This document shows, one piece after another, positions 1-37,662 of a stretch of DNA of 37,662 nucleotides. The position numbers and the translations under genes were made by a program. This DNA is from Rhodovarius sp. (lineage in GTDB: Bacteria; Pseudomonadota; Alphaproteobacteria; Acetobacterales; Acetobacteraceae). The notes below the pieces were generated by a model that worked only from the letters and a program-made list of their open reading frames with translations, ran no database searches and had not been told where the DNA came from. Each line of letters starts with the position of its first letter. Position 1 is the first letter of the stretch. The stretch lies in the NCBI GenBank assembly GCA_025057055.1, contig JANWYF010000130.1, forward strand, positions 1 to 37,662. The letters are read 5' to 3'.

Positions 1-27
1 GCGCGCATCGCCGCCGCGGTCAGGACC

Positions 28-417
28 TCAGCCTTCAACCTTGGCCACGACGTAGGTGTGCATCTGCCCATCCGCCCCGCGGATCGAGACGTATTCGCCC
101 GGCACGAAGCGGTGCTGGCCCAGGCGATAGCCGGGTTCGTCATCCTCGCTGCTGTCGAGGTCGTAGTCGAAGGCCCAGGTCGCCCCGCCCGGACCGCCCG
201 GCTTGTGCACCAGGAAGCCGTGCTCGTCCGGCTGGCCGGCCCAGAAGCGGCGGACCACGCAGTGCTCGCGCTGGCGCTTCCAGGCCTCGGCGTCGATGTG
301 CCCATCTTCGGTGAGCGGGGCGCGCAGGGAATAGCCGTGCGCCGTGCTGCCGTTCGGGAACTCCTTGCAGCGGGCCAAGTGCAGCACGATGTGCTTGAGG
401 CCGTCGGGTGATGTCAT
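28..417 (-). CDS. Conserved hypothetical protein (129 aa)
   Basis: Complete ORF MTSPDGLKHIVLHLARCKEFPNG... with plausible composition; no family recognised. The opposite-strand ORF 58-411 has shadow-like composition. Confidence 0.7.
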   Translation of the reverse strand: MTSPDGLKHIVLHLARCKEFPNGSTAHGYSLRAPLTEDGHIDAEAWKRQREHCVVRRFWAGQPDEHGFLVHKPGGPGGATWAFDYDLDSSEDDEPGYRLGQHRFVPGEYVSIRGADGQMHTYVVAKVEG

Positions 418-483
418 CGGGCCAAACCTCCGTCTCGGACAATCTGGGGCGGACCGGCGGCGCCGGCCTTGCGCTGGATCAGA

Positions 484-1506
484 TCAGGCGTCGATCTGCA
501 CGACGAGCTTGCCGAAGTTGCGCCCCTCCAGCAGGCCGATGAAGGCGCGCGGGGCGGCGCGCAGGCCGACCACGATATCCTCCCTGACCTTCATCCGGCC
601 GGCGCGCAGATGGCCCAGCATCTCGGCCCGGAAGGCGGGATAGCGCTGCCAGCCCGTATCGCTGACGATGAAGCCCTGGATGCGCAGGCGCTTGCGCACC
701 ACGGGGCCGAGGTTCGGGCCGGGTGGTGCGCCCGCGGCATCGGCGCCCGGGGCGATGTTGTACTGCGCGATCATGCCGCACATCACCATCCGCCCGAAAT
801 CGCGCAGCCGGGGAAAGACCGCCGCCTGCACCGCGCCGCCGACATTCTCCCAGTAGATGTCGATCCCCTCCGGACAGGCGGCGTCGAGCTGCGTCGGCAG
901 GTCTCCGCGGTGGTCGAGGCAGGCATCGAAGCCCAGCTCCTCACGCACGAAGCGGCATTTCTCCTGCCCGCCGGCAATGCCCACCACCCGGCAGCCGGCG
1001 ATGCGGCCGAGCTGCCCCACCACCTGCCCCACCGCGCCCGAGGCGGCGGAGACCACCAGCACCTCTCCGGGCTTGGGGCAGCCGATGTCCTGCAGGCCGA
1101 CCCAGGCGGTCAGCCCCGGCATGCCGAGCACGCCGAGATTCCAGGACAGCGGCGCATCCTCGGGCGAGACCTTGAACAGCCGCTCGGGCCCGACCACCGA
1201 ATAACGCTGCCAGCCATAGCCGCCGAGCACCCACTCGCCCGGGGCGAAATCCGGGTGGCGGCTCTCCACCACCTCGCCCACCGTCTGGCCTTCCATCACC
1301 GCCCCGATCTCGACCGGCTTGGCGTAGCTCTTCGCATCCGACATGCGGCCGCGCATGTAGGGATCGAGGCTGAGGTAGCGCGCGCGCACCAGCACCTGCC
1401 CCTCGCCGGGGCGGGGGATCGGCTGCTCCACGATCTCGAAATCCTCCTCCACCGGCGCCCCCACCGGGCGGCGGCGCAGCAGCACGGCCAGGTTCTGCTC
1501 ACTCAT
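484..1506 (-). CDS. NADP-dependent medium-chain (zinc-free MDR/CurA-like) oxidoreductase
   Basis: MSEQNLAVLLRRRPVGAPVEEDFEI...LSLDPYMRGRM...VVSAASGAVGQVVGQLGRIAGCRVVGIAGG; characteristic LDPYMRGRM and AASGAVG motifs. Start refined to 1506. Confidence 0.92.
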   Translation of the reverse strand: MSEQNLAVLLRRRPVGAPVEEDFEIVEQPIPRPGEGQVLVRARYLSLDPYMRGRMSDAKSYAKPVEIGAVMEGQTVGEVVESRHPDFAPGEWVLGGYGWQRYSVVGPERLFKVSPEDAPLSWNLGVLGMPGLTAWVGLQDIGCPKPGEVLVVSAASGAVGQVVGQLGRIAGCRVVGIAGGQEKCRFVREELGFDACLDHRGDLPTQLDAACPEGIDIYWENVGGAVQAAVFPRLRDFGRMVMCGMIAQYNIAPGADAAGAPPGPNLGPVVRKRLRIQGFIVSDTGWQRYPAFRAEMLGHLRAGRMKVREDIVVGLRAAPRAFIGLLEGRNFGKLVVQIDA

Positions 1507-1629
1507 CGCGCGGGCACCTCCCTTAACCCCATGCGGATATGGCCGGCCCAAGGCTAGCCCCGGAGGGCTCACCCGGCCATGCCGGGGCGGGGTTGCCGCC
1601 CCCGGGGGCGAGGGCTAGCGTGCGAGGCG

Positions 1630-2019
1630 ATGAGCGCGCCCCGCTACCGGATGGACCATCTCCACTACCGCTCCCCTCGCCCCGAAGAGGCGGCCGCATG
1701 GTGGAAGACAATGTTCGGCGCCGAGGAGAAGGCGCGCCTGACCACGCCCGCCGGCACGCTGCGCATCATCCTCGGCCTCGCCGGGCAGGACATTTTCGTC
1801 GAGGAGGTGGCGGAGGGCGCGGGCAGCCCCCCGCCGGCGCCGCATCGCGGCCTTGAGCATATCGGCCTTGCGGTCGATGACATCGAGGCGGCGGCGGCCG
1901 ACATCACCGCCAAGGGCGGGCAGCTGGCTCGGCCGGTCACATCGCCCCGGCCCGGGGTGCGCATCTGCTTCGTCGCCGGGCCGGACGGGACGCTGGTCGA
2001 GCTGATCGAACGGCGCTGA
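1630..2019 (+). CDS. VOC (glyoxalase/bleomycin-resistance) family protein
   Basis: MSAPRYRMDHLHYRSPRPEEAAAWWKTMFGAEE...GLEHIGLAVDDIEAAAADITAKGG...FVAGPDGTLVELIE: two beta-alpha-beta VOC halves. Confidence 0.9.
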   Translation: MSAPRYRMDHLHYRSPRPEEAAAWWKTMFGAEEKARLTTPAGTLRIILGLAGQDIFVEEVAEGAGSPPPAPHRGLEHIGLAVDDIEAAAADITAKGGQLARPVTSPRPGVRICFVAGPDGTLVELIERR

Positions 2020-2031
2020 GGGGCTAGGCCC

Positions 2032-3462
2032 TCACTCCGCCGCGAGCTGCGTCAGGTCGAGTTCGACCTGCGGCACGTCATAGGCGCGCAGTTCGGCATA
2101 AAGCCGGGGCAGATCGGCGCGAAACAGGCCCCGCGTCACCCCGGCGGCCAAGCGCGGCGCGCTGATCGCCATCGCGTTGATCGAACTGCCCGAGGGGCCG
2201 AAGCTCATCGTCGTGCCGATGCCGAAGAGGTGGATGTCGGCGATCCAGGGCGTCTCTCCCGGGCGGCGTTCGACGAAGGCACTGTCCTGGTTGAGGTAGG
2301 GAAAGCAGCCGAGGCGTTCGTTCGCCTCCTCGGGCGGGGGGGTGTAGCGGTCGCGCCAGAGCGCGATGTTGTGCGCACATTCGGCCAGTTCCGGGCAAAG
2401 GGTCGGGTCCATTCTGACCCCCGTCGCCGTGATGCAGAAATCGGCCCGGAACTCCCCGCGCGGGGTGGTCAGCACCACCCGTCCCTCCTCGATGCGCGCC
2501 GCTTCCCACGGGGCGCCGACATGCATGCGGAAGTTGGGAAAGCGCCGCACCCGGTCGTAGTGGTCCTGGGCGAAGCCCTCGCGCAGGCCGAGGATGTAGG
2601 ACATGAAGCGCCAGCGCCATTCGTCCGGCATCTCGCCCAGATGGCGCAGGAAGCCGGCGAAGGTCAGCCAGCGATAGGGCTGGATCACCACCGGTTCGGC
2701 GCGACGGCAGAAGAGGTGGACCTCGGCCGCGCCGGCCTCGAGCGCGACCGCGGCATTGTCGAAGGCCGAGGCGCCGGCGCCCAGCACCGCCACCACCTTC
2801 CCGCGCAGGCGGGTGAAGTCGATCATCTCGCTGCTATGGGCACGGAAGGGCCGCGGCAGGGCCGCGATCTCGGGCGGCATCCACCACCCCCCCACCCCCT
2901 CCTGCCCGGTGGCTAGCACCACCTTGCGCGCATGCATCGGGCCCGCGCTGGTCTCCACCCTGAGCGCCGGCAGCCCATCATCCGTCCGGGCCGGAGAGAT
3001 GCGCCCCGCCTCGATCCCGTTGCGCACCGGAATGCCGGTGACGCGGCGGAACCAGAGCAGATAGTCGTTCCAGTATTCCTTCGGGATCCAGCGCATCTCC
3101 TCCCAGTCGGCGCGGCCGAAGCGGGCTTCGTGCCAAGCCTGATAGGTCAGGCTCGGCATCCGCAGATCGGGGCCGGTCTGGTCTTTCCAGGAGCGCAGCG
3201 CCTTCATCCGCCCGTAGGTGACCCAGGGCCCCTCGCGCCCGTATTCCGCCCGGTCGATGCAGAGGATGTTGGTCACCTGGTCGCGCCGCAGCGCATGGGC
3301 CACCGCAAGCCCGCATTGCCCGGCGCCGATGATCAGCACATCCAGGCAGGGCGCGCCCCCCACCGTCTTGGGCGTGAGCCAGGGGGCGCGCGGATGGGCC
3401 GTCAGCTCCAGATCGCGGGCGATATCGGCCTCGAGCTCGACGAGGTTGCGGGGGGCGGGCAT
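2032..3462 (-). CDS. FAD/NAD(P)-binding oxidoreductase (flavin monooxygenase-like)
   Basis: DVLIIGAGQCGLAVAHALRR (Rossmann GxGxxG) and a second GKVVAVLGAGASAFDNA nucleotide-binding motif. Confidence 0.88.
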   Translation of the reverse strand: MPAPRNLVELEADIARDLELTAHPRAPWLTPKTVGGAPCLDVLIIGAGQCGLAVAHALRRDQVTNILCIDRAEYGREGPWVTYGRMKALRSWKDQTGPDLRMPSLTYQAWHEARFGRADWEEMRWIPKEYWNDYLLWFRRVTGIPVRNGIEAGRISPARTDDGLPALRVETSAGPMHARKVVLATGQEGVGGWWMPPEIAALPRPFRAHSSEMIDFTRLRGKVVAVLGAGASAFDNAAVALEAGAAEVHLFCRRAEPVVIQPYRWLTFAGFLRHLGEMPDEWRWRFMSYILGLREGFAQDHYDRVRRFPNFRMHVGAPWEAARIEEGRVVLTTPRGEFRADFCITATGVRMDPTLCPELAECAHNIALWRDRYTPPPEEANERLGCFPYLNQDSAFVERRPGETPWIADIHLFGIGTTMSFGPSGSSINAMAISAPRLAAGVTRGLFRADLPRLYAELRAYDVPQVELDLTQLAAE

Positions 3463-3505
3463 GGATCGTCCTTGTTGCGCCGCATCATAGAGCGGCTGCG
3501 GAGCG

Positions 3506-5182
3506 TCAGAACAGGCCTTCGATCCGCCCTTCCTGGTCGAGGCGGATGGATTCTGCCGCCGGCACGCGCGGCAGGCCGGGCATGGTCATGATCTCGCCGC
3601 AGATCGCCACCACGAAGCCCGCTCCGGCGGCGAGCCGCGCATCGCGCACCGGCAGGCTGTGCCCCACCGGCGCGCCGAGCAGGTTCGGGTCGGCGGCGAA
3701 GGAATATTGCGTCTTGGCGATGCAGACCGGCAGGCGGCCGAAGCCCATCTCCTCGAAGCGGCGGAGCTTCTCCGCCGCGGCGGGGGCGAAGTCGACATGC
3801 TCGGCGCGGTAGATGTCGCGCGCGACGGTGGCGATCTTGTCCGAGAGCGAGACATGGTCGCTGTAGAGGGGCGCAAAGCCCGCGCCGCCGCCTGCGGCGA
3901 TGCGCGCCATCACCGCCTCGGCCAGGGCGACCGCCCCCGCCCCGCCATCGGCCCAATGCGTGCAGGCGATCGCCTCGCTGCCCGCGGGCGCCAGCGCCTC
4001 CTGCAGCGCCTGGAGCTCGGCCGGGCTGTCCTGGGCGAAGCGGTTGAGCGCGACGACGGGATCGAGGCCGAATTTGCGGATGTTCTCGATATGGCGCAGC
4101 AGATTGGCCGCCCCGCGCCGCACCGCCGCCGCATCCTCCTGCGCCAGGGCGGCACGCGGCAGGCCGCCATGCATCTTGAGCGCGCGCAGGCTGGCCACGA
4201 TCACCACCGCATCGGGCCGGAGCCCGGCGATGCGGCATTTGATGTGCATGAATTTCTCCGCGCCGAGATCGGCGCCGAAGCCGGCCTCGGTCACCACCAC
4301 GTCGGAGAGGTGCAGGGCGAGCCGTGTTGCCATGACCGAGTTGCAGCCATGGGCGATGTTGGCGAAGGGCCCGCCATGGACGAGGGCCGGGTTGCCCTCC
4401 AGCGTCTGGACCAGGTTGGGCGCCAGCGCATCGCGCAGCAGCACCGCCATCGCGCCATCGGCCTTGAGCTCGGCCGCCGTGACGGGCCGCCCCTGCCGCG
4501 TATAGCCCACGATGATGCGGCCGAGCCGGGCGGAGAGGTCGGCCAGGTCATCGGCAAGGCAGAGGATCGCCATCACCTCGCTCGCCACCGTGATGTCGAA
4601 GCCGTCCTCCCGCGGGAAGCCGTTGGCCACCCCGCCGAGCGAGGAGACGATGCTGCGCAGGGCGCGGTCGTTCATGTCGAGCACGCGCCGCCAGGTGATC
4701 CGCCGCGCATCGAGCCCGAGCGCATTGCCCCAGTAGATGTGGTTGTCCACCATCGCCGCGAGCAGGTTGTGCGCGCTGGTGATGGCGTGGAAATCGCCGG
4801 TGAAGTGGAGGTTGATGTCCTCCATCGGCACGATCTGGGCATGGCCGCCGCCGGCCGCTCCGCCCTTGACGCCGAAACAGGGCCCGAGGGAGGGTTCGCG
4901 CAGGCAGATCATGGCGCGCTGGCCGATGCGGTTCAGCGCATCGCCCAGGCCCACGGTGGTCGTCGTCTTGCCCTCCCCGGCCGGGGTCGGATTGATGCCG
5001 GTGACCAGCACCAGCCGCCCGGGCGGGCGTTCGCTGCGGATGCGGCGGCAGAAATCGAGCGCCACCTTGGCCTTGTGGCGGCCATAGGGCTCCAGCGCCT
5101 CCGCCGGTATGCCGGCCTGCGCGGCCACTTCCTGGATCGGGCGCAGGCGGGCCTGCCGCGCGATGGCAAGATCGATGGACAT
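3506..5182 (-). CDS. fhs: Formate--tetrahydrofolate ligase
   Basis: [24 protein letters not shown]...[31 protein letters not shown]...[31 protein letters not shown]; diagnostic FTHFS motifs. Start refined to 5182. Confidence 0.97.
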
Positions 5183-5357
5183 CTGGAACAATCCCCTCCG
5201 CCTGCTCATGTTGCCAGGATGAGAGGGCGCGTCCACCTGCCCACCCGCCCGCGCGGCCGACATCAAAATGCCGCTGGACGGACATGCGGCGTTGGTTCAT
5301 GACCGCCACGGCAATGTGGATGCAACGGATGCGGGGCGGGGGCATCGATTCTCGGAC

Positions 5358-6176
5358 ATGGAGGCGGTGACCCAGCCCGGCGCATCCGGTCCGGATGCCG
5401 GCTGCACTGGCGGCTGGACCGGCCTTGCCTCTGCCCCCCCGCGGGATGGGGGGGGCGGATCCTCTTCGGCCGCTCCTGCGGGGGGCAGAGCGCCGCCGGG
5501 CGAGGCCGAGGCCCATGCCGGCCCAGGCGGCGCGGGGCGGGCGCCTGGGCATGGCTGGCATGGCGATGGCAACGGCAACGGGGAATCCGCCCCGATCTCG
5601 CGCATCGTCCACCAGGTGGCGGCGCGTTTTCCCGGCGATCGCATCACGCTCGGCCAGATGGCCGAAGCCTTCGGGGACCGCGCCTTTGGCCTACTCATCC
5701 TGCTGCTCTGCCTGCCGGCGCTGCTGCCGGGCATGGCCAGCGTCTTCGGCCTGCCTATGCTGGTGATCGGCCTGCAGATGGGCATGGGCCGGCGCATTCC
5801 CCGCCTGCCGCAGTTCATCGCGCGCCAGTCGATCCGGCGCACCGATCTGCTGCGGCTGGCCGAGGGCTCCTCGAAATGGCTGCAGCGGGTCGAGCGCTAT
5901 GTCCGCCCGCGCCCCGGCCCCTTCACCGGCCCCTGGGGCGATCGGGTGGTGGGCTGGCTGACCGTCTATGCCTCCCTCATGCTGATCCTGCCCGGGCCGG
6001 GCACCAATGGCCCGCCCGCCTTCGGCACCATCGTCATGGCGCTCGGCGTGGTGGAGAACGACAGCAAGGTGGTGGGCTGGGGGGCGGCGATCTGCCTCGC
6101 CGGCTGCCTGTTTGCGAGCGGCGTTCTCCTGGTCCTGGCCTGGGTTGCGATCCGCGCCATGGGCTGGGTGGTCTGA
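5358..6176 (+). CDS. ExoD-family exopolysaccharide synthesis membrane protein
   Basis: ITLGQMAEAFGDRAFGLLILLLCLPALLPG...GRRIPRLPQFIARQSIRR...; multiple TM segments typical of ExoD. N-terminal about 80 aa is Gly/Pro/Ala-rich, so the start is uncertain (5268 also possible). Confidence 0.85.
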   Translation: MEAVTQPGASGPDAGCTGGWTGLASAPPRDGGGGSSSAAPAGGRAPPGEAEAHAGPGGAGRAPGHGWHGDGNGNGESAPISRIVHQVAARFPGDRITLGQMAEAFGDRAFGLLILLLCLPALLPGMASVFGLPMLVIGLQMGMGRRIPRLPQFIARQSIRRTDLLRLAEGSSKWLQRVERYVRPRPGPFTGPWGDRVVGWLTVYASLMLILPGPGTNGPPAFGTIVMALGVVENDSKVVGWGAAICLAGCLFASGVLLVLAWVAIRAMGWVV

Positions 6177-6272
6177 GGCGGGCGCCTCGGCGACCGGGGT
6201 GGCCGGGCGGCGCAGCGGCCCCCGGGGGCTGCCGGCAGCAGGTGATGCGGCCAGGCGAGGGCTCTGCCCCGC

Positions 6273-7250
6273 CTATTCGGCGCTGGCGCCGGAGAGGCGC
6301 ACCGCCTCGGCCCATTTCTCCACCTCGGCGCGCAGGAAGGCGGGGAAGCGGTCGGGGCCGATCTCCGCCGGCTCCACCCCCATGGCGCGCAGCCGCGCTG
6401 CCTGGGCGCGCGTGGCCGCCAGCACGATGCCGGCGATCCGTTCGATGAGCGCCATCGGCACCCCGCGCGGGGCGACCAGCCCCTGCCAGGCCACGGCCTC
6501 AAAGCCCGGCCAGTATTCGGCCACCGCCGGCACCTCGGGCCACTCGGGCAGCCGGGCGGAGGTGGAGACCGCAATCGGCCGGATCGCGCCGGCCCGGGCA
6601 TGCGGGGCGGAGGGGGGCAGGTTCTCGAAGGTCGCGTGGATGCGCCCGGCCACCAGTTCGGTGATGGCCGGCGCGCTCCCGCGGAAGGGCAGATGGACCG
6701 CCGCAAAGCCGCCGCGATGACGGATCAGCTCCATCGCCAGATGGGGCAGCGTGCCCACGCCCGCGCTGCCATAGCTGATGCCCTGCGGCTGCGCCCGGGC
6801 CCAGGCCAGGAAGCCCGGGAAATCCCGCACCGGGACGGAGGGATGGACGGCCAGCAGATTGGGCACGAGCCCGATCACGCAGGCCGGCGTGAAATCGCGC
6901 AGCACATCGAAGGGCAGCCGGCGATAGAGGGTGACATTGGCGGCATGGGCCGCGGCCAGGGTCAGCCAGACCGACCCGTCGGCCGGGGCGCGCGCGACAT
7001 GTTCGGCGCCCAGATTGCCCCCCGCCCCGGGCCGGTTCTCCACCACCACCGGGATGCCGAGCGCCTCCGCGATCGCCTGGGCGGCGAAGCGCGAGAGCAT
7101 GTCCGAAGCCCCGCCCGGGGTATAAGGGCTCACGATGCGCATGGCGGCCGGCTGGGCCCGGGCGAGGGCGGGCAGGGCGAGCGCGGCGACCACGGCGCGT
7201 CGGCCGGGCGCCAGGGGATGCGGGCGCGCAGGGGGCGGCTTGCCGGTCAT
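6273..7250 (-). CDS. Tripartite tricarboxylate transporter (Bug/TctC family) substrate-binding protein
   Basis: [96 protein letters not shown]; classic Bug motifs. It is the in-frame C-terminal part of the 6273-8090 ORF. Confidence 0.93.
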   Translation of the reverse strand: MTGKPPPARPHPLAPGRRAVVAALALPALARAQPAAMRIVSPYTPGGASDMLSRFAAQAIAEALGIPVVVENRPGAGGNLGAEHVARAPADGSVWLTLAAAHAANVTLYRRLPFDVLRDFTPACVIGLVPNLLAVHPSVPVRDFPGFLAWARAQPQGISYGSAGVGTLPHLAMELIRHRGGFAAVHLPFRGSAPAITELVAGRIHATFENLPPSAPHARAGAIRPIAVSTSARLPEWPEVPAVAEYWPGFEAVAWQGLVAPRGVPMALIERIAGIVLAATRAQAARLRAMGVEPAEIGPDRFPAFLRAEVEKWAEAVRLSGASAE

Positions 7251-8425
7251 GGCCTCTCCTCCCTCAGCAGCGTCCTGCCGATCAGCAGGCGCTGGATGTC
7301 CGAAGCGCCTTCGAAGATGCGAAACAGCCGCGCATCGCGGTAGAATTGCTCGACCACGCTGCCGCGCATGTAGCCCGCCCCGCCATGCAGCTGCACCGCG
7401 CGATCGGCCACCCGGCCCAGCATCTCGGAGGCGAAGAGCTTGCAGCAGGCGATATCGGCGATCAGTTCGCCGCGCGCCTCGCCGGCGGCATCGAAGGCGC
7501 GCGCGGTCTCGAGGACCATGCTGCGGGCGGCCAGGATCTCGGCCCGGCAATCGGCCAGCGCCGCCTGCACGAGCTGGAAGGAGGCGAGCGGCTGCCCGAA
7601 CTGCCGCCGCCGCTGAGCGTGGCCGACCATCTCCTCGAGCAGGCGTTCGGCCTGGCCCACGCAGGCGGTCGCGACATGCAGCCGGGCGTGGTTGATGCCG
7701 CGCATCGCGGTCTTGAAGCCATCCCCTTCCCGCCCGCCGATCAGATGATCGGCCGGGATGCGCACGCGGTCGAAGAAGACCTCGCAGGTCGAGCTGCCGT
7801 CCTGGCCCATCTTGCGGTCGGGCGGGCCGCAGCGAATGCCGGGCAGGTCGGCCGGCACCAGGAAGGCGGAGATGCCCGAGGCGTCCCGGCTGCCCGGCCG
7901 GGTGCGGGCCATCACGATGAACAGCTGCGCCTGCCGCGCATTGGTGATGTAGCGCTTGCGCCCCTCGATGACCCACTCTTCGCCCTCGTGCCGGGCGGTG
8001 GTGGTGATGCCGCCGGCATCGCTGCCCGCTTCGGGTTCGGTGAGGGCGAAGGCGGCCGTGACCTCTCCGCGGGCCATGCGCGGCAGCCATGCCGCGCGCT
8101 GCGCATCCGTGCCGTTGTAGAGGATCGGCTGGCTGCCCAGCCCGATGGTGGTCGAGAAGCGCGCGCGATAGACGGCCGAGGCGCGCGTGACCTCGAACAT
8201 GACGCGCACCTGCTGTTCCATCGACAGGCCGAGGCCGCCCCAGCGCGCCGGGATCGAGATGCCGAACAGGCCGGCCGCGCGCAGCCGGTCGGTGAGGTCC
8301 TCGGGCAGGGTCTCCTGCCCCTCAAGCCGCGGCTCGTTCGGGATCAGCACCTCCCGCACCAGGCGGCGGATGGAATCGAGATAGGCCGCGAAGTCGACCG
8401 CGGGGGGCGGCGGCGCATCGGGCAT
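7247..8425 (-). CDS. Acyl-CoA dehydrogenase
   Basis: [20 protein letters not shown]...[23 protein letters not shown]...[37 protein letters not shown]; signature ACAD motifs. ATGA overlap with the downstream Bug gene. Confidence 0.95.
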
Positions 8426-8495
8426 GGCGTCTCCTCCGCCGCCGAGCCTCGCGCGCGGTGGTCGGCCGGGTCAAGCGCCCTATATTGCGGCCGGC

Positions 8496-10709
<2,214 letters not shown>

Positions 10710-10726
10710 GTCACGCGATTCCGATT

Positions 10727-10755
10727 TTGCCAAGCCGGCAGCCTTGGGCTAGTAT
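10727..10755 (+). promoter_or_regulatory. Candidate sigma70-type promoter TTGCCA-N17-TAGTAT
   Basis: TTGCCA at 10727-10732, 17-nt spacer, TAGTAT at 10750-10755, about 18 nt after the uvrB stop and ahead of a structured region ending in a terminator. Confidence 0.55.
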
Positions 10756-10761
10756 TTGTCC

Positions 10762-10881
10762 ATCCGGCGCTGCCCCCACAGCGCCGGTGGACGGTCCGGT
10801 ATCCCCTGCCGGCTCGCCCTACCATTCCGATCGGAACAATAACCATGGCGCCCGGTCACCCCCCTGGCCGGGCGTTTTTTT
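10762..10881 (+). ncRNA. Candidate intergenic small RNA (about 120 nt)
   Basis: Near-consensus promoter upstream; hairpin CCGGCGCTG-CCCCCA-CAGCGCCGG (10764-10787); CCGG-tatcccctg-CCGG stem; TTCCGATCGGAA palindrome; ends in an intrinsic terminator at 10849-10881. No coding potential seen. Confidence 0.55.
10849..10881 (+). terminator. Rho-independent terminator
   Basis: CGCCCGG (10849-10855) / CCGGGCG (10868-10874) stem followed by seven T (10875-10881). Confidence 0.85.
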
Positions 10882-10994
10882 GCCGCCATTTGCGGGGCTT
10901 GCAGCCGGGACTTGACATCCCGCGCGAAGCGCCCCGCCCCTGTTCAGCCGGCCCTCCTGTGCTAATGCGCGCACTCCCCGCGAGGAGGCCCGTG

Positions 10995-11681
10995 ATGCCA
11001 GAATATGTCTTCCCGCCGCCGCCCCAGCCCTTCCTGCCGATCCGCGGCAGCAGCGCGGTCTTTCCGATCCGGCGCATCTTCTGCGTCGGGCGCAACTACG
11101 CCGAACATGCGATCGAAATGGGCAGCGACCCGACGCGGGAACCGCCCTTCTATTTCACCAAGCCCGCGGATGCGGTGGTGATCGGCGGGGCGGATACGCC
11201 CTATCCTACCCGCACGCGCGACCTGCACCATGAGATGGAGCTGGTGGTTGCCATCGGCCGCGGCGGCAGCCACATTCCGGTGGGGGAGGCGCTTTCCCAC
11301 GTCTTCGGCTATTGCGCCGGGCTCGATCTGACCCGCCGCGACCTGCAGAACGAGGCCAAGAAGACCGGCCGCCCCTGGGATATGGGCAAGGCCTTCGACC
11401 ACTCCGCCCCGATGGGCGATCTGGTGCCCGCCGCCGGCATCGACTGCAGCCGCGGCCGCATCGAACTGCGCGTCAACGGCGAGCTGCGCCAGGCCTCCGA
11501 CCTCTCCAAGCTCATCTGGTCGGTGCCGGAGGTGATCGCCAACCTCTCCGAACTGGTCGCGCTGGCGCCCGGGGATTTGATCATGACCGGCACGCCCGAG
11601 GGGGTGGCGGCGGTGGTGCGCGGCGATCTGCTCGAGGGCTTCATCGAGGGCGTGGGTGAGGTCCGCACCCGCATCGTCTGA
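10995..11681 (+). CDS. Fumarylacetoacetate hydrolase family protein
   Basis: IFCVGRNYAEHAIEMG...PFYFTKPADAVV...HHEMELVVAIGRGG...GDLIMTGTPEGVAAV; FAH-fold motifs. Start refined to 10995. Confidence 0.95.
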   Translation: MPEYVFPPPPQPFLPIRGSSAVFPIRRIFCVGRNYAEHAIEMGSDPTREPPFYFTKPADAVVIGGADTPYPTRTRDLHHEMELVVAIGRGGSHIPVGEALSHVFGYCAGLDLTRRDLQNEAKKTGRPWDMGKAFDHSAPMGDLVPAAGIDCSRGRIELRVNGELRQASDLSKLIWSVPEVIANLSELVALAPGDLIMTGTPEGVAAVVRGDLLEGFIEGVGEVRTRIV

Positions 11682-11685
11682 GACG

Positions 11686-12498
11686 ATGGCAAGGCCGCTG
11701 CGCATCGCGACCTGGAACATCAACTCGATCCGCTTGCGCCTGCCGCTGATCGGGCGGGTGCAGGCGGCGCTCGATGCCGATGTGCTCTGCCTGCAGGAGA
11801 CGAAGTGCCCCGATGAGCTCTTCCCGCGGGCCGAACTCCAGGCGCTGGGCTTTGCCCATGTCGCGGTGCGCGGGATGAAGGGCTATAACGGCGTGGCCGT
11901 CCTCTCGCGCCTGCCCTTTATCGAGCTCTCTGGCCTGCCGGACTGGGTGGGGCGGGCGGATTGCCGCCACCAGGCGGTGCTGCTCGACGCCCCGGGCGGG
12001 CCGATCGAGCTGCACAACTGCTATGTGCCGGCGGGTGGCGATGTGCCAGACCGGGAAGCCAACCCGAAATTCGCCCACAAGCTCGATTTCCTGGCCGAAA
12101 AGGCGGCCTTCTGGGCCCCGCGCGCCGGCCAGCCGCGGCGGGTGCTGCTTGGGGATCTCAACATCGCCCCGCTCGAGCACGATGTCTGGTCGCATCGCGA
12201 GCTTCTGGATGTGGTCAGCCACACCCCGATCGAGGTCGAGGGGCTGACCGCCTGGCAGCAGGCCGGCGCCTGGCACGATGCGGTGCGGCATTTCGTGCCG
12301 GCTGACCAGAAGCTCTACACATGGTGGTCCTATCGCGCGCGCGACTGGGCGGCCTCCGACCGCGGGCGGCGGCTCGATCACATCTGGGTCTCGCCCGATT
12401 TGGTCGGCAATCTGTCGCGCCAGCTGGTGCTCAAGCCCGCCCGGGGCTGGGAGAAGGCCTCGGACCATGTGCCGGTGATGGTGGAGCTTGCGCTGTGA
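11686..12498 (+). CDS. xth: Exodeoxyribonuclease III
   Basis: MARPLRIATWNINSIRLRLPLIGRVQAALDADVLCLQETKCPDELFP...LLGDLNIAP...RRLDHIWVSPDL...SDHVPVMVEL. Confidence 0.95.
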   Translation: MARPLRIATWNINSIRLRLPLIGRVQAALDADVLCLQETKCPDELFPRAELQALGFAHVAVRGMKGYNGVAVLSRLPFIELSGLPDWVGRADCRHQAVLLDAPGGPIELHNCYVPAGGDVPDREANPKFAHKLDFLAEKAAFWAPRAGQPRRVLLGDLNIAPLEHDVWSHRELLDVVSHTPIEVEGLTAWQQAGAWHDAVRHFVPADQKLYTWWSYRARDWAASDRGRRLDHIWVSPDLVGNLSRQLVLKPARGWEKASDHVPVMVELAL

Positions 12499-12523
12499 GG
12501 CGGGGCCCGGCCCGCGCGGGGGC

Positions 12524-13117
12524 ATGAGGCTGCTTGCGCTCGAATCGGCCGGGCCGCGCTGTTCGGCTGCGCTGCTTGAGGATGACCGGGTGCTGGCCCA
12601 TGCCGCCGCCGCGGCGCCGCGCGGCCATGCCGTGCTGCTGCCCGTGCTGGCGGCGCGGGTGCTGGGCGATGGCGCGATCGATCGGGTGGCGGTGGGGGTG
12701 GGGCCGGGCGGCTTCACCGGCCTGCGGGCCGGCCTCGCCCTGGCCTTAGGGATTGCGGCCGGGCGGGGGGTGCCGGTCATCGGCGTCTCGACCGGAGATG
12801 CGCTGGCCGCGCTGACCGACGCCCCGCCGGGCTGGGCGGTCTGGGCTGCCATCGACAACAAGCGCGGCCTGCTCTTCCTCGAACGGCCGGGGGCCGATCC
12901 GATCGCCTGCGCCGAGGCGGCCCTTCCCGCTCCCGAGGGGCCGGTGGTGGTGGTGGGCGATGCCGCCCCGCGCGCGGCGGCGCGGCTGCTTGCCCGGGGG
13001 GCGCGGGTCATGCTGGGCGAGGCGCGGCTGGCGGATGCGATCGGGGTGGGGCGTGCGGCGCTGCGCGCGCCGCGCCCGCCGGTGCCGATCTATGTCGACC
13101 CCCCCGCCGTCACCTGA
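12524..13117 (+). CDS. tsaB: tRNA threonylcarbamoyladenosine biosynthesis protein TsaB
   Basis: MRLLALESAGPRCSAALLEDDRVLAHAAAAAPRGHAVLLPVL...VGVGPGGFTGLRAGLALALGIA. Confidence 0.93.
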   Translation: MRLLALESAGPRCSAALLEDDRVLAHAAAAAPRGHAVLLPVLAARVLGDGAIDRVAVGVGPGGFTGLRAGLALALGIAAGRGVPVIGVSTGDALAALTDAPPGWAVWAAIDNKRGLLFLERPGADPIACAEAALPAPEGPVVVVGDAAPRAAARLLARGARVMLGEARLADAIGVGRAALRAPRPPVPIYVDPPAVT

Positions 13118-13550
13118 GGCCCCGGCCATCCGGCCTGCGGGGGCGGAGGCTGCGGGCGAACTCGCCGCCATCCATGCCGCTGCCTTTCCGCCCGGGGAGG
13201 CATGGGCAGAGGGGGCGATCGCCGCCCTGCTCGCCACGCCGGGCTGCTTCGCCCTGCGGCAAGGGATGGCGGGTTTCGTGATGGCGCGCGTGGCCGCCGA
13301 TGAGGCGGAGCTCCTCACCCTGGCCGTCTGCCCGCCGGCGCGGCGGCGCGGCATCGGGCTCGCGCTGGTCGATCAGGCGGCGGCGGTCGCCCTCGCTCTC
13401 GGTGCGCGCAGCCTCTGGCTCGAGGTCGGGGCGGAGAATGCCGCGGCGCGCGCGCTGTATGCCAAGGCAGGTTTCGTCGAGGCGGGCCGGCGGCGCGACT
13501 ATTACGGCGCGGGGCGGGATGCCCTGGTGCTGCGGCTCAGCCTTTCCTGA
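13092..13550 (+). CDS. rimI: Ribosomal-protein-alanine N-acetyltransferase (GNAT)
   Basis: AELLTLAVCPPARRRGIGLALVDQAAAVALALGARSLWLEVGAENAAARALYAKAGFVEAGRRRDYY; follows tsaB, as in many genomes. Start likely ATG at 13092, overlapping tsaB by 26 nt. Confidence 0.9.
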   Translation: MSTPPPSPEAPAIRPAGAEAAGELAAIHAAAFPPGEAWAEGAIAALLATPGCFALRQGMAGFVMARVAADEAELLTLAVCPPARRRGIGLALVDQAAAVALALGARSLWLEVGAENAAARALYAKAGFVEAGRRRDYYGAGRDALVLRLSLS

Positions 13551-13782
13551 GGAGGAGGCGGCCCGGCTCGTGCAGCAGCACGGCATGGCCTTGTTCCGCG
13601 GCGGTGCGGGGCAGGTTGCGCGCCGGCTCCTCGCCGGCGTAGAGCACCTCGAGCACCTCGCCGGGTGCCATCCGGTCGAGCATCAGGCGGGTGCGGACGA
13701 AGGTCATCGGGCAAGTCTCCCCCCGGATGTCCAGGCGCCGCTGTGGCGAAATACCTTCCGGCGGAATGTGCTGGTCAGCCAT
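13537..13782 (-). CDS. TusA/SirA-like sulfurtransferase family protein
   Basis: RLDIRGETCPMTFVRTRLMLDRMAPGEVLEVLYAGEEPARNLPRTAAEQGHAVL; CP motif of the TusA fold. Confidence 0.88.
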   Translation of the reverse strand: MADQHIPPEGISPQRRLDIRGETCPMTFVRTRLMLDRMAPGEVLEVLYAGEEPARNLPRTAAEQGHAVLLHEPGRLLLRKG

Positions 13783-13876
13783 GCGTCAATCCAGCCCCTT
13801 GGCCGATATTGCGAAACGCCCAGCATCCCGTGTATCCAGCGCTGCGGGCGGCAATGCTGCTCCGGTAGAGGACGCC

Positions 13877-14311
13877 ATGACGAACGACAGCCCGAATAGC
13901 CCGGACCTTCTCGGCCTGACCGCCGAAATCGTGTCCGCCCATGTTGCCAACAACCCCGTGCCGATGACTGAGCTGCCGACGTTGATCGCGCAGGTGCATG
14001 CCGCCCTCGCCAACCTCGGCCGCCCGGCCCCGGCGCCGGAGGTGAAGCGGCAGGAGCCTGCGGTCCCGATCAAGAAGTCCGTCCATCCCGACTATCTGAT
14101 CTGTCTCGAGGACGGCAAGAAGCTCAAGATGCTCAAGCGCCACCTCAAGACCGCCTACAACATGACGCCGGAGCAATACCGCGAGAAGTGGGGCCTGCCG
14201 CCGGACTACCCCATGGTGGCCGAGAACTACGCCAAGCGGCGTTCCGCCCTGGCGAAGGAGATCGGGCTCGGCACCCGCTCGCGCAACCGGCAGGCCAAGG
14301 CGAAGGCCTGA
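13877..14311 (+). CDS. MucR/Ros family transcriptional regulator
   Basis: DLLGLTAEIVSAHVANNPVPMTELPTLIAQVHAAL...PAVPIKKSVHPDYLICLEDGKKLKMLKRHLKTAYNMTPEQYREKWGLPPDYPMVAENYAKRRS. Confidence 0.95.
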   Translation: MTNDSPNSPDLLGLTAEIVSAHVANNPVPMTELPTLIAQVHAALANLGRPAPAPEVKRQEPAVPIKKSVHPDYLICLEDGKKLKMLKRHLKTAYNMTPEQYREKWGLPPDYPMVAENYAKRRSALAKEIGLGTRSRNRQAKAKA

Positions 14312-14442
14312 GCGGTCAGGGCACGCTTTCCCCGGGCCGGAATGCCGCCTATCTTCCGGCCGATGAGGCAAGGCCGCAACCCGTGGCGGTGGTGAGCGAG
14401 GCAGGAACCGCACGACGCGGGACCGTCGGGGAGGCGCGCCCG

Positions 14443-14865
14443 ATGTCCCGCATCGAACAGATGTGCGTCGAACGCGGCGTCAAGATGACGGGCCAGCGGC
14501 GGCTGATCGCGCGCGTGCTCTCGGAGAGCGACGATCATCCGGACGTCGAAGAGCTCTACCGCCGCGCCGCGCGCATCGACGAGCGCGTCTCCATCGCCAC
14601 CGTCTATCGCACCGTCCGCCTGCTCGAGGAGAAGGGCATCGTCGCGCGGCGCGATTTCGGCGAGGGTCGCGCCCGCTATGATCCGGCCCATCGCGGCCAC
14701 CACCACCACCTGATCGACGTCGACACCGGCAAGGTGATCGAGTTCAAGGACCCGGCACTCGAGAAGCTCGCGGCCGAGATTGCGGACCGGCTCGGCTTCT
14801 CGCTGGTCGATGTCCGGCTGCAGCTCTTCGCGCGCCGCAACGAGGGGACAGGGCCCAAGCCATGA
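14443..14865 (+). CDS. fur: Fur family transcriptional regulator
   Basis: MTGQRRLIARVLSESDDHPDVEELYRRAARIDERVSIATVYRTVRLLEEKGI...HRGHHHHLIDVDTGKVIEF. Confidence 0.94.
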   Translation: MSRIEQMCVERGVKMTGQRRLIARVLSESDDHPDVEELYRRAARIDERVSIATVYRTVRLLEEKGIVARRDFGEGRARYDPAHRGHHHHLIDVDTGKVIEFKDPALEKLAAEIADRLGFSLVDVRLQLFARRNEGTGPKP

Positions 14866-15659
14866 GCCCGGTCTTCGAGGAGATCCGAGCCGGCCACCTC
14901 GGTGTCCGGCTGGCCGAAACGCAGGCCGAGATCGAGGCCGGCCTGCGCCTGCGCTATGAGGTCTTCGTGCGCGAGATGGGAGCCACTGCGGATGAGGAGG
15001 CGCGCGCGACCGGCCTCGAACGCGACGCCTTCGATGCGGTGGCCGACCATCTGCTGGTGCTCGACCATGACCGCGGCGAAGGCGCGGCGGGCGTGGTCGG
15101 CACCTACCGCCTGATCCGCCGCCCGGCGGCCGAGAAGATGGGCCGCTTCTACAGCGCCGACGAATACGACATCTCCCCCCTCCTCGCCTTCCCGGGAGAG
15201 ATCCTGGAGCTCGGCCGCTCCTGCGTGGCGGCGGCCTATCGCACGCGCGGGACGCTGCAGCTGCTCTGGCAGGGCATTGCCGCCTATGTCTTCCACTACC
15301 GCATCGCCCTGATGTTCGGCTGCGCAAGCCTGCCCGGCCTCGATCTTGAGGCCAATGCGGCGCAGCTCTCCTACCTCTATCACCACCACCTCGCGCCGCC
15401 CGAGCTGCGGCCGCGCGCCATCCCCTCGCGCTACGTGGCGATGGAGCGGCTGCCCCGCGGCGCCTACGACCCCAAACGCGCCCTGCACGAGCTGCCGCCG
15501 CTGATCAAGGGCTATCTGCGCCTCGGCGGCTTCGTGGGCGATGGCGCGGTGCTGGATGCCTCCTTCAACACCACCGACGTCTGCGTGGTGGTCAAGACCG
15601 ACCAGGTCACCGAGAAATACTACCGCCACTACGAACGCAAGGTGGGCGGGGCCGGTTGA
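14862..15659 (+). CDS. GNAT-type N-acyltransferase, ornithine-lipid OlsB-like
   Basis: LRLRYEVFVREMGA...ILELGRSCVAAAYRTRGTLQLLWQGIAAYVFHYRIALMFGCASLPG...; OlsB/PF13444-like. ATGA overlap with fur. Confidence 0.9.
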   Translation: MSPVFEEIRAGHLGVRLAETQAEIEAGLRLRYEVFVREMGATADEEARATGLERDAFDAVADHLLVLDHDRGEGAAGVVGTYRLIRRPAAEKMGRFYSADEYDISPLLAFPGEILELGRSCVAAAYRTRGTLQLLWQGIAAYVFHYRIALMFGCASLPGLDLEANAAQLSYLYHHHLAPPELRPRAIPSRYVAMERLPRGAYDPKRALHELPPLIKGYLRLGGFVGDGAVLDASFNTTDVCVVVKTDQVTEKYYRHYERKVGGAG

Positions 15660-15690
15660 AGCGCGGGCGCCGTCCCGCCAAATACGGACC

Positions 15691-16506
15691 ATGCCAGTCT
15701 CCATTCTGCCGGACCGGGCGGTGATCGAGCTCGCAGGAGAAGACCGCATCACCTTCCTGCAGGGCCTCGTCTCCAACGATGTCCGCCAGGCCGGGCCGGG
15801 CCGGGCGGTCTTTGCCGCCTTCCTCACGCCCCAGGGCCGGTGGCTGGCTGATTTCTTCATCCACGCCACGCCCGATGCCCTGCTGCTCGATTGCGAGGCG
15901 GGGCATGTGCCCCTCCTGGTCCAGCGCCTCTCCCGCCTGCGCCTGCGCGCCCGCATCCGCCTCTCCGAGACGGGGCGGGCGGTCCTCGTCGGCTGGGGTG
16001 ATGCCGCGCCGATCCCGGGCGCCGTCCCCGACCCGCGCCTGGCCGAGGCCGGCTGGCGTGCCATCGGCGCGCCGGGCGATGCGCCCGACCTGTCGGAGGC
16101 CTATGATCTGCATCGCCTCGCCCTCGGCCTGCCGGATGGCAGCCGCGACCTGCGCGCCGAACAGACCCTGCTGCTCGAGGCCGGCTACGACGAGCTCCAC
16201 GCCATTTCCTGGGACAAGGGCTGCTACCTGGGCCAGGAGCTGACGGCGCGCACCCGCTACCGCGGCCTGATCAAGCGGCGGCTGATGCCGGTCAGGGTGG
16301 AAGGGCCGCTGCCCGCCCCCGACACGGCGGTGCTGCTCGATGGCGCCGAGGTGGGGGAGATGCGCTCCGGCCGCAGCGGGCTTGGCATCGCCATGCTGCG
16401 GCTGTCCGCGCTGGCGGCCTCCCGCCCCCTCGCCTGCGGCCAGGCGCTGCTCCACCCCGCCCCGGCGCCCTGGATGCGCCTGCCGGCCCTGAGCGATGCC
16501 GGCTGA
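15691..16506 (+). CDS. ygfZ: Folate-binding YgfZ/GcvT-like protein
   Basis: ITFLQGLVSNDV...FAAFLTPQGRWLADFFIH...ISWDKGCYLGQELTARTRYRGLIKRRL; KGCY-GQE-TAR signature. Confidence 0.93.
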   Translation: MPVSILPDRAVIELAGEDRITFLQGLVSNDVRQAGPGRAVFAAFLTPQGRWLADFFIHATPDALLLDCEAGHVPLLVQRLSRLRLRARIRLSETGRAVLVGWGDAAPIPGAVPDPRLAEAGWRAIGAPGDAPDLSEAYDLHRLALGLPDGSRDLRAEQTLLLEAGYDELHAISWDKGCYLGQELTARTRYRGLIKRRLMPVRVEGPLPAPDTAVLLDGAEVGEMRSGRSGLGIAMLRLSALAASRPLACGQALLHPAPAPWMRLPALSDAG

Positions 16507-16972
16507 GGGCGAAGCACCGCCCGACCGGGGGCCGGGCGTTGGGATCCCGCCGCCCGCCGGGGTGCTGGCCGGCCTCATCGCCGCCCAGCTGCTCAACCTC
16601 CTCCTGCCCCTGCGGCTCGGCCCGCCGGCGGTGCCGCTGGCGGTCCTGGTCGCGCTCTTCGCCCTGGTCTGGATCGGCTGGGCGCTGATCGTGCTGGTCA
16701 AGGCCGGCAATGATCCGCGCCCTGACCGGCCGGATACCGCGCTGGTCGAGCGCGGGCCCTATCGCCTGTCGCGCAATCCGATCTATTCGGGCTTCGTGCT
16801 GTTCCTGACGGCGGTTGCGCTCTACGACGGCATGTTGTGGTCCTGGCTGGCGGTCGGTGCGGTCTTCCTCTGGCTCGACTTCGCCGTGGTGCGGAAGGAG
16901 GAGGCCTATCTCGCCCGCCGCTTCGGCCCGGCCTATGAGGCCTATCAGCGCCGCGTCCGGCGCTGGCTGTAG
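16496..16972 (+). CDS. Isoprenylcysteine carboxyl methyltransferase (ICMT/PEMT-like) family membrane protein
   Basis: ...ALVERGPYRLSRNPIYSGFVLFLTAVALYDG...EEAYLARRFGPAYEAYQRRVRRWL; RNPIY motif and C-terminal EE...RF...Y..Y pattern. Confidence 0.9.
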   Translation: MPAEGEAPPDRGPGVGIPPPAGVLAGLIAAQLLNLLLPLRLGPPAVPLAVLVALFALVWIGWALIVLVKAGNDPRPDRPDTALVERGPYRLSRNPIYSGFVLFLTAVALYDGMLWSWLAVGAVFLWLDFAVVRKEEAYLARRFGPAYEAYQRRVRRWL

Positions 16973-17124
16973 GCGAAGAGGGCAGGGGCCCCCGCTGCGC
17001 GCGCGGCCCTCCTCGGTCGCCTCCTCCCGCCGCCTCTCTCCGAACCCGGGTTCGCCCCCTCTCCCAGCCTGGGTGCCGGGGCCGGCTCACCCCTCCGGCT
17101 CGCTGCGGCCCTCCGCCATCCGCT

Positions 17125-18111
17125 CTAGGACGCGCGCAGCGCCGCGCGGTAGGCCTCCAGCACCTGCCGCCCCTCGGGGCCGGCGCGCTGCGCCCATTCC
17201 TCGGTCTGGCGGGCGCCGATCTCGCGCAGCTGGGCCATCAGCTCGGCCGAGGGTTGGCTGATCACCATCCCCCGCTCGCGCAGGCGCGCGACCATCTCGC
17301 TCTCCGCCGCCTTGGCCCAGGCGAGACCCCGGCTGCGGGCGCGTTCGGCGGCGGCCAGGATGGCCGATTGCGTGGCCTGATCCAGCGCGCGGAAGGCCCG
17401 GGCGTTGACCAGCACCGCATTGCGCGCGCGCATGCCGCCGACATCGGTGAAGACGCGGGCATAATCCCAGGCGCTGGTATCGACCCCGGTCTGGGCCGAG
17501 GTGAACATCGCCGCGATCACGCCGGTGGCGAAGGCCTGCGGGATCTCGGCCACCTGCACAGTGACCGGGATCGCGCCCATCAGCTCGGCCATCCGCTGGG
17601 TGAGCGCGTTGTAGGTGCGAAAGCGCACGCCACGCAGATCGGCGACGGTGCGGATCTCGCTGCGGGTGTAGAAGCCCTGGCTCGGCCACGGCACGAGATA
17701 GAGCGGGATCAGCCCCTGCCGTTCCAGCCGCGCGCGGATGAAGGGTTCCGACACGCGATCCAGCGCCGCCGTGGCCTCCCAGGTGTCGGCGAGGAAGGGG
17801 ATGCTGTCGAGCTCGAAGAAAGGGTCCTCGTTGCCGTGGACCGACAGCAGCACTTCGCCGAGCTGGATCTGCCCGGTCTGCACGCTGCGCTTGATCAGCG
17901 GCATCGACAGCAGCGAGGCCGCGGCATGGAGCTGGATGGCGAGCCGACCCTCGGTGGCCTGCTGCACATCCTCGATGAAGGCGCGGATGTTGCGGGTATG
18001 GAAATTCCCCTCCGGATAGGCGCTGGCCATGGTCCAGCGCAGGGGGGCCTGGGCGAGGGCGGCGGGGCCGAAGGCGGCGGCCCCAAGCAGGCTGCGGCGG
18101 CGGATGGTCAT
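17125..18111 (-). CDS. TRAP transporter substrate-binding protein (DctP family), copy 1
   Basis: MTIRRRSLLGAAAFGPAALAQAPLRWTMASAYPEGNFHTRNIRAFIEDVQQATEGRLAIQLH...GVRFRTYNALTQRMAELMGAIPVTVQVAEIPQAFATGVIAAM; RRxSLLG Tat-like signal. Confidence 0.93.
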   Translation of the reverse strand: MTIRRRSLLGAAAFGPAALAQAPLRWTMASAYPEGNFHTRNIRAFIEDVQQATEGRLAIQLHAAASLLSMPLIKRSVQTGQIQLGEVLLSVHGNEDPFFELDSIPFLADTWEATAALDRVSEPFIRARLERQGLIPLYLVPWPSQGFYTRSEIRTVADLRGVRFRTYNALTQRMAELMGAIPVTVQVAEIPQAFATGVIAAMFTSAQTGVDTSAWDYARVFTDVGGMRARNAVLVNARAFRALDQATQSAILAAAERARSRGLAWAKAAESEMVARLRERGMVISQPSAELMAQLREIGARQTEEWAQRAGPEGRQVLEAYRAALRAS

Positions 18112-18334
18112 GCTCTGTTCCCTCCCGGTGGCGATCGCGCACCGGGGGCAGCATCGCGCGCGCGCGGCGGCCGGGGCAAGGCCCGGGCTGGCCGGGACCG
18201 CAGGCCGGGAGTAGCCTGCCGCTGCGGAGGAAACCGATGAGCGAGAGACCGGCGCCGATCCCGCCTGCCCTGCCGCCCGCCCGGCGGCGCAACCGCTGCC
18301 GCAGCCGCTCAGCCGAGAGGGGGGCGGGCGCGGC

Positions 18335-19192
18335 ATGAAACCCTGTCTGCCCCCGCTCGATGTCACCCCGGCCCCCTCCTGGAAGGCACCGCCGCTCTCC
18401 TGCGACTGCCATTTCCACATCTTCGGGCCCTATGCGCGCTTTCCGCTCGACCCCGGGCGGCACTACGACCCGCCCGAGGCGCCGATCCCGGCCTATCTCA
18501 GGGTGGCGGAGGCGCTCGGGATCGAGCGGATGGTGGTGGTGCAGCCTTCGGTCTACGGCACCGACAATGCCTGTTCGCTCGATGCCGCGGCGCGCTTCGG
18601 GCTGGATCGCGCGCGGGTGGTCGCCGTCATCGACGAGAGGGCGGATGCGGCCGCGCTGCGCACCCTGCACGAGGGGGGCGTGCGCGGGGTGCGCTTCAAC
18701 GCCGTCTCGGGCAACGGGACGCCGCTCGAGCAGCTCGAGCTGCTGGCCCGGCGCATCGCCCCTTTCGGCTGGCATATCCAGCTCTACGCCGAGGGCCGGC
18801 AGCTGCCCGAGCTGGCCCCGCGGCTGCTCGCCCTGCCGGTCGAGGTGGTGATCGACCATATGGGCGGCGTGCGCACCGCCGATGGGCTGGATGCGCCAGG
18901 CTTTTGCGCGCTGCTGCGGCTGCTCGAGAGCGGGCGGGCCTGGGTCAAGCTGTGCGGCTATCGCATCTCCTCGCTCGGGCCGCCCTTTGCCGATGTGGCT
19001 CCCTTCGCCCGCGCCCTGCTGGCGGCCGCGCCCGAACGCTGCGTCTGGGGCACCGACTGGCCGCATCCCTCGCTCTCCGAATGGATGCCGGAGGATGGGC
19101 AGCTCTTCGACCTGCTCGGCCAATGGGCGCCGAGCGAGGCCGAACGCCGCCGCGTGCTGGTCGAGAACCCGGCCCGGCTCTACGGGTTTTGA
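18335..19192 (+). CDS. Amidohydrolase family protein (2-pyrone-4,6-dicarboxylate lactonase-like)
   Basis: SCDCHFHIFGPYARFPLDPGRHYDPPEAPIPAYLRVAEALGIERMVVVQPSVYGTDN...VVIDHMGG...CVWGTDWPHPS. Confidence 0.92.
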   Translation: MKPCLPPLDVTPAPSWKAPPLSCDCHFHIFGPYARFPLDPGRHYDPPEAPIPAYLRVAEALGIERMVVVQPSVYGTDNACSLDAAARFGLDRARVVAVIDERADAAALRTLHEGGVRGVRFNAVSGNGTPLEQLELLARRIAPFGWHIQLYAEGRQLPELAPRLLALPVEVVIDHMGGVRTADGLDAPGFCALLRLLESGRAWVKLCGYRISSLGPPFADVAPFARALLAAAPERCVWGTDWPHPSLSEWMPEDGQLFDLLGQWAPSEAERRRVLVENPARLYGF

Positions 19193-19204
19193 CCCGCGCC
19201 CTGC

Positions 19205-20485
19205 TCAGCGCGGGGCGGGCTGGAGCAGGAGGGCAAAGCCCGGGATGTAGGTCAGCAGCAGCAGCACCGCGAGCATCCAGAGGATCTGCGGCCAGATGGC
19301 GCGGCTGATCGCGCCGAGCGGAAGGCCGCTGATCGCCATGCCGATGAACAGGCAGTAGCCGACCGGCGGTGCCGCCATGCCGATCGCGACATTGGTGACG
19401 ATGATCGCGCCGAAATGGATCGGATCGACGCCGAAGCGGTTGGCGATCGCGATCAGCAGCGGGCCCAGGATGACCATGATCGCGATCTCGTCCATCACGG
19501 CGGCCAGCAGGAAGAAGGCGAGGTTGAGCAGCAGCAGGGCAAGCCACTTCTCCTCGATGCTCGCCGCCAGCCAGGAGGCGAAGCGGGTGGCGATCTGCTC
19601 CTGCGCGATCAGGATGCCAAAGCCCGCCGAGACGGCGATGATCGCGCAGACGATCGCGCTGGTGCGCATCGCGCTGACGAAGATCTCGGGCAGGGCGCGC
19701 AGGGTCAGGCGGCGTTCCACCAGGAGCCCGACCAGCAGCGCATAGACGCAGGAGACGGCCGCCGCCTCGGTCGGGGTGAAGACGCCGCCATAGATGCCGC
19801 CCAGAACCAGCAGCGGGGAGGCCAGCGCCCAGCGCCCGCGCGCGAAGGCGACGGCGATCTCGCGCAGGGAAGCGCGGGGCAGCAGCGGCACCTGCCGCCG
19901 GGCCGCATGCAGCCGGCAGATCACGAGCAGCCCGGCCGCCAGCACCACCCCCGGCACGATGCCCGACAGGAACAGCCGGCCGATCGACTGTTCGGCCACG
20001 ATGCCCCAGATGACGAAGGCGATGGAGGGCGGGATGAGCGGCCCGAGCACGCCGGCACTGACCGCGATCGAGGCGGCGAAGGCCCGGTCATAGCCGGCCT
20101 TGACCATGGCCGGGATCATGATCGTCCCGATCGCCGCCGTGGTGGCCGGCGCCGAGCCGGAGATCGCCGAGAAGATCAGCGCGGCCAGCACCGTCACCAT
20201 GGCAAGGCCGCCCCGCCGATGCCGCACCAGGGTGGAGGCGACATCGATCAGGCGCTGCGACATGCCCCCGGCACTCATCAGCTCGCCCGCCAGCATGAAC
20301 AGCGGAATCGCCAGCAGGCTGAACTGCTGCGACCCGCTGATCATAGCCTGGGCGAGGAATGCCGGCTCGATCCCGCCCGCGACCAGCGCGCCGGTGATGG
20401 CGAGCGCGATCGCCACGGCGAAGGGAAAGCCGGCCAGCACGAGCAGCGGAAAGCCCGCGACCAGGAACCAGCCGACCTCGCTCAT
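19205..20485 (-). CDS. TRAP transporter large permease (DctM)
   Basis: MSEVGWFLVAGFPLLVLAGFPFAVAIALAITGALVAGG...LLAIPLFMLAGELMSAGGMSQRLIDVAS...SAISGSAPATTAAIGTIMIPAMVKAGYDRAFAASIAVSAGVLGPLIPPSIAFVIWG. Confidence 0.97.
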   Translation of the reverse strand: MSEVGWFLVAGFPLLVLAGFPFAVAIALAITGALVAGGIEPAFLAQAMISGSQQFSLLAIPLFMLAGELMSAGGMSQRLIDVASTLVRHRRGGLAMVTVLAALIFSAISGSAPATTAAIGTIMIPAMVKAGYDRAFAASIAVSAGVLGPLIPPSIAFVIWGIVAEQSIGRLFLSGIVPGVVLAAGLLVICRLHAARRQVPLLPRASLREIAVAFARGRWALASPLLVLGGIYGGVFTPTEAAAVSCVYALLVGLLVERRLTLRALPEIFVSAMRTSAIVCAIIAVSAGFGILIAQEQIATRFASWLAASIEEKWLALLLLNLAFFLLAAVMDEIAIMVILGPLLIAIANRFGVDPIHFGAIIVTNVAIGMAAPPVGYCLFIGMAISGLPLGAISRAIWPQILWMLAVLLLLTYIPGFALLLQPAPR

Positions 20486-20961
20486 GCCCTGCGCGCGCCT
20501 TCGGGGCCGAGGGCCCGTTCCAGCCCGAACAGGGCCGTCAATGCCCCGCAGGCGATGGCGAGCGCGTTCAGGATCTCGGTCGGATAGCCGATCGCGGCGG
20601 AGACGGAGCCCGCCGTGATGTCGAGGAAGCGCCAGCCCGACCAAGCCAGGAAGAGGCCGAGCGCGGCGGTGGTGGCATCGAGCAGCCGCCGCAGCGCCCC
20701 GCGCAGCGGCCCCGGCAGCCGGTCGGGCAGCAGGGCGAGGCGGACGTGAAAGCCCTCATGCACGCCGAGGGCGAAGCCGCCCAGCACGGTCCAGGAGAAG
20801 AGCAGCACCGCTGCCTCCTCGCTCCAGAAGGAGGCGGCGCCGACGACGTAGCGCATCACCACCTGATAGGCGATGAAGGCGAGCATGCCGGCGGCGGCCA
20901 GCGCGATGGAGAAGCGCGTGAGGGCCGCGGCGGCGCGGGCGGAGGCAGAGAGGATCCTCAC
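20482..20961 (-). CDS. TRAP transporter small permease (DctQ)
   Basis: Four-TM protein with VVMRYVVGAASFWSEEAAVLLFSWTVLGGFALGVHEGFHVRL; overlaps dctM by 4 nt. Confidence 0.95.
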   Translation of the reverse strand: MRILSASARAAAALTRFSIALAAAGMLAFIAYQVVMRYVVGAASFWSEEAAVLLFSWTVLGGFALGVHEGFHVRLALLPDRLPGPLRGALRRLLDATTAALGLFLAWSGWRFLDITAGSVSAAIGYPTEILNALAIACGALTALFGLERALGPEGARRA

Positions 20962-21950
20962 TGCACCGCGGCCAGCGCGTCGCGCACGATCTCGGCTCCG
21001 ATCTGGCCGCGGAAGCTCTCGTACATCGGCAGCACGGCGCGGCGGAAGGCGGCCTTGTCGGCGACCTCGTTGATCTGCATGCCATGCCGGCGCAGGCTGG
21101 CGAGCAGCCCTTCATTGGCGGCGGCATTGGCGGCGCGCTGGGCCGGCGTCGCTTCGGCCGCGGCCTCCTGCAGGGCAGGGCGCAGCTCCGCCGGCAGCCG
21201 GTCGAAGCTGCGCCGGCCGATCAGCAGGCCGATCATCGAGTAGATATGCCCGGTCAGCGAGAGGAACCGCGTCACCTCGTAGAAGCGGTTCTGCTCGATG
21301 ACGCCGAGCGGGATCTCGAGCCCATCGACCGCGCCCTGCTGCACGGCCGTGAAGGTCTCGCCCCAGGCCATGGGCACGGCATTGCCGCCCAGGGTGCGGA
21401 ACATCTCGATGTAGATCGGGCTTTGCAGCACGCGGAACTTGATGCCGCGCAGGTCCTCGGGGCGGTGGATCGGGCGGATGTTGTTGATCATGTGGCGGAA
21501 GCCGCCCTCCATGTAGCCCAAGGCGATCACCCCGCGCGCCTCCAGCCGGCTGCGCAGGGCGGCCCCGACCGGCCCGTCGAGCACGGCGTGGGCCTGCGCC
21601 TCGCTGCCGTAGAGGAAGGGCATGTCGTTGACCTGGAAGGCCGGCTCGATCTGGGCGATGACGGCGTTGGTGATGATGCCCATATCCACCGTGCCGAGGC
21701 GCATGCCATCGAGCATCGGCCGTTCGTCGCCCAACGCGCGGTTGGGGAAGAGCTGCACCTCCACGCGCTCTCCGACGCGGCGTTCCAGGGCGGCCTTGAA
21801 GAGACGGGCGCCGTTGGCATAGGGGTCGAGGGCGCCATCGCCGCTGGTCCAGCCCAAGCGCAGGAGGATGCGGCCCTGCGCCCGCGGCAGGGCGGGGGCC
21901 GAGAGCAAGGCGGCGGCAGTGGCCAGGCCGCGGCGGCTGATGCGGGTCAT
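20958..21950 (-). CDS. TRAP transporter substrate-binding protein (DctP family), copy 2
   Basis: MTRISRRGLATAAALLSAPALPRAQGRILLRLGWTSGDGALDPYANGARLFKAALERRVGERVEVQLFPNRALGDERPMLDGMRLGTVDMGI; overlaps dctQ by 4 nt. Confidence 0.95.
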   Translation of the reverse strand: MTRISRRGLATAAALLSAPALPRAQGRILLRLGWTSGDGALDPYANGARLFKAALERRVGERVEVQLFPNRALGDERPMLDGMRLGTVDMGIITNAVIAQIEPAFQVNDMPFLYGSEAQAHAVLDGPVGAALRSRLEARGVIALGYMEGGFRHMINNIRPIHRPEDLRGIKFRVLQSPIYIEMFRTLGGNAVPMAWGETFTAVQQGAVDGLEIPLGVIEQNRFYEVTRFLSLTGHIYSMIGLLIGRRSFDRLPAELRPALQEAAAEATPAQRAANAAANEGLLASLRRHGMQINEVADKAAFRRAVLPMYESFRGQIGAEIVRDALAAVQ

Positions 21951-22024
21951 GGGCGTCTCCTCTGGCGGTCTTCTGCGGTATGTCGGCCGCGATCATAGGC
22001 GCAGCCACCCTCGCGGCAAGCGAT

Positions 22025-22750
22025 TCAGGGCAGGCCCATCAGCCGTCCGAAGCCTGCCGCACCGCCGGCGATGCCGCAGCGCCGCAGGGCATACCAAGCC
22101 ATGGCCTGGTTGCTCGTGATGACCGGCAGGCCAAGGCTCTGCTCCAGCGCGGCGATCAGCGGGGCCGATCGGACCGCGGTGCAGGAGAGGAACAAGGCCT
22201 CCGCACCGGGGGCGGAGGCACCGAGGGCATCGCGCGCCAGCTGTGCGAGCCGGTCGGGCGGCAGCGCCGCCATCTCCGCATTGGTGGCCAGGCCGAGCAT
22301 GGCGCCGCCCAGCACCTGCCGGCCATGGCTCTCGAGGAAGGCGACCTCCCGCGCATGAACGGCCGCCAGATAGGGGGTGGCCAGCACCAGCCGCCGGGCG
22401 CCGAAGGCCTCCAGCGCGGCCAGGATGGCATCGGCGGTGGCGGCGGCGGGCAGGCCGGTGGCGGCGGCGATGCGGGCGGTGATGTCCGCCGCCATGGCGG
22501 GGGCGAAGGTCGACACCGCCGTGCAGTGAAAGCAGATGAGGTCGGGCCCGGCATCGGCGATGAGCCGCGCCGCCTCCTCGAGCCGGGCGAGCATGGCGAG
22601 CAGCTCCTGCTCGCTGCTGCCCCGCAGCGGCAACCGGGTGAAGACCGGCGCGACGCCTGAGGGAAGCAGGGCGCGCAGTTCGGCCTCCACCACCCGGTTG
22701 CCGGAGGGGATGAGGAAGCCGATCCGCGCCCGGTCACCATAGTCGATCAT
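22025..22750 (-). CDS. Asp/Glu racemase superfamily; maleate cis-trans isomerase / arylmalonate decarboxylase-like
   Basis: ARIGFLIPSGNRVVEAELRALLPSGV...LICFHCTAVSTF...ALFLSCTAVRSAPLIAALEQSLGLPVITSNQAMAWYALRRCG; two CTA catalytic-type cysteines. Confidence 0.9.
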   Translation of the reverse strand: MIDYGDRARIGFLIPSGNRVVEAELRALLPSGVAPVFTRLPLRGSSEQELLAMLARLEEAARLIADAGPDLICFHCTAVSTFAPAMAADITARIAAATGLPAAATADAILAALEAFGARRLVLATPYLAAVHAREVAFLESHGRQVLGGAMLGLATNAEMAALPPDRLAQLARDALGASAPGAEALFLSCTAVRSAPLIAALEQSLGLPVITSNQAMAWYALRRCGIAGGAAGFGRLMGLP

Positions 22751-23646
22751 GGGACGAGGGAGGCCCGCGCCTCGGCCAGGAAGGAGCGGTCGATGTAGTC
22801 CGCCGCGCGGCTGCGGGCGCGGGTCGGCAGGTCGCGGATCAGCGCGCTGGTTTCGATCAGCGCCTGCACGCCTGCCTCCGAGGCTTCGCCGTCGGCGGGG
22901 AAGATCGCCTCGCGCGTGTAGTGTTCCCAGGCGAGGTCGGCGTGGCGGGCCGACAGCTTCGCCTCGCGCATCGCGACGTGGCGCGCGAAGTCGCGGTCGG
23001 CGAAGAAGCGCTCATGCGCGCGCAGGAAGCCGCGCAGGAAGCGCAGCAGCAGGTCGCGATGGGCGCTGGCCCAGCCGAGGTCGACATCCAGGCTGGTGAA
23101 CTGGAAGTCTTGCCGCGGCGCGCAGAGGCGCACGAAACCCTGTTCCTGCGCGATCAGATCGAGCGGGGTGCCCTGCAGGCCGGCGTCGATCTCGCCGCGC
23201 TGCAGCAGCGCCCAGCGCGCCAGGATCGGTCCGCAGGGCACCAGCTCGTAATCGTCGGGCCAGGAGAGCCCGGCCTCGGCCAGCAGTTTCATGATCAGCG
23301 AGGAGGAGCCGGCGCGCAGCGAGGAGACGCCGATGCGCCGCCCGCGCAGGTCCGCGAGGCTCGCAATGCCCGGCCGCGCGATCAGCGAGAAGGGCAGGCG
23401 GTTGACGTTGCCGCCGATGATCGCCTGGCGCCCGCCGGCCTCAGCATCCAGGATGACATGTTCCGTCACGCCATAGGCGAGCTGCACATGCCCGGCGCGG
23501 AGGCGGTCGTTGACCTCCTCGATGCCCTCGATGTGCTCGATCGCGAGCTCTATGCCCTCGGCGGCGAAATAGCCGGCGTGCAGGCCGAGCCAGACCGGCA
23601 GGTTGAAGTAGTTGCGCGAGACCACGGCCATGGCGAGCCTGTCCAT
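22747..23646 (-). CDS. NMT1/THI5-like (ABC-type SBP fold) protein
   Basis: MDRLAMAVVSRNYFNLPVWLGLHAGYFAAEGIELAIEHIEGIEEVNDRLRAGHVQLAYGVTEHVIL...LRGRRIGVSSLRAGSSSLIMKLLAEAGL; 4-nt overlap with the racemase gene. Start refined to 23646. Confidence 0.85.
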   Translation of the reverse strand: MDRLAMAVVSRNYFNLPVWLGLHAGYFAAEGIELAIEHIEGIEEVNDRLRAGHVQLAYGVTEHVILDAEAGGRQAIIGGNVNRLPFSLIARPGIASLADLRGRRIGVSSLRAGSSSLIMKLLAEAGLSWPDDYELVPCGPILARWALLQRGEIDAGLQGTPLDLIAQEQGFVRLCAPRQDFQFTSLDVDLGWASAHRDLLLRFLRGFLRAHERFFADRDFARHVAMREAKLSARHADLAWEHYTREAIFPADGEASEAGVQALIETSALIRDLPTRARSRAADYIDRSFLAEARASLVP

Positions 23647-23741
23647 CGGCGATCCCCCCCGCCGGTTGCGACGTGGCTCAGGGTGGGGCGGAGGCGCGGG
23701 GCCGGCAAGGCGGCAGGCGCCAGTTCTTCGGCCAGGCCGAC

Positions 23742-23777
23742 AAAAAAAGGCCCGGCGATCCAGGGGATCGGCCGGGC
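23742..23777 (-). terminator. Rho-independent terminator (minus strand)
   Basis: Minus strand GCCCGGCCGATC-ccctg-GATCGCCGGGC followed by seven T (plus-strand A-run 23742-23748). Confidence 0.85.
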
Positions 23778-23846
23778 AGTGATACAGGGAGGCTTCACGT
23801 CTGGGAGACGAAGGATCCGAAGACCCTGCCGGCGCAACATGCCGAC
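23742..23846 (-). ncRNA. AbcR (alpha-r15)-like trans-acting small RNA candidate
   Basis: Minus strand CUUCGUCUCCCAGACGUGAAGCCUCCCUGUAUC...terminator: hairpin with CUCCC loop, a second single-stranded CCUCCC, and a terminator. Lies immediately downstream of an LsrB/VtlR-like LysR gene, as abcR genes do in Rhizobiales. -10-like TATCTT at 23853-23858 (minus). Confidence 0.7.
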
Positions 23847-23928
23847 GGCGCAAAGATAGGACCGCCGGCCTGCCTAGGGAAAAGGCAAGCCGGCGCGCCT
23901 GCCATGCGCCTTGCGCATGCGTTCGCGC

Positions 23929-24822
23929 TCAGCCATGGGATTGTGCGAGTTCTGCCACCAGGAAGTCGCGGAAGACGGCCACGCGTTTCGAGTTCCGCAT
24001 CTCCTCCGGATAGACGAAATAGGCATGGATCTTGGGCGCCTTGAGGTCGGGCAGGACCCGCACCAGCCCTTCGAGCTGGTCCTCGAGGTAGGACGGCATG
24101 GCGGCGAGGCCGAGGCCGGAGCGCACCGCGGCCATGATCCCGGTCAGGCTGTTCATCTCCACCGCCGGTCGGCGGTTGGCGCCGTTGCGGCGGCCGACCT
24201 CGGCCAGCCAGTTCACCCCCTCGACCGGCGGGCGGTAATCGCCCCAGATGATCAGCCGGTGCGCGTCCAGATCCTCGGCCCGGGTCGGCACGCCGTGCTG
24301 CTTGAGATATTCCGGCGCCCCGTAGACCGCCCAGTCGAAGGTCGCGAGGTGGCGCTGGATCAGGTCGGGCTGCTTCGGGGCATGCATGCGGATGGCGACA
24401 TCGGCCTCCCGCATCGCGAGGTCGAGGTCGGCATCGTCCAGCAGCACCGAGACCGAGACCTCCGGATAGAGGTCGAGGAAGCGCTTGAGCCGGGGGGCGA
24501 GCCAGATGCTGCCGAAGCCGGCGGTGGTGGTGATCTTGAGCCGCCCGGCCGGGCGTTCCCGCCCCTCGGTCAGCAGCGCCTCGGTCATCGCGAGCTTGGC
24601 GAAGACCTCGCGCACGGTGCGATAGAGGGTCTCCCCGGCCTCGGTCAGGATCAGGCCGCGGGCGTGGCGGTGAAACAGCGGCACCGAGAGGGCTTCCTCG
24701 AGCGCCTGGATCTGGCGGGAGACGGCGGATTGGCTGAGGTTGAGCGTCTCTCCGGCATGGGTGAAGGACCCGGCCTCGGCCACCGCGTGGAAGACGCGCA
24801 GCTTGTCCCAGTCGAGCGGCAT
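23929..24822 (-). CDS. LysR-family transcriptional regulator, LsrB/VtlR-like
   Basis: MPLDWDKLRVFHAVAEAGSFTHAGETLNLSQSAVSRQIQALEEALSVPLFHRHARGLILTEAGETLYRT...PEEMRNSKRVAVFRDFLVAEL; resembles S. meliloti LsrB from memory; located next to trxB. Confidence 0.92.
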   Translation of the reverse strand: MPLDWDKLRVFHAVAEAGSFTHAGETLNLSQSAVSRQIQALEEALSVPLFHRHARGLILTEAGETLYRTVREVFAKLAMTEALLTEGRERPAGRLKITTTAGFGSIWLAPRLKRFLDLYPEVSVSVLLDDADLDLAMREADVAIRMHAPKQPDLIQRHLATFDWAVYGAPEYLKQHGVPTRAEDLDAHRLIIWGDYRPPVEGVNWLAEVGRRNGANRRPAVEMNSLTGIMAAVRSGLGLAAMPSYLEDQLEGLVRVLPDLKAPKIHAYFVYPEEMRNSKRVAVFRDFLVAELAQSHG

Positions 24823-25796
24823 CAGGCGGCCTCCTGCCCGGCGAAGCGGCTGGCGGCCAGGAAGCGTTCGGCATCGAGCGCCGCCATGCAGCCGGTGCCG
24901 GCCGCGGTCACCGCCTGCCGATAGATCTTGTCCGCCACGTCGCCGGCGGCGAAGACGCCGGGGACGCTGGTGCGGGTGCTGCCCGGCTCGACCAGGATAT
25001 AGCCCGCCTGGTCCATCGCCACCTGGCCGCGGAAGACGGCGGTGGCCGGGTCATGCCCGATCGCGACGAACAGGCCATCGACCGGCAGTTCCGACACCGC
25101 TCCGCTGCGCAGGTCGCGCAGCCGCAGCGCGCGCAGGGAAGGGCGGGGCGAAGCATCGGGCAGGGCGGCCTCGACCACCGTGTTCCAGAGGAAGCGGACA
25201 TTGGGCCGGGCGAACAGGCGCTGCTGCAGGATCTTTTCGCTGCGCAGGCTGTCGCGCCGGTGGATCAGGATCACCTCGGCGGCGAGGTTGGAGAGATAGA
25301 GCGCCTCCTCGGTCGCGCTGTTGCCCCCGCCGACCACCGCCACCCGCCGGCCGCGGAAGAAGAAGCCATCGCAGGTCGCGCAGGCCGAGACGCCGAACCC
25401 CGCGAGCTCCCGCTCCCCCGGGATGCCGAGCCAGCGCGCCTCCGCCCCCGTGGCGATCACCACCGCATCGGCCAGGAACTCATCCCCGCTGTCGCCGCGG
25501 CAGCGGAAGGGCCGGGTCGAGAAATCGGCCGCGATCACCACATCCTGGATGATCCTTGCGCCGACATGCTCGGCCTGGGCCCGCATCTGTTCCATCAGCC
25601 ACGGCCCCTGCACGGCCTGGGCGAAGCCCGGGTAGTTCTCGACGTCGGTGGTGATGGTGAGCTGCCCGCCGGGCCTGAGGCCGGCCACCACCAGAGGGGC
25701 GAGCCCGGCGCGCGCGGCATAGATCGCGGCCGTGTAGCCGGCCGGGCCGGCGCCGATGATCAGAAGCTGGGTGCGATGGGTCGTAGGCACGGGCAT
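24822..25796 (-). CDS. trxB: Thioredoxin-disulfide reductase
   Basis: LLIIGAGPAGYTAAIYAARAGL...SACATCDGFFFRGRRVAVVGGGNSATEEALYLS...VFAAGDVADKIYRQAVTAAGTGCMAALDAERFL; CATC redox motif. Confidence 0.97.
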   Translation of the reverse strand: MPVPTTHRTQLLIIGAGPAGYTAAIYAARAGLAPLVVAGLRPGGQLTITTDVENYPGFAQAVQGPWLMEQMRAQAEHVGARIIQDVVIAADFSTRPFRCRGDSGDEFLADAVVIATGAEARWLGIPGERELAGFGVSACATCDGFFFRGRRVAVVGGGNSATEEALYLSNLAAEVILIHRRDSLRSEKILQQRLFARPNVRFLWNTVVEAALPDASPRPSLRALRLRDLRSGAVSELPVDGLFVAIGHDPATAVFRGQVAMDQAGYILVEPGSTRTSVPGVFAAGDVADKIYRQAVTAAGTGCMAALDAERFLAASRFAGQEAA

Positions 25797-25902
25797 GTCC
25801 AGTTCGCTGTCCGGGTGCGGGGCCCGGTTATTCGGCGCGGCAGGCTCTGCGGCAAGGCTCCTGTCCCCCCTGCGGGGCAGATCACTTGCCCCCGCGGCCA
25901 TT

Positions 25903-25917
25903 CGCAATGATATTGCG
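25903..25917. promoter_or_regulatory. Perfect dyad CGCAAT-GAT-ATTGCG in the trxB/lrp divergent intergenic region
   Basis: 15-bp inverted repeat with AT-rich centre, 38 bp upstream of the Lrp/AsnC start; candidate Lrp autoregulatory site. Confidence 0.45.
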
Positions 25918-25954
25918 CCTGGTGGCGCCAGCGCGCAACGACAAGTGGACACCG

Positions 25955-26437
25955 ATGGCCGGCAGGACGCAGCCTGAGCTCGACGCCGTGGACCTGCGCA
26001 TCCTGGCGGAGCTGCAGGCGAACGGGCGAATCACCAATGTCGAGCTGGCGCGGCGCGTCGGCCTCTCGGCCCCGCCCTGCCTGCGCCGGATGCGCCGGCT
26101 GGAGGAGGCGGGGATCATCCGCGGCTACCGCGCCCTGCTCGCCCCGGAACCCTTGGGCTTTGAGGTCACCTTCTTCGCCCTGGTCGGGCTCGAGTCGCAG
26201 AAGCAGTCGGCGCTTGACGCCTTCGAGGCCGAGGTCGCCGCCTGGCCCGAGGTGCGGGAGGTGCACATGATCCGCGGCGGGGGGGATTTCCTGCTGCGGC
26301 TGGTCGCGCGCGATACCGCCCACGAGAATGCGCTGACCGCCCGGCTGACCGGCATGCCCCTCGTCTCCCGCGTGACCACGCTGCAGACGATCCGCAGCGC
26401 CAAGGACGAGGGCGGCGTGCCTATCGGAACATCCTGA
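25955..26437 (+). CDS. Lrp/AsnC family transcriptional regulator
   Basis: LDAVDLRILAELQANGRITNVELARRVGLSAPPCLRRMRRLEEAGIIRGYRALLAPEPLGFEVTFFALVGL; N-terminal HTH and RAM domain. Confidence 0.95.
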   Translation: MAGRTQPELDAVDLRILAELQANGRITNVELARRVGLSAPPCLRRMRRLEEAGIIRGYRALLAPEPLGFEVTFFALVGLESQKQSALDAFEAEVAAWPEVREVHMIRGGGDFLLRLVARDTAHENALTARLTGMPLVSRVTTLQTIRSAKDEGGVPIGTS

Positions 26438-27434
26438 GGATCGCGGCCGGGTCCACCTCCTCGAGCCGGGGCGGGGTCCAGCGCGGGGCATTGTCTTTGT
26501 CGACCAGCACGGCGCGCACCCCCTCGCGAAAATCGGGATGGTCGTGCACCACCGCAGAGGTCAGGTGGAGCTCCTCGGCCAGGCATTCGGAGAGGGAGAG
26601 GCGGGCGCCGCGGCGCAACAGCTCGAGCGAGACGCAGAGGCTGGTGGGCGACATCCGCCGCAGCAGCGCCGCCTGCTCGGCCGCCCAGGGCGTGCCCTCC
26701 CGCTCCAGCGCGCGCAGGATCTCGAGCACGCTGGGCTGGGTGAAGCAGCGGGCGATGGCGGCGCGGTGTTCCGCGAAGCTGGCCGGCGGCAGCGGGGCGG
26801 CGAAGCGCTCCACCACCGCGGCATCCCCCCCTTCGATCAGCGCCGCGCGCAGCGCCGGCAGCCGTTCGGAGGGGACGAAATGATCGGCAAGCCCCGCATG
26901 CACCGCATCGGCCCCGGCCAGCCGCACGCCGGTCAGCGCGATCCAGGCCCCCATCCCCGGCGCCAGCCGCGGCAGAACATAGGAGGTGCCGACATCCGGA
27001 AAGAGCGCGATCGCGGTCTCGGGCATGGCAAGCAGGGCCCTCTCGGTGACCACGCGCGGCCCGTTGTGGACCGACAGGCCGATGCCACCCCCCATGCAGA
27101 CCCCATCGATCAGCGACACCCAGGGCTTGCCGAAGCGGGCGATGCCCTCGTTGACCGCGTATTCCTCCGAGAAGAAGGCCGCCACCGCGGCGCGGTCGCC
27201 GGCCAGCGCCGCCTCGCGCACTGCGCGCACATCGCCCCCGGCGCAGAAGGCGCGCCCGCCCGCCCCCTCAAGGATGACGAGGCGCACCGCCGGATCCTCC
27301 CGCCAGGCGTCGATGGCGCGCCGGATCTCGCGGATCATGCCGAGGGTGAGGGCATTGAGCGCGCGCGGGCGGTTGAGCAGCAGCCTGCCCGCCTGCCCCT
27401 CCCGCGTGGCGATGACCTCCGCTTCGGTCGACAT
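26421..27434 (-). CDS. Enoyl-CoA hydratase/isomerase family, 3-hydroxyisobutyryl-CoA hydrolase-like
   Basis: LLLNRPRALNALTLGMIREIRRAIDAW...GAGGRAFCAGGDVRAV...GFGKPW-like VSLIDGVCMGGGIGLSVHNGPRVVTERALLAMPETAIALFPDVGTSYVLPRL. Confidence 0.93.
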   Translation of the reverse strand: MSTEAEVIATREGQAGRLLLNRPRALNALTLGMIREIRRAIDAWREDPAVRLVILEGAGGRAFCAGGDVRAVREAALAGDRAAVAAFFSEEYAVNEGIARFGKPWVSLIDGVCMGGGIGLSVHNGPRVVTERALLAMPETAIALFPDVGTSYVLPRLAPGMGAWIALTGVRLAGADAVHAGLADHFVPSERLPALRAALIEGGDAAVVERFAAPLPPASFAEHRAAIARCFTQPSVLEILRALEREGTPWAAEQAALLRRMSPTSLCVSLELLRRGARLSLSECLAEELHLTSAVVHDHPDFREGVRAVLVDKDNAPRWTPPRLEEVDPAAILRMFR

Positions 27435-27540
27435 CCGGCCCCCCTCCCCCTCTCGGTCCGCTCGGCCGGGGTTAGCACGCCGGGCCTGCACGGACAGCCC
27501 CATCCGTGGTAAGCCTGCCCCTATTGAGGGAGGGATTGCC

Positions 27541-28269
27541 ATGTCCATTGCCGCCACTGCCGCGAAGCGCCGTTCCCTTCTGCTGGGGGCGGCGGGAAGC
27601 CTGCTGTTTTCGGGCCGGGTCTGGGCGCAGGCCGCCCCCTCCGGCCCGCATGTGCTGCCGCCGCTGCCCTATCCGCCCAACGCCAATGAGGCCGCGATCG
27701 ACACCCTGACCATGGAGATCCACCACCAGCGCCACCACGGGGCGCAGGTGGCCGGGCTCAACGCCGCGCTGCAGGGCCAGCCCGAGTTCGCGGCGATGGC
27801 GCTCGACGATCTGCTGATGAACCTCTCGCGCGTGCCGCAGAACATCCGCACCGCCGTGCGCAACAACGGCGGCGGCCATGCCAACCACTCCATGTTCTGG
27901 GAGATCATGGGCGGCCGCGGCGGCCCGCCCACCGGCCCGGTGGCCGAGGCGATCGCCCGCGACCTGGGCGGTTTCGACAAGTTCCGCCAGGACTTCAACG
28001 CGGCGGGGATGAGCGTCTTCGGCTCGGGCTGGGTGTTCGTCACCGTCACCAACAGCGGGCAGCTCGCCATCACCACCCGCCCTGGGCAGGACAGCCCGCT
28101 GATGGACGGGCTGCGGGTGCTGATGGGCAACGACGTCTGGGAGCACGCCTACTACCTGCGCTACCAGAACCGCCGCGCCGATTACCTGCAGGCGTGGTGG
28201 AACGTCGTGAACTGGGACAAGATCAACGAGCGCTACGCCGCGGCGCTGTCGGGCACGCTGCGGGTCTGA
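27541..28269 (+). CDS. Superoxide dismutase (Fe/Mn family) with N-terminal signal peptide
   Basis: MSIAATAAKRRSLLLGAAGSLLFSGRVWAQA... then LPPLPYPPNANEAAIDTLTMEIHHQRHHGAQV...NNGGGHANHSMFW...GQDSPLMDG...DVWEHAYYLRYQNRRADYLQAWWNVVNW. Confidence 0.95.
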   Translation: MSIAATAAKRRSLLLGAAGSLLFSGRVWAQAAPSGPHVLPPLPYPPNANEAAIDTLTMEIHHQRHHGAQVAGLNAALQGQPEFAAMALDDLLMNLSRVPQNIRTAVRNNGGGHANHSMFWEIMGGRGGPPTGPVAEAIARDLGGFDKFRQDFNAAGMSVFGSGWVFVTVTNSGQLAITTRPGQDSPLMDGLRVLMGNDVWEHAYYLRYQNRRADYLQAWWNVVNWDKINERYAAALSGTLRV

Positions 28270-28384
28270 ACGGTCCCGGCGCGGGGGTGGCGCCCTGCCG
28301 CCCCCGCCCTCGGGCGGCCTGCCCCTTTGCGGATCGGCCCTTCCGCCCCATCCTCCAACGCAGCCGAGGGAGAGAGAGTGAGCG

Positions 28385-30694
28385 ATGGCGAAGTTCGGCC
28401 TCAGCCAATCCGTCCGCCGCGTGGAGGACCCGCGCCTGCTGGTGGGTGCGGGGCGCTACACCGACGACATCGCCCTGCCCGGGCAGGCCTATGGCGTGGT
28501 GCTGCGCAGCCCGCACGCCCATGCCCGCATCCGCAGCATCGATACCACTGCCGCCCGCGCCATGCCGGGGGTGCTGCTGGTCCTGACCGGGGCGGATCTG
28601 GCGGCGGCGGGGGTGGGGGAGCTGCCCTGCACCATCCCGCTCAAGAACCGCGACGGCACGCCGCGGGCCGACACTCCGCGCCTGCCGCTCGCCACCGACA
28701 GGGTGCGCCATGTCGGTGACCCGGTGGCCTTCATCGTGGCCGAGACCCTTGAGCAGGCGCGCGATGCGGCCGAGGCGGTGGTCGTCGACTACGAGCCATT
28801 GCCGGCCGCCACCGACCTCGCCACCGCCTGGCAGGCCGGCGCGTCGCAGATCTGGCCGCATGCCCCGAACAACATCTGCTTCGACTGGGAGACAGGCGAT
28901 GCCGCCGCCACAGATGCCGCCTTCGCCGAGGCGGCGCACATCACCCGCCTGACCGTCGTCAACAACCGGGTGGTGGTGGCCAGCATGGAAGGGCGCGCCT
29001 GCGCCGCGCAATACGACGCCGGCAGCGGCAAGCTCACCCTCTACTGCGGCACCCAGGGCTCCTGGCTGGTGCGCGATCTGCTCGCCGAGCATGTGCTGAA
29101 GGTCCCGCCCGAGACCATCCGCGTCGTCACCCCCGATGTGGGCGGCGGCTTCGGCATGAAGCTCTACCTCTATGCCGAATATGCGCTCTGCGCTCTGGCC
29201 GCCCGGCAGCTCGGCCGGCCGGTGAAATGGACGGCCGAGCGCAGCGAAGCCTTCCTCTCGGACACGCATGGGCGGGACAACATCACGCTGGGCGAGCTCG
29301 CCCTCGACAAGGAGGGGCGGTTCCTCGCGCTGCGCACGCGCAACTACGCCAATATGGGCGCCTATCTCTCGACCTTCGCGCCCTATATCCCGACCCTCGC
29401 CGGGACCAAGGTGCTGGCCAGCGTCTATCGCTTCCGCGCCATCCACGCCCGGGTCATCGGCGTCTTCACCAACACCGTGCCGGTCGATGCCTACCGCGGC
29501 GCGGGGCGGCCGGAGTCGAACTATCTCGTAGAGCGGCTGATCGACACCGCGGCGCGGGAGATGGGGATCGACCGCATCGAGCTGCGCCGGCGCAACATGG
29601 TGCCGCCCTCGGCCATGCCCTACACGACGCCGGTCGGGCAGCGCTACGACAGCGGCGATTTCCTGACCGTGCTCGAGGCCGCCCTGGCGCGAGCCGACTG
29701 GGCCGGCTTCCCGGCACGGCGGGAGGAGGCGGCCCGCCGCGGCAAGCGGCGCGGCATCGGGCTCGCCTATTACCTGGAGGCGACCGGCGGCGCGGCGACC
29801 GAGCGGGCGGAAGTGCGCTTCACCGCCGATGGCTTCGCCGAGGTCTGGGTAGGGACCCAATCGACCGGCCAGGGGCATGAGACCGCCTACGCGATGCTGA
29901 CGAGCCATGAGCTCGGCATCCCGATCGAGAAGATCCGCGTGCGCCAGGGCGATACCGATGAGGTGCCGACCGGCGGGGGCACCGGCGGGGCGCGCAGCCT
30001 CTATTCCGAGGGCGCGGCGATCCTGGCCACCACCGCGGCGGTGATCGAGAAGGGCAAGCAGGCGGCGAGCGAGGTGCTGGAGGCGGCGGTGGCCGACATC
30101 GAGTTCGAGGCGGGCCGCTTCCGCGTTGCCGGCACCGACCGCGGCATCGACATCCTGGAACTGGCGGCCCGCCAGCGCGCCCGCGCCGCCGCCGGGGAGG
30201 CGGCGACGCTGCTCGATGCGGCGGAGGTGGCCAAGATCCCTGCCCATACCTTCCCCAATGGCTGCCACATCGCGGAGGTGGAGGTGGACCCCGAGACGGG
30301 GGTGATCGAGATCGTGCGCTATGTCGTGGTGGATGATGTCGGCCATGTGCTGAACCCGCTGATTGTGCGCGGGCAGGTGCATGGCGGCGTGGCGCAGGGC
30401 ATCGGCCAGGCGGTGCTGGAGCGCGCCGCCTATGACCCCGCTTCGGGCCAGCTGCTGACCGCCTCCTTCATGGACTATGCCCTGCCGCGGGCCGAGGATC
30501 TGCCCGCGATCGAGGTCGACCTGATCGAGGTGCCCTGCGAGACCAATCCGCTCGGCGTCAAGGGCGCGGGGGAGGCGGGGGCGGTGGGCAGCCCGCCCGC
30601 GGTGATCAACGCCCTGGTCGACGCGTTGGAGGGGCGGCACATCGACATGCCAGCCACCCCCGAGGCGGTCTGGAAAGCGGTGCGCGCGGCGTGA
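28385..30694 (+). CDS. Xanthine dehydrogenase family molybdopterin-binding subunit (CoxL form II-like)
   Basis: SVRRVEDPRLLVGAGRYTDDIALPGQAYGVVLRSPHAHARI...DVGGGFGMK...VDAYRGAGRPESNYLVERLID...GVKGAGEAGAVGSPPAVINAL. Confidence 0.95.
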   Translation: MAKFGLSQSVRRVEDPRLLVGAGRYTDDIALPGQAYGVVLRSPHAHARIRSIDTTAARAMPGVLLVLTGADLAAAGVGELPCTIPLKNRDGTPRADTPRLPLATDRVRHVGDPVAFIVAETLEQARDAAEAVVVDYEPLPAATDLATAWQAGASQIWPHAPNNICFDWETGDAAATDAAFAEAAHITRLTVVNNRVVVASMEGRACAAQYDAGSGKLTLYCGTQGSWLVRDLLAEHVLKVPPETIRVVTPDVGGGFGMKLYLYAEYALCALAARQLGRPVKWTAERSEAFLSDTHGRDNITLGELALDKEGRFLALRTRNYANMGAYLSTFAPYIPTLAGTKVLASVYRFRAIHARVIGVFTNTVPVDAYRGAGRPESNYLVERLIDTAAREMGIDRIELRRRNMVPPSAMPYTTPVGQRYDSGDFLTVLEAALARADWAGFPARREEAARRGKRRGIGLAYYLEATGGAATERAEVRFTADGFAEVWVGTQSTGQGHETAYAMLTSHELGIPIEKIRVRQGDTDEVPTGGGTGGARSLYSEGAAILATTAAVIEKGKQAASEVLEAAVADIEFEAGRFRVAGTDRGIDILELAARQRARAAAGEAATLLDAAEVAKIPAHTFPNGCHIAEVEVDPETGVIEIVRYVVVDDVGHVLNPLIVRGQVHGGVAQGIGQAVLERAAYDPASGQLLTASFMDYALPRAEDLPAIEVDLIEVPCETNPLGVKGAGEAGAVGSPPAVINALVDALEGRHIDMPATPEAVWKAVRAA

Positions 30695-30885
30695 GCACGC
30701 TGCTCACCATCCTCTTCGTCTCGGCCCTGGTCGGGACGCTGGTGGTGCTCGGCCTCGGCGTGGCGCAGATGGCGCGGGGCGGCGGGGATGGGCGGCGGTC
30801 CAACCGGCTGATGCAGTATCGCGTGCTGTTCCAGGGGCTTGCGGTGCTGCTCTTCCTCGCCCTGCTGCTGCTCGCACGGGGCTGA
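30691..30885 (+). CDS. HIG1-domain twin transmembrane protein
   Basis: MSTLLTILFVSALVGTLVVLGLGVAQMARGGGDGRRSNRLMQYRVLFQGLAVLLFLALLLLARG; two TM helices with N-LM-YRVLFQGLA. GTG start overlapping the preceding stop by 4 nt. Confidence 0.85.
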   Translation: MSTLLTILFVSALVGTLVVLGLGVAQMARGGGDGRRSNRLMQYRVLFQGLAVLLFLALLLLARG

Positions 30886-30921
30886 GCGCTGGAGACGCCG
30901 CTCGGCCAGGGGCTGGCGCTG

Positions 30922-31332
30922 TTGCTGCCCGGGCGGCGGGCGGAGCGGCGCCTGTTCTGGTCGGCCCTGCCGCCGCTGCAGGCCGGCCTGCTGGGGGCTG
31001 CCACCCTTGCGGAGGAGGCGCCGCTGCCAGGCGGGCTGTTGCTGGCCGCCGGCGGCTGGGTGTGGGGGGTGCTGCACGCCAACCGGCTGCGCGATGCCGG
31101 GCTCTGGCCGCTGCCGGGGTGCCTGACCGGGCCGGTGGCGCTGGCGGCGGCCGTCGCCCTGGCGGCTTGGCTCGGCGCGCTGCTGGGGGCGCCGCCGCAG
31201 CGGGGGTTGCCGGGGCTGTGGTGGCAGGTGATGGGTGGGGCGGCGGCGGGGTGGCTCGCCGCGCTGCTGGCCGGGCCCTGTCTGCTCGCCTCCCTGCTCT
31301 GCGGAGTGGCCGGGCGGGGGCGGGGCCGGTGA
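30922..31332 (+). CDS. Small hydrophobic membrane protein, possibly DUF805-like
   Basis: GRRAERRLFWSALPPLQAGLLGAATLAEE...HANRLRDAGLWPLPG...; several TM stretches, faint FW...RLRD-G pattern. Starts only at TTG/CTG, so start uncertain. Confidence 0.45.
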   Translation: MLPGRRAERRLFWSALPPLQAGLLGAATLAEEAPLPGGLLLAAGGWVWGVLHANRLRDAGLWPLPGCLTGPVALAAAVALAAWLGALLGAPPQRGLPGLWWQVMGGAAAGWLAALLAGPCLLASLLCGVAGRGRGR

Positions 31333-31380
31333 CAAGACGGGCCGCCACCAGCCGCGGGGGCGGCCCGGCTTCTGGCCGAC

Positions 31381-32307
31381 TCAGGCCGCGGCGGCGGAGG
31401 CCGCGGTCATCTCTGCCGCCACGGCGGCGATGCGCGCACGGATGGCGGGCGGCACCTGCCGGGCCGAGATGGCGCGGGGGAGATGGAGCTCCTCCGCCAC
31501 ATCCTCTGCGGCGCGGGGCCTGCGGTCCGTCACATTGTCGAACTGCGCGGGCTCCGCCGTCTCGAGCCAGGATTCGGCCGGCGTGCCCTCGGCCAGGATC
31601 AGGGCGTGGCGGTCGAGTTCGATGTGGTAGTAGGGGAAGACATAGGGCACCGAATCGTCCTGCCGGATGGTGGTGCCGTTGACCAGCGCGATGGCGTTGA
31701 CCAGCACGCCGTCGATGCAGAGGGCGTGGCCGGGGGAGAGGAGCAGGTCGCGCCGCGGCAGCCCATGGCCCAGGGCACCGGCCGAGATCCGCACGGGCAG
31801 CACGCGCAGCGGGTCGCTGAAGCGCCGCGCGATGGTCTGGCGGCCGACCCAGCGCACCGGCATGGCTGGACCATCGGCGGTCAGCACCAAGTCACCGGGC
31901 CGGAGGGAATCGACCGGCACCTCTCCCTGCGGCGTGGCGATCAGGGTGCCGGGGAAGAAGCAGACGACGCTGTAGGAGGGGGTGGTCGCGCTATAGGTGG
32001 TGCTGCCCCCGGGGACGGAGGCGGTGACGGTGAAGGTGGTGCCGTTCGGCTTGCCGTTGAGGAAGGCCACACCGGCCGAGTTGAGCGTCGTGCTCCAGTC
32101 CTTCAAGTGAGTCAGGTTCTGGCTGAAGCTGAAGCTTTGGGTATGCGTCGTGGAGTCGGAGGCGGTCACGGTGATCGCCACCGTGCCACCGGTCATCCCA
32201 GAACCGCTGAACAAGCCCGACATCGTCAGGTTCGTCTCGCTCGACCTGTCCCAATCGCCGTCCGTCGCGAAGGCTGGGGTAGAGATGCTTATGCCGGTCA
32301 CAGGCAT
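31381..32307 (-). CDS. Hint (Hedgehog/intein, Hint_2-like) domain-containing protein
   Basis: SYSVVCFFPGTLIATPQGEVPVDSLRPGDLVLTADGPAMPVRWVGRQTIARR...RRDLLLSPGHALCIDGVLVNAIALVNG; preceded by about 110 aa of Thr/Ser/Gly-rich beta-sandwich-like sequence. Confidence 0.92.
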   Translation of the reverse strand: MPVTGISISTPAFATDGDWDRSSETNLTMSGLFSGSGMTGGTVAITVTASDSTTHTQSFSFSQNLTHLKDWSTTLNSAGVAFLNGKPNGTTFTVTASVPGGSTTYSATTPSYSVVCFFPGTLIATPQGEVPVDSLRPGDLVLTADGPAMPVRWVGRQTIARRFSDPLRVLPVRISAGALGHGLPRRDLLLSPGHALCIDGVLVNAIALVNGTTIRQDDSVPYVFPYYHIELDRHALILAEGTPAESWLETAEPAQFDNVTDRRPRAAEDVAEELHLPRAISARQVPPAIRARIAAVAAEMTAASAAAA

Positions 32308-32593
32308 GGGTTTTCTCCGTCAGCTGTTAATGAGTATGCCGACACAGCCCTTCGCTGTTGAGAACATGTTTCGGCGCGAGGAGAGGTGTGATCTCCCGCC
32401 TGGCCGCCAGCCCTGCATGGCCTGCCCTTCCCAGGCGCTGACGTCGCGGCCGCTGCGACCCGCTGGCGATCCGGGCCGGTGTGGGCTTGGGCTCGGGCGA
32501 GTGCTCTGGCCGCATCGCCGCAGGCGGCTATAAGCCTGACCTGATGCCCGGCGAAGACGACGAAAACGCCTTGCGCAGAGGAGCACGCAAGCC

Positions 32594-35500
32594 TTGCTGA
32601 GCGCGGCCGATCATGCCGCGGCAGGTGCCAAGGCTTGGGCGGCAGGCGATGTGTCCCGCGCGCTGGACCATTTCCGCGCCGCGCATGACCTTGCGCCGGA
32701 ATACCTGCCCTATCGGCTCGATCTGGCCTCCGCTCTGCTCGATCTCGGGCGGCTGAAGGAGGCCGAGCCGCACATTCTGCATGCCGCCGCGATCGATGCG
32801 ACCGGGGTGCGCGTGCTGTACCTTCGCGGGCGCCTGGCCCACGCTCGGGGGGATGCCCAGGCGGCGCTCAACTGCCTTGAGCAGGCGGTGGCGGCAGCCC
32901 CGGATCAGCCTTGGCCGCGAGTCGCGTTGGGGGCAGCCCTGGCCGCACTCGGCCGGCCAGAGGCGGCGGAGCGCGCTTGGCGCGAGGCGGAAGCGCTGGC
33001 GCCAGGGGATGCATGGCTGGCTGCCAAGCTGGCCGATCTCCGGGCGAGCCTCCGGCCCGCTGGCCGCGCCCGCCCTCCCCTTCCGCCCGAGGCGGAAGCC
33101 CGGCGGAAGGCCGCCCATGCGGCCTCCTACACGGGTGATGGCGCCCGCGCCATTGCGGAAATGGACGCCGCCCTGGCCCTCGCGCCCCAGCATCCGGAAC
33201 TTTTGTACGAACGCGGCAGGTTGCTGCTCGGCCTTGGACGGGTGGAGGAGGCCGAGCAGTCCTTCAGGGCGGCGGAGGCAGCGGCCCCCGACCTCGCGCC
33301 GGCGATCCTCGGCCTTGCCCAGATCGACCAGCGGCGCGGCCAGCGGGAGGCGGCCATCGCCCGGCTCCAGGCGGCCCTCGCCGCCGGGAACAGGGATGTG
33401 CGCATCGCCCTCGAACTCGGGCGCTGCCAGCGGGAGGCCGGCGATCTCGACGCTGCACGAGCGGCCCTGGCCCTGGCGCGGGAGATCGATCCGCGCAACT
33501 GCTGGCCCCTCATCGGCCTTGCGGAAGTGGCCGAGAAGGCCGGCGATGTCACGGAGGCGCTGCGCCTGCTCGAGGAGGCGGCAGCACTCGGGCCCGACAA
33601 CCCGATTCCGCGCATTCGGCGGGTCGAGCTGCTGCTCGGACAAAGGGAGGAGCGGGCGGCCGCTGCCGCCTGCGCGGCCGCTCTTGAGCAGTTTCCGGAG
33701 GACCCGCATCTCAACCGTCTCGGCGCCAGAGTCGCGCTGGCGCGCGGGGAGATCACGGCGGCGGCGGCGCGGCTTGGCCGGGCCTTGGCCGGCGGGCTCC
33801 GGCTGCCCGATCTCGTCGTCGATGTCGCCCGCGCGCTGATCGAGGCGGGCGAGACGGAGCAAGCCCTGGCCCTGGCCGAGGCGGCGACACCCGAAGCCCG
33901 GGTCTGGATCGCTCGCGCGGCGCGCTCGGCAGGGCAGGAGGAGGCGGCGCAGAGCCTGCTCGAGCAAGCCCTGGCCGCCGCGGCGGGGGATCGGCGCGTC
34001 CTGCTCGCCGCCGCGCCCGAGCTTGCGGCCCAGGGCCGGCCGGAGCAGGCGATCGAGCTGCTGGAGGCGGCGCTGCGCGGCAATGACCGCGATGCCGAGC
34101 TCTGGCTTGCCCTCGGCCGCGCCCGCCGCGCCGCCGCGGGCGGTCCGAGCAGGCGCGCGCTCGAGGCCTTCCTGCGCGCTGCCGAACTGGATGGTGCCGG
34201 CGCTCCGCCCCTTCTGGAAGCGGCGCGGGAGCAGCGGGAGCTCGGCGATCCCGCGGCGGCGGAGAGGCTCCTGCAGCGGGCGCTGGCCATCGCCCCCGAG
34301 GCGCTCGGCACGCTGGGTGCGGCGGTCGAGCTGCTCCGCCAGACAGGGCAGGACGAGGAGGCGCTGGCGGTCGCGGAGCGCATCCGCACGGCCCACCCCG
34401 AAGCGATCTGGGCGCTGGATCACGCCGTGCAGATCCTGATCCGGCTTGGTCGACCCGACGACGCCCTGGCGCTGCTCAAGCAGGCAGAAGCGGCGCCTGG
34501 TGCTCCCGGCGCGGCCCTGGCCGCCCGGCGCGCGAGGCTGCTGGTCAGCCGCGGCGACCCCGCCGCCGCCAAGCTGCTGGAGGAGGCGCGCCAAGCCTGG
34601 CCTGACGATCCGGAGCTGTGGTGGGCGCAGCTCGAACACTGGGTGCTGCATGGCGCCGTCGCCGAGGCGAGCGCGGCCCTCGCCGCGCCGCCGCGCTTTG
34701 CCGGCGCCGATCCCGGGCGGCTCGCCGCGCTGCGCGCCCGCCTCGCGGATGCGGAATGGCGGCTGGAGGCGGCGGCCGAGCATCTGGAGGTTGCCCTGCA
34801 GGCCAAGCCGCGGGATGCGGCGCTGCTCGAACGCCTCGCGCGCATCCGGCTGCTGCTCGCCGAGCCCGCGGCGGCGCAGGCCGATCTGGCCGCCCGCAAT
34901 GCGGTGCTGATGCCCTCCTGGCGCGCCAGGGGCTACACCCCGCGCGGCCTGAGCAGCCTGACCGGCCAGCTGGTCAACGAATATCTGCTCGCCCCCGATC
35001 TTCTCGCCGCGCTGCGCGGGCTTAAGGGGCTGCCGCCGGCTGAGCGCATCGCCCCGCTGCGCCGCCTGCTCCGCGAGGCGCCGGAGCATATCGCGCCTGC
35101 CCTCGCTCTGCTGCTCGCGCTGCGGCAGGCCGGGCTGTTGCGCAGCAGCCCGGCCGAGGCACCCGGCGGCTCGCCCATTCCCTGGCGGATCTCCCAGTTC
35201 TGGCACGATCCCCTGCCGCCGCCGGATGTCGAGCCCCTGCTGCGGAGCTGGCCCAACCTCAACCCCGGTTTCGCCTATGTCCGCTTCGACCGCTTCTCGG
35301 CCGTCGACTACCTGCGCGCCCATTACCCGCCCGAGGTGTGGCAGGCCTTCCACCGGGCCGAGCACGCAGCGGCCAAGGCTGACCTGTTTCGCCTGGCGGT
35401 GCTGGCGCGGGAGGGGGGCGTCTATGCCGATGCCGATGACCGCTGCGTGGCCGCGCTCGGCTCGCTCCTCGCCCCCGGCGTCGAGAGCGTCTTCTATCAG

Positions 35501-35914
35501 GAGGAGCTCGCCTCGGTCGCCAACAGCTTCTTCGCCATCGTGCCCGGCCATCCGGTGCTGCGGGCGGCGCTCGATCAGGCGGTGGCGGCGGTCAACCGCG
35601 GGGATCGCAGCACGCCCTGGCTCGAGACCGGCCCCGGGCTGCTCTCGCGCTGCTTCGCCGCCTGGCTCGCGGAAGGGACGGAGGAGGAGATGCGGGCGCG
35701 CCTCTCCCGCTGCCTGGTGCCGAGCCACTTCGACATCCGCCGCGTGGTCGCCATCGGTTGCGTGGCGGCCTACAAATCCGGCCTGCGCAACTGGCAGCAC
35801 CCCGGGCGGCGGGCCGCGGCCTTCCGCATCAGCCCGGAGAGCCGGGCGCTGCTTCGCCTGCCGGAGGAGGCGGAGGCGGCCCCCTCCCGCTCAGCCCCCG
35901 CCCTCAGATCTTGA
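32594..35914 (+). CDS. Large TPR-repeat protein with C-terminal DXD glycosyltransferase (GT32/Gly_transf_sug-like) domain
   Basis: Many tandem TPR-like helices over about 800 aa, then IPWRISQFWHDPLPPPDVEPLLRSW...AAAKADLFRLAVLAREGGVYADADDRCV (about 35173-35850). TTG start at 32594 with AGAGGAG upstream. Confidence 0.88.
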   Translation: MLSAADHAAAGAKAWAAGDVSRALDHFRAAHDLAPEYLPYRLDLASALLDLGRLKEAEPHILHAAAIDATGVRVLYLRGRLAHARGDAQAALNCLEQAVAAAPDQPWPRVALGAALAALGRPEAAERAWREAEALAPGDAWLAAKLADLRASLRPAGRARPPLPPEAEARRKAAHAASYTGDGARAIAEMDAALALAPQHPELLYERGRLLLGLGRVEEAEQSFRAAEAAAPDLAPAILGLAQIDQRRGQREAAIARLQAALAAGNRDVRIALELGRCQREAGDLDAARAALALAREIDPRNCWPLIGLAEVAEKAGDVTEALRLLEEAAALGPDNPIPRIRRVELLLGQREERAAAAACAAALEQFPEDPHLNRLGARVALARGEITAAAARLGRALAGGLRLPDLVVDVARALIEAGETEQALALAEAATPEARVWIARAARSAGQEEAAQSLLEQALAAAAGDRRVLLAAAPELAAQGRPEQAIELLEAALRGNDRDAELWLALGRARRAAAGGPSRRALEAFLRAAELDGAGAPPLLEAAREQRELGDPAAAERLLQRALAIAPEALGTLGAAVELLRQTGQDEEALAVAERIRTAHPEAIWALDHAVQILIRLGRPDDALALLKQAEAAPGAPGAALAARRARLLVSRGDPAAAKLLEEARQAWPDDPELWWAQLEHWVLHGAVAEASAALAAPPRFAGADPGRLAALRARLADAEWRLEAAAEHLEVALQAKPRDAALLERLARIRLLLAEPAAAQADLAARNAVLMPSWRARGYTPRGLSSLTGQLVNEYLLAPDLLAALRGLKGLPPAERIAPLRRLLREAPEHIAPALALLLALRQAGLLRSSPAEAPGGSPIPWRISQFWHDPLPPPDVEPLLRSWPNLNPGFAYVRFDRFSAVDYLRAHYPPEVWQAFHRAEHAAAKADLFRLAVLAREGGVYADADDRCVAALGSLLAPGVESVFYQEELASVANSFFAIVPGHPVLRAALDQAVAAVNRGDRSTPWLETGPGLLSRCFAAWLAEGTEEEMRARLSRCLVPSHFDIRRVVAIGCVAAYKSGLRNWQHPGRRAAAFRISPESRALLRLPEEAEAAPSRSAPALRS

Positions 35915-36371
35915 GATAGGCGTATCCCTCATGCTGCAGGGCCGCGATGCGGCCGACGCCGGAGGGCACCACATCCTCCTCGCTCGCGTCATAGAGCTGC
36001 GAGAGGGGGATGTTGCCGCGCGTGAGGGTGATGCGGCAGATCTCGAACTTGACCCCGGCGAGCTTGAGTTCATCCACCGCGGCGGCGATCTGCGGATCAT
36101 TGCGCGCGGCAAAACGCAGAAGATTGATGCCGGGGCCGTGCATCACCACCTTGAGGTCGAACTGCCCGGGGGTGAGCACCGTCAGGTGGTTGGCCACATT
36201 GGTCAGCATCTGGCGGTAGTAGGAGAACTCCTCCCCGCCGGGCTGGTTGAGGTGATAGACGATTTTGGCGCGCGGTGACGACTGAGCGCCGGCGGCGAGG
36301 GGCACGGCGGCCCCTATGCCGGCCAGGGCGGCCAGACCGCGACGCCGGCCCATCCGGTTCTTCTGCACCAC
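35904..36371 (-). CDS. DsrE-family protein with signal peptide
   Basis: GLAALAGIGAAVPLAAGAQ signal; AKIVYHLNQPGGEEFSYYRQMLTNVANHLTVLTPGQFDLKVVMHGPGINLLRFA...LKLAGVKFEICRITLTRGNIPLSQLYD. GTG start at 36371 or ATG at 36353. Confidence 0.88.
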   Translation of the reverse strand: MVQKNRMGRRRGLAALAGIGAAVPLAAGAQSSPRAKIVYHLNQPGGEEFSYYRQMLTNVANHLTVLTPGQFDLKVVMHGPGINLLRFAARNDPQIAAAVDELKLAGVKFEICRITLTRGNIPLSQLYDASEEDVVPSGVGRIAALQHEGYAYLKI

Positions 36372-36390
36372 CTTCTCCTCCCTCTCTCGC

Positions 36391-36410
36391 GGGGCGGCAT
36401 GTGCCGCCCC
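36391..36410. other. Perfect hairpin GGGGCGGC-atgt-GCCGCCCC in the soxD/DsrE gap
   Basis: 8-bp perfect stem, 4-nt loop, no U-tract on the minus strand. Confidence 0.6.
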
Positions 36411-36440
36411 TTGCCTGTGGGCCCGGCGGTGGCCGCGGTG

Positions 36441-37196
36441 TTATTGCGGCTCCGCCGTGCCGGATTCGGAACCAGGCCGCACGAATTGGCGGCTGTCCAT
36501 GGTGATGGTGACGGGCCGGCCGCGGCGGCAGTTGCTCATGCAGGCCTCATTCGGCGTATCGGGCCGTGCCTCGAGCACGAAGCCGTCTCGGTTGGGCATT
36601 TGCACGCGCGGCAGGCTGTCGCGGTCCATCACCTCCTCCTCGCCGATCAGCTCGTTGAGGTAGAGGACATAGGCGGTGATGGCGTAGTATTCGTCGTTGC
36701 TCAGGCTCTGCGGCGCGGCATAGGGCATGGCGCGGCGGATATAGTCGAAGACCGCCGGCGCGTGCTGCCAGAAGGAGCCGACGGTCCGGCGCGGCGCATC
36801 GGTGGTGAGGCTCCCGCGCCCGCCCATCAGCGCCGGCCAGCGGTCGATCCCCTCGCCGAAATCGCCGTGGCAGGAGGCGCAGTGCTGGAGGTAGAGCTCC
36901 TCTCCCTCCTTGGCGGTGCCGCGGCCCGGCGGCAGGTTGTGGCCATCGCCGCGCACCGCGATGTCCCAGCCTCTGATCTCCTCCGCCGTGGCGGGCCGGC
37001 CGATGCCGGGCAGGGCGGCAGGCAGGGCGATGTCGGCCGGGGCGGGCCAGGGCACATCGACCCGCGTGCGCTCTCCGGGCGGGGCTTCGAAGGGGCGGTA
37101 GAGGGAGGCGACATCGCGGGTCTGCGCGAGCGCAAGCCCGCCCAGCACCAAGAGACCGCCTGCGGCCAGGACGAAGCTACGCATCGATCTGGACAT
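36441..37196 (-). CDS. soxD: SoxD-type diheme-like cytochrome c (sulfur dehydrogenase subunit)
   Basis: Signal peptide, GEELYLQHCASCHGDFGEGIDRWPALMGGRGSL...PRRTVGSFWQHAPAVFDYIRRAMPYAAPQSLSNDEYYAITAYVLYLNELI; immediately downstream of soxC. Start 37196 or 37184. Confidence 0.85.
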   Translation of the reverse strand: MSRSMRSFVLAAGGLLVLGGLALAQTRDVASLYRPFEAPPGERTRVDVPWPAPADIALPAALPGIGRPATAEEIRGWDIAVRGDGHNLPPGRGTAKEGEELYLQHCASCHGDFGEGIDRWPALMGGRGSLTTDAPRRTVGSFWQHAPAVFDYIRRAMPYAAPQSLSNDEYYAITAYVLYLNELIGEEEVMDRDSLPRVQMPNRDGFVLEARPDTPNEACMSNCRRGRPVTITMDSRQFVRPGSESGTAEPQ

Positions 37197-37662
37197 TCAC
37201 CACCGTCCCATCGGGCTCGACCAGCCAAGTGTGGATGGAGTTCTTGTGGTAGATGCTCTCCACGCCGCGGGCGGCGCGCAGAGCCGTGATGGTGGGCTGC
37301 ACCCGCCCCGTCTCGTCCATCGCGCGCGATTGCAGGAAGGCGGTCTGCCCCTCGCGCCATTCCCAGGGGATGCGGAAGCGGGTGAGCGCCATCGGCAACA
37401 CCGGCTCCTGCAGGGTGGCGGTGCGCCAGTTATCGCCGCCGTCCACGCTCACATCCACCCGCGTGATCCGCCCGGCGCCGGACCAGGCAAGCCCCTGGAT
37501 CTCGACGAAGCCGGGCCTGCCATGCAGCGGCTTTTCCGGGCAGGGGTAGGTGATGACGCTGTTGACCTCGTTGACGAAGGTGAATTGGCGCGACAGCCCG
37601 TCGGGCATCAGGTCGGTGTAGGTGCGCGTCTCCCAGCGGGTGAACCAGGGCCGGTCGCCCAC
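37177..37662 (-). CDS. soxC: SoxC (sulfite-oxidase-like molybdopterin subunit), C-terminal part; truncated by window edge
   Basis: PWFTRWETRTYTDLMPDGLSRQFTFVNEVNSVITYPCPE...RPGFVEIQGLAWSGAGRITRVDVSVDGGDNWRTATLQEPVLPMALTRFRIPWEWREG; Mo-co dimerisation domain. Confidence 0.88.
   Translation of the reverse strand: MGDRPWFTRWETRTYTDLMPDGLSRQFTFVNEVNSVITYPCPEKPLHGRPGFVEIQGLAWSGAGRITRVDVSVDGGDNWRTATLQEPVLPMALTRFRIPWEWREGQTAFLQSRAMDETGRVQPTITALRAARGVESIYHKNSIHTWLVEPDGTVVNVQIDA

Follow-up and report, generated by a model that had tools for sequence, protein, structure and literature searches.

A conserved small RNA (sRNA) gene was identified by sequence analysis in a 37,662-nt stretch of DNA from Rhodovarius sp. 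(hereafter the window), at positions 23742-23846 of the minus strand and immediately downstream of a LysR-type regulator gene. The gene is real, and its conservation, place, structure and upstream palindrome are all evident from comparison with related genomes. Its product is likely a trans-acting anti-Shine-Dalgarno (aSD) sRNA, which would be activated by LsrB and would restrain the translation of substrate-binding protein (SBP) mRNAs.

The transcript was placed on the minus strand from a start at 23846, deduced from a −10 element, through a U tract at its end, and its predicted length is approximately 105 nt. The minimum free energy of this 105-nt sRNA was −46.1 kcal/mol (z = −4.1), and none of 200 shuffled sequences was equally stable. 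A sequence-only reading of the window had proposed an unannotated, single-copy sRNA with a strong terminator and two CUCCC-type aSD elements. The minus-strand sequence quoted there is present at 23742-23850, and the sRNA is borne out by its non-chance fold and by a core kept in many genomes. In addition, a search with the covariance model R1 gave a single copy in the Rhodovarius sp. genome, a terminator-like hairpin was found at the 3′ end, and both aSD elements were located, CUCCCA in SL2 and CCUCCC in aSD2.

From 5′ to 3′, the sRNA is composed of SL0, SL1, SL2, GAAGCCUCCCUG, a short spacer with ACU at its end, and the terminator, all on the minus strand. SL0 (23828-23846) is a sequence-variable hairpin in the fold, and similar 5′ hairpins were found in relatives. 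SL1 (23812-23827, AGGGUC-UUCG-GAUCCU), which is of the type AGGGUC-loop-GACCCU among relatives, was absent from the earlier description; both-sided changes occurred in 4 of its 6 pairs, and its covariation was 0.199 compared with 0.125 in shuffles (0/500). SL2 (23798-23810, CGUCU-CCC-AGACG) contains the M1-type CUCCCA at 23802-23807 and was nearly invariant, 99% of its cells being paired in the alignment of relatives. A hairpin exposing CUCCC had been described at this place. The hairpin is present, but its exposure was overstated, because the triloop of the predicted SL2 leaves no more than CCC unpaired and the C and U of CUCCC lie within the stem; the outer CUU/AAG extension of the stem was not conserved in relatives. 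The second aSD element, aSD2 (AAGCCUCCCUG, 23785-23795), includes CCUCCC at 23787-23792 and has its complement, GGGAGG/AGGGAGGCTTC, in the ribosome-binding sites of SBP genes. It was invariant across the 46-sequence alignment, as was GAAGCCUCCCUG. The intrinsic terminator, a terminator-like hairpin with a U tract, occupies 23742-23777. A reading of the core as a small open reading frame was rejected, the spacer between CCUCCCUG and ACU being variable in length.

When 60 genomes were searched by blastn, strong matches came from the same genus and family and from several further families, and these could be reduced to a 24-base core, GUCUCCCAGACGUGAAGCCUCCCUG. An exact IUPAC scan found the core in at least 118 stretches of GTDB genomes; the matches listed were mostly from Rhodospirillales sensu lato and included Azospirillum, Roseomonas, Belnapia, Acidiphilium, Reyranella, Thalassospira, Kiloniella, Magnetovibrio, Nisaea, Minwuia and Caedibacter. 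R1, a covariance model from 46 sequences, matched 29 of 60 relatives at E <= 0.01 and, across the class, 140 of 289 genomes at E <= 0.1. Its match in the window (23744-23832, 77 bits) is not independent, because the alignment includes the window's own sequence. The core sequence had no match in the text of the papers on bacteria that were searched, nor in that of an sRNA paper on Azospirillum brasilense. In small genomes (G270, G280 and G048; loci L025, L076 and L079), the RNA was multi-copy and/or located away from LysR, with six, four and two R1 matches in G270, G280 and G048, respectively; two of the small genomes are titled Caedibacter/Caedimonas. Because the best LysR proteins in these three genomes were just 36-42% identical, the RNA may be maintained there without LsrB. 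A metagenome-assembled genome titled Rhizobium sp. Q54 (L097) carried LysR and an RNA of the Reyranella type, and its title is probably a mislabel.

The sRNA gene is preceded on the same strand by lysR (23929-24822), and lysR by its upstream partner trxB (24822-25796), which encodes a thioredoxin reductase (TIGR01292, over the cut-off) and whose longest reading frame starts at 25952. The LysR gene lay directly upstream of the sRNA in 24 of 25 relatives, at 62 of 80 named loci (among the other 18, at least 4 end within 150 bases) and at the majority of 20 divergent loci in other families; trxB preceded lysR at most of the LysR-linked loci, including that of the window. The position directly downstream of an LsrB/VtlR-type regulator, as first proposed, was thus confirmed, both by the orthology of the regulator and by the gene order in relatives. 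Sixteen same-family genomes kept LysR and had no strong R1 match; therefore, LsrB does not depend on the sRNA. The downstream gene is not conserved, and in the window a gene for an NMT1-like protein (22747-23646, minus strand) lies there, outside the conserved unit. It forms part of a cluster at 20958-23646 for NMT1-like, arylmalonate decarboxylase/Asp-Glu racemase-like and TRAP DctP proteins, in which the DctP gene has the ribosome-binding site GGAGACG, which shows complementarity to the SL2 region of the RNA.

The best PDB match of the window LysR, which was also assigned with Pfam, was 9hh1, LsrB of A. tumefaciens (321 bits, E 4e-95), and the next match scored 122 bits. It was approximately 80% identical to LysR of Roseicella, Belnapia and Roseomonas, which marks the genome as one of Acetobacteraceae type. 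By sequence orthology as well as by its trxB neighbor, the window LysR is an LsrB/VtlR ortholog. A 2025 study described LsrB as unique to Rhizobiales (PMC11975290), and conservation of trxB-vtlR in the class was noted earlier (PMC7486931). Since the ortholog was found beside the sRNA outside Rhizobiales, LsrB is, judged by orthology, not restricted to that order, contrary to the former report. The redox cysteines of LsrB are C144 and C273 (PMC11975290). The window LysR contains no cysteine and has V at both equivalent positions; therefore, it is predicted to be unable to sense ROS through these thiols. Among 100 orthologs beside this sRNA type, Cys was found at the C273 equivalent in none and at the C144 equivalent in 6, and 70 had no cysteine in the aligned stretch.

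The sequence-only reading had taken the sRNA to be a relative of AbcR (alpha-r15). Membership of the alpha-r15 family was not supported. In the window, RF02345 (alpha-r15) gave no gathering match and was not listed at E <= 5; over its cut-off of 40 bits it matched neither this genome and 20 relatives (0/21) nor the genomes of the class (0/289), in searches that had no Rhizobiaceae positive control. No Rfam release 15 model reached its cut-off on the sRNA. The ar15 consensus, through which the comparison was made in place of a direct alignment to AbcR loci, presents CUCCC in a loop of 15 nt, which is followed by GUUCCCCUCUG, a middle hairpin and an A/U-rich region. Like AbcR1 and AbcR2 (RF02345; Rhizobiaceae and Brucellaceae), the window RNA lies downstream of trxB-lsrB/vtlR, next to an orthologous activator with a related box, has the identical M1 motif CUCCCA (PMC5461406) in a hairpin (here GU-CUCCCA-GAC), two aSD elements and a terminator, and has SBP mRNAs as predicted targets. 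On the other hand, M1 is located in a 15-nt loop in AbcR and at a 3-nt loop here; M2, GUUCCC(CUC), between the AbcR hairpins is replaced by GCCUCCCUG, which was invariant in 46 sequences; where ar15 has GUUCCCCUCUG, the conserved linker here is AAGCCUCCCUG-ACU; the middle AGGUUU-ACCU hairpin of the three-hairpin layout is absent from the window fold; and the window RNA is single-copy and has an extra covarying 5′ hairpin. Divergent trxB-lysR-linked RNAs scored in a gradient of 27-56 bits to R1, some in two or three tandem copies like AbcR1/AbcR2, and common descent of the sRNA with AbcR is therefore plausible. Such tandem sets were seen downstream of trxB-lysR at L170 and L171 (G203 and G300), where one copy has CCUCCCA in a large hairpin loop. 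It is possible, though rather doubtful, that the sRNA is a true alpha-r15 member that diverged beyond the Rfam model. These comparisons rather suggest a sister type at the AbcR locus that forms a distinct sequence family and would act in an AbcR-like manner.

The start regions of SBP-type genes, identified by phmmer, were compared with those of other genes in a 0.8 Mb sample of this genome (G000) annotated with a simple, crude gene caller. Contiguous complementarity of at least six bases to the aSD2 region was found in 17 of 26 SBP start regions and 77 of 502 others (p = 4e-8, the ribosome-binding sites of related SBP paralogs being not independent). Fourteen motifs were tested in genes with an SD-like motif: 12 of 25 SBP genes had GGGAGG, compared with 35 of the 274 other genes (p = 7e-5), and GAGGCTT, by which the pairing reaches into GAAGCC, was seen in 3 of the 25 SBP genes and in none of the 274 others (p = 5e-4). 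One DctP gene start had an 11-base match, AGGGAGGCTTC, to the sRNA. The signal emerged with contiguous complementarity and not with whole-duplex energies (RNAduplex), which showed no SBP enrichment in the start regions in a run where the energies of some genes were invalid. SBP genes also matched the 16S anti-SD slightly better than others did (p = 6e-4), as would be expected if their ribosome-binding sites were merely strong SD sequences and the RNA acted on other mRNAs or titrated something else. This explanation is unlikely: AGGAGG was not enriched (3/25 SBPs against 27/274 others, p = 0.47), and the complementarity to the sRNA minus that to 16S was still greater in SBPs (p = 2e-4). In G007, a genome of the same genus in which LysR is kept and the RNA was not found, this difference was absent (p = 0.85, compared with 5.5e-4 in G000 by the same script), and GGGAGG was not significantly enriched (3/31 SBPs against 9/240 others, p = 0.15); this comparison covers two genomes that differ in SD usage, GGGAGG being commoner overall in G000. 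RNA-specific complementarity at the start sites of transporter SBPs is supported by these motif counts.

A probable −10 element, TATCTT, is located at 23853-23858 on the minus strand, and the same element recurs in the relatives L003, L005, L010 and L012 at approximately 50 bases 5′ of the core. A promoter consensus search found no σ70 consensus pair upstream of the window sRNA, and a missing σ70 consensus is common at activator-dependent promoters. A LysR-type recognition palindrome, ATGCGCAAGGCGCAT, was found at 23904-23918 (minus strand), and its center, at approximately −65 relative to the inferred start, falls where LysR-type regulators usually have their recognition site. Perfect ATGC-N7-GCAT was present in 65% of 98 loci, compared with 1% in Markov shuffles, and sits approximately 90-190 bases upstream of the core. 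The VtlR/LsrB box reported in Rhizobiales, GCAT-N3-TG-N3-T (PMC7486931, PMC8844928), exactly continues the perfect palindrome in 9 of 65 loci; the window palindrome is without the exact box, GCATGGCAGGCGC carrying A and C in place of two expected T residues. When the 900 bases downstream of LysR were inspected at 12 same-family loci with LysR and without an R1 match, one of them that of same-genus G007, none contained the palindrome. Directly after the LysR-type box, the window has a terminator-like inverted repeat, GGCAGGCGCGCCGGCTTGCC-TTTT (23884-23903), and a similar sequence is present in relatives of the same genus. This repeat may terminate trxB-lysR or form part of the activator site.

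Since the hairpins lie directly downstream of lysR with no σ70 consensus, the trxB-lysR transcript might simply end in them as its 3′ UTR and terminator, with no independent sRNA; 3′-UTR-derived sRNAs exist. We regard this as quite improbable, because the separate terminator-like hairpin at 23884-23903 lies upstream, the stretch between lysR and the RNA contains the palindrome and TATCTT, termination needs no conserved aSD core, and G048 (L025) and other reduced genomes retain the core despite having no close LsrB ortholog. That the sRNA is a cis-acting leader or attenuator of the NMT1-like gene, which begins on the same strand some 95 bases past the terminator, is extremely improbable, because this gene adjoins the RNA in this genome only among 25 loci, and the RNA ends in a terminator and is conserved despite differing downstream sequence.

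We infer that the LsrB-activated sRNA represses SBP mRNAs in the following manner. The LsrB/VtlR-type activator encoded just upstream would bind the ATGC-N7-GCAT site and switch on the RNA of approximately 105 nt with its own terminator. The sRNA, probably acting with Hfq (hfq is encoded in this genome), would pair through GAAGCCUCCCUG with the GGGAGG-type ribosome-binding sites of periplasmic SBP mRNAs, those of TRAP/DctP, TctC, SBP_bac_5 and others, and the CUCCCA hairpin would serve as a secondary pairing site. SBP translation would thereby be lowered and the uptake of many substrates restrained together, like the action of AbcR1 in Rhizobiales.

AbcR control of nutrient uptake was described for Rhizobiaceae and Brucellaceae (PMC8844928). 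Here, the regulator and an analogous sRNA gene, of a type covered by no Rfam family, occur together in Acetobacteraceae, Azospirillum, Reyranella, Magnetovibrio, Kiloniella and many others. With a ready model, an activator box, a set of predicted targets and genomes with natural loss of the RNA now to hand, it becomes possible to test directly how the AbcR circuit and redox sensing by LsrB arose.

As judged from motif order, the module hairpin-CCUCCCU-ACU(U)-terminator appears to resemble mmgR, SorX, SorY and BjrC1505 at least as much as ar15. MmgR/suhB (RF00519; 17.7 bits, E 0.59, below the cut-off of 41) likewise has a short hairpin followed by CCUCCCU, ACUU and a terminator, but differs in hairpin and length, and its S. 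meliloti copy is not described as adjoining lsrB; Rfam clan CL00108 holds both ar15 and suhB. The best Rfam match of the window was SorX (RF02784; 19.5 bits, E 0.051, below the cut-off of 46.6), which, like SorY (RF02651), is from Rhodobacterales and shares the CCUCCCUGUUGGAC-terminator module. SorX and SorY both repress transporter mRNAs. A trxB-lysR neighbor was not detected by tblastn at the SorX/SorY-like loci L172 and L173. BjrC1505 (RF02356) has the module GACGCCUCCCUGUU-N-ACUU-terminator, and CCUCCCUGUU-ACUU-terminator is common to SorY, BjrC1505 and the window RNA. BjrC1505 was considered as a positional ortholog and rejected, its separate genomic loci being without trxB-lysR. RNAs of the BjrC1505 type (GACGCCUCCCUGUU-ACUU; L190-L201) occur in several families and together with R1 matches in G036, G148, G115, G183 and G092. 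As a tentative scenario, which we hold to be less probable than not, the LsrB-sRNA pair would be an ancient module of Alphaproteobacteria, in which the Rhodospirillales RNA stands near the ancestral form that gave rise to ar15/AbcR, and perhaps to mmgR, SorX/SorY and BjrC1505, all within one aSD superfamily, and LsrB was first a non-thiol (metabolite-type) sensor that gained its redox cysteines only in Rhizobiales.
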